A stretch of 34,283 nt of DNA from a virus, in IMG/VR virus record IMGVR_UViG_3300005441_000020, positions 1 to 34,283 of that record; one strand, 5' to 3'. Below the pieces are notes generated by a model, which was not told the origin of the DNA, did not search any database, and was given only the letters and a program-made list of their open reading frames with translations. Made by a program: the position numbers and the translations under genes. This document shows positions 1 through 34,283 of this stretch, in pieces; the first letter of the stretch is position 1, and every line of letters begins with the position of its first letter.

Positions 1-562
1 TCGCAGCGGCCCTCGCAGCGGCCCCCGCAGCGGCCCCCGCAGCGGCCCCCGCAGCGGCCCCCGCAGCGTCCCCCGCAGCGGCCCACGCAGCGTCCACCGC
101 AGCGTCCCACGCAGCGGCCAGCGGCTGATCAGCCGCTGCCACGCTGGCTTTATCCGTCAACGGCGTTAATGCGCGGAGCGCGTCCGCGTGCGGCTTCAGA
201 GCGGGCGTCAGATCCAGCCATGCCGGTGCCTGCACGCGCGCCAGCCAGTCGAAGGCGAGATAAGACCGCTGCAATTCCACGGCTGGCGTCGACTTCGACC
301 CGACTAGCAGCGGCAGCAACGGCTTCAGTAGCGCGGTGCGATGCGCGTCATCACGGATCGCATCGTTCCAACTCCGCATGAAGGCGCCGATCACAGGACA
401 GGCACACTGCGGCTGATCAGAGTGGGGCTCGCCCGCCAGCCACGCCACAGCCTCCATCGCGCACACGGCCGACTCGCGGGTCTCATGTCCACCGGCTTTG
501 AGCACGATGCCGTCCAGCCCGATCAACGGCAACGTCTTCGGTAGTCCAGTCGTCATAGCCAT
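1..562 (-). CDS. Partial conserved phage protein with C-terminal Ala-rich tandem repeat (runs off left edge)
   Basis: The reading frame is open from ATG 562 to the window edge, so the C-terminus is missing. The start has a good GGAGG eight bases upstream; a second ATG at 556 is possible. The first ~165 residues look globular, with motifs such as ESAVCAMEAVAWLAGEPH, CACPVIGAFMRSWND and SYLAFDWLARVQAPAWL. The end turns into four-residue repeats of the AAxA/AAxD type (AAWD, AAVD, AAWA, AAGD, AAGA). From memory this resembles a family of uncharacterised phage and actinobacterial proteins that share the ESxVCxxEAVAWxAGEPH motif and end in long (R)DAAWAAA-type repeats. Function is unknown. It is the last visible gene of the leftward early operon, one base after the stop of the preceding Cys-rich gene. 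Confidence 0.75.
   Translation of the reverse strand, partial: MAMTTGLPKTLPLIGLDGIVLKAGGHETRESAVCAMEAVAWLAGEPHSDQPQCACPVIGAFMRSWNDAIRDDAHRTALLKPLLPLLVGSKSTPAVELQRSYLAFDWLARVQAPAWLDLTPALKPHADALRALTPLTDKASVAAADQPLAAAWDAAVDAAWAAAGDAAGAAAGAAAGAAAGAAARAAA
2..121. repeat. Ten tandem 12-bp units (consensus CGCAGCGGCCCC)
   Basis: Ten consecutive 12-base units start at 2, 14, 26, 38, 50, 62, 74, 86, 98 and 110. They differ mostly at the G/T of position 8 and in the last four bases. Read on the minus strand each unit encodes four residues of the Ala-rich tail of the gene ending here. The leftmost units are nearly identical and the units further in are more diverged. The array touches the window edge, so the contig may have broken in it. 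Confidence 0.95.
119..138. repeat. Perfect 20-bp palindrome CAGCGGCTGATCAGCCGCTG
   Basis: All ten base pairs match around a central TGATCA. It sits inside the Ala-repeat gene, immediately before the tandem array in plus-strand order. It encodes ordinary residues in the gene's frame, so it may simply be a coincidence of Ala/Asp/Gln codons; as RNA it would form a strong hairpin. Confidence 0.8.
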
Positions 563-736
563 CTACTCGCCCTCCCCGATCGGCACGACGAGACGCAGGT
601 CCGGTTTGGGTTGAGACTTCGGCGTCAATGCGGGATGCTGATGCTTCCGATCCGCGCAGGCGCAGAACTCGTACGTGGTCCGACAGAACCCGTTGCATTC
701 CGCATGGCGATTCGTCGCACAGAAGCCGCAGATCAT
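563..736 (-). CDS. 57-residue Cys-rich protein, possible zinc-binding
   Basis: A short gene whose ATG overlaps the stop of the upstream NinB-like gene (ATGA) and whose TAG lies directly before the next ATG. It has six Cys in the first 27 residues (CxxC at 3-6, then 14, 18, 25 and 27) plus His at 11, followed by a Pro/Lys-rich tail. The pattern suggests a small zinc-binding or otherwise metal-stabilised fold. Coupling on both sides and the non-random Cys content support a real gene. No function can be assigned. Confidence 0.65.
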   Translation of the reverse strand: MICGFCATNRHAECNGFCRTTYEFCACADRKHQHPALTPKSQPKPDLRLVVPIGEGE

Positions 737-1146
737 GCCGCCACCTCGCCAGGATCGGGGATGTAGATGTCCATCTCGGCGCCGAGTCGCTGCGCTCGCT
801 CGATCAGGTCGTTGAACTGCTTCACGTTGAGGTCCGACGTATGCCCAGGCACGGTGTGGACTTCGCCTGTCGTCATGTCGGTCACTTCGCGCGGAATAAG
901 CCGGAGAGCCAGCACGTCTTTCATATCCTCGAACTCGTATCCGCAGTGCTCAGCGAACAACGGAATCACGACCCCGTGCCAAAATCGGTTCTGTGCGCTC
1001 GACCGCTTGCGCCGCGTAACTTCGATCCGAACAGTGACGTGGCCGTCAGGGAACCGGCGCATGGCCTCCTCGAACAAGCGCCGTCCCGTCATCTGGAGCT
1101 TGCCCTTCTCGATCACGCCGCCTGTTTCGTAGAACTCCTGCTTCAT
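733..1146 (-). CDS. NinB-like / recombination-associated phage protein
   Basis: 137 residues, overlapping the exonuclease gene upstream by four bases (ATGA). After a basic segment (VTRRKRSSAQNRFWHG, about residues 43-58) come an acidic helical segment (FAEHCGYEFEDMKDVLALRLIP) and a C-terminal block (HTSDLNVKQFNDLIERAQRLGAE, then DIYIPDP). The SxxQNRFxHG...LNxxQFxxLIERxQ pattern is typical of small phage proteins encoded next to recombination nucleases and often compared with lambda NinB, an ssDNA-binding recombination mediator. The NinB link rests on pattern and context, not on a computed alignment. A role in the annealing/exonuclease recombination pathway is inferred. Confidence 0.6.
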   Translation of the reverse strand: MKQEFYETGGVIEKGKLQMTGRRLFEEAMRRFPDGHVTVRIEVTRRKRSSAQNRFWHGVVIPLFAEHCGYEFEDMKDVLALRLIPREVTDMTTGEVHTVPGHTSDLNVKQFNDLIERAQRLGAEMDIYIPDPGEVAA

Positions 1147-1787
1147 GCCACAGCCTCAGTCGGCACGAGTTGGGCCACCGCCTCAACTTCCTTCTCCACT
1201 TCGGACAGGAAGGCACGGACCATGATTTCGTAGCTGGCGATCTGCGCCTCGTCCCGCGGCACGCGGATACAGAGCACCTGAAGCGCCGCCGGGAACCGAT
1301 CATCGAAGCTCACGAAGTCGCACCACTGCGCCCCAGTGATCCACAGGGAATGCACGATCTGATAGAGGTATTCCTTCGGGACTGTCCGCGAGCGCAGATA
1401 CGACAGGTGCGTCGAGGACTTCGGGCACTTCAACTCCAGCACGCCTTCGTAGCCGTTGACTTCCCCGTCAGGTGAACATCCAGCCGCGATGGTGTCGTGC
1501 GTCACAAACCCGACCGGATTCGCCAGTCGGCCCGTCAGCGCCTCGTACGCCGCGAACGCATCCGACTCCTTGTCGATGCCACGCTGCATCGCCGCGTTGA
1601 TGTAGGTGTCTTCCTGGGACTGCCCTGTCAGCCGCTCGCACACGAGCTGCATCCGCAAGTCTCGCCGTGCTGCCGCTTCGCCTGTCTTGATCGTCGCCAT
1701 CATGTCGGCGGCGCGCGAGGCCGTGAGCTTGCCGAGACGGAGGGCGTACCACTCCGGGGACCGTTGGGCGATGTCGTGAACCTTCAC
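1143..1787 (-). CDS. YqaJ-family (lambda exonuclease-like) recombinase nuclease
   Basis: 214 residues, the usual size for this PD-(D/E)XK family, which resects dsDNA ends 5'-to-3' to give ssDNA for an annealing partner. Signature blocks are in order: QRSPEWYALRLGKLTAS (8-24), an MQRGIDKESDAFAAYE helix (68-83) with the conserved Glu, SPDG (105-108, metal-binding Asp), LELK (117-120, the catalytic ExK) and YLYQIVHSLWITG (140-152) with the family's conserved Gln. The start overlaps the stop of the ERF annealing gene by four bases, so nuclease and annealing protein are translationally coupled, as in lambda Red/RecET-type pairs. All catalytic residues appear intact. Confidence 0.93.
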   Translation of the reverse strand: MKVHDIAQRSPEWYALRLGKLTASRAADMMATIKTGEAAARRDLRMQLVCERLTGQSQEDTYINAAMQRGIDKESDAFAAYEALTGRLANPVGFVTHDTIAAGCSPDGEVNGYEGVLELKCPKSSTHLSYLRSRTVPKEYLYQIVHSLWITGAQWCDFVSFDDRFPAALQVLCIRVPRDEAQIASYEIMVRAFLSEVEKEVEAVAQLVPTEAVA

Positions 1788-2557
1788 GACTGCACCGCCG
1801 CAGCGCGTGCCTTCAGCTTACCGATCGCGCCCTTGTTCGTCTTTGTCAGGTGGTTTCGGTATTCCGGCTTGGAGGCTTCCCACGCCTTGACCAGGGCATC
1901 GCGGCCGTTGTCGGCCACGGCTTCGAGCTCGACCAGCCAGTCGTCAAAACCGCGCGGTGCGACAGGTTCTGGCGCCGTCCGCGCCGCTCGGTTCCCGTCG
2001 TCATCGTCTTCCCCAACCGCGACGTTGAAGATCATCTTCAGTAGGTAGCGCATGCCGTAGGACATGGCCGACCCGACGGCGTGCGTCTTCGTCATCACGT
2101 CGCCGCCCTTGGCCCCTTTGCCGTCTGCCGGCATGTCGGCCTTGTAGACCTTGCCGTGGCCGCCCAGGTGCGTCACGTCGCACAGGACGCGCACATAATC
2201 GGCCTGTGGCGCGTCTCCGGTGTTAAACGACAGCGCGAATCCGTGCTTCGTGTAGATCGGCCGCAGTTCCCGATCGAGCGCTTCGTACGAGGCGTAGCGG
2301 CTGCGCGTCTGCGGGTTCTCGGCGTCGGCGGCAACCGGCCGCATCTCGCGCTGAGCCTCCGACATCGCGGCATTGAACGCCGTCTCAGCCTTCCGTGCTT
2401 CACCGCGTTCCCACAGCGCCATCAGCCGTTCGATCTTCTCGACGGAGGCGTTCGGGTCGCGCGCCAGCCGCTCGAACAGCGCAACGGAGTCAGTAGCCGG
2501 CGCCTCCAAGGTCTGCGGCTCGACTCGCTCAAGCAAGGTCGGTTCTCCGGTCTTCAT
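1784..2557 (-). CDS. ERF-family single-strand annealing protein
   Basis: 257 residues from ATG 2557, which overlaps the upstream stop (ATGA); a longer in-frame extension upstream is rejected because it would cover the preceding gene. ERF proteins anneal complementary ssDNA during phage recombination and genome circularisation. Visible features are an N-terminal helical region (FERLARDPNASVEKIERLMALWE, in 29-50), the ERF core (YASYEALDRELRPIYTKHGFALSF, 88-111), the signature SAMSYGMRYLLKMIFNV (163-179), an acidic run EDDDD (183-187) and a basic Lys/Ala C-terminus. It is coupled to the YqaJ nuclease downstream, forming a two-component recombination system. Confidence 0.9.
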   Translation of the reverse strand: MKTGEPTLLERVEPQTLEAPATDSVALFERLARDPNASVEKIERLMALWERGEARKAETAFNAAMSEAQREMRPVAADAENPQTRSRYASYEALDRELRPIYTKHGFALSFNTGDAPQADYVRVLCDVTHLGGHGKVYKADMPADGKGAKGGDVMTKTHAVGSAMSYGMRYLLKMIFNVAVGEDDDDGNRAARTAPEPVAPRGFDDWLVELEAVADNGRDALVKAWEASKPEYRNHLTKTNKGAIGKLKARAAAVQS

Positions 2558-2847
2558 GCGGCCCCTTTCGCGTCGTATTTCTGCGCCAATTCCCTGAGCA
2601 CGTTTCGCGCCTCGACCGCTTGCCGCTGCGCTTCTTCGCTCGTGAAGGTGTAGAGCGACCAGCCGTGTGAGTCGTACTGCGTGGCCCTGAGCCACGTCCC
2701 CGGCTTGTAGACTTCCATCACGCGCCCGTCTTCGGCGGTGATCGTCAACTCGCCTCTCGTGAACTCGTCCACCGTCGCCCGCGTGAACGAGGACGATCCG
2801 AACGGCAGACGCTCGACGACGACACAGGGCGGCAGGTTGCGAGCCAT
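2554..2847 (-). CDS. Hypothetical early phage protein (97 aa)
   Basis: The ATG directly follows the upstream stop (TAG then ATG) and the TGA overlaps the ERF start. The N-terminal two thirds looks like beta strands (TRGELTITAEDGRVMEVYKPGTW). The C-terminal third is a helix of mixed charge (EEAQRQAVEARNVLRELAQKY, 71-91). No family recognised. Its place next to the annealing protein suggests an accessory early function, but this is inference. Confidence 0.75.
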   Translation of the reverse strand: MARNLPPCVVVERLPFGSSSFTRATVDEFTRGELTITAEDGRVMEVYKPGTWLRATQYDSHGWSLYTFTSEEAQRQAVEARNVLRELAQKYDAKGAA

Positions 2848-3204
2848 CTACAGCGTCCTCGTCAAGACCAGCACGGCTTGCACGTAATCGCGGGCCATCT
2901 GATCCAACTTAAATGGATAGCGTCCTTCCGCTTTCTCGAGCGCCGCTCGGGCGAGTTCCCCAAGCGGCGCATCGGTGTCCTTGAAATGCTCGGCCACCTT
3001 CCGCGCGACTTCGACCAGATCCAATAGGCCGGGTCGATCCTGCGCCAGCGCCAGAAACGCTTCCAAGCGTTCACGGATCGCGTCGACCGCATGCGCGCGG
3101 GCTTGCGATCGTTGCCGCTCGAACTGCTGCAGCGCATGGGCGCGGTGGATCTGCATACACTCCTGTAAGCGCTCGATCCGATCGGTTTGTTGGGCGATGT
3201 CCAT
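2848..3204 (-). CDS. Hypothetical helical protein (118 aa)
   Basis: Start placed at ATG 3204, which overlaps the TGA of the small upstream gene (TGATG); a start 33 bases further upstream would run into that gene. The N-terminal half is highly charged and probably coiled coil (TDRIERLQECMQIHRAHALQQFERQRSQ). The rest is helical with Glu/Lys pairs. No domain recognised. It is part of the leftward early operon. Confidence 0.7.
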   Translation of the reverse strand: MDIAQQTDRIERLQECMQIHRAHALQQFERQRSQARAHAVDAIRERLEAFLALAQDRPGLLDLVEVARKVAEHFKDTDAPLGELARAALEKAEGRYPFKLDQMARDYVQAVLVLTRTL

Positions 3205-3299
3205 CACGCCACCATCCGCAATCGAGCCCAGAGGCAAAAGGCGATCAACTCCGCTTCCGTCTCGACACGATAGGTCCGCGATCCGATTTGGATGTTCAT
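3204..3299 (-). CDS. 31-residue small protein
   Basis: Below usual annotation thresholds, but it has a good ribosome site (GAGG five bases before ATG 3299), starts 12 bases after the upstream stop, and its stop is coupled to the next start (TGATG). The sequence begins MNIQIGSRTYRVETEAEL and ends in a basic helix. Short phage peptides of this type (a beta hairpin followed by a helix) are common in early operons. Function unknown. Confidence 0.55.
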   Translation of the reverse strand: MNIQIGSRTYRVETEAELIAFCLWARLRMVA

Positions 3300-3310
3300 G
3301 GCGTCCTCGC

Positions 3311-3571
3311 TTACGGATTAGGGAAACAGACCCAGAACCATTCGAGCCACCACGGGTCGCATCCGGCGCACGAGGGGCAGATCACCGCGTACGTGCCGCG
3401 CGCCAGGATGAACGCGAAGAACACCGCGAGGATCAGCCGGCGCCCGGTCTGATGCTTCCACGCCTGCATGATCCAGCTCGCGATCGGTGTCATCCCGACC
3501 GCGGCGACGATCAGCGCCGCCCAGATCCACGAACTCACCGCCGACTGCGTTACGAACAGCACTGCGACCAT
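3311..3571 (-). CDS. Small integral membrane protein (86 aa)
   Basis: Start at ATG 3571, coupled to the preceding stop (TGATG). Two clear hydrophobic segments lie at about residues 13-34 (SSWIWAALIVAAVGMTPIAS) and 46-64 (LILAVFFAFILARGTYAVI), separated by a short basic loop (WKHQTGRR). A Cys/Trp-rich tail follows (CPSCAGCDPWWLEWFW). It is probably an inner-membrane protein with both termini on the same side. The CxxC in the tail is unusual. Its position in the early operon argues against a holin; host takeover or exclusion is possible but not shown. Confidence 0.7.
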   Translation of the reverse strand: MVAVLFVTQSAVSSWIWAALIVAAVGMTPIASWIMQAWKHQTGRRLILAVFFAFILARGTYAVICPSCAGCDPWWLEWFWVCFPNP

Positions 3572-3897
3572 CACGCACTCCTTTGTTGATCGGTCGTTGA
3601 CCGAAGATCCGCCTTGACCTGTTGCACCACGCGCACCGTCAGCAACTTCTCCGCGCGCATCTCGTGCAGTTCGTTGTCCGCGAAGGCCGCGATGAACTTG
3701 CTCCAGAACGGCGCCACGATCCGCCACGGCAACCGCGTCAGCTTGTGCAGATCCAGCGGTGCATCACCTTTCACCGCGCGGCACAGGTGCCCGAGGTCGC
3801 AGTCCATCAGGATCGCGGCTTCCTTCAACTGCATGTCCTGCTCGCGCAAGACCGCGCGAAAGATTGAGCCGGGATCGACGGCCATCACGAACATCAT
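3571..3897 (-). CDS. Putative helix-turn-helix early regulator (108 aa)
   Basis: The ATG at 3897 has GGAGG five bases upstream and overlaps the stop of the HNH gene (ATGA). Residues ~12-52 read like an XRE-type fold with a helix, turn and recognition helix (FRAVLREQDMQLKEAAILM, then DLGHLCRAVKGDAPLDLHKL). The pattern LKEAA...LS/GHLxRAxKG...LDLxKL is that of Cro/CI-type DNA-binding domains. The second half is helical and charged. It would be the third such domain in this end of the genome. DNA binding is inferred from pattern only. Confidence 0.6.
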   Translation of the reverse strand: MMFVMAVDPGSIFRAVLREQDMQLKEAAILMDCDLGHLCRAVKGDAPLDLHKLTRLPWRIVAPFWSKFIAAFADNELHEMRAEKLLTVRVVQQVKADLRSTTDQQRSA

Positions 3898-4274
3898 GCG
3901 AACCTCCGCGCAACCGAATTGCCTAGCGTCCGAATCTTGGCGGGCGTACCGTCCAGACGATGCCCGGTGTCACGCCACGCGGAGTGACGGCCCTTCTGGA
4001 CCGAATCCTGAACGTTCTGCTTTTGGGTGCCGAGCTGCAGATGGTCGACCCGGACGCAGCGCGGGTTATCGCAGGCGTGCATCACAACCAGCCCTTCAGG
4101 GACCGGCCCATGCGCGAGTTCCCACGCGGCGTGGTGAGCAGGAATCAGTTGACGCGACGGAGCATCGCGCTTAATCTGACCGTAGCCGCCGACACCGATA
4201 CGGCAGCCCTGAATCTCCCAGCAGCCTTCAGGGTCCGCCGACTTCACGGTTCGAGCCGCCAGCCGCTCAGCCAT
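3894..4274 (-). CDS. HNH endonuclease (zinc-finger HNH_3 type)
   Basis: 126 residues from ATG 4274. It matches the phage/intron HNH family: an N-terminal substrate-recognition part (DPEGCWEIQG...GYGQIK), then the HNH core HHAAWELAHG...VVMHACDNPRCVRVDHLQLGTQKQN. The CDNPxCVxxxHL pattern supplies the metal-binding His/Asn and the paired Cys. The C-terminus (GHRLDGTPAKIRTLG) resembles a short DNA-contact segment of homing nucleases. No strong Shine-Dalgarno is seen. An upstream in-frame GTG at 4334 would add 20 Arg-rich residues and is less likely. It may be a free-standing homing-type endonuclease or a genuine early function. Confidence 0.85.
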   Translation of the reverse strand: MAERLAARTVKSADPEGCWEIQGCRIGVGGYGQIKRDAPSRQLIPAHHAAWELAHGPVPEGLVVMHACDNPRCVRVDHLQLGTQKQNVQDSVQKGRHSAWRDTGHRLDGTPAKIRTLGNSVARRFA

Positions 4275-4320
4275 CGAGAACGACCGATGGCGACCGCCGC
4301 GCAACCCAGCACGCGGCGCC

Positions 4321-4407
4321 CTAGAGCGAGACACTTGACACCATGTCCCACACTACTGAGTCAAATAGTGTACTGTTATGTAAACCTGACGGTGCAGTAC
4401 TTGCCAT
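4321..4407 (-). CDS. Possible 28-residue leader-type ORF
   Basis: An ATG-TAG frame fills most of the gap between the leftward regulator and the HNH gene. It has only a poor purine stretch (GAAGA) upstream and a Ser/Thr-rich product with no recognisable feature. It is listed because the 86-bp gap otherwise holds only an inverted repeat. It could equally be an untranslated leader. Confidence 0.2.
   Translation of the reverse strand: MASTAPSGLHNSTLFDSVVWDMVSSVSL
4370..4400. repeat. Inverted repeat GTACTG...CAGTAC downstream of the leftward regulator
   Basis: Six-base arms at 4370-4375 and 4395-4400 flank 19 bases. It lies between the leftward regulator and the rest of the early operon, where an attenuator, antitermination site or operator would be expected. 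The arms are short and no U-run follows, so it is not a convincing terminator. Confidence 0.3.
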
Positions 4408-4420
4408 TGTGTCTTCGCTC

Positions 4421-4684
4421 TCAGGAACGGCGGCGGCCAGTCGATGCCGCGACAGGCTGGGACGATTTGTCCACCGCACTTGGCAACCAGGCACGGTGTG
4501 AGATACCCGTGATGGCCTCGATAGTGTCCGCATTGGCAAGTCCCGGCGACCGATCGCCGCGTACGAGCTTCGAGATGAACGTCTCATCCCAGCCGAAGAG
4601 TTCGGCCGCATCACGCGATTTTCGGTCGGAGTTTGGAAAACGCCGGTCCAGCCAGTCCTTGAATTGTTCGTGCCCCGGTTTCAT
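4421..4684 (-). CDS. XRE/Cro-like helix-turn-helix regulator (87 aa), leaderless
   Basis: ATG 4684 lies eight bases after a TATACT -10 element, so the transcript starts at or within about two bases of the ATG (leaderless). The longer upstream frame would begin upstream of the promoter and is rejected. Residues ~5-57 form a helix-turn-helix domain: a first helix (FKDWLDRRF), then KSRDAAELFGWDETFISKLVRGDRSPG with the turn between AAELFGW and ETFISKLV, then the closing helix NADTIEAITG. Small size and first position in the leftward early operon fit a Cro-type or early repressor. It diverges from the other regulator at 4795. Which of the two is the maintenance repressor cannot be told from sequence. 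Confidence 0.82.
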   Translation of the reverse strand: MKPGHEQFKDWLDRRFPNSDRKSRDAAELFGWDETFISKLVRGDRSPGLANADTIEAITGISHRAWLPSAVDKSSQPVAASTGRRRS

Positions 4685-4692
4685 TACTGCGT

Positions 4693-4720
4693 AGTATAGG
4701 CATTCGGGACAAAATGTCAA
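4693..4720 (-). promoter_or_regulatory. Strong sigma70-type promoter for the leftward early operon
   Basis: On the minus strand TTGACA (4720-4715) and TATACT (4698-4693) are separated by 16 bases: a perfect -35 and a one-mismatch -10. The expected transcription start (about 4684-4686) coincides with the ATG of the leftward regulator, so no ribosome site is present. It is the best promoter match I found in the window. Confidence 0.85.
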
Positions 4721-4773
4721 GCGTGGCGCCTCCGGAAACGGCTCCGAAGTTGGACAATGCGCCAACCTCTTAC

Positions 4774-4791
4774 GTGGTAAACACTTACCAC
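4774..4791. promoter_or_regulatory. Operator-like perfect palindrome GTGGTAAACACTTACCAC
   Basis: Seven-base arms (GTGGTAA and TTACCAC) match perfectly around a four-base spacer ACAC. It sits three bases before the ATG of the rightward regulator at 4795, where a bound protein would block transcription start or early elongation. Size and symmetry fit an XRE-type dimer site. I saw no second perfect copy; a partial match (GTAAAC) occurs at 4379-4384. I could not identify a convincing promoter for the rightward gene nearby. Confidence 0.65.
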
Positions 4792-4794
4792 CCC

Positions 4795-5220
4795 ATGAAA
4801 GCCAACCTCCTGCTGAAGACCAACATCGACGCGCTGCTCCGCGCTCGAGGTCAGACACGGAAGGATCTGGCGATGTGGTGTCGGCGCACCGAAAGCTGGA
4901 TCTCGAAAGCCTTCCGCGATCCCAACCGCAGCATCCCGCTCCGCTACTTCGACCGCATCGCGGACTTCTTCGGGCTGGCGACCTATCAACTGTTCCAGCC
5001 GGGGATCACGCCCTACACGGAACGCCGGAGCGGGAAGGAACGGCGCAGCGGCATCGATCGGCGTCTGAGCCACATCGACCGGATCCGGTCCATGATGCGA
5101 ACAGATCCCTATCGCGCCGCGGTTGAAGCCGTCAACGAAGCTGAGCGGATCGAAACCGAGCGGCGCACACGCGCACAGGATCCGAAAGAGACACGATCTC
5201 CACGACGGAAGGGCCGGTGA
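4795..5220 (+). CDS. XRE-family transcriptional regulator (141 aa)
   Basis: Start at ATG 4795, just after the palindromic operator; an in-frame ATG 81 bases upstream would overlap the operator and part of the divergent promoter and is less likely. No Shine-Dalgarno is visible, so this message may also be nearly leaderless. Residues ~5-62 are an XRE-type DNA-binding domain: NIDALLRARGQTRKDLAMW, then ESWISKAFRDPNRSIPLRYFDRIADFFG. The C-terminal ~70 residues are strongly basic/charged (ERRSGKERRSGIDRRL, later ERRTRAQDPKETRSPRRKG), with no peptidase motif. SOS-type self-cleavage is therefore not expected. Divergent from the leaderless regulator; together they look like a genetic switch. Confidence 0.82.
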   Translation: MKANLLLKTNIDALLRARGQTRKDLAMWCRRTESWISKAFRDPNRSIPLRYFDRIADFFGLATYQLFQPGITPYTERRSGKERRSGIDRRLSHIDRIRSMMRTDPYRAAVEAVNEAERIETERRTRAQDPKETRSPRRKGR

Positions 5221-5292
5221 TGGGACTTTCGTCTTGCGCCGTACCGGGCAACGTTGTAAAAGGGCACAGACTACTTCGTAAGGATGCTCTCT

Positions 5293-5496
5293 ATGCGGTG
5301 TCCTGTCGTGCAGTTCTCAGCAGGCAAGGCGGCGGCGATTCGGCGACCGACCCGGCCAGCGGCAGCGACCCGCGACGATCTCACCCAACTCGTCGACGGG
5401 CTGCAAGTCCTGGCGCTCACCCGACCGATCGCGCTCGTCGTCATCAAAAGACTGGTCCTCGGACTCCTGACGGATTCGTCCACTCCAGGCGCGTAA
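5293..5496 (+). CDS. Small hypothetical protein (67 aa)
   Basis: ATG 5293 has AAGGA eight bases upstream; the in-frame ATG at 5284 overlaps that site and is less likely. The N-terminal third is basic and disordered-looking. The second half is a strong amphipathic/hydrophobic helix pair (DDLTQLVDGLQVLALTRPIALVVIKRLVLGLLTD). No family recognised. It follows the rightward regulator by 72 bases in which I see no gene. Confidence 0.55.
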   Translation: MRCPVVQFSAGKAAAIRRPTRPAAATRDDLTQLVDGLQVLALTRPIALVVIKRLVLGLLTDSSTPGA

Positions 5497-5545
5497 CCTC
5501 CGCGACGATCCGGCGGTCCAAGTGCTCACGAAAGGACGGAACCTG

Positions 5546-5761
5546 ATGATCGTCCTGTGGACAGCGGAATCGACCGCATGGTTCGTGGCGGTGGTAGCGG
5601 GCAGCGTGCTGGTAGCACGCCGGGTGATCGTCGGTCCTCAGATCGACTGGCCGGCCCCGCGGTGGATGGTCGTCGGGCTCCTGGGGGCGGCGCTCGCGGG
5701 CTACGTATACGTCACCATTGCGGGCTACGTCGATCAGATGGCGGATCTGCTCACGCGATGA
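5546..5761 (+). CDS. Small membrane protein (71 aa)
   Basis: Start chosen at ATG 5546, preceded by AAAGGACGGA; a GTG at 5522 would add eight residues. Two hydrophobic segments are seen: about residues 8-27 (STAWFVAVVAGSVLVARRVI) and 42-63 (VVGLLGAALAGYVYVTIAGYV). Coupled to the next gene by ATGA. Function unknown; see the finding on the rightward membrane genes. Confidence 0.65.
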   Translation: MIVLWTAESTAWFVAVVAGSVLVARRVIVGPQIDWPAPRWMVVGLLGAALAGYVYVTIAGYVDQMADLLTR

Positions 5762-6042
5762 TGGCGCTCCTCGTGCTCGGCGCGTTCGTGCTGATGCCCG
5801 TTCTCGCGGTCAAGGGCGTCTGGTATCGCGGCGCCTACGGGGCCGTCGCGGTGCTGTCGGTGATCCTGGCGTTCGTCGTGGCATCCCCGTGGCCGACGGG
5901 TCAGTACGCTACCGCCGAAGCGGAGATGATCGCGCAGTACATGAACCGATCGCGTGGGGACGTCGGGCTGATGTTCATCGCTTTAGCGGTGGGCGCGGTG
6001 CTCGGGGCGATGCTGTATCGACAGCCTACGCCTCCACTCTGA
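5758..6042 (+). CDS. Small multi-pass membrane protein (94 aa)
   Basis: ATG 5758 overlaps the upstream stop (ATGA). Three hydrophobic segments: about 3-19 (ALLVLGAFVLMPVLAV), 27-43 (GAVAVLSVILAFVVASP) and 73-89 (GLMFIALAVGAVLGAML), with a soluble loop of ~30 residues between the second and third. Its 3' end overlaps the convergent minus-strand zinc-ribbon gene by 17 bases, so the early-right and late-left transcripts meet here with no obvious terminator. Confidence 0.7.
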   Translation: MMALLVLGAFVLMPVLAVKGVWYRGAYGAVAVLSVILAFVVASPWPTGQYATAEAEMIAQYMNRSRGDVGLMFIALAVGAVLGAMLYRQPTPPL

Positions 6043-6226
6043 TCGACGCTAAGAACCGCTTGTCGTTGTGGGTCAATTCCCACGCCGTCCGCGGTTCATC
6101 CGATACCGGCGCCATCGTGCGCCAGACGGTCGGACTGGCCTGACAGAACGGACATTGCCGCGGCACGTCGCCGGCCACCGACAAGTAGCCCGCATCGCAG
6201 CGACCACACCAGAGCGTGCGCGCCAT
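6026..6226 (-). CDS. Zinc-ribbon protein (66 aa)
   Basis: Two CxxC pairs 15 residues apart (CGRC at 7-10, CPFC at 25-28) make a classic zinc ribbon at the N-terminus. The remaining ~38 residues are mixed polar (WRTMAPVSDEPRTAWELTHNDKRFLASI). It is the last gene of the long late leftward transcription unit and overlaps the convergent membrane gene by 17 bases. Zinc binding is likely; the partner is unknown. Confidence 0.75.
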   Translation of the reverse strand: MARTLWCGRCDAGYLSVAGDVPRQCPFCQASPTVWRTMAPVSDEPRTAWELTHNDKRFLASIRVEA

Positions 6227-6230
6227 CGCA

Positions 6231-6389
6231 TCAGGCGTCGAGCTTCAGCAGCTTGCGCCAGCGTTCCTGGTCGTGCTCGAACCACTCCCAGAACTTCGCC
6301 CGCTGTTCTGGGGTCTGCCCTTTGGCGAGCTCGGTGATCATTTCCGCGATGGCTTTCGTGGCGAGGAAGGCTGCGGTAATCGGGTCCAT
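6231..6389 (-). CDS. 52-residue helical phage protein
   Basis: Short gene with a purine-rich ribosome site (AAAGGG nine bases upstream, overlapping the previous stop). The sequence has a hydrophobic N-terminal helix (ITAAFLATKAIAEMITELAKG) followed by a Trp-rich amphipathic helix (FWEWFEHDQERWRKLLKL). Short helical proteins of this type are common near lysis and membrane genes of phages. No function can be assigned. Confidence 0.65.
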   Translation of the reverse strand: MDPITAAFLATKAIAEMITELAKGQTPEQRAKFWEWFEHDQERWRKLLKLDA

Positions 6390-6392
6390 GCG

Positions 6393-6704
6393 TCACCCTT
6401 TGATGGTTGGGCTCGAGCCAGCCCCACCGGGCGGCGCCGACATGCGCGTCACCGCATCTCCACCCGCACGGGTAAAGCCGAACACACCAGCCGCGGACGT
6501 CGCGACAGCGATCCAGCCGGCGAAGTAGCCGAAGGCTGAGGCGCGCGTGATGTCGCCCTGCGTCCAGCCCCAAAACATGACGCCGGCCGCCGCGAGCACG
6601 AGCACGGACAATGGCCCTACTCTGTCCGGCAACCCGGCCCACTTCACCAACTGCGTGAGCGCCACCACCGCCGCCGACACCGACACGATCGCTTCGCCGT
6701 TCAT
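6393..6704 (-). CDS. Holin-like membrane protein (103 aa)
   Basis: Three hydrophobic stretches (about 5-22, 32-48 and 57-78: VSVSAAVVALTQLVKWAG; LSVLVLAAAGVMFWGW; AFGYFAGWIAVATSAAGVFGF) and a polar Gly/Pro/Ser-rich C-terminus. Size and topology fit class I holins, but many unrelated small phage membrane proteins look alike. It lies in a row with two more membrane proteins upstream, far from the lysozyme-like gene at 10869. Confidence 0.6.
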   Translation of the reverse strand: MNGEAIVSVSAAVVALTQLVKWAGLPDRVGPLSVLVLAAAGVMFWGWTQGDITRASAFGYFAGWIAVATSAAGVFGFTRAGGDAVTRMSAPPGGAGSSPTIKG

Positions 6705-6713
6705 CGAGTCTCC

Positions 6714-7013
6714 TTATCGGCCTTGATACGGCGCGTTCGGCTTGGAGCCGACGCCGCCGATCGCCGCGTGATTCGTTCTCGAAAAATAGAAACCAACAAT
6801 CAGGAAGAACGCATTGACCAGGTTCGGGCTCTCGATCGACTTCACCGAGCAGTAGATCATCGCGCCCGTCGTGCAGATCGCGATCAGTCCTTGCGTCGAC
6901 TCCCAAATGAGATTGACGCGCCGCTGCCCCGCCGTGACGAGATCCTCCTGCAGCGTCGATGTCGGGGACAGCGACCCCTTCGCCCGCAGCGGATCGGTGA
7001 GATCGTCAGCCAA
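6714..7013 (-). CDS. Small membrane protein (99 aa)
   Basis: Hydrophilic N-terminus (~35 residues), then two hydrophobic segments (about 42-57, TQGLIAICTTGAMIYCS, and 66-80, LVNAFFLIVGFYFSR), then a short Gly-rich tail. The start overlaps the upstream membrane gene by eight bases. It could be a holin or antiholin partner of its neighbours; nothing in the sequence settles this. Confidence 0.65.
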   Translation of the reverse strand: MADDLTDPLRAKGSLSPTSTLQEDLVTAGQRRVNLIWESTQGLIAICTTGAMIYCSVKSIESPNLVNAFFLIVGFYFSRTNHAAIGGVGSKPNAPYQGR

Positions 7014-7212
7014 GCTGCGGCACGCGCGGCCCAGCGCCCATCAGTCCGAACGCCTGGAGCACCATGAGCACAATGATCAGCACGCACACGACCCAGATGA
7101 TGTTGTCGATGACACCTGGATGACCCGGCATCAGCTTCCCCATCGCCCACACGGCCAAATAGCACAGCCCCACGACGAGCACGATGTAGATGAGCAAGGT
7201 AAAGAGCGGCAT
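7006..7212 (-). CDS. Thivi_2564-like small membrane protein (68 aa)
   Basis: Two transmembrane segments (about 4-24, FTLLIYIVLVVGLCYLAVWA, and 37-56, DNIIWVVCVLIIVLMVLQAF) with a short PGHPGV turn. The layout and the VVxxLIIVLxxLQAFG ending resemble small phage/bacterial membrane proteins named after Thivi_2564. The ribosome site GGAGAG lies five bases before the ATG. Function unknown; membrane location likely. Confidence 0.7.
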   Translation of the reverse strand: MPLFTLLIYIVLVVGLCYLAVWAMGKLMPGHPGVIDNIIWVVCVLIIVLMVLQAFGLMGAGPRVPQLG

Positions 7213-7269
7213 CAGTTCTCTCCTTCAGGTAACGGTTGCGGTTGGAACGAGTCGATCGGGCCTTCGTGA

Positions 7270-7410
7270 CTACAGACGACACAGCCCGCCGTCTGCGTGT
7301 CGAGATACGCATGGATGGCAGAGGCGCCCGGCCGGTTCATAACTGCGGCAGTGCGGACATACCAGCTCCGCTTCGATCGCGGCGTGCGCGTTGCTCGTGG
7401 GGTCGGTCAC
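7270..7410 (-). CDS. 46-residue zinc-ribbon peptide
   Basis: GTG start overlapping the stop of the preceding barrel protein (GTGA). CPHC (18-21) and CHPC (31-34) form a short zinc-binding pair, with an extra Cys near the end. A 57-base gap with no gene follows. The GTG coupling matches the neighbours, which supports it being real. Confidence 0.6.
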   Translation of the reverse strand: MTDPTSNAHAAIEAELVCPHCRSYEPAGRLCHPCVSRHADGGLCRL

Positions 7411-8762
7411 GCGCGCTCCGCCACGATCAGCGCCCCGCCCTGACCGCGCAGATGCGCCATCGTCGGGTTGCCTTGATACTCGCGCGCTTCCCAGTGCGGG
7501 CCGATGAGCAAGAATTGCTTGATCGGGACTGGTGCCTTGATCGGCTCGCCCTTGCTGGTGTCCTGCCAGAGCTCGCTGCACACCGTGGCGATCCGCCCAT
7601 CGGGCAGTGCCCACCACCAGATGTTGCCACCTGGCACATGCCCACTCTCGCCGACATTGCGCGGGAGATGGTTCAGCAGCGTCGGGATCTTACTGATGCC
7701 CTCCGCTGTGAGCATGTTGCTCGGCCGCATCTCGTGATTGAACCGTGACTCTCCGCGCACGGATTCGCCGGAGAAATGGGTCACGAGTCCGCCCCACAAT
7801 TTGCCGACACCATAGCAGCCGAATAGGCGCCCCGGCTTATCGCTCGGCGAGAACGCCGCCGGGCCGGGATACGACCGCGGCTCACTGAAGGCGATCGGGA
7901 CGCCGTACGCCCCGATATGGCCCTCGTTGTATCCAAGCGAAAACGGCCGCTTAATCGTCTCGTCAACCCCTGGCGTCTCGTCGCGGGACGTATGCGTGTC
8001 GAGGTGATCGCAGAATTGTGGCAACAGCACCGTGTGCGGATCGTCGTCGTCCGCGTTCCGTGGATTGCGAATCTCCCCGAGCGACCGCCGCACGTCCGCC
8101 GGCGCTTCGCTGAGCGCGGCGCCGCACGCGAACATGGGCCGATCAGGACCGAGCGATTTCAGGAAGTCGAACAGTTCCTTGTACTCGCGGATCTGCTCGT
8201 CGCTGTCGCGCATGTGCGCTTGCTGGACGTACTCGTTGTCGCCATCGGCCAGAAGGAAACGCTTGAGTAGACCGCGCTCCACGGCTCGCGTCCAGAACTT
8301 GATCTCCCAGGCGATCCGTTGTTTCGAGTCCTTCCACTGATGGCCGGCTGTTGACTGAACGTACAGGTCGTGACGAGCAAGCATCTCAACGAAGTCCAGC
8401 ACGCGATCGATGTGCACCGGCGAGACGCCGCGCATGCCGAAATAGCTCCCAGACGGCGGCGGCACATCCGGCCCGTTCGGATCAACCCAGTCGTAGCCGA
8501 GCACTCGGAAGTTGCGGATGATCGTCACGCCCCAGGCGCGGAGCTGCCCCGCCACGTCTTCGCTTTCGGACGGACGTTCGTGGTAATCGGTCGCACCGCA
8601 GAACCAGTGCGTCCCTGTTGGGCTGCATGGCCCGTTGTCGTCAGCGAACGAGTACGTCAGATCCTGCGTCGCTGACGACCCGTGCTTGTGCGCTCGAAGC
8701 TTGCCGTGAATGGACCCTGACGCCGCTGGCGAACCGGCGCCGGCCATGAGCAGATAGCTCAC
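7407..8762 (-). CDS. TIM-barrel glycoside-hydrolase-like protein (451 aa)
   Basis: Start at GTG 8762, coupled (GTGA) to the second barrel-like gene. The N-terminus (about 20-45) is Ser/Thr/His-rich. From ~50 the pattern is that of a (beta/alpha)8 sugar hydrolase such as clan GH-A: AGQLRAWGVTIIRNFRV (strand after helix), VLDFVEMLARHDLYVQ, then LKRFLLADGDNEYV, where the Glu sits where the acid/base Glu of GH-A enzymes would be. Later strands include MFACGAAL and GYNEGHIGAYGVPIAF, whose Glu could be the nucleophile. The C-terminus (WWWALPDGRIATV...) looks like a beta domain. Hydrolysis of a surface glycan is inferred; no exact family identified. Confidence 0.5.
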   Translation of the reverse strand: MSYLLMAGAGSPAASGSIHGKLRAHKHGSSATQDLTYSFADDNGPCSPTGTHWFCGATDYHERPSESEDVAGQLRAWGVTIIRNFRVLGYDWVDPNGPDVPPPSGSYFGMRGVSPVHIDRVLDFVEMLARHDLYVQSTAGHQWKDSKQRIAWEIKFWTRAVERGLLKRFLLADGDNEYVQQAHMRDSDEQIREYKELFDFLKSLGPDRPMFACGAALSEAPADVRRSLGEIRNPRNADDDDPHTVLLPQFCDHLDTHTSRDETPGVDETIKRPFSLGYNEGHIGAYGVPIAFSEPRSYPGPAAFSPSDKPGRLFGCYGVGKLWGGLVTHFSGESVRGESRFNHEMRPSNMLTAEGISKIPTLLNHLPRNVGESGHVPGGNIWWWALPDGRIATVCSELWQDTSKGEPIKAPVPIKQFLLIGPHWEAREYQGNPTMAHLRGQGGALIVAERA

Positions 8763-9976
8763 AGCGTGACCGGCTCCTCGCTGATCGCCGAGAACCCCGC
8801 CGACTGCGGGACAGCCGCCTGGAACCCGAACACGATCACCTCGAACCCGGTCGGGTTGTATGAGACGGTCGCGCCGTTGACCGCGCACTGCTCGTATCCG
8901 CCGTGCGAACCAGGCGGGCGCGTCTCCCATGTGTAGGGTCCGTACGCGCCACCATGCGCCCACGGCGGCGCCACGGACGGATTCAGACTCCGCACCGTGC
9001 CGTCAGGGTTCACGAGCGTGCCGTCGACGAGTCGTACCATGTTCCACTTCATGCCACCCTCCACGGGGTCAACTGGGTCAACTGGAAAAGGGACGAGGGC
9101 CGCCACCTCGCGCAGCAGCCCGGTATGGGTGAATTGCGACGACTCCGACAAGTTCTCTGGCAGGTTCTTCTTCTTCCAGCTTTCGAGAATCCAGCGGTCG
9201 GGATCGCCGCCGAGCATCCGCCGCGCGAAGTCGAACCATTCCCAGAAGCCGAGCCGGTACGCTTGGGGGGTGTCCCCGCGCTGCCCGTTGAGGATGATCC
9301 CGAACGGAATGCGCCACGAGCGACACGCCGCCTGGAGTTCCTTCAGGTCCGCCGCGATCTTGGCGTCCGCGTGCATCTGCTTCGCGTGCTGCTCGTCGAT
9401 GTCCATGTGCAGATGGCGCGGGGACCAGCCCGCCTGTTGCAGATGCCCGAACAGACCGATGATCTGCGCCACCGCACACGTCGGGTACGCCTCGGTGATC
9501 CCACCCTGGACGCCCAGATCGCTCCCGGCTTTCGCGACGCGGAGGAGCACGGGCACCAGCGTCTCGAACGGCACGACCAGCGGGAAGTCTTTGAGCGAGG
9601 CCGCGAGGGGATCGTCCATCGAGTACGTCGAAAGGTCGCCACCCGCCGCCCGGATGCGGTCAATCGCTCGCGTGAGCGCGAAGGCCGCCTGCTTCCCGGT
9701 CGGGACGCCGTTTTCGACGTCCCAGGCTTTCAAGCCCGGTGTTTCAATGGCAAGCCTTAAGCCCTGCGCGTGCAGCTTGGAGAAGAAGCCCGCATCGCGC
9801 AGCCGTGGGTAGTAGTTCAGCCCGATGTCGTTCAGGTTCTCGGTGTCGCTCCCGATCTGCTGCTCGAAACCTTGGAGCATGGCGCAGCGTGAACGAGCAG
9901 CGGGCCATTGATCGAGAGCATCAACCAGCGGCAGGAGATCCGCGTTGAGATCCGGGCCGAGCCAGAGTTCGGTCAT
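8759..9976 (-). CDS. Second TIM-barrel-like protein with beta-rich C-terminus (405 aa)
   Basis: ATG 9976 overlaps the upstream stop (ATGA). Residues ~1-300 alternate predicted strands and helices: LRLAIETPGLKAW, SMDDPLAASLKDFPL, HLHMDIDEQHAKQ and IPFGIILNG, then FWEWFDFARRMLGG and RWILESWKK. Acidic residues end several strands (IET, SMDD, MDIDE), as in a glycoside hydrolase or sugar-binding barrel. The last ~90 residues are Gly/Pro/aromatic beta-type sequence. It is directly upstream of another barrel protein, so they may act in tandem on one substrate. Possible roles are tail-associated depolymerase or cell-wall enzyme; neither is proven. Confidence 0.45.
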   Translation of the reverse strand: MTELWLGPDLNADLLPLVDALDQWPAARSRCAMLQGFEQQIGSDTENLNDIGLNYYPRLRDAGFFSKLHAQGLRLAIETPGLKAWDVENGVPTGKQAAFALTRAIDRIRAAGGDLSTYSMDDPLAASLKDFPLVVPFETLVPVLLRVAKAGSDLGVQGGITEAYPTCAVAQIIGLFGHLQQAGWSPRHLHMDIDEQHAKQMHADAKIAADLKELQAACRSWRIPFGIILNGQRGDTPQAYRLGFWEWFDFARRMLGGDPDRWILESWKKKNLPENLSESSQFTHTGLLREVAALVPFPVDPVDPVEGGMKWNMVRLVDGTLVNPDGTVRSLNPSVAPPWAHGGAYGPYTWETRPPGSHGGYEQCAVNGATVSYNPTGFEVIVFGFQAAVPQSAGFSAISEEPVTL

Positions 9977-10362
9977 GACCCCACCGGCTGACCGTCGGCC
10001 GTCCAAACGAATTCCGCGACTGGAAAGTGAGCGTTGCAGGCACAACAGAACGTCGCGCCGTAGAACGACGGATCGCGCGCGTACGTCTCAGAGAGCGCGC
10101 GGCCCATTGTCGTCTCCGTCCCACAACCGCCGACACGATGCTCGGCGTCCGCGACGTTGCCGTCGTTGACGATGACTTCTCTGCGCCCCATGTGGCGATA
10201 CCGATCGCGGTAGGGTCGGACGAAGCCTTTCGCGCGCTCGTCTGGGCAAAGCACGATGTAGCCGTCGTGCTGGCCGGTTGGGTTGGTCTGCTTGGCGCGC
10301 ACGTCTTCGACCGATTCGCCGGTCGTCGTGCACATCGCTTGGCCTTTATGGTCCGACGCCAT
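9973..10362 (-). CDS. Conserved phage Cys/His protein (129 aa)
   Basis: The ATG directly follows the previous stop, with AAGGAG as ribosome site. The second half carries GGCGTETTMGRALSETYARDPSFYGATFCCACNAHFPVAEFVW, a motif set I recall from many unrelated phages and prophages. Cys residues at 11, 39, 80, 107, 108 and 110, with several His, suggest a metal site. Function unknown in all cases I know of. It precedes the barrel genes. Confidence 0.7.
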   Translation of the reverse strand: MASDHKGQAMCTTTGESVEDVRAKQTNPTGQHDGYIVLCPDERAKGFVRPYRDRYRHMGRREVIVNDGNVADAEHRVGGCGTETTMGRALSETYARDPSFYGATFCCACNAHFPVAEFVWTADGQPVGS

Positions 10363-10590
10363 TCAGCTCTCCTTCGGTCCGATTCGGATCAGGACCGTCT
10401 TCTTCACCGGGCCTGGACCGCGGTCGATGATGCGAACCGGGTAGGCGCCGAGTTTGCGGATGTATCGCTCTGGCTTTCCAGGCTCGTCATCAGTCACGAG
10501 GCCGATGACTGCGCCGTTCTCCGCCGCCTCTGCGGCAATCCGAATGCGTTCGTCTTCAGGCAGATCGGCAAGATCGGCGTAGGCTTTCAC
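10363..10590 (-). CDS. Hypothetical protein (75 aa)
   Basis: Start at GTG 10590, which overlaps the upstream stop (GTGA); an ATG 90 bases earlier would overlap the upstream gene deeply. The first half is an acidic helical segment (LADLPEDERIRIAAEAAENG), the second half strands and a basic patch (ERYIRKLGAYPVRIIDRG, KKTVLIRIG). No family recognised. Confidence 0.6.
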   Translation of the reverse strand: MKAYADLADLPEDERIRIAAEAAENGAVIGLVTDDEPGKPERYIRKLGAYPVRIIDRGPGPVKKTVLIRIGPKES

Positions 10591-10757
10591 CGTCGCCCTC
10601 GTCCCGGCCGTGATCGATACTCTGGTTCCGGCGGTGCCGATGGCTTCCCGATCTGCTTCCAGACGGCCTTCATTTCCCACTCCAGTGTCTCGACTCGCTT
10701 TTTGATCGCACGGAGATTACGGAGCGTGGTGTCCTGTGGGTTGGGTGTCTTCGCCAT
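10587..10757 (-). CDS. 56-residue coiled-coil protein
   Basis: ATG 10757 has AAGGA nine bases upstream. Residues ~10-36 form one charged heptad-like helix (LRNLRAIKKRVETLEWEMKAV); the tail is Pro/Arg-rich. Coupled to the next gene by GTGA. Possibly an accessory structural or lysis-region peptide. Confidence 0.6.
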   Translation of the reverse strand: MAKTPNPQDTTLRNLRAIKKRVETLEWEMKAVWKQIGKPSAPPEPEYRSRPGRGRR

Positions 10758-10761
10758 CTGC

Positions 10762-10872
10762 TTACGTCCTTTCGCTCCTGGAACTCGGTGGATGGAGGCC
10801 CTGACGCCCTTCAACGGGGTCCATTGAAGTCCCGGCTATCAGTCCTCCATCGCACCGAAACAGTACGGTCAC
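10762..10872 (-). CDS. Possible 36-residue protein
   Basis: A GTG frame overlaps the stop of the lysozyme-like gene (GTGA) and ends four bases before the next gene's ATG, filling an otherwise empty 111-base gap. The product begins MTVLFRCDGGLIAG; its second half is low in information. Only the coupling supports it. A weak inverted repeat (CTTCAA at 10811-10816 with TTGAAG at 10826-10831) lies inside. Confidence 0.4.
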   Translation of the reverse strand: MTVLFRCDGGLIAGTSMDPVEGRQGLHPPSSRSERT

Positions 10873-11366
10873 GCCCTCGACCCAGGCACCGGAACAATCG
10901 TCCGCGCCCACGCGGCGGCGTAGTGTTCCTGCCACGTTTCTGGCCGCGGGCGACCGGGACGCCACGCACTCACGTACACCTGCCAGCCGACATCCGGCTC
11001 AGTCATAAACGGCAGCGGACGGCTATCCGTCCACAACAAGCACCGCGCGAACGCCGCAGCCAGTACGTCGTTGTGCTCGATGGCGGCGAGCACATCAGAC
11101 GACGGCATCGTTGCGTCGTAGCGCAGCGCCCGCAGGACGATCGCGATCGGAGCCGCCGTGCTCGGATGATCAAGGACGCCACGCACACCAGCCCGTTCAA
11201 ACTGGAACCAGCCCCGCGCAGGCCCGCCGATCTGGCGCCGATACTCCAAACCGCTCTCCTGCATGGCAATGCTCAATAAGAGCGCCGTCGCGGCTTGACT
11301 CTCCATCGCGGGAGGCAGGAGTTGATAGGCCGCCGGGAGAATGAACCGCAGAAGGAGGTCAATCAT
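10869..11366 (-). CDS. Lysozyme/transglycosylase-like protein, candidate endolysin (165 aa)
   Basis: The segment LLSIAMQESGLEYRRQIGGPARGWFQFE (in 30-57) has the layout of lysozyme-fold lytic enzymes: a helix carrying the presumed catalytic Glu (Glu37 in MQESGL), followed by a Gly-rich turn and a GxxQFE-type strand. The rest is helical with many Trp (WTDSRPL, GWQVYVSAW, WQEHYAAAW). The family is common in phages, usually unnamed. It starts eight bases inside the end of a membrane/coiled-coil gene, and two tiny membrane proteins precede that, as expected for a lysis region. It could instead be a tail-associated lysin. Confidence 0.6.
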   Translation of the reverse strand: MIDLLLRFILPAAYQLLPPAMESQAATALLLSIAMQESGLEYRRQIGGPARGWFQFERAGVRGVLDHPSTAAPIAIVLRALRYDATMPSSDVLAAIEHNDVLAAAFARCLLWTDSRPLPFMTEPDVGWQVYVSAWRPGRPRPETWQEHYAAAWARTIVPVPGSRA

Positions 11367-11703
11367 GGTCGTGCCGCCGATCCCCGTCCCGACGTCGATC
11401 CACGATCTCTTCCAACCGGCGGAACTCCCGGCGCAGCTCCTCGAGGCGCGGTTCCACCACGTACTGGTGATACCGGTCGAGCGCTTCTTGCATCTCCTCC
11501 CGATACTTATCAGGTAACGTGTTGACCGTGGACGCCAGCTCCGACATCAACTTGTTCGCGCGCTCGAAGTCGCGAAACTTCGACCCCGCGCTGAACGTCT
11601 TCATCAGGCCCCCGACGATCAACATCCCGATAGCCAAGACGATCCCCTGAATCAACGAGATCGTCTGCAAGGCTTGGGTGTGATCCGGCTGGGGTTGCAT
11701 CAT
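11359..11703 (-). CDS. Membrane-anchored coiled-coil protein (114 aa), lysis-region candidate
   Basis: ATG 11703 overlaps the upstream stop (ATGA). One transmembrane segment (about 13-34, ISLIQGIVLAIGMLIVGGLM) is followed by ~70 residues of charged helix (DFERANKLMSELASTVNTL; YREEMQEALDRYHQYV; RLEELRREFRRLEEIV) and a His/Asp/Arg tail. A membrane anchor plus periplasmic or cytoplasmic coiled coil fits a spanin-like or holin-associated protein. No lipobox is present. Confidence 0.65.
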   Translation of the reverse strand: MMQPQPDHTQALQTISLIQGIVLAIGMLIVGGLMKTFSAGSKFRDFERANKLMSELASTVNTLPDKYREEMQEALDRYHQYVVEPRLEELRREFRRLEEIVDRRRDGDRRHDHD

Positions 11704-11861
11704 CGGAGGACCAGTTTCAGGACTTCCAACCCGGCGCCGATGATGTACGTCGCGAGCACCCAGCGCAGGAGGGTGTAGACCGAAATCTCGTCCCACCAGG
11801 CCCACAGGCGATCCGTGAGCCGATCTGAGTGTTGCTGCGCGATCGCGACAAACATCTCCAT
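11700..11861 (-). CDS. 53-residue membrane protein
   Basis: ATG 11861 overlaps the TAA of the gene above (TAATG). GGAGG lies only three bases away, so the in-frame ATG at 11855 (nine-base spacing, 51 residues) may be the true start. The N-terminal half is amphipathic (QQHSDRLTDRLWAWWDE). The C-terminal half is one membrane segment (LLRWVLATYIIGAGLEVLKLV). The dual ATG two codons apart recalls holin dual starts, but this is only a resemblance. Confidence 0.55.
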   Translation of the reverse strand: MEMFVAIAQQHSDRLTDRLWAWWDEISVYTLLRWVLATYIIGAGLEVLKLVLR

Positions 11862-11947
11862 TAGCCTCCCCACGTCCGCAGGATAGAGACGATCGTCACC
11901 ATGAGCAGATACAGGAGCGTGTCGGGTTCCCACCAGTGCAGGATCAT
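11861..11947 (-). CDS. 28-residue membrane peptide
   Basis: The ATG follows the stop of the tail-fibre gene without a gap (TAAATG) and its TAA overlaps the next ATG. It has one hydrophobic segment (TLLYLLMVTIVSIL) between HWWEPD and RTWGG. Position and tight coupling suggest a real small membrane peptide. No ribosome site of its own is seen; translation would depend on termination-reinitiation. Confidence 0.45.
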   Translation of the reverse strand: MILHWWEPDTLLYLLMVTIVSILRTWGG

Positions 11948-13810
11948 TTACGGAATCCCGTAGAGCGTGAACACAGACCCATCCGTGAAAGCGGTGCCGC
12001 CAGCCGTGAACGTCAGACGCGTGATAGCCGCGGTGCTTTTCCACTGGAACCCGCCGCACTGCATAGAACCGTTCGCGGTTGTCGTGAAGTCGTGGCCGCA
12101 ATACATCGCGTTCTTATTGAACGTCGTCGACGCGTACCCGACGATCGTGACTTCGTTCGTCCCGACCGAGCCCGTGGTGCCGGAATTGGGGGCCAGCCCG
12201 GCCTGACTCCCATTCGCGGTCGCCGCGAGCGTTGTGACGGTGGCGCCACCGTTCACCGCGCCGGAGCGCTGCGTTGCCGTATAGTTGCCGGACGTGCCGT
12301 CGTTGTTGATCTTGAGATAGATCGCGCTGTCGCTCGTGCCTGACGCCGTGTCCTGCGCATAGATGAGCACTTTCAGGGAGGTGTAGGCGCCACTGATACC
12401 GCTGAAGTCGACGGTGGCCTGACTCCCGCTCGTGACGACCTGAGCGAGACGCACCATCCCAGTGCCAGCCGGCACCGCCAACGTCCCGTCATCCCGTACG
12501 AACTTGGTCCCGTCCGGTGTCCCTGTCGCGATGTTGGCGATCGGGAGGACTCCCGTGACGGCGGCGGATTGCGCGAGGTTCACCGCCCCGAACGCGACCG
12601 CGGTTCCAGACCGACGTAAGACTTGGTGATCAGACCCAGCCGCGATCGAGGCGTTGTCGGCCGTCGCGTTCCCCGTGACCCCGAGCACGGAGAACGCCGA
12701 GCCTTGCGTCAGATTCGCAAACGGCAGATCCCCGGAGACTTCCGAGCCGAGCGCCACCGTGGCCGCGTGATTCTTGACCAGTTTGCCGGTGGTGCCGTCG
12801 TACACCACGAAGCCGTTGTCCGTGGCAGCCGCCGGCCCGACCACATCCCCGCCGCCTGTCCCGACCACCGTCGCACTGATCGTCGTGCCCGCCAGCGAGA
12901 GGCCCGCGCCCAGCGCGATCTCTTGGTAGTCCCCGGTCCCCGCTGCGCCGCCCCGGCCCACCAGCACACTCGTGGTGGACGAGTTCTGCATCTTGGCGAA
13001 CGTCACCGCATCATTCGCGATCCCGCCCGTCGTGATGGTGCCGAATCCAACCGTCGATCCGCTCTCGCGGAGCACGGCATCGCTCGCGGCTGACGCCGAG
13101 ATGTCAGCCGGATCGCCAGAGGAATTCGCCGATCGGCCGATGACGGAGAGCGCCCCGGAGTTCCGCAGGTTCGCGTTGGCGACAATGTCATTCGCAAGCG
13201 TCGTCGCCACGGTCCCGCTTGTCGTGACCGCCCCGGTCAGATCCGCATTGGTGAGTGATGCCGCGCCGGAGAACTTCGCGAGGTTGCCGCTGGCTGGCGA
13301 TCCCGTCGTGGTGACGGTCCCTGCCCCGCCTCCTGTACCCGACTGCACCCAGCGATCCGTGACGTATTCCAGCGCCAGCGTTTGCCACTGGCTGAGCGAG
13401 ATCGAACCGGTGAGCTCAGACACGCCAGACGTATCACTGAACGTGCAGGCATTCGCGGAGACGTTCACGATGAGCACCGACATCCCGTTGGGAATGCCTG
13501 TTTCCCCCATCGTGATCGTGCAGCCGTCGGTATCGTTGCAGGTCAATGGGACGTAGGTGGCCGTCGGCGTCAGGGTCAACGTGGCCGGTGTGCCGCCGCC
13601 GTTGCTCGCGATGGTGCGCGGATCCGAGACGGCGGCCACGAGCCGCTGATAGTTCACGATCTGCGCGGAGGCCGGCGCAGCCAGCAGCAGCGCAACGATT
13701 ACCGGACCTGCCGACCGCAGGCCGAACAGATAGCTTTTCATCCCTGCACCTGAATCGGTTGTTTGCAACATGGCGACGGTTTCGGGTGAATGTTCATGGT
13801 GTTCTTTCAT
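11948..13810 (-). CDS. Tail-fibre-like protein with internal signal-peptide-like segment (620 aa)
   Basis: ATG 13810 overlaps the upstream stop (ATGA) but lacks a ribosome site. The in-frame ATG 13741 (597 residues) would place a textbook Sec signal peptide at the very N-terminus: a basic start (MKSYLFGLR), a hydrophobic core (GPVIVALLLAA) and a cleavage-like PASAQ. The rest is low-charge, rich in Gly, Thr, Ser, Ala and Asn, with fibre-type repeats (SGNLAKFSGAASLTNADLTG; NGFVVYDGTTGKLVKN; LPFANLTQGSAFSVLGVTGN; TGVLPIANIATGT) typical of trimeric beta-helical tail fibres. The C-terminal ~150 residues look like a compact beta domain, possibly receptor-binding. Transcribed after the hub gene, as expected for a fibre. 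Confidence 0.8.
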   Translation of the reverse strand: MKEHHEHSPETVAMLQTTDSGAGMKSYLFGLRSAGPVIVALLLAAPASAQIVNYQRLVAAVSDPRTIASNGGGTPATLTLTPTATYVPLTCNDTDGCTITMGETGIPNGMSVLIVNVSANACTFSDTSGVSELTGSISLSQWQTLALEYVTDRWVQSGTGGGAGTVTTTGSPASGNLAKFSGAASLTNADLTGAVTTSGTVATTLANDIVANANLRNSGALSVIGRSANSSGDPADISASAASDAVLRESGSTVGFGTITTGGIANDAVTFAKMQNSSTTSVLVGRGGAAGTGDYQEIALGAGLSLAGTTISATVVGTGGGDVVGPAAATDNGFVVYDGTTGKLVKNHAATVALGSEVSGDLPFANLTQGSAFSVLGVTGNATADNASIAAGSDHQVLRRSGTAVAFGAVNLAQSAAVTGVLPIANIATGTPDGTKFVRDDGTLAVPAGTGMVRLAQVVTSGSQATVDFSGISGAYTSLKVLIYAQDTASGTSDSAIYLKINNDGTSGNYTATQRSGAVNGGATVTTLAATANGSQAGLAPNSGTTGSVGTNEVTIVGYASTTFNKNAMYCGHDFTTTANGSMQCGGFQWKSTAAITRLTFTAGGTAFTDGSVFTLYGIP

Positions 13811-14361
13811 GGCTGCACGTAGATGTCGCGCCACGCTCTTGCCCACACCTGATAGCCTGCCGCCACGGACCCGCCCACAGTCCCGCCGGCCGCCCAGTAT
13901 TTCGCGCCAGCCGGGAGCGTGACTGTCACGGTCTGGATCTGGTCGGTGCCGGAGTAGTCGCTGGCCGTCGCCGCGCATGCCGCTTCCCCGCTGATCGTCG
14001 CCGCGACTGGGGCACTGATCAGCGCGGCCATCGTGGCGGCGTACCACACCTTAGGTGTAAATGTGATCGCGCTGTTGGACACCCGGACGAAATACCGGAA
14101 CTGCGCGATCAATGTGGCGGCCGTGCCGGACCATTGCGAACTCGTGTTGTCGAAGAAGAGCGGCACCCAGTTATAGAGCTTGACGTCGCCCGTTGCGTCG
14201 GCAGGAATACCCGCGTTCTCATCTCCGCCTGCACAGACGTTCTGCGCGAGCGCCGCCGCCGCGAGTTTGTCGATGGAATCTCGGATCCGATTCGCATCGT
14301 CTAGGGTGAACCTCTCCAGCGTGACGAACGCCGTTCCACCGTTGACTTGTTCGTAGGTCAT
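13807..14361 (-). CDS. Tail-tip-associated protein (184 aa)
   Basis: ATG 14361 overlaps the stop of the hub gene (ATGA) and its stop overlaps the fibre start. An N-terminal helix (FTLDDANRIRDSIDKLAAAALAQ) is followed by beta-rich sequence (YNWVPLFFDNTSSQW; FRYFVRVSNSAITFTPKVWYA; IQTVTVTLPAGAKYWAAGG). Such sandwich-like proteins occur between hub and fibre in many siphophages. The role is inferred from position. Confidence 0.65.
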   Translation of the reverse strand: MTYEQVNGGTAFVTLERFTLDDANRIRDSIDKLAAAALAQNVCAGGDENAGIPADATGDVKLYNWVPLFFDNTSSQWSGTAATLIAQFRYFVRVSNSAITFTPKVWYAATMAALISAPVAATISGEAACAATASDYSGTDQIQTVTVTLPAGAKYWAAGGTVGGSVAAGYQVWARAWRDIYVQP

Positions 14362-17300
14362 GCCACCAGCCTCGGAGCTTCGTCGAGGTCATTGCTCAAC
14401 CGAGGCCCGTCTACGTCATTGGTTAAGATGAACTGTTGCGACTCCCGCACGATCAGCGGGTCCGTCCCCACATCGAGGAACAGCATCGAGCACGTCTTCC
14501 CGTCCAAGTTCGGCTTACGGTCGAGAATCAGCAGCGGCTGTTCCACGTACCCGTCGGCGCCCGGTCCATCCTGGGACGTGAACACCACGCCCGATCCGAT
14601 CGGGTAGTCCACCAGCCCGAAGTCGCAATCGTTCACCTCGACGTAGATCGGCCCGTCCTGATGAATCGCGAGCTTGCGATTGAGCACCCACTGCAGATGG
14701 GCGGGATGGCCGAGCAGCTTCCCGTCGATGTGCTTCGAGGACTTGACATAACCCTTATTGCGGCGGATCGCGGCGGCGGATCGGGCGTCGAGGTTGTCTT
14801 CGCGGAACGCGTCGCCATCGGGATCGAAGTCACACCCGCCACGGACCACGTTCATCTGCTCGTCCACAGCCCGTGGGGTGTCGAGTGTCCCGAACACCCG
14901 ATTCACGTCATCGATGCGCGGCCACGTCGTCGTATCCGCGTACTGGTCGAGCAGGAACACCTTGACGCGGCCATGCTCTTCCACCGTCGTCCAACAGCCG
15001 CCGTTGTCATTCCAGAGCTGGGCCGCGTCCCGCAGGGAGATCCCCTCATTGAAGTACGCACTGACGGTCAATCCGACGCCGCCCAGCGCCGTCACGGTCT
15101 GCGCTTGTGCCACCGCGAACGACGAGTGCATCGTCTTCGTGATCGCATCCGACCACTGCGGGCAGTCCGCTTCGACTTGCGGCCAACCGAGCACGCCCCC
15201 GCCGATGTCCACAGTCGGCTTCGCGGATTGGGTGTGGACAAAGTTGTCCCACCAGTGGGCGTAGGCGGTGAAGTACTCGGTGATGAGCTCGCCAGAGCCG
15301 TCGCCCCGGTCCTCGAGGCCGGCGAGATTCGCTGAGAGTGTCGGCCCGCCCGACAGATGCTCCGCGAGCAGCACCCCGCGGACCCAGCCGTCGAACATGC
15401 GGAACTCGCCCTCTGAGCAGGAGATGTCCTCGTATGGCGTGGGTCGCACGTACCCGGTGTAGCCGGGGATCATCACGTCCACACCCTGCCGCGATGCGAT
15501 GTCGATCTTCACGCGGCGGGCCAGATGGTCGATCCGCTCGATGAACCAGGGGATCGCGCCCGTCAGCGCCGTCGCGTCGATTTTGCCCTCCACCTTCACG
15601 GAATTGGCCGCGAGGTTCACGCGGGTAATCCGGTGCTCGCTGCGCCCGTTCTGCGGGTGTAGGAGCACGAGCTGCGCCCACCCGCCGCCGGGAATCACGG
15701 AGAAGTCGCCGACGCCGCTCAGTGTCACCGTGCTCGTGGCTTTGCCGTCAGACACCGCGCCCATACCGAAGCAGCCCAAGCCCCCACAGTCGGAGCCGTA
15801 GAGCCCGATGACGGCCTTGTTCGCGTACTGCAGGAAGTTGACGCGCCCCCACTCCTCACCAAGCGTGGTGTCCATGCCGAGGAACGTCACCGGACACAGC
15901 CCACGCGCGTTGACGAGGCCCGTCGTCGGGTTGATCGCGCCTTCGTCGCTCTTCTCCCCGTAGAGATACGGGATGAACTTGCCCGCTACGTCGGGCGGCG
16001 CCATCGTGTAGAACGACAGCGGATACCGATACTGCGGCGCCGTCTTGTCCGGCGAGAAGGAACCGCCTTCGATGAACAGATGATCGACGCCGTTCAGGCG
16101 GGCGATCCGCGCGCTCCCGCAACTATCCCCGTAGAGCAGGACACGGCAGATGAACCGCGCGATCAGACCAGCACGTCGGCCGGTATCCGACCGCGCCTTG
16201 ATCGTCATTTCGTCGCGGTTGAAGTTGCGGTATTCGGGATCGCTCCGACGCAGGGCAATCGGGTGACCGGGATCATCGAAGATCGTGATCGCCGCGCTGG
16301 TGGACTTCATGTTGCCCTGCGCGTCCGATGAGCTGATCTCGACCGTCCCGGCGCCGCCGAGTCGCCCTTCCTTCCGAATGGTGTCGTCCAGATCGACGTG
16401 CGCCCAGTACATCGGATCGGCTTGCTCGGTGCCGTCTGCCAGATACCGCGTGTGCGCCACCTTCACGTCGACGAGGATGTCTGTCTTCCCCGTCAGCGTC
16501 TCTTCGTTGCTCGGATCGGTGCTCGTCGGGATGGTGCCGGAGGCGCCGGTGTAGACCGGCACCCAGCCACGCCCGCCCGAATTGCAGCCGGGGTTCGACG
16601 CCGGCGAGCGCAGATTCGTGACTTCGTTACAGACGACGGTCGGTTTCGGCGGCAAGCCTTGATCGGTCGGATCGCCATTGCCCGACGCATAGGCTCCCGA
16701 ACCGAGCACCGTGAAGCCCGCCGTCTGATCGACTTCGCTCGGCGCGGGAATCGTGATGACCGGCGCGAGGACTTCTCCCGTGTCCAGGCGAATCGGCAGG
16801 ATCCCCGGCTGCGTGACGCCGACTTCTGGCGTGTAGTGGCCCGCGAGCCAGACCATGCCGCGTGTCGGCCCCACTTCCGGCAAGTCGTCGTCCTGAATCT
16901 TCTGCAGACAGGCGTTGCTGTCGAGCATCGCCGTCATCCCGATCATGCCGAGCGCCCACCGCGCCGGATCGTAGGTGAGCGTTTGGACGAGTTCGCCGTC
17001 GAAGGTGTAGCGCTCGATCGATCCGTTGCCGAGATACGTGCCGGTGAACACCAGGAACGTCTCGCCGTACTTCGCGCAGGCGTTCAGCCAGACCGGCCAG
17101 ATCCGGCGCCCGGTCGGCGCCATGATCATGATGTCCCACTCCGCATCAAGGTCGGGATCGCTAGTCGAGAGCGTGATCGGGGTACTGATCACGGCGCCGT
17201 CACTGATCCGAATTCGGCTGACCGAGGCCCCGCTGGCGTCCATCGTCCAGAGGTGCAATTGGTCGGGATCTAACCCGCCCACATTGGACAGATCCCCCGC

Positions 17301-18389
17301 CGTGGTCGTGGTGCGGAATAGGGTGCCATCACTGTTGTACTCGTTGATGTCGCTCCCGCCCGCGAGCACGATGTGCCCGTTCGTCTTCACGAACGGCACG
17401 CCGAAATCGGTCGCAATGAGAATGCCGAGATCCGCGCCCGTGGCAAACGTGCGCGACCGTACTTTGTTTTCACCAGCCACGTAGTAATAGAACGTCGCGC
17501 CGTCAGGACTCACGCCGAACCCGCCCAGGTCGTCCGTCGTCGTAAACGGTGATGTCGCGAGCAGATGGAGATCCGCATCAAACTGCTTCACGAAGAAGTC
17601 GGTCCCGTTCACATAGCCGGCGAGATAGACGTGGCCGCTCGCATCGAACGCCAGGCCGCCGATGGCGTAGGCGTCCGTCTCCGTGATCGGCCAGCGCGCG
17701 GGTGTCGGTTGCAGCGTCCGATCGAACACCTGCACCATCGAGTCGAGATGGCCCGAGATTTTCACGTAGAGCCGCGCCCCATCCGCCGAGGCCCGCTTGA
17801 GGCTCTGCTGGCCCGATCCGTAGGCGTAGGGATCACTGCCGTACTCGTGGATCAGTCCACGCGCCACGCGCACGCCATCGCTGATCCGATAGGCATAGAG
17901 CGCGGCCTGCCCCGTCAGTTCATCCTCAACGCCGACGATGATTTGTGGAGCCGTGGTATCGGCGGCAGGGCTCAGCGTGACGGTGAGGACCAGCGCCCCG
18001 CCGACTTCGTTGTAGTCTGCGACCGCGATATAGACCGGGACGTTCGCCTTGACGGGCACCTCTGTGAGCGAGGACTGATACCCGTCGTTATTGGGCGGGA
18101 GCGAGACGCCATCGTCTTCACTCGCGTCGAGAATCCGCAGAGCATCACAGGTGCCGTGATACACCACGAGTTCGGTGTCGTAGTCGCTCCCGTGCGTGTC
18201 GACACTCAACAGACCGGCGACAGCCGGCGTGAACCGGAACCACGCGGCGTGACCGCCGGCATCGTTCGACAGCGCCTCACAGACAATCGTTGGGTCGTTC
18301 GCGTTGGCGAGCGTGCTCTGGCTGACCGAAAACGGCACGCCAAGCGTGATGACGATCGCGGTAGCCGCCGCGCAGGTATCGTTGGCCAT
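14358..18389 (-). CDS. Giant tail hub protein with N-terminal PPC-like and beta-propeller-like regions (1343 aa)
   Basis: Three parts are visible. Residues ~1-145 match the bacterial pre-peptidase C-terminal-like domain of exported proteins: NDTCAAATAI at the start, then AAWFRFTPAVAGLLSVDTHGSDYDTELVVYHGTC and DASEDDG. Residues ~146-560 are repeated strand motifs of propeller type (GGLAFDASGHVYLAGYV; GGFGVSPDGATFYYYV; VGGLDPDQLHLWTM; SDGAVISTPITL). From ~640 to the end is the phage part: ADPMYWAHVDLDDTIRKEG, FDDPGHPIALRR, RDEMTIKARSDTGRR, a Cys/Gly-rich segment and C-terminal GSGVVFTSQDGPG. This fits a baseplate/tail hub that carries the fibre. The ATG follows the upstream stop directly. The N-terminal fusion to exported-type domains is unusual. 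Confidence 0.75.
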   Translation of the reverse strand: MANDTCAAATAIVITLGVPFSVSQSTLANANDPTIVCEALSNDAGGHAAWFRFTPAVAGLLSVDTHGSDYDTELVVYHGTCDALRILDASEDDGVSLPPNNDGYQSSLTEVPVKANVPVYIAVADYNEVGGALVLTVTLSPAADTTAPQIIVGVEDELTGQAALYAYRISDGVRVARGLIHEYGSDPYAYGSGQQSLKRASADGARLYVKISGHLDSMVQVFDRTLQPTPARWPITETDAYAIGGLAFDASGHVYLAGYVNGTDFFVKQFDADLHLLATSPFTTTDDLGGFGVSPDGATFYYYVAGENKVRSRTFATGADLGILIATDFGVPFVKTNGHIVLAGGSDINEYNSDGTLFRTTTTAGDLSNVGGLDPDQLHLWTMDASGASVSRIRISDGAVISTPITLSTSDPDLDAEWDIMIMAPTGRRIWPVWLNACAKYGETFLVFTGTYLGNGSIERYTFDGELVQTLTYDPARWALGMIGMTAMLDSNACLQKIQDDDLPEVGPTRGMVWLAGHYTPEVGVTQPGILPIRLDTGEVLAPVITIPAPSEVDQTAGFTVLGSGAYASGNGDPTDQGLPPKPTVVCNEVTNLRSPASNPGCNSGGRGWVPVYTGASGTIPTSTDPSNEETLTGKTDILVDVKVAHTRYLADGTEQADPMYWAHVDLDDTIRKEGRLGGAGTVEISSSDAQGNMKSTSAAITIFDDPGHPIALRRSDPEYRNFNRDEMTIKARSDTGRRAGLIARFICRVLLYGDSCGSARIARLNGVDHLFIEGGSFSPDKTAPQYRYPLSFYTMAPPDVAGKFIPYLYGEKSDEGAINPTTGLVNARGLCPVTFLGMDTTLGEEWGRVNFLQYANKAVIGLYGSDCGGLGCFGMGAVSDGKATSTVTLSGVGDFSVIPGGGWAQLVLLHPQNGRSEHRITRVNLAANSVKVEGKIDATALTGAIPWFIERIDHLARRVKIDIASRQGVDVMIPGYTGYVRPTPYEDISCSEGEFRMFDGWVRGVLLAEHLSGGPTLSANLAGLEDRGDGSGELITEYFTAYAHWWDNFVHTQSAKPTVDIGGGVLGWPQVEADCPQWSDAITKTMHSSFAVAQAQTVTALGGVGLTVSAYFNEGISLRDAAQLWNDNGGCWTTVEEHGRVKVFLLDQYADTTTWPRIDDVNRVFGTLDTPRAVDEQMNVVRGGCDFDPDGDAFREDNLDARSAAAIRRNKGYVKSSKHIDGKLLGHPAHLQWVLNRKLAIHQDGPIYVEVNDCDFGLVDYPIGSGVVFTSQDGPGADGYVEQPLLILDRKPNLDGKTCSMLFLDVGTDPLIVRESQQFILTNDVDGPRLSNDLDEAPRLVA

Positions 18390-19256
18390 TTACGCCGCCA
18401 CCACCGTCCGCAGAAAGGCGTCCTCGCCTAAGTCCCACAGCTTCGAGTCGCCGCCCTCCTGATAGAGCAGCCGTGTCGCGCCTGAGTTCACGGCCGCATC
18501 GAGCGGATCGATCACGAGGCTGTACGTCTTCACCAGTCGCCCGACTTCGTTGTCGATCAGGGGCACATCAGGATCGACTGGAATCAGGCCGTCGTCGACG
18601 TGCTCGACCTTGATCTCGATCACCTCGTGCGTCGTGCGGTCGTTCGTCAGCAACCGCCCGCAGCCCACATCCATCAGCGACTTGTAGCCACCGAGTTCGC
18701 CGATCGTTAGGATCTCCGCATCGAGGACGCCGTAGTTTGGGCGCACGACATCGGCCAGGAGCTCCCCGGTGTCAGGGTCGCACTTACGGAGAATGCAGGC
18801 CAGGGATGCCTCGAACCCGCGCGGAGCCAGTGCGTCGTAGAGCGTCCAGACGCCGCCGTCTCGAGATGCACAGAGCGTGATCGCCAACTCGTCATCAGAG
18901 ACTTCGGGGAACTGCGCGACGATCGTCCCGGTGGCCGGAGACGTGCCGCTGCCAGCGAAGGTGTACGTGAACGCCTGCGCGCTGATCACGGTGATCGTGT
19001 AGGTGCCGTTGTATTCCGTCTCGGTGGCGCCGTCGATGATGACGCTGTCGCCCGTCGTCAACCCGTGCTTGTAGAGGGCTGTGGCGAGGGCTGTGGTTCC
19101 GACACTCGTCAGCGTGGCGATCACCACGTAGGCGAGGACTGTCGTCGCCGCATCGCCCGCCGTCGGCAATTCCGCCACCACCGGACGCAGGTTCTTGTCC
19201 AGCGTGTAGACCGCCTTCGATTCGGGCAACAACGCGAGGATCGGGGTGCCAGGCAT
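18390..19256 (-). CDS. Distal tail / minor tail protein (288 aa)
   Basis: ATG 19256 overlaps the upstream stop (TAATG). Residues ~60-115 resemble an Ig-like insert common in phage virion proteins (TTGDSVIIDGATETEYNGTY, then TITVISAQAFTYTFAGSG). The flanking parts are beta-rich with charged loops (PDTGELLADVVRPNYGVLDAEIL; LIDNEVGRLVKTYSLVID). The place between tape measure and hub is that of distal tail or tail-tip assembly proteins. The assignment is by position. Confidence 0.65.
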   Translation of the reverse strand: MPGTPILALLPESKAVYTLDKNLRPVVAELPTAGDAATTVLAYVVIATLTSVGTTALATALYKHGLTTGDSVIIDGATETEYNGTYTITVISAQAFTYTFAGSGTSPATGTIVAQFPEVSDDELAITLCASRDGGVWTLYDALAPRGFEASLACILRKCDPDTGELLADVVRPNYGVLDAEILTIGELGGYKSLMDVGCGRLLTNDRTTHEVIEIKVEHVDDGLIPVDPDVPLIDNEVGRLVKTYSLVIDPLDAAVNSGATRLLYQEGGDSKLWDLGEDAFLRTVVAA

Positions 19257-20059
19257 TAGATCACCAACCCGCGCGACAGTTCCTCAAAGGTCAGATCGAT
19301 TTGCTCAGCGTCGTCGAACACAAACGTCCGCCTGAACTCGCCCACCCATTTCCCGAGATAAGCATCGGCGATGTCGGGATCGAACCACAGCAACCCCGGC
19401 CGACGGCCGTTGCATTGTTCGTAGAACACCTGCAGCGCATCGGCGTCCGTCTTCGTCGCGAGCGCCTGCACGTCCACCGACCGCAACATCGTCCCCAGAT
19501 CAACCTCGAACGAGGCCCCGTACGGGTTGCGATGGTCGATCGACAAACCCTGCTGGCGCTGGGCATAGCCGTAGCGAAAATCGCGATCGAGCAGGTATTG
19601 CTTCGGCCCGTAGATCGCGATTGCCCCTCCGAGCGTGAGATTCGAGGACTGGTTCACCTCAAGTTCCCAGTACGACGGGGTGCGGTCGGCCGGATCGGGC
19701 GTGGCGATCGTCAGATCGATCACGATCGGCCGGCAGAGGCCATTCCCGAGCGGGTCCGGCACGGTGATCGGTTGCACCAGCCCAACATCATTGGTCAGCA
19801 CCGCCGCGGCCGGAGACCCCGCGTCGAAGTTGTGCGCGCCGATGTAGAGAATGTCACCTTGGCGCTGTTCGCTTGGGGATCCGCCGCCATGCGTGAGGCG
19901 GATCGTCACCGTCCCGGTATCCCAGCACACCCGCCAATCCGGTAGAAGATAGCTGAGGACATCGAGAACGAACGACGCACGCGGAGCCGCCGTCGCCGTA
20001 ATCGCGGCATCGCGGAGGATGTTCTGGGTATACGACTGGAAGATGGCGGGGGCTTTCAT
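19256..20059 (-). CDS. Distal tail protein-like (267 aa)
   Basis: ATG 20059 overlaps the stop of the tape measure gene (TGATG); the longer upstream frame lies inside that gene and is rejected. Mixed alpha/beta sequence with YWELEVNQSSNLTLGGAIAI in the middle and a C-terminal block LGKWVGEFRRTFVFDDAEQIDLTFEEL. The latter is the kind of ending seen in proteins that follow tape measure genes (Dit-like or minor tail). It probably forms part of the tail tip. Confidence 0.65.
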   Translation of the reverse strand: MKAPAIFQSYTQNILRDAAITATAAPRASFVLDVLSYLLPDWRVCWDTGTVTIRLTHGGGSPSEQRQGDILYIGAHNFDAGSPAAAVLTNDVGLVQPITVPDPLGNGLCRPIVIDLTIATPDPADRTPSYWELEVNQSSNLTLGGAIAIYGPKQYLLDRDFRYGYAQRQQGLSIDHRNPYGASFEVDLGTMLRSVDVQALATKTDADALQVFYEQCNGRRPGLLWFDPDIADAYLGKWVGEFRRTFVFDDAEQIDLTFEELSRGLVI

Positions 20060-22176
20060 CAGCTCTTGTCGCCCAGCCCTGCGCGCGCACGCGAGTACGA
20101 GCTGTCCTTGTTCTCGGCCACCTGTCGCCAGAACGAGCGCTGGATACGCCGTGTCAGGCGCTCGACGCCAACTCCATCGAACCACGCGCCGCGGTTATCC
20201 ATGTTGACGTAAACCGTTGTTCCTCCACCAAACGCACTGCGCTGCTGATCGCGATTCAGCACCATCTCGCCGTCATGCGCCCAGATCAAACGGTTGTCCG
20301 GCCAGACGGGCGGCGCGAGTGTCATCCCGCCGACGATCCCGCCGCCAGCGAAGCGTTGAATCCCAAATGGCGTCACGATTCCGCCGGTCGACGCATGGCC
20401 GACACGCGCCGCCGCACCTTGCGCTGCGCGCCTCGCGGCATCACCGAGCGCGCCAGGACCAGAGAAGAGCGAGATCAGGAGCGGCGCCAAGAGTCGACCG
20501 ATCAGCATCCCTAACTGAAACGCCGCTGCGCCGATACTGAGCATCGAGGACAGGGAAGCATCCTTGAACGTCTCCACAGCGCGGAGCATGTTGGCGATCC
20601 CGTCCACGACGCCTGCGCTCAAGCTCGCGACCTTCCCGAATGCGCCATCGCTCATCGACCCGAGCATACTGACCGACTGCGAGAGCGAATCGAGCGCGAT
20701 CTGTGTTCGCTGAAAGGCGCCCTCATCGATGCCGAACGCTCCCTTCGCTGCCTGAATCGCATCCGTATTCCCTGGCACGACACCAGGCGGCAGACCCAAC
20801 GACAGACCAGCCGTCACGCCGAAGGCTTTCCTGAATGCCTCCTCGAGCTCCTTGGCCTTCTGGATCATGTCGTCGAAGGTTTGGGTCACGAGGTTGTCGA
20901 TATTCCCAAGATCGATCTCGAACGTCGCGAATTTATCGATCGCCTCCGAAAATGGCGTAAACGTCTGTCTGGGCTGCGCGGCGAGTTTCCCCCATACGTC
21001 CTCAAACTTGGCGATCCGCGCCCATTGGTCCGCTAATCCTTTTGCTGCGAGTTGCGCTTCCGCTGCGCGGAGCAGCGCCTTGGAAAACCGCTCGATCGAC
21101 GCAATCACGTCTGGTGGCGGGAGTCCAGGCACGGCGAACAATGGAATGTCGCCGCGCTCTCCAGACAACGGCGCCCGTGGAGCCTTCGGCGGCGGGATCA
21201 AGATATTCGCGGCGCCTTCCTGGGACGCAAGCAACAACGCCGTGAGCGGGTCCGTGCCGGGACGATTCAACTGCGCGAGTACTTCACCGATCGCGTTGAG
21301 TACGTTCGTCTTCCACCGCTGCACCGCATCTCCGACGTCATCCCACGCCTTGACCGCCTTGTCCGACATCTTGAACGTGGAGTCTGCGAGTTCGTCCACC
21401 TTCGCTTTGAGCGACGGGAGTAGTTCAGCGCCTGCCCTACCGAACAACTGCATGGCGACGAAGGCTTGCTCGGCCGGGTCTTTGATGGATTGGATACCTT
21501 TCGCAATCTCGATGAACTGCTGATCGGGTTCGAGGCTGTCCAGCTCACGAATAGACAGACCGATCCGCGCCAGCGCGCTCTCGGTATCTTTCCCGCCTTC
21601 GACGATGTTCTTCTGGAACCTGTTTATGGCGTTGGCGATTTCTTCAATCGTGTTACCGGACGGTCGCGCGATGGCATCGAGCCGTTGGAGGCCAGTCGCC
21701 GTGATGCCTGTCCGATCAGAGAGTTTCGAGAGGGCGTCGGACAGTTCGAGCGCATGCCTGACGCCGAGCACGAGGCCAGAACCTAGCGCAGCTCCGGCGC
21801 CTACGCCGAGGCTGAGGCCGACATTAGCGAGGGCATCCGACAACTGAAACGCCTGCGTCGTTGATTGCTTCGTGGCCGCCGCGAGGTCGCGGAGCGATTT
21901 CGGCGCCGTCTGGCCGAGGACTCGATACTTTTCGATCGCTTTGTCGAGCAGCGCATTCCCGCGCTCGCGCTCAGCATTGGTTAGTTTCTCTACGCCGCCA
22001 ATCTGTTGGACTGCCGCTGCGAAGTTGTGCGCGGCAGCCATTAATTTGCCACCGCCGAGCGACTGCGTCATGCGATCCGCCGCCGCCTTCGTGGCTTCGA
22101 TCTGGTCGAGTCCCTGGCGCAGATTCGCCCGGAGTTGGTCCGTATTGTCTGCCCAGCGAATCGGGATCGTCGGCAT
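20059..22176 (-). CDS. Tail tape measure protein (705 aa)
   Basis: Long, Ala/Gln/Lys-rich and helical, the longest head-to-tail helical gene here and placed directly after the tail chaperone genes. The N-terminus is helical (TDQLRANLRQGLDQIEATKAAADRM). A hydrophobic Gly/Ala stretch lies near 118-138 (VGLSLGVGAGAALGSGLVLGV), then the recurrent tape-measure block ALSKLSDRTGITATGLQRL. More membrane-like helices come after ~540. The C-terminus is basic. Tape measure length sets tail length at roughly 0.15 nm per residue, which would predict a tail near 100 nm (inference). Confidence 0.88.
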   Translation of the reverse strand: MPTIPIRWADNTDQLRANLRQGLDQIEATKAAADRMTQSLGGGKLMAAAHNFAAAVQQIGGVEKLTNAERERGNALLDKAIEKYRVLGQTAPKSLRDLAAATKQSTTQAFQLSDALANVGLSLGVGAGAALGSGLVLGVRHALELSDALSKLSDRTGITATGLQRLDAIARPSGNTIEEIANAINRFQKNIVEGGKDTESALARIGLSIRELDSLEPDQQFIEIAKGIQSIKDPAEQAFVAMQLFGRAGAELLPSLKAKVDELADSTFKMSDKAVKAWDDVGDAVQRWKTNVLNAIGEVLAQLNRPGTDPLTALLLASQEGAANILIPPPKAPRAPLSGERGDIPLFAVPGLPPPDVIASIERFSKALLRAAEAQLAAKGLADQWARIAKFEDVWGKLAAQPRQTFTPFSEAIDKFATFEIDLGNIDNLVTQTFDDMIQKAKELEEAFRKAFGVTAGLSLGLPPGVVPGNTDAIQAAKGAFGIDEGAFQRTQIALDSLSQSVSMLGSMSDGAFGKVASLSAGVVDGIANMLRAVETFKDASLSSMLSIGAAAFQLGMLIGRLLAPLLISLFSGPGALGDAARRAAQGAAARVGHASTGGIVTPFGIQRFAGGGIVGGMTLAPPVWPDNRLIWAHDGEMVLNRDQQRSAFGGGTTVYVNMDNRGAWFDGVGVERLTRRIQRSFWRQVAENKDSSYSRARAGLGDKS

Positions 22177-22178
22177 CG

Positions 22179-22556
22179 TTAATGACCCAGGCCTTCGATG
22201 ACGTGTTCGGCCGCGCGAATCATCTCGTCTGCGTAGCGTCGCATTTCCGCATCGGCCGCTGGACGGAGGAACGGCCGCGCCGTTAGATACCGCGTCCCTC
22301 GCTCAATCCAGAGTGCGAGATTCGCGGGTTTGTCATGCGCGCCTTCCGCGATGACGAGGAATTGCTTGTGTGTTGGATCATCGACCACAGTGAGAGCGAC
22401 CACCGATGCCCCGCGCTTCACTTTAGACGCGACGATCTCTCGCGCCCGACGTTGCACACGACCAGCCGTCACGGAGGCCACCGCGCGCAGCGCCTTCGTC
22501 ACATTCTCCGGCAGTCGATTGACACCCCGCTTTAGGTCCGCGAGTTCGTCAGCCAT
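22179..22556 (-). CDS. HK97 gp10-like tail component (125 aa)
   Basis: An N-terminal helix (LADLKRGVNRLPENVTKALRAVASVTAGRVQRRAREI), then the beta part (ASVVALTVVDD...KQFLVIAEGAHDKPANLALWIERGTRYLTARPFLRPAAD). The E(R)GT...ARPFLRPA ending is the gp10-like signature. These proteins sit at the head-tail or tail-tube end. Here the gene follows the chaperones instead of preceding the tail terminator, an unusual position. Its start overlaps the end of the frameshifted chaperone by eight bases. Confidence 0.82.
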   Translation of the reverse strand: MADELADLKRGVNRLPENVTKALRAVASVTAGRVQRRAREIVASKVKRGASVVALTVVDDPTHKQFLVIAEGAHDKPANLALWIERGTRYLTARPFLRPAADAEMRRYADEMIRAAEHVIEGLGH

Positions 22557-23156
22557 TGACCTTCGCGATCGCTTGCATGCGCGCCTTCATCTCCTGCCAC
22601 GATTGCCGCCGTGGCGGTGGCTGTCGTCCAGTCCCGCGCGAGCCCGACATCAGCATCCCCATCTGCACCGCCGCCCCCTGCGCCGCGCGAATGTTCCGCT
22701 GCTCGCCCGCTTCACATTCCCGCTCGAATTCGCGCAAGGAACTGTCCCAGAACTCCTCCCGCGTCAGCCCGAGACTCCGGCCGGTGATGTAGAGCCGGCG
22801 CCAGTCCCAGGCGTCGGAGGGTTTCCCTCTGCGCCGCCTTCCGGTTGCACTTCAGGCTGATTGATCTCAACGACGTTGTTGATCGCGTCGATGAACACCG
22901 ACAAACCGCCCGAGTCGTCGATGAAGTCGCCGACCTTCGCCTCGGTCTTGAACTGTTCCGCGTGGTACTTCTGGAGGAGCATCCAGATCACGGCCCGGAT
23001 CGACACGAAATCCAGTGCAGAGCATTCGCCCAGGAGTGTGCCGATCGTCTTGCCCGTCTGCTTCTGCAGCGTGGCCGCGGCATTCATGCTGAGCTTGAGC
23101 GTGTACGAGTCGCCATTGACCGCGAGGCGGACTTCGCCCCGTTCCGGGTTCGCCAT
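22549..23156 (-). CDS. Frameshifted tail assembly chaperone (lambda gpGT-like, ~202 aa)
   Basis: A -1 shift at GGGAAAC (22827-22821) joins the first 112 residues of the chaperone to a second frame that stays open to 22549 (90 more residues). The downstream frame carries the motif expected of the T part: DAWDWRRLYITGRSLGLTREEFWDSS, followed by a charged helix. That sequence begins right at the slip site and has no start codon of its own in the conserved part, so it can only be made by frameshifting. Lambda G/GT is the precedent: the pair recruits tail tube protein to the tape measure. Confidence 0.85.
22764..23156 (-). CDS. Tail assembly chaperone, unshifted product (gpG-like, 130 aa)
   Basis: In the zero frame translation continues past the slip site and ends after a Gly/Pro/Ser/Thr-rich tail (PPTPGTGAGSTSPAGVSG). 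The N-terminal part has the gpG-like layout: RGEVRLAVNGDSYTLKLSMNAAATLQKQTG, then helices (FVSIRAVIWMLLQKYHAEQF; VFIDAINNVVEINQP). GAGG lies five bases before ATG. It sits between tail tube and tape measure, as in siphophages. Confidence 0.83.
   Translation of the reverse strand: MANPERGEVRLAVNGDSYTLKLSMNAAATLQKQTGKTIGTLLGECSALDFVSIRAVIWMLLQKYHAEQFKTEAKVGDFIDDSGGLSVFIDAINNVVEINQPEVQPEGGAEGNPPTPGTGAGSTSPAGVSG
22821..22827 (-). promoter_or_regulatory. Programmed -1 frameshift site GGGAAAC
   Basis: In the zero frame the heptamer reads G GGA AAC, the X XXY YYZ pattern. Slippage gives GGG AAA and then CCC TCC GAC. About seven bases downstream a small stem (CGCC/GGCG around TGGGACT) and further on a GCCGG/CCGGC stem could stimulate slippage. 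Lambda uses GGGAAAG at the same place. Confidence 0.85.
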
Positions 23157-23171
23157 AGGAGCCTCAGCGCC

Positions 23172-23630
23172 TTACAGCGATGCCGGGGAGACGGACACGC
23201 GGTCCCAGACTACAGGGCCGCTGATCCGCAACGTGACGCTCAGCTCGAGCACGGCACCGACCGCTATCGGAGAATTCCGCGCCTTCACGAAGGCGTTGAA
23301 CGTGGCGGTCGATCCGTCTGGGAAGAACATCCGGCGCTCTTGCGTCGGCGGCGGCGTGGACTCGAATTCCGCCATGAGGGCCAACTGCGAGGCCGAACCC
23401 GATCCGAACTGCATCGTGATCGGCAGTTCGCCACCATCTTTGAAGTTGGGAATGAACTCCCGATACATGCCCGTCGAACGCAGGTGGGTCACGTCGAGTT
23501 CGTCCATCGTTTCGTTGGGACCGCCGATGTTGGTCACGCGGGCCAATTCTGTGTAGTTGGCCGGCGAGCCGCCATCACTGGTCCCGATGTAGACTCCCTG
23601 CGTGGATGTGGCGTCTGGTTGATCTGCCAT
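23172..23630 (-). CDS. Major tail (tube) protein (152 aa)
   Basis: Start with AAGGAG seven to eight bases upstream. Almost all beta-type sequence: YIGTSDGGSPANYTELARVTNIGGP, DELDVTHLRSTGMYREFIPNFKDGGELPITMQFG and FNAFVKARNSPIAVGAVLELSVTLRISG. The TELxxVTxIxGP...xxxDVTHLRS...F..GxxDxGEL pattern is characteristic of siphophage tube proteins. Located between tail terminator and chaperones as expected. Short, without an added Ig domain. Confidence 0.88.
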   Translation of the reverse strand: MADQPDATSTQGVYIGTSDGGSPANYTELARVTNIGGPNETMDELDVTHLRSTGMYREFIPNFKDGGELPITMQFGSGSASQLALMAEFESTPPPTQERRMFFPDGSTATFNAFVKARNSPIAVGAVLELSVTLRISGPVVWDRVSVSPASL

Positions 23631-23675
23631 TGTCGCTGCTCCTTGTGTACGTGCTCGTTACCAACGCTTGCCGTG

Positions 23676-24125
23676 CTAGTACGTTCCACCCTGTGTCTGA
23701 AATTGCACGATGTAATCTGCGGTATGCCGAGAGAGTCCGCCGTGAATCTCTGGCTCCGCGCCTTCCGTTTCGAGATCGAACGTCACCCAGGCCCGCACGG
23801 GCGTGGCTGGTGAACTGCTCGTGTCTGAGAACGACCCATCGAACCCGTCGAGCCGTTGACGAATCGCGGACCCGATGGCATCGGCCCGCACCCGTGAGCC
23901 TTGCTCGTTGCCAGGATTCGCGTAAATGTCGATCTGCACCCGCGCCCGTGCGAGGCCGGCGACACTCCGCAGCGAATTCGGTCGCACGATGTCCACGGCG
24001 AGAATCACCCCGGCCGGATACGTGACTTTCTCTGGCAACTGATCCGGGTACAGCCGCGTCAGGCCCGCCGCAATCACGGCGTTGTCGGCCATCACGTACT
24101 CGCGCACGAGATCGCGGATCGTCAT
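23676..24125 (-). CDS. Tail terminator / completion protein (149 aa)
   Basis: The ATG overlaps the head-closure stop (ATGA). The order of strands and helices (YPDQLPEKVTYPAGVILAVD; ARARVQIDIYANPGNEQGSRVRADAIGSAIRQRLDGF; VRAWVTFDLETEGAEPEIHGGLSRHTADYIVQF) is that of the DUF3168/gp-U-like tail completion family that caps the tail tube at the head end. Confidence 0.82.
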   Translation of the reverse strand: MTIRDLVREYVMADNAVIAAGLTRLYPDQLPEKVTYPAGVILAVDIVRPNSLRSVAGLARARVQIDIYANPGNEQGSRVRADAIGSAIRQRLDGFDGSFSDTSSSPATPVRAWVTFDLETEGAEPEIHGGLSRHTADYIVQFQTQGGTY

Positions 24126-24466
24126 GCCGCCACCGCCCGCGCCGCGACAGCAATCAGCAGCCCCTCGCCGCGATTGATCTCGGTGACACCTTTCACGTCG
24201 TAGGTACGACCGTCATGTCCGATGATCTGCGCCAAATCCGGCGTTGGCCTCGGACTCATGTCGTACGTCTTGTAGATGCCCTCAATCGTGGCGTCGATCT
24301 GACGGGCCTGCCACGTTTCGGTGGCGCTACTCTGTAACCATTCCGCCGCGATGGGCTGGCTACTCACCCACGTCGCCACGTCTTGGCCGGTCTGCGGATC
24401 CTCAGCGACCGTCGCGGTCTGCACGACAATACGTCGGTCCATCTTGCCGGACGCCAGGTGCGTCAT
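24122..24466 (-). CDS. Head closure / head-tail joining protein (114 aa)
   Basis: ATG 24466 overlaps the stop of the glycosyltransferase fusion (ATGA). The LASGKMDRRIVVQ start and the run TGQDVATWVSSQPIAAEWLQSS...DARTYDVKGV-like ending (here GHDGRTYDVKGVTEINRGEGLLIAVA) match the SPP1 gp16/HK97 gp9-type head-tail joining family. It should follow the connector directly; instead two non-structural genes intervene. Confidence 0.83.
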   Translation of the reverse strand: MTHLASGKMDRRIVVQTATVAEDPQTGQDVATWVSSQPIAAEWLQSSATETWQARQIDATIEGIYKTYDMSPRPTPDLAQIIGHDGRTYDVKGVTEINRGEGLLIAVAARAVAA

Positions 24467-26511
24467 GCTGACACCTGCGGATAGGACCACGTATCACCAG
24501 CGAAGAACCGATCCATCTGCGTGGTACTCGGATGCAAGCTGCTCACCTTCCCGATGTGCTTCACGAACATCGGGTGACTCATCACGCCGGGTTCACGTCC
24601 GAACCGCGCCAACACCCACGAGGCGAGCAATTTGTCAAACGCGATCTTGGCGTTGCCCCGGAACCCGCCCCAGGTCTCGAGATTCGCGCGGGACCAGACG
24701 AGAAAGTCTTGTGCGTCTTCCATGCGTAACAGCACCGCTTGCGAACCCGCACACCGATCGAGGCGGTCATCGTAAAACCCGACATGGCCATGCGGTGGAG
24801 ACACCCGGAACCCAAAGAGCCGATACAGGTGGCGATTGGGTCGGGCTGCAGCTCCGATCCACCGCTTCACACTCGCGACGAAGTCCGCGCAGAATGACAG
24901 GTCATCCTCGAGCAGCAACACCCAGTCGTAGACGTTGGGATCGAGGCTGGCAATCTGCGCCAAGCCGTTCTCGTTCGGCGTCCGTTGGCGAGAGGGCACA
25001 TGCAACGTCACCGACCCAATCGATGCACCGAGCTGACCGGACAGCCAGCGCGTATCAGGATCGGTCAGACAAATCTGGAGCTCGGATGGCGGGATCCCTT
25101 GCGCGAGTAGCCGGCGCACGGTCCCGCCCAGATAGTTCGGTTTCGGGGAGCGATCGGCCGTCCGCATCGTGATGGCCAGCCGCAGGCCAGGCGCCGGTAA
25201 GAACGCGCCCTCCCCGGCCGCACGAAATACCTGGACGTTCCGTCCATACCACGATTGCTTCGGCGCCGCCGCAAGGAATCGCGCCGAGAGCTGCTGGGTC
25301 AGGACTGAATCAAAACCAAGACCGCGGGCGATCAGCCGCTCCCGCCAATACTCGTGCGGTTGTTCGTTGAGATGCCCCTGTCCGCCTTGCCCAGGCGTGG
25401 CCGCGGTAAAGAGCAGCACGCCACCCGGCCGCACATGGCGTACGAGGGTGTCACACAGCACGTCGGCCGCGGCGGCCGGCAGATGTTCGGCCACTTCCCA
25501 ACACAGCACGAGGCCGAACTGCTCTTGCACATCCAGCGGAACCGTGAGATCCGCGTGGCGAATCGGGGTATCGATCTGTGTGACCGGAATCGAGACATCC
25601 ACACCCACACTGCGGATACCGCGCGCCTGCGCGCGTGTCACGAAGTGCCCTTCTCCGCACCCCACGTCTAGGAGGCCCACAGGCTGGCCCAGCGCCACGA
25701 GGGCGGCATCGAGGCACGCCGAAGACCCTGGCAAGGTCCAGCGTCGCGTCTCTTGCCACTGCGGCGTGTAGAGCGCGGGACGCCTGTGTGTGCGGATCGG
25801 CCGCGACGGCTTAGGCGGAGCCGGATGCCGCGGCGCAATAGCCCGCGTTTGCGACTGCCCGATATGAAACACGCAATTTTCAAGTACGCGGGCCACGAAG
25901 CCGTCGATCCGACCGCTGGCGACCATCTCGGAGTGATCCCCGCGATCCGTCCGCCCGCGGACGAGCTGATGAATGCGGAGCAGCGCGGACGTGCGCGTGA
26001 CGGCTGGCGGAGCCCCCCAGTGATACCGTCCCACGTCGACGGCTTCTGGGGCACCGGCCAACCGACGCCACGGCGCAGCGGATCGCGACGGCACGCCATG
26101 ATTCCGCAGACTGCAGGGGCATTTCTGGCCCCGTTCCTTGTATTGGCCATAGAGGCGCAGCGAATAGACATCTGGCCGCGTCCGCCGCACGTACTCGAAC
26201 GTCTCTACCGGGAAGGGGCGGACCCATTCCCAGTCGTTCTCGAGCAACATCGTCCAGTCCGCGTGGCGATCGACCGCCACCTGCACCATCGCTGTTCGCA
26301 ACGCTCTCGCGCCTCGCTGCGTCGGATGGTGCACGACCGTCGCGAAGCCATGCGCTGCTGCGAGCGCGAGGTTGTCAGGTTCCTGTGAGCCGTCATCACC
26401 GTGGAGCAATAGGAACTGCTCACGCGCGTGCGGGTGCTGCGCGGTAAAGCTCTCCAGCGTGCGCTTGGTGTAGTCTGCGCGCCCACAGGTGAGCAACAGG
26501 ACGGCGATCAT
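24463..26511 (-). CDS. Glycosyltransferase-methyltransferase-glycosyltransferase fusion (682 aa)
   Basis: ATG 26511 overlaps the previous stop (ATGA). Domain 1 (1-~225) is GT-A like: MIAVLLLTCGRADYTKRTLESF, LLLHGDDGSQEPDN, then MLLENDWEW where a metal-binding acidic motif sits. A Pro/Arg-rich linker follows. Domain 2 (~255-435) is a Rossmann SAM methyltransferase: LLDVGCGEGHF (280-290), VGVDVS, then LCWEVAEHL (336-344) and RPGGVLLFTA. Domain 3 (~443-680) is a second GT-A like part: AITMRTADRSPKPNYLGGTV and VLLLEDDLSFCADF (531-544), with an ending rich in aromatic and basic residues. It probably transfers sugars and a methyl group to a glycan or protein. Acceptor unknown. Inserted between connector and head closure genes, which makes a virion target plausible. 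Confidence 0.83.
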   Translation of the reverse strand: MIAVLLLTCGRADYTKRTLESFTAQHPHAREQFLLLHGDDGSQEPDNLALAAAHGFATVVHHPTQRGARALRTAMVQVAVDRHADWTMLLENDWEWVRPFPVETFEYVRRTRPDVYSLRLYGQYKERGQKCPCSLRNHGVPSRSAAPWRRLAGAPEAVDVGRYHWGAPPAVTRTSALLRIHQLVRGRTDRGDHSEMVASGRIDGFVARVLENCVFHIGQSQTRAIAPRHPAPPKPSRPIRTHRRPALYTPQWQETRRWTLPGSSACLDAALVALGQPVGLLDVGCGEGHFVTRAQARGIRSVGVDVSIPVTQIDTPIRHADLTVPLDVQEQFGLVLCWEVAEHLPAAAADVLCDTLVRHVRPGGVLLFTAATPGQGGQGHLNEQPHEYWRERLIARGLGFDSVLTQQLSARFLAAAPKQSWYGRNVQVFRAAGEGAFLPAPGLRLAITMRTADRSPKPNYLGGTVRRLLAQGIPPSELQICLTDPDTRWLSGQLGASIGSVTLHVPSRQRTPNENGLAQIASLDPNVYDWVLLLEDDLSFCADFVASVKRWIGAAARPNRHLYRLFGFRVSPPHGHVGFYDDRLDRCAGSQAVLLRMEDAQDFLVWSRANLETWGGFRGNAKIAFDKLLASWVLARFGREPGVMSHPMFVKHIGKVSSLHPSTTQMDRFFAGDTWSYPQVSA

Positions 26512-27116
26512 GCCGCACGCTCCACCAGCACGGTATCGATCGCCTCGCGACGAAAACAAGACAATGCCGTCGACCGCGAGCAGTTGACGATGTCGATCCC
26601 CGCCGCGGCGAGTGGGCCCGGTAACGTCTGGAAAGCTTTGATGCAGGCGGCATACGGCGGTTGCGTGCGATCAGGGTGCTCGCCGAAGCAATGCGACGGC
26701 CCTCGCGCGGGACGGCCCATGTCGTACCCAAGCAACACGATCCGCGCGGCCCCGAGATGCACGGCCAGATTGATCGCTTGATAGCCTGAGTTATGGCCGG
26801 CTTTCACGCCGGTCGGATCGAGCGTCAGCCCATCGCGCCCGAGATTGCGTATCACTTGGATGCCTTTGAACAGCGCCGACGATGTTTGCAGGGAGTACTT
26901 CAAGCCAGCAAAAGACTGCGCCCCTTTCTCCCACCGCCACCATTTCGCATCACAGGCGTAGAGCACATCGGCCCACTTCGCTAGTTTGTAGGCGTCGTTC
27001 ACGACGATCATCCGCGCCTTGTCGCGACAGAACTCAACATCCGCCTGTGTGAGACTCGGACCTGTCCCGACACAGACGATGGTTGAATTCGGCCAGAGTT
27101 TGGGGACGGTCGTCAC
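26508..27116 (-). CDS. DUF115/MptE-like Rossmann protein of glycan cassettes (202 aa)
   Basis: Start at GTG 27116, overlapping the connector stop (GTGA). Residues 12-22 carry TIVCVGTGPSL (GxGPSL nucleotide-binding loop), followed by MIVVNDAYKLAKWADVLYACD (37-56), then HNSGYQAINLAVHLGAARIVLLGYDM (108-133). These are the landmarks of DUF115/MptE-like domains, found in flagellin-glycosylation proteins (Maf) and in phage proteins. This single-domain version may bind or prepare a nucleotide-linked substrate for the transferase fusion downstream. Exact reaction unknown. Confidence 0.72.
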   Translation of the reverse strand: MTTVPKLWPNSTIVCVGTGPSLTQADVEFCRDKARMIVVNDAYKLAKWADVLYACDAKWWRWEKGAQSFAGLKYSLQTSSALFKGIQVIRNLGRDGLTLDPTGVKAGHNSGYQAINLAVHLGAARIVLLGYDMGRPARGPSHCFGEHPDRTQPPYAACIKAFQTLPGPLAAAGIDIVNCSRSTALSCFRREAIDTVLVERAA

Positions 27117-27496
27117 GCCCACGTCTCCGTGAGATACCCGCCAGCCTTCAGCACGCTCTTGACCGTGTCGGCGAGATCACCCATCGCCTCGACCCGTTCG
27201 TTCGGCGCATCGTCCCCGCGGAACCGATAGAACTCCGCGACTTGTTCCAACACGGCCAGCCGCACCACCGCGGGCGCCGCAGGACTCCCCGTCGTCCACG
27301 CTTCGATTGTCGCGATCCAGTCCGTATCCATCGGGTTGCGCTGGGCAATGCGCTGACACACGACTTCCGTCGCCGCGTCGAGCTTCAGTTGCAGATCGGG
27401 ATCGTCCACGGGCGATGCCGGCGATCCGCTCAGGACCGGCGACAGCCGGAGATGCGCCTGCGCCTGCTCGAGCGTCACGATGGTCGGGATCGTCAT
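27113..27496 (-). CDS. Head-tail connector (HK97 gp6-like, 127 aa)
   Basis: ATG 27496 overlaps the stop of the collagen-like gene (ATGA); the longer frame lies inside that gene. Features match the gp6-like/PF05135 family: VTLEQAQAHLRL at the start, DDPDLQLKLDAATEVVCQRIAQRN, then APAVVRLAVLEQVAEFYRFRGDD and an amphipathic end. These proteins form the first ring under the portal. Confidence 0.82.
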   Translation of the reverse strand: MTIPTIVTLEQAQAHLRLSPVLSGSPASPVDDPDLQLKLDAATEVVCQRIAQRNPMDTDWIATIEAWTTGSPAAPAVVRLAVLEQVAEFYRFRGDDAPNERVEAMGDLADTVKSVLKAGGYLTETWA

Positions 27497-28374
27497 GCGT
27501 CGGTTCCGTCCCGGCCGTCTTTCCCAGGCTTCCCGTCCCGGCCGCCCTTCACCGCGAGACGCCACGCTTTCGCAGACTCCGGCGTCCCGTCCCCTGGTCG
27601 CGTCGTGGTCGCTTCCTGGGCAATCCAAAACGCGCCCTTGACCGTGACGCCAGCGGCTTTGGAATACCGCTTTCCGAATTGCCAGATCCCCGCATCAAAC
27701 GGAATGGCGATCGGGAAGTCTTTGACCTGTGACCCGTTGGCGAATCGCAGCAGCCAGCCCTTCCCCTCCTCAAAGACGACATCGAGATCGTCGAACCCGA
27801 GGCCGTCGGCGCCATCTTTCCCGGCCACTCCAGGAGCGCCATCCTTGCCGTCGAGACCAGGAGCGCCGTCCTTCCCGTTGACGCCTGGCTGACCATCGCG
27901 CCCGTCGCGCCCAGGCGCCCCGTCTTTCCCGCTCAACCCGTCGGAGCCGTCTTTCCCATCGATCCCGTCGCGTCCATCCTTGCCAGCGAGGCCGGTCGGC
28001 CCAACCGCGCCGTCCTTCCCGCTGAGGCCAGGAGCGCCATCCTTGCCGTCGACACCATCCCGGCCATCCTTGCCGCTGACGCCATCGACTCCGTCTTTGC
28101 CGGCTGGTCCGACCGCGCCTACTGCCCCCAGGGGCTGTCCAGGCTCGCCCTGTGGCCCTTGCGGCCCGGCTGGACCTGGCACGAGCGCCCGCGCCTCCAC
28201 CGCCACCATCCGGCCCCGCAGATCGCTGAGCGTGTCCGCGATGGCGTCCCAGGCGTCTTTGCTGCCATACCCGAGCGGTCTCGACTCAAGCGCGGCGATC
28301 TTGGACAGCAACGGTTCTGTGGCCGCATGGACGGAGAGCGCGATAATGTCGGCGAGTTGTTCCGTCTCGGTCAC
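27493..28374 (-). CDS. Collagen-like phage protein (293 aa)
   Basis: ATG 28374 overlaps the portal stop (ATGA). Residues 1-60 are helical and could trimerise. Residues 67-191 are an almost perfect Gly-X-Y collagen region with ten GKDG motifs, most of them nine residues apart; one four-residue break (GQPL) lies near 79-82. Residues ~195-280 are a compact beta domain (VVFEEGKGWLLRFANGS; YSKAAGVTVKGAFWIAQEAT; AWRLAVKGGRDG), and the end is again GRDGKPGKDGRDG. Trimeric collagen-like fibres occur in several phages. Here the gene lies in the head module, so a head or neck fibre is likely. Candidate acceptor for the nearby transferases. Confidence 0.88.
   Translation of the reverse strand: MTETEQLADIIALSVHAATEPLLSKIAALESRPLGYGSKDAWDAIADTLSDLRGRMVAVEARALVPGPAGPQGPQGEPGQPLGAVGAVGPAGKDGVDGVSGKDGRDGVDGKDGAPGLSGKDGAVGPTGLAGKDGRDGIDGKDGSDGLSGKDGAPGRDGRDGQPGVNGKDGAPGLDGKDGAPGVAGKDGADGLGFDDLDVVFEEGKGWLLRFANGSQVKDFPIAIPFDAGIWQFGKRYSKAAGVTVKGAFWIAQEATTTRPGDGTPESAKAWRLAVKGGRDGKPGKDGRDGTDA
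27802..28176 (-). repeat. Collagen-coding repeat region, partly 27-bp periodic
   Basis: Encodes residues 67-191 of the collagen-like protein. GKDG codons recur every 27 bases over several stretches (residues 92, 101, 110, 119; 131, 140, 149; 167, 176, 185), indicating expansion by duplication of a nine-residue unit. Confidence 0.8.
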
Positions 28375-29771
28375 GCCGCCCTCAATTCCGCGACCTTGCG
28401 CTTGACCATGAGCGGGAGCGCGGCGGCATCCCAGCGTTTGTCCTCTGGCATCGGCGACCCATCAGGCATGGACGGTGCGGCCGGCGACGGTGACGACGTC
28501 TCAGTCGGCGGGGCCGCGTCACGCTTCGACAACGCCTCGAGGCTGTAGTACTGCTGTTGTGCAAGGGGGGATTCACCGCCGGCGACCGGACCCGCATCCC
28601 AGAAGCGCAGACGCGCCTCGTTGTAGCTCAAGCCAGCATTGACCGCCTGCTGCGCCGCGGTGGCTTTCGCGGTCATGTCCATCAGCAACAGATCGTCAAG
28701 ATCGAGCTCCACCGCTAAGGTCTTCCCAGGCACGTTGTCCAGCCCGAGTCCTTGCGTGTGCTTGACCTGGAATTTCGTAATGTGCTTCTGCAGGCAGTCG
28801 GTGTAGTAGTCCTTGTTCTTCGCTTCGATGTTCGTATAGGTCGGATCTGGGCCGATCCCGACCTTGTGCCGCGGCATATGGAAACACTTCGCGATGTCCT
28901 CATCGGTCATGTGCAACTGCTCGATGACCCGTGACTGCTCGGCCGTCATCATGCCCATAGGTAGATAACTCATCCCGCCCGTTAAAACCGCGATGTCCCC
29001 TTGCTTGCTCCCTGAGAACGCTGCCTTCCACTCCGCTTTCATCGCGTCCGCGTCGGCCTGTTCCATCGTCCCAGGCACGAGCAAGATGCCGCCTGGCCGT
29101 GAGCCATTCGTGACGAACTTGTCGGTGGCGCTGCGGATGTTCAGGCCTTGCATCGCCGGAAACCCAGCCGCGTAAATCGGCGACACCCCACAGAGCGGAT
29201 GGAACAGCGGACACATCACGTCGTGGATGATTTCGCGCGCCGGCACGATGGCTTCCGGCGCTTGCGAGAGGCTGTCCGCACGTAGTTGGTAGAACACCGA
29301 TCCATCCGGCGCGACCAACGGCGTCACGCGATACGGATCGAGGATGTAGAGCGCCCGAACCACCCCACGCTGATCCCGTTCCTTGAGCACGTAGACGTTG
29401 CCCGTGATCAGTTTCGAGAGGATGTACCACTCGGCATAGTCCACCCAGGTCTGATAGCTGTTCGGCTGATGCAGGACTGGCGAGAAGGCGTTGCTGTCGA
29501 CTTCCGTCCAGATCCCGTCGGTGTCCTGCTCCACGAGCATCGGTCGCAGCTTTGCGATGTCCCCAGCGATCAACGTCACGCACGCGAACAGCGTCGGATT
29601 CGAGAGCGCGACATCGACGTTGACCTCTTCGTTGCGCTGCCAGCCGCCCGTGGTGAGTTCGTGAATGAATGAGGACAGCCAACTGCGCGAGCCTTCGACC
29701 CCTGCGAGCGCACCCGCGCGCTTCGTGTTCAGGCTCAGCGTCTTCGAGCCGATCGTGATGGCAAGATTCAT
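28371..29771 (-). CDS. Portal protein (HK97 family, 466 aa)
   Basis: Dodecameric ring protein at the packaging vertex. The layout is that of HK97-type portals: LSNPTLFACVTLIAGDIAKLRPMLVEQDTDG (about 55-86), then YILSKLITGNVYVLKERDQRG, YILDPYRVTPLVAPDGSVFYQLRAD, EIIHDVMCPLFHPLCGVSPIYAAG, then SGSKQGDIAVLTGGMSYLPMGMMTAEQS and CFHMPRHKVGIG. The C-terminus is Pro/Ser-rich. Unusually the gene follows the capsid gene. Coupled on both sides (ATGA). Confidence 0.93.
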   Translation of the reverse strand: MNLAITIGSKTLSLNTKRAGALAGVEGSRSWLSSFIHELTTGGWQRNEEVNVDVALSNPTLFACVTLIAGDIAKLRPMLVEQDTDGIWTEVDSNAFSPVLHQPNSYQTWVDYAEWYILSKLITGNVYVLKERDQRGVVRALYILDPYRVTPLVAPDGSVFYQLRADSLSQAPEAIVPAREIIHDVMCPLFHPLCGVSPIYAAGFPAMQGLNIRSATDKFVTNGSRPGGILLVPGTMEQADADAMKAEWKAAFSGSKQGDIAVLTGGMSYLPMGMMTAEQSRVIEQLHMTDEDIAKCFHMPRHKVGIGPDPTYTNIEAKNKDYYTDCLQKHITKFQVKHTQGLGLDNVPGKTLAVELDLDDLLLMDMTAKATAAQQAVNAGLSYNEARLRFWDAGPVAGGESPLAQQQYYSLEALSKRDAAPPTETSSPSPAAPSMPDGSPMPEDKRWDAAALPLMVKRKVAELRAA

Positions 29772-30118
29772 TCGGGATCAGCCGTGAGATCCCGGCGGCG
29801 ATACCGCCGCTTTGGTTTGGCGTCGTCCTCGGTTACTTCCACCGTCTCGACCGGCTCCGGCAGAACATCCGGCGACTCAGGCGTGATCACGTCGATCGTC
29901 ACAGGTTCCGGCTCGTGCGGTGGCGGTGGAGCCACAGGCAAATCGACAGGCGACGGCACAACCGTCGGCGCTTCAACGGTCGCTGGCGCCGGCTTGGCCT
30001 TTTTCGTCAGCGTGAGCAGTTTGGCGTCGGATGTGGAACGGGCAGAAAAGGATTGGCCGCGCATGACGAGACGCCCGGCATAGTGAAACGTCGCGAGCGC
30101 TGTGAGTGGAATGCCCAT
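29768..30118 (-). CDS. Pro-rich head-module protein (116 aa)
   Basis: Start chosen at ATG 30118, with GGAG five bases upstream; an in-frame ATG at 30160 adds 14 residues. The N-terminal ~45 residues look folded (ATFHYAGRLVMRGQSFSARSTSDAKLLTLTKKAKPA), a pattern of small phage proteins placed near portal or connector genes. The rest is Pro/Glu/Val-rich and probably disordered, ending with a basic KPKRRYRRRD. Function unknown. Confidence 0.65.
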   Translation of the reverse strand: MGIPLTALATFHYAGRLVMRGQSFSARSTSDAKLLTLTKKAKPAPATVEAPTVVPSPVDLPVAPPPPHEPEPVTIDVITPESPDVLPEPVETVEVTEDDAKPKRRYRRRDLTADPE

Positions 30119-30193
30119 CCATGCTCCGAGAGAAAGGACGAAAGCCGGGCGCCCCGCCATTGACAGCGAGTGCGCCCAGCCGACGACTGCGAG

Positions 30194-32050
30194 TTAGACC
30201 GAACCGACGGTCGGGCCGTACGCCGCGGTATCGATCACCGCGACCACGTCATCCCGACGCTTCTGCCACCGGATCCAGCGCTCCGCTCGGATGCCCACGC
30301 AATTGCGCTGCCACAGGTTGAAGTCCGGCGTGGTGCTGCCGCCGCTCATCGAGAGCGTGGCCTGGTTGCTCGCATCGAGCCGCACCTGGCCATCGTCCGA
30401 CAACAGAATCTCGGACGGCTGGAACAACACGATCGTTCCGGAATCCACTGAGTTCGAGACGATGACGGTGTAGCCCATGAGCGTCCCGCCGTTGGGCGTC
30501 ATCTCGGGGAAGGCCCTCGTGCCGAGCGCAACCAGCAACGAACTGATCCCGCGCGCCAGTGCCTTGGTCATCACGATGACGACATCGGCGCCGTCATTGG
30601 CATCATCGAACGTCGCCAACGCGGCATTGAGATCCGCAAGGAGCGCCCCCACATCCGTCCCGCTCGCCGCCGGCGAAGTCACGTTGTAGGCGATCGATGC
30701 CGGGTTGTTCGCACCAGGCGCAACCGCGACCTGAATGAATTGCTCATCCAGAAACCGCGCGCACTGTTCCGTCAGATCCCGACGCACGGTCTCTTCCGCG
30801 GCCGGCGACGACAACCGGATCAGTTCTTCCGTCAGCACCACGATCCCGGCGACCTTGCTGGTCGGCATGGTCGTCCGCTCGAACGCCAGCTCTCCGACCG
30901 GCTTCACGCCGCCTTCCCCGACCCACTCGAACGTCGACCCACCCGTCTGGGTGATCAGCGGGATGTTGAACGGCACGTTACGGAAGCCCGGCACGCGTCC
31001 GATGATCGTCATCGGACGCAGCAGGTCGATGAACTCGGTCTGCAGGGTATTCGGATTGACGAGCTCCGAGCCCCACGACGGACTGGCGCCGAATGCCGTA
31101 CCCTCGACGGCCTTGATGTACTGGAGCACTTCCGGCGTGTTGGTGAAGCGCTTGGCGTACGCCATCGTGTCGGCCATGCTGCCTTTACCAGCAGCCACCG
31201 CCATCGCGTAGCGCGTGAACAGCGTGCCCTTCGGCAGCTCCACCGTCTTGAACTGCATGGGCGTGCGCGTGGGCGGCGCGACCGGCTGCGTCGTGCCAGA
31301 CGGATACGTCACCGTGGCGGACTGCGCCATCTGGGCCGCTTCGAGAGTGGAGAGGCGCGAGACTTTGGCGGTCAGCGACTGCACTTCCTTGAGAAGGGTG
31401 TCGCGTTCCGCGGTCTCGTCGGCCTCTAACCCGTTGTGCGCTTCGTCGGAGGCGATCAGTTCTTCCAACCGCGCACTCTTGGTCTGCAACGTGGCTTTTT
31501 CGGCCGTCAACTGTTCGGAAATGTTCATGGACGTGTCTCTGCGTGAACCCGAGACGCCGGGGTGAACGGAGGACGATCGCGGCGTGCCTGACGCGGCTGC
31601 CGTATCGGCCGATTTGATCGAGAGAATCGTGGCGGATTGATTCGCTGGAATCGTGACGGCTGACAGCTCCAGCCATTCCCAGCTCTTGTAGTGAACCGCG
31701 CCATCTTTAAGGACCGGAGAGGCTAAGGGTCGCCAGCCGATCGAGAGGCCGCGAATGAGACCGGCCTTGATCAGCGCCCAAGCTTCGTCAATGAATGGGA
31801 GGACGCCAGAGGCAATCTTCGCCTTGATGTGGATGCCTGACGACGTGACGCGCGCCGACAACACCTGGCCGATCGGCTTATCTTTTTGGTGCTGCCAGAG
31901 CAGCGGAATCGGGAGCGCGAACTTCGCCCCGCTCGAGTCCATCGAGTCGCCCTGGCGATCAAGTTCCGGCGTTGAGGCGATCCCTTCGATCAGGCGCTGT
32001 TCGGTATCGACACTTTTGATCGAGAAGACGCTATACGCCCGTTCAAGCAT
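30194..32050 (-). CDS. Prohead protease fused to HK97-type major capsid protein (618 aa)
   Basis: Residues 1-~147 are the HK97/U35 serine protease: YSVFSIKSVDTEQRLIEGIAST, catalytic His53 in LLWQHQKDKPIG, Ser103 in GLSIGW, and the family's LELSAVTIPANQ (127-138). A Ser/Gly-rich linker (148-174) leads to a coiled coil (EQLTAEKATLQTKSARLEELI; LLKEVQSLTAKVSRLSTLEA), the delta/scaffold domain. The HK97-fold capsid follows from ~265: MTIIGRVPGFRNVPFNIPLITQTGGSTFEWVGEGG, then RRDLTEQCARFLDEQFIQV. One continuous frame with no stop. An internal ATG at 31528 could also give unfused capsid, but it has no clear ribosome site. Protease probably cleaves at the linker or delta domain during maturation. Confidence 0.9.
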   Translation of the reverse strand: MLERAYSVFSIKSVDTEQRLIEGIASTPELDRQGDSMDSSGAKFALPIPLLWQHQKDKPIGQVLSARVTSSGIHIKAKIASGVLPFIDEAWALIKAGLIRGLSIGWRPLASPVLKDGAVHYKSWEWLELSAVTIPANQSATILSIKSADTAAASGTPRSSSVHPGVSGSRRDTSMNISEQLTAEKATLQTKSARLEELIASDEAHNGLEADETAERDTLLKEVQSLTAKVSRLSTLEAAQMAQSATVTYPSGTTQPVAPPTRTPMQFKTVELPKGTLFTRYAMAVAAGKGSMADTMAYAKRFTNTPEVLQYIKAVEGTAFGASPSWGSELVNPNTLQTEFIDLLRPMTIIGRVPGFRNVPFNIPLITQTGGSTFEWVGEGGVKPVGELAFERTTMPTSKVAGIVVLTEELIRLSSPAAEETVRRDLTEQCARFLDEQFIQVAVAPGANNPASIAYNVTSPAASGTDVGALLADLNAALATFDDANDGADVVIVMTKALARGISSLLVALGTRAFPEMTPNGGTLMGYTVIVSNSVDSGTIVLFQPSEILLSDDGQVRLDASNQATLSMSGGSTTPDFNLWQRNCVGIRAERWIRWQKRRDDVVAVIDTAAYGPTVGSV

Positions 32051-32107
32051 GTATGAGGAACCATGCTAGGGACGTTACGACTCAGCCGATTTAATTAGTA
32101 GGACAAA

Positions 32108-32284
32108 TCAGGACGGCGGCAGACGGAGCGTCAAGAGTTGACGCACGGTGGCTGAAATACTCTGCTCCTGCTTTTTGGCGAGTTCGATCAGGCGATCATG
32201 GGCTTTCGCCGGTAGCCACACCGAGACCGTTGAGCGCGGTTCATCAATGCGAGGCCGGCCACGCGGACGCTTTAGATCGCTCAT
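32108..32284 (-). CDS. Ribbon-helix-helix DNA-binding protein (58 aa)
   Basis: ATG 32284 overlaps the terminase stop (ATGA). The N-terminus has an AT-hook-like KRPRGRPR, then the RHH fold: strand STVSVWLP, helix AKAHDRLIELAKKQEQ, turn SIS, helix ATVRQLLTLRL. Arc/CopG-type proteins bind DNA as dimers. In the middle of the packaging genes it could autoregulate the late operon or serve in DNA packaging. A gap of 57 bases follows with no gene seen. Confidence 0.8.
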   Translation of the reverse strand: MSDLKRPRGRPRIDEPRSTVSVWLPAKAHDRLIELAKKQEQSISATVRQLLTLRLPPS

Positions 32285-33807
32285 CGCGTCAACGCGAACA
32301 TGCGAAACTCCGGCCTCGGGATCGCGTTGTTCCGTTCCATTTGATCCACAGCCATGACCAACGCCGCCACCCCATCGATCCGTTCCGTCGAGACCTTCTT
32401 GGAAATCTTGATGTTCCCAGGCGCGTCAGTTTCCACGGACACATTGCCGATGTTCCACCGGAGGATCGGATGCCCATCGTGGCGGAGCGTCTTCGACAAA
32501 ATCGCCTTCTCGAGCGCCTTCGTCGGAGCCGCGAGACTGTTGAACCCTTGCCGCATCGGCACGCAGGTAAACCCGTCCTGCTCCTGTAACCGCGTCACCA
32601 GATCCGTGGCATTCCACGGGTCAAACGCGATCGTCTGGACCTTGTAGTCGTCAGCCCACTCGCGCAACCGCCGGCGGATGTATTCGTAATCCACCACGTT
32701 CCCCGGTGTGGCGTCTAGATAACCCTCGCGTGCCCACTGCTCATACGGCACGCGATCCCGCGTCGACCGCTCCCGCATATTCTCGGCTGGCACAAAGAAC
32801 GCCGGCAGCACGTCGAATCCGTCCTCGTCTGGGAACACGGCTACGAGCGCCGTGAGGTCCTTCGTGCTCGAGAGGTCCATCCCAACATAGCAGCGCCGAC
32901 CAAGTAGACTCTCCGCAGGCCGGCGACAGGCATCCCAGGCCGGCATCTGAATCCACCGTGCCGCCTGCTCGGTCCACTGGTTCAGATACAGCCGCCGGAA
33001 CGTGTTCTCCTGCGCCGGGATCTCCTTCGCCCGTTGACACGCGATCCGCATCTCCTCGAGGCTCCGAAAGTCCCCGAGCGCCGGGTTACACGCTTTCCAG
33101 ACCTTTTCGTCGGTCCAGTCGGCATCTTTAGGCGCTTCAAAGAGGATCGGCAGGAACGTCGGGTCCAGATCCGGCTGCTCGACCACCTTTTTCGCGTGCG
33201 CGTAGAGTTCCCACAGGATGGAATGCCTGTCGTACCCGGCCGTGGTGATCGCCATCATCAACGGCTGCGCTCGAGCGCCCTGGCTGGTCGAGAGCACGTC
33301 CCACAGTTCCCGCGTCTGCGCCGCGTGGAGTTCGTCGTAGATGACCACCGAGGCGTTGAACCCGTGCTTGCTGTAGGCTTCGGCCGAGATAGCCCGGTAG
33401 AAGCTCCCCGACTTCCGATGCACGATCCGCTTCTGGGAGTCGATGATCTCGCACTGCGCCAGCAACTCCAGATCGTTCCGAATCATCTCGGCGGCGACGT
33501 TGAACACCAACGCCGCCTGGTCCTTATCGGCCGCAGCGGAATACACCTCGGCGCCGATCTCGCCGTCGAACAGTAGAAAGTAGATCGCCAGCGCCGCGCA
33601 GAGCTCCGACTTCCCATTCTTCCGCGGCAACATCAGGAGACACGTCCGATACTGCCGCCGGCCATCCGACCGAGTCTTGAACAGTTGCTTCAGGATCTTG
33701 ACTTGCCACGGCCGCAAGTTGAACGACTGGCCAGCAGACGGTCCCTTGGTATGCGTCAGTTGGTTAACCAACCGAATCGCCCAGGCGGCAGCGGTTTCCC
33801 GCTTCAC
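32281..33807 (-). CDS. Terminase large subunit (508 aa)
   Basis: Packaging motor ATPase-nuclease of the Terminase_1/HK97 type. The start is GTG 33807, overlapping the small-subunit stop (GTGA); GTG 33825 is an alternative. Walker A-like LPRKNGKSE (60-68) and Walker B VVIYDELH (154-161) with the catalytic Glu, then a coupling motif ITTAG (~187-191). The nuclease part shows YVGMDLSSTKDLTALV (from ~307, first metal-binding Asp), FDPWNATDLV (~395-404) and a last conserved VMAVDQMERN near the C-terminus. Length typical. Confidence 0.95.
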   Translation of the reverse strand: MKRETAAAWAIRLVNQLTHTKGPSAGQSFNLRPWQVKILKQLFKTRSDGRRQYRTCLLMLPRKNGKSELCAALAIYFLLFDGEIGAEVYSAAADKDQAALVFNVAAEMIRNDLELLAQCEIIDSQKRIVHRKSGSFYRAISAEAYSKHGFNASVVIYDELHAAQTRELWDVLSTSQGARAQPLMMAITTAGYDRHSILWELYAHAKKVVEQPDLDPTFLPILFEAPKDADWTDEKVWKACNPALGDFRSLEEMRIACQRAKEIPAQENTFRRLYLNQWTEQAARWIQMPAWDACRRPAESLLGRRCYVGMDLSSTKDLTALVAVFPDEDGFDVLPAFFVPAENMRERSTRDRVPYEQWAREGYLDATPGNVVDYEYIRRRLREWADDYKVQTIAFDPWNATDLVTRLQEQDGFTCVPMRQGFNSLAAPTKALEKAILSKTLRHDGHPILRWNIGNVSVETDAPGNIKISKKVSTERIDGVAALVMAVDQMERNNAIPRPEFRMFALTR

Positions 33808-34235
33808 GGCAGCGCCCCAGCCCACTTCGACGCCGGCTCATCCTTCTTCTTCGGCACCGAGATCCGCGCCCGACTCACCGGCTCCAACCCGAACAGCGCG
33901 TAATACGGTCGGATCACGTTGGCCGTGTCCCGCTCGAGCCGCACGTCAAAGATCGCGGTCCCCTTCGCCGCGGCATTCGCGCTGAACGTCGCCTGCAGCT
34001 CGCACAGGGTCGCAAACGGCCGAACATCAGCAGGCGTTAACGTCCCCATCGCGAGACACATCGGCGCGAGCTCGTCCCACACCACCCCAGCCGCACTCGA
34101 CAACTGCGCCGGCTTCTCTACGGCTCCAGCCGGTGGACGTACCTCATTTTCATTGAGCTTTTTGCGACTTGGGTTCCCGCGCAACACCGTCAGTGCGGTC
34201 GGGTTGGGGCGGCGTCCTGAATTCGCGTTCCCCAT
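33804..34235 (-). CDS. Terminase small subunit (P27 family, 143 aa)
   Basis: DNA-recognition subunit of the packaging machine. The N-terminus GRRPNPTALTVLRGNPSRKKLNENE and the helical core (WDELAPMCLAMGTLTPADVRPFATLCELQATF) are typical of the P27 family. AGGA lies four bases before ATG 34235. Coupled to the large subunit (GTGA). The 48 bases to the right edge hold no clear promoter. Confidence 0.9.
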   Translation of the reverse strand: MGNANSGRRPNPTALTVLRGNPSRKKLNENEVRPPAGAVEKPAQLSSAAGVVWDELAPMCLAMGTLTPADVRPFATLCELQATFSANAAAKGTAIFDVRLERDTANVIRPYYALFGLEPVSRARISVPKKKDEPASKWAGALP

Positions 34236-34283
34236 AAAATCCTACAGAACCCCTTTCGTTTCTTCCGAAAACCTGCGCGAGCC

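Follow-up and report, generated by a model that had tools for sequence, protein, structure and literature searches.

A predicted virion glycosylation island in the neck part of a phage late operon

Introduction

The flagellin glycosyltransferase Maf transfers nonulosonic acid to Ser or Thr residues of flagellin, and BclA, a glycosylated collagen of the exosporium, carries Thr-rich GPT triplets. Maf acts by O-glycosylation before flagellin is exported (PMC11339370). In phages, glycans have been described on the capsid and tail tube of mycobacteriophages (Freeman 2023, as cited in PMC11256854 and PMC12619734). The Cluster O phage Corndog encodes an O-methyltransferase, two glycosyltransferases and a GlcNAc-transferase between portal and protease, and infected cells produce the proteins of this cassette, which have not been identified in virions according to the available part of the description (PMC4351075). 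Phage glycosyltransferases near tail fibres have also been assigned to host O-chain modification (PMC7029224). Here, we analysed a window of 34,283 nucleotides, the whole stretch covering positions 1 to 34,283 of IMG/VR record IMGVR_UViG_3300005441_000020, in which glycosyltransferase (GT) and methyltransferase (MT) genes stand beside a collagen-like gene.

Results

Six genes are consecutive on the minus strand, namely the portal protein (28371..29771; Pfam Phage_portal PF04860, 7.7e-70), a collagen-like fibre (27493..28374), the head-tail connector Ad1 (27113..27496; phrog_40, 3.4e-8), a DUF115-like protein (26508..27122), a GT-MT-GT fusion of three domains (24463..26511) and the head closure protein Hc1 (24122..24466; Phage_HCP PF05521, 4.7e-10). 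Overlaps of 4 bases (GTGA or ATGA) join portal to collagen gene, collagen gene to Ad1 (ATGA), DUF115-like gene to fusion and fusion to head closure, while the overlap of Ad1 with the DUF115-like gene is 10 bases, the only one of another length in the run. The order, positions and translational coupling given in the original prediction were thus confirmed. The connector and the fusion probably start downstream of their longest-ORF starts, at the ATG at 27496 and 26511, respectively. No sugar-nucleotide synthesis gene was detected in the subset of ORFs scanned with Pfam, so the sugar donor probably comes from the host.

The DUF115-like protein is a predicted single-domain Maf/DUF115-type glycosyltransferase of 204 residues. 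It matched positions 1-175 of the 178 of phrog_4603 (1.4e-43), and its model (pLDDT 89.3) fitted best to Maf (5mu5; Z 15.6, rmsd 3.4, 188 of 204 residues aligned), followed by HPPK (Z 11.3) and CstII (Z 11.0). Only residues 255-516 of the 632 of 5mu5 were aligned, so the three-domain architecture of Maf is absent, and the match to Pfam MptE-like (PF01973/pfam01973; 1.7e-5) spanned only 31 residues with 25.1 bits, below the cut-off of 34.6. CstII, a Campylobacter sialyltransferase which we take to be of class GT42, resembles the window protein in fold (Z 9.6 to 11.0) and shares a GxGPSL motif in the alignment, whereas its sequence profile match is not significant (E 0.25); an activity matching the alpha-2,3-sialyltransferase label of phrog_4603 is not supported. 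In bacterial genomes phrog_4603 is rare (5/385 in one class); one of these five loci is a weak match (3.5e-7), another is the centre of the search itself, and a phage gene was visible in only one of the 3.6-kb stretches around them, which supports a prophage origin in that case alone.

In the fusion, the central SAM-dependent methyltransferase (approximately 25177..25767) is the only domain with a firm family match (Methyltransf_23, 2.7e-11), and its predicted fold matches the sugar methyltransferases TylM1 and CalS10 (Z 15.4-15.7). The N-terminal GT-A-like domain (approximately 25771..26511) matched Glycos_transf_2 at 0.0034, below the cut-off, with an END motif invariant in 4 sequences. The C-terminal domain (approximately 24463..25176) had no family match and is regarded as a probable GT-A-like glycosyltransferase because an EDD motif is invariant in 5 sequences and its fold matches hyaluronan synthase (Z 14.0), although the model has low confidence in this region (full fusion, pLDDT 62, pTM 0.39). 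Profiles of both GT domains found no convincing solved relative and NCBIfam gave nothing above its cut-off. The family match behind the proposed GT-MT-GT assignment is firm for the methyltransferase and weak or absent for its two neighbours. For the fusion, Foldseek placed collagen galactosyltransferase COLGALT1 2nd and LH3 3rd; both were discarded, as the model was poor, the TM-scores were about 0.2 and neither was among the 50 VIA matches listed. Some relatives encode the domains as separate genes: L007 has the MT and the C-terminal GT, L023 the C-terminal GT, Tetraselmis virus S20 the N-terminal GT and L005 the MT. Such separation is a usual sign of one pathway.

The collagen-like protein matched Pfam Collagen (PF01391, 2.9e-19) and contains a run of 37 Gly-X-Y triplets without a break, whereas 2000 shuffles of its residues gave no run above 7; no other ORF of the window has a run of 6 or more. 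A repeat-free N-terminal segment is followed by the Gly-X-Y stalk (residues 67-193) and a C-terminal CBM5/12-like tip, for which 7 of 10 aligned sequences matched Pfam CBM_5_12 (PF02839) at E 0.1 or below (the strongest at 5e-5), whereas the tip of the window protein gave no match. Like BclA the protein is collagen-like, but in contrast to the Thr-rich triplets of BclA its stalk has only 5 Ser/Thr in 127 residues (4 Ser, 1 Thr). Ser and Thr make up 2.2% of 2715 residues in the stalks of loci with a Maf-like gene close downstream (Maf-positive), 2.1% in Maf-negative stalks and 3.3% of 5364 residues in the set found by the Maf-like protein. Because these residues are so scarce, the stalk is a doubtful O-glycan acceptor, and stalk glycosylation of the BclA kind was rejected. 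For a hydroxylysine-linked route, the single oxygenase family 2OG-FeII_Oxy_3 was found in 0/16 records, some of which may be fragments, with the control positive in 2/14.

At least 559 confirmed relatives of the Maf-like protein were found among 599 stretches, and the Maf set consists of the best 80 of them, thus of near relatives. The Maf-like protein alone found 58 non-redundant relatives, 47 with a visible portal, and the co-occurrence survey proposed in the original prediction bore out the association, as a collagen-type gene lies between portal and Maf-like gene in 44 of these 47 loci; the remaining three (L063, L102, L116) have no collagen run. Downstream of fibre and Maf-like gene, the relatives carry a changing set of sugar and methyl transferases, with another GT in 40 and a methyltransferase in 28 of the 42 loci that extend at least 4 kb downstream. 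Two of 10 representatives, those of GT8like and GTc21 (names coined in this analysis), had no Pfam match.

A Maf-like profile search of genome contigs returned 12 loci. Relatives of the Maf-like gene lie among head-neck genes in D3, PAJU2, S20, IME307 and Psp6, among putative morphogenetic genes in P1 and behind a tail protein in CcrColossus; in Domovoi, a single gene separates the relative from a tail and a lectin-like protein upstream. The surroundings of the gene include tail, lysis or terminase genes in CcrColossus, Domovoi and phiNP and hypothetical genes in Eowyn, so the acceptor is not necessarily the same everywhere. Among the matches listed for phage records (60 of 76 in one survey) there was no mycobacteriophage. 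In their database entries, ORF010 of PAJU2 and the relative in Eowyn carry the label 'structural protein'; if the label is true, the protein would be in the virion.

Transferases and collagen-like genes found each without the other would, according to the original prediction, speak against a link. Within the 12-17 kb examined both cases occur, transferases without fibre in D3, Psp6, P1 and S20 and fibre without transferase match in SOVA965 and RHph_X2_26, yet the stalk is longer in Maf-positive loci. The fibre loci were collected with profile A3, built from Maf-positive loci, and A6, from loci classed Maf-negative; a single-sequence fibre search returned 2 loci, both already in the set. A Maf-like gene close downstream was missing in 53 of 85 fibre loci. 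The median stalk was 20.5 triplets in the 32 Maf-positive and 8 in the 53 Maf-negative loci (p 1.1e-4). In phylogenetically independent pairs, drawn by a greedy script from one FastTree portal tree with no support filtering, the Maf-positive stalk was longer in 12 of 15, shorter in 2 and equal in 1 (sign p 0.013, Wilcoxon 0.030). Other transferases stood downstream in 27/32 Maf-positive versus 1/53 Maf-negative loci, a contrast favoured by transferase profiles that came mostly from Maf-positive loci; in 6 of the 53, some part of the locus does give a transferase or Maf-like match, and GT-like ORFs lie between capsid and portal in L130, L142, L149 and L161.

Ser/Thr enrichment as a sign of the acceptor was convincing in none of the seven protein parts compared (all p values uncorrected). 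The capsid had 16.1 vs 15.2% Ser+Thr (p 0.0096, uncorrected for seven tests; independent pairs 8 up, 5 down, n=13) and its last 30 residues gave p 0.57 (5 up, 6 down). The values were p 0.30 for the portal (8 up, 7 down), 0.03 for its C-terminal end (12 up, 3 down), 0.45 for the fibre tip (11 up, 4 down), 0.22 for the fibre tail (5 up, 4 down) and 0.10 for the fibre minus stalk (5 up, 10 down). Small capsid-adjacent proteins were judged by eye only.

Discussion

We propose, with a probability of about 0.6, that a virion glycosylation island has been inserted among the neck genes of the late operon, in which a Maf-type enzyme primes the glycan and the GT-MT-GT fusion extends and methylates it. 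The late-operon position and coupling, the Maf-type fold, the conserved position, the other transferases, the rarity of phrog_4603 in bacterial genomes and the Corndog precedent argue for this reading. Most likely, the Maf-type enzyme would add the first sugar to a particle protein in the cytoplasm, before or during assembly, and the fusion would then extend and methylate the glycan; relatives retain the Maf-type gene but differ in the accompanying enzymes, so each phage would make a different glycan. The catalytic activity, the sugar, the methylated product and a virion protein as acceptor are each predicted, and the fibre, the capsid or another virion part could be the acceptor. Virion glycosylation, as in the original prediction, is the best-supported explanation, while for the fibre as its acceptor there is evidence both ways. 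No report of a glycan on a virion protein of this phage group was found in the literature consulted.

If the fibre were the acceptor, at its tip, within its N-terminal segment or at the few Ser/Thr that the stalk offers, the glycan would be displayed at the neck. Its place between portal and Maf-like gene in nearly all portal-bearing loci agrees with this, as does the distance from fibre stop to Maf match (no more than 60 nt in 24 of 50 loci and within 500 nt in 49 of them); where the gap between portal and Maf-like gene exceeds 3 kb (6 loci), the fibre adjoins the Maf-like gene in 4 and is absent in 2. The longer stalk of Maf-positive loci fits as well, but it gains no Ser/Thr, the enzymes of D3, Psp6, S20 and P1 have no fibre in the stretch scanned, most fibre loci have no Maf-like gene close downstream and three portal-bearing loci have no collagen run. 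Moreover, in L030, L031 and L036 (probably one phage) the fibre is beside the portal with the Maf-like gene about 5.4 kb further, and in the Mesorhizobium prophages L206 and L207 the island is between capsid and portal genes, and the distance from Maf-like gene to fibre tip is 9.6 and 8.4 kb, respectively. We regard the fibre as a possible acceptor, at odds well short of even. At much the same odds, the major capsid protein or a capsid neighbour may be modified instead, and the fibre, with its carbohydrate-binding tip, would be longer to reach through a capsid glycan coat. The Corndog type of module would be an analogous precedent; the Maf-like gene comes after the capsid gene and one small gene in D3 and Psp6, in S20 after an unlabelled gene in the capsid position and one small gene, and in L205, L206 and L207 a capsid-profile match lies about 2 kb upstream. 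A stalk that lengthens without added Ser/Thr suits reach rather than attachment, although the reach itself is conjectural, the capsid excess of Ser+Thr appears in only 8 of 13 independent pairs at an uncorrected p, and L210 and L212 have no capsid-profile match.

Modification of the host surface (O-antigen or capsule), for example to exclude other phages, is unlikely. Pelagimyophage GT8 genes were so interpreted by their authors (PMC7029224), and one weak phrog match (0.0022) belongs to the moron/host takeover category; however, the island is embedded and translationally coupled between connector genes, so that it is made late with the head-neck proteins, the Maf-type fold is known to act on protein, and no membrane flippase or transmembrane GT family was among the matches of the two island proteins. 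Glycosylation of phage DNA seems very improbable: phage GTs can act on DNA (PMC12619734) and the longer contig of the same phage shows a weak resemblance (E 0.0013, below cut-off) to a C-5 cytosine methylase, but the fold and the late position speak against it, and TET/JBP matches were found in 0/16 records, with the control silent too.

Virion glycosylation has been documented in a few mycobacteriophages; if the proposed reading is true, it would be widespread in phages of other bacteria, given the number of relatives, it would rely on a fold for protein glycosylation already described for flagella, and the variation of its cargo would resemble that of a surface-antigen locus. A function would further be suggested for P1 pmgO-pmgQ and for D3 orf7, orf12 and orf13, testable in laboratory phages. 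More tentatively, the island might be an exchangeable, Maf-primed cassette of many siphophages, tied to a collagen-stalked, carbohydrate-binding neck fibre and giving each phage its own glycan (a phage serotype), the fibre being either the acceptor or a partner that co-evolves in length with the coat.

Compared with known systems, the window protein has the predicted catalytic-domain fold (Maf_flag10) of the Maf flagellin glycosyltransferases, but it is phage-borne, falls below the Pfam cut-off and is a single domain without the Maf N- and C-terminal domains. The Corndog cassette and the virion glycosylation of Che8/Corndog-type phages are among the nearest known counterparts. As in Corndog, whose products were proposed to modify the capsid, MT and GT genes lie inside the head operon near the portal, the GT parts of the window being weak matches; the available part of the Corndog description, which was compared rather than its sequence, names no Maf-type gene or collagen fibre (PMC4351075). 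The neck passage structure of 936 lactococcal phages likewise has fibres, with a stalk that is helical and trimeric and tips that bind carbohydrate, but the tips are of other CBM types and collagen is unmentioned in the available part of its description (PMC6669499). In the P1 pmgO-pmgP-ppp-pmgQ cluster, the Maf-like profile finds PmgO and PmgP and a GT profile finds PmgQ, although the 12.5 kb examined holds no fibre of the window type; the three pmg genes are dispensable (PMC10695390), which would be expected if they encode decoration enzymes.

Results

All six genes of the original prediction, which had read them as a possible virion glycosylation module with the collagen-like fibre or another virion part as acceptor, are present on the minus strand in the predicted sequence. 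Stop and start codons of neighbours overlap by 4 bases between portal and collagen-like fibre (28374-27493), fibre and connector, DUF115-like gene (27122-26508) and GT-MT-GT fusion (26511-24463), and fusion and head closure; for connector and DUF115-like gene the overlap is 10 bases. The fibre has a Gly-X-Y stalk and a C-terminal, putatively CBM5/12-like tip; its run of 37 triplets is far above chance (2000 shuffles reached at most 7). The portal family phrog_1289 matches this tip, and in IME307 and RHph_X2_26 the fibre genes (L048 4614-5618 and L047 5858-7279) carry the deposited label 'portal protein', probably by mistaken label transfer.

A second record, of 42,468 bases, overlaps the window (a virus record of 34,283 bases) with 99.9-100% identity over two compared stretches (3,816 and 19,818 bases) and extends it by about 8 kb. 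Outside the window, the same phage (record L282) encodes a protein that combines a matrixin (Peptidase_M10) domain with a bacterial Ig-like match (1112-2227, minus strand); the protein adjoining it has a CBM5/12 match. A low-complexity region in which a Gly/Arg/Cys reading recurs (L282 8010-8294) overlaps positions 1-110 at the left end of the window, and an ERF single-strand annealing protein and a YqaJ exonuclease form a recombination pair at 1143-2695.

The DUF115-like protein belongs to phrog_4603 (1.4e-43). Its AlphaFold2 model, built from 11 aligned sequences, was good (pLDDT 89.3, pTM 0.88), and the top structural match was Maf, a flagellin glycosyltransferase from Magnetospirillum (Z 15.6, 188 residues), followed by HPPK (Z 11.3) and CstII (Z 9.6-11.0). 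Plain Foldseek placed CstII first (E 7.5e-4), with Maf absent from the 50 matches listed. Since the protein is a single domain and falls under the Pfam cut-off, it is predicted to work like Maf and is not classed as a Maf protein. Within the fusion, the methyltransferase is the only firm domain, with the sugar methyltransferases TylM1 and CalS10 as closest fold matches, and both flanking domains carry invariant acidic motifs (END in 4 sequences, EDD in 5). Relatives encode each fusion domain as a separate gene, which suggests one pathway.

Profile searching with the Maf-like gene confirmed at least 559 relatives among 599 stretches, and the best 80 of the 559 gave 58 loci once near-copies at 90% were removed. 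Where a portal was visible (47 loci), a collagen-type ORF lay between portal and Maf-like gene in 44 and the fibre C-terminal domain in 45; L063 and L102 had neither and L116 the tip only. Collagen-type runs appeared in 3/58 loci in the minus-strand control. Genes downstream of the Maf-like gene vary, including Glyco_trans_1_2, Glycos_transf_2, FkbM and Methyltransf_24 methyltransferases and a B12-binding radical SAM enzyme (L072 3449-5011; a cluster of 4 members in 4 loci); of 10 representatives, 8 had a Pfam family match, one of these under its cut-off. Another GT was present in 40 of the 42 loci with 4 kb or more downstream, a methyltransferase in 28 and both in 26, as counted with profiles built from those same gene clusters.

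Two fibre profile searches of 80 loci each (best 80 of 503 and best 80 of 580 confirmed) yielded 147 loci; 101 remained without near-copies, and 85 of these had 3 kb or more downstream. A Maf-like gene lay within 4 kb downstream of the fibre in 32 and not in 53. Maf-positive loci had a median of 20.5 triplets versus 8 in Maf-negative loci (p 1.1e-4); runs of at least 10 triplets occurred in 19/32 versus 12/53 (p 0.001) and of at least 6 in 25/32 versus 27/53 (p 0.021). A portal tree of 73 supplied 15 phylogenetically independent pairs; the stalk of the Maf-positive member was longer in 12 of them and shorter in 2, with 1 tie (sign p 0.013, Wilcoxon p 0.030). When a Maf-like gene at any position on the locus was counted, the split was 12 to 3 for longer (sign p 0.035), and the first fibre sample by itself 9/11 (sign p 0.065, Wilcoxon p 0.036). 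The link between stalk length and Maf-like gene is thus moderate. Stalk Ser/Thr content was not raised (2.2% Maf-positive versus 2.1% Maf-negative).

Ten named phages with a Maf-like gene (D3, PAJU2, S20, phiNP, P1, Eowyn, IME307, Psp6, CcrColossus and Domovoi) showed no Gly-X-Y run of at least 6 in the 9-17 kb examined, and a scan of all except CcrColossus and Domovoi found the fibre tip in 2/8 (PAJU2 and IME307). Three further loci (L205, L210, L212) carry the island of Maf-like gene and variable transferases with no fibre-tip match within about 20 kb, and in two Mesorhizobium prophages (L206, L207) the island, made up of several transferase genes, is placed between those for capsid and portal, away from the fibre. 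Conversely, SOVA965 and RHph_X2_26 have the fibre with no transferase-profile match within about 14 kb, and in EBPR siphovirus 3 the fibre stalk is not of the collagen type and a single GT-like match lies upstream of portal. By eye, GT-like ORFs were seen between capsid and portal genes in four loci whose fibre has no Maf-like gene downstream (L130, L142, L149, L161). The counter-cases named in the original prediction thus occur in both directions, each partner occurring without the other in related phages. The obligatory pair is therefore dropped; virion glycosylation is not thereby refuted.

Discussion

Flagellin is glycosylated by Maf enzymes ahead of export, according to passages of PMC11339370, and a phage-borne Maf-type domain co-produced with head-neck proteins would most simply glycosylate a virion protein. 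The alternative is that phage GTs modify the host surface rather than the virion; in the relevant section of PMC7029224, the authors take GTs near tail fibres as host O-chain modifiers. For virion glycosylation, fibre and capsid are candidate acceptors, neither preferred, and the fibre may have to be longer to extend through a glycan coat.

Among the matches listed, judged by title and start of abstract, no paper concerned a Maf-type or collagen-linked phage glycan island; this is weak evidence of novelty because most subscription journals fall outside the search scope. Sections of PMC7029224 and PMC10202952 mention phage GTs and collagen-like proteins, neither tied there to virion glycosylation, and the latter describes a variable island in which two collagen-like proteins accompany a tail fibre.

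In P1, PmgO and PmgP (L043 5941-7127) each match the Maf-like profile and PmgQ (7798-8499) a GT profile; an excerpt of PMC10695390 gives pmgO, pmgP and pmgQ as nonessential, and the literature consulted gave no published function for them. In Corndog, an O-methyltransferase, two GTs and a GlcNAc-transferase are encoded between the portal and protease genes; parts of PMC4351075 report these cassette proteins from infected cells, with none identified in virions. Freeman 2023 reported glycans on the capsid and tail tube of mycobacteriophages, as cited in passages of PMC11256854 and PMC12619734.
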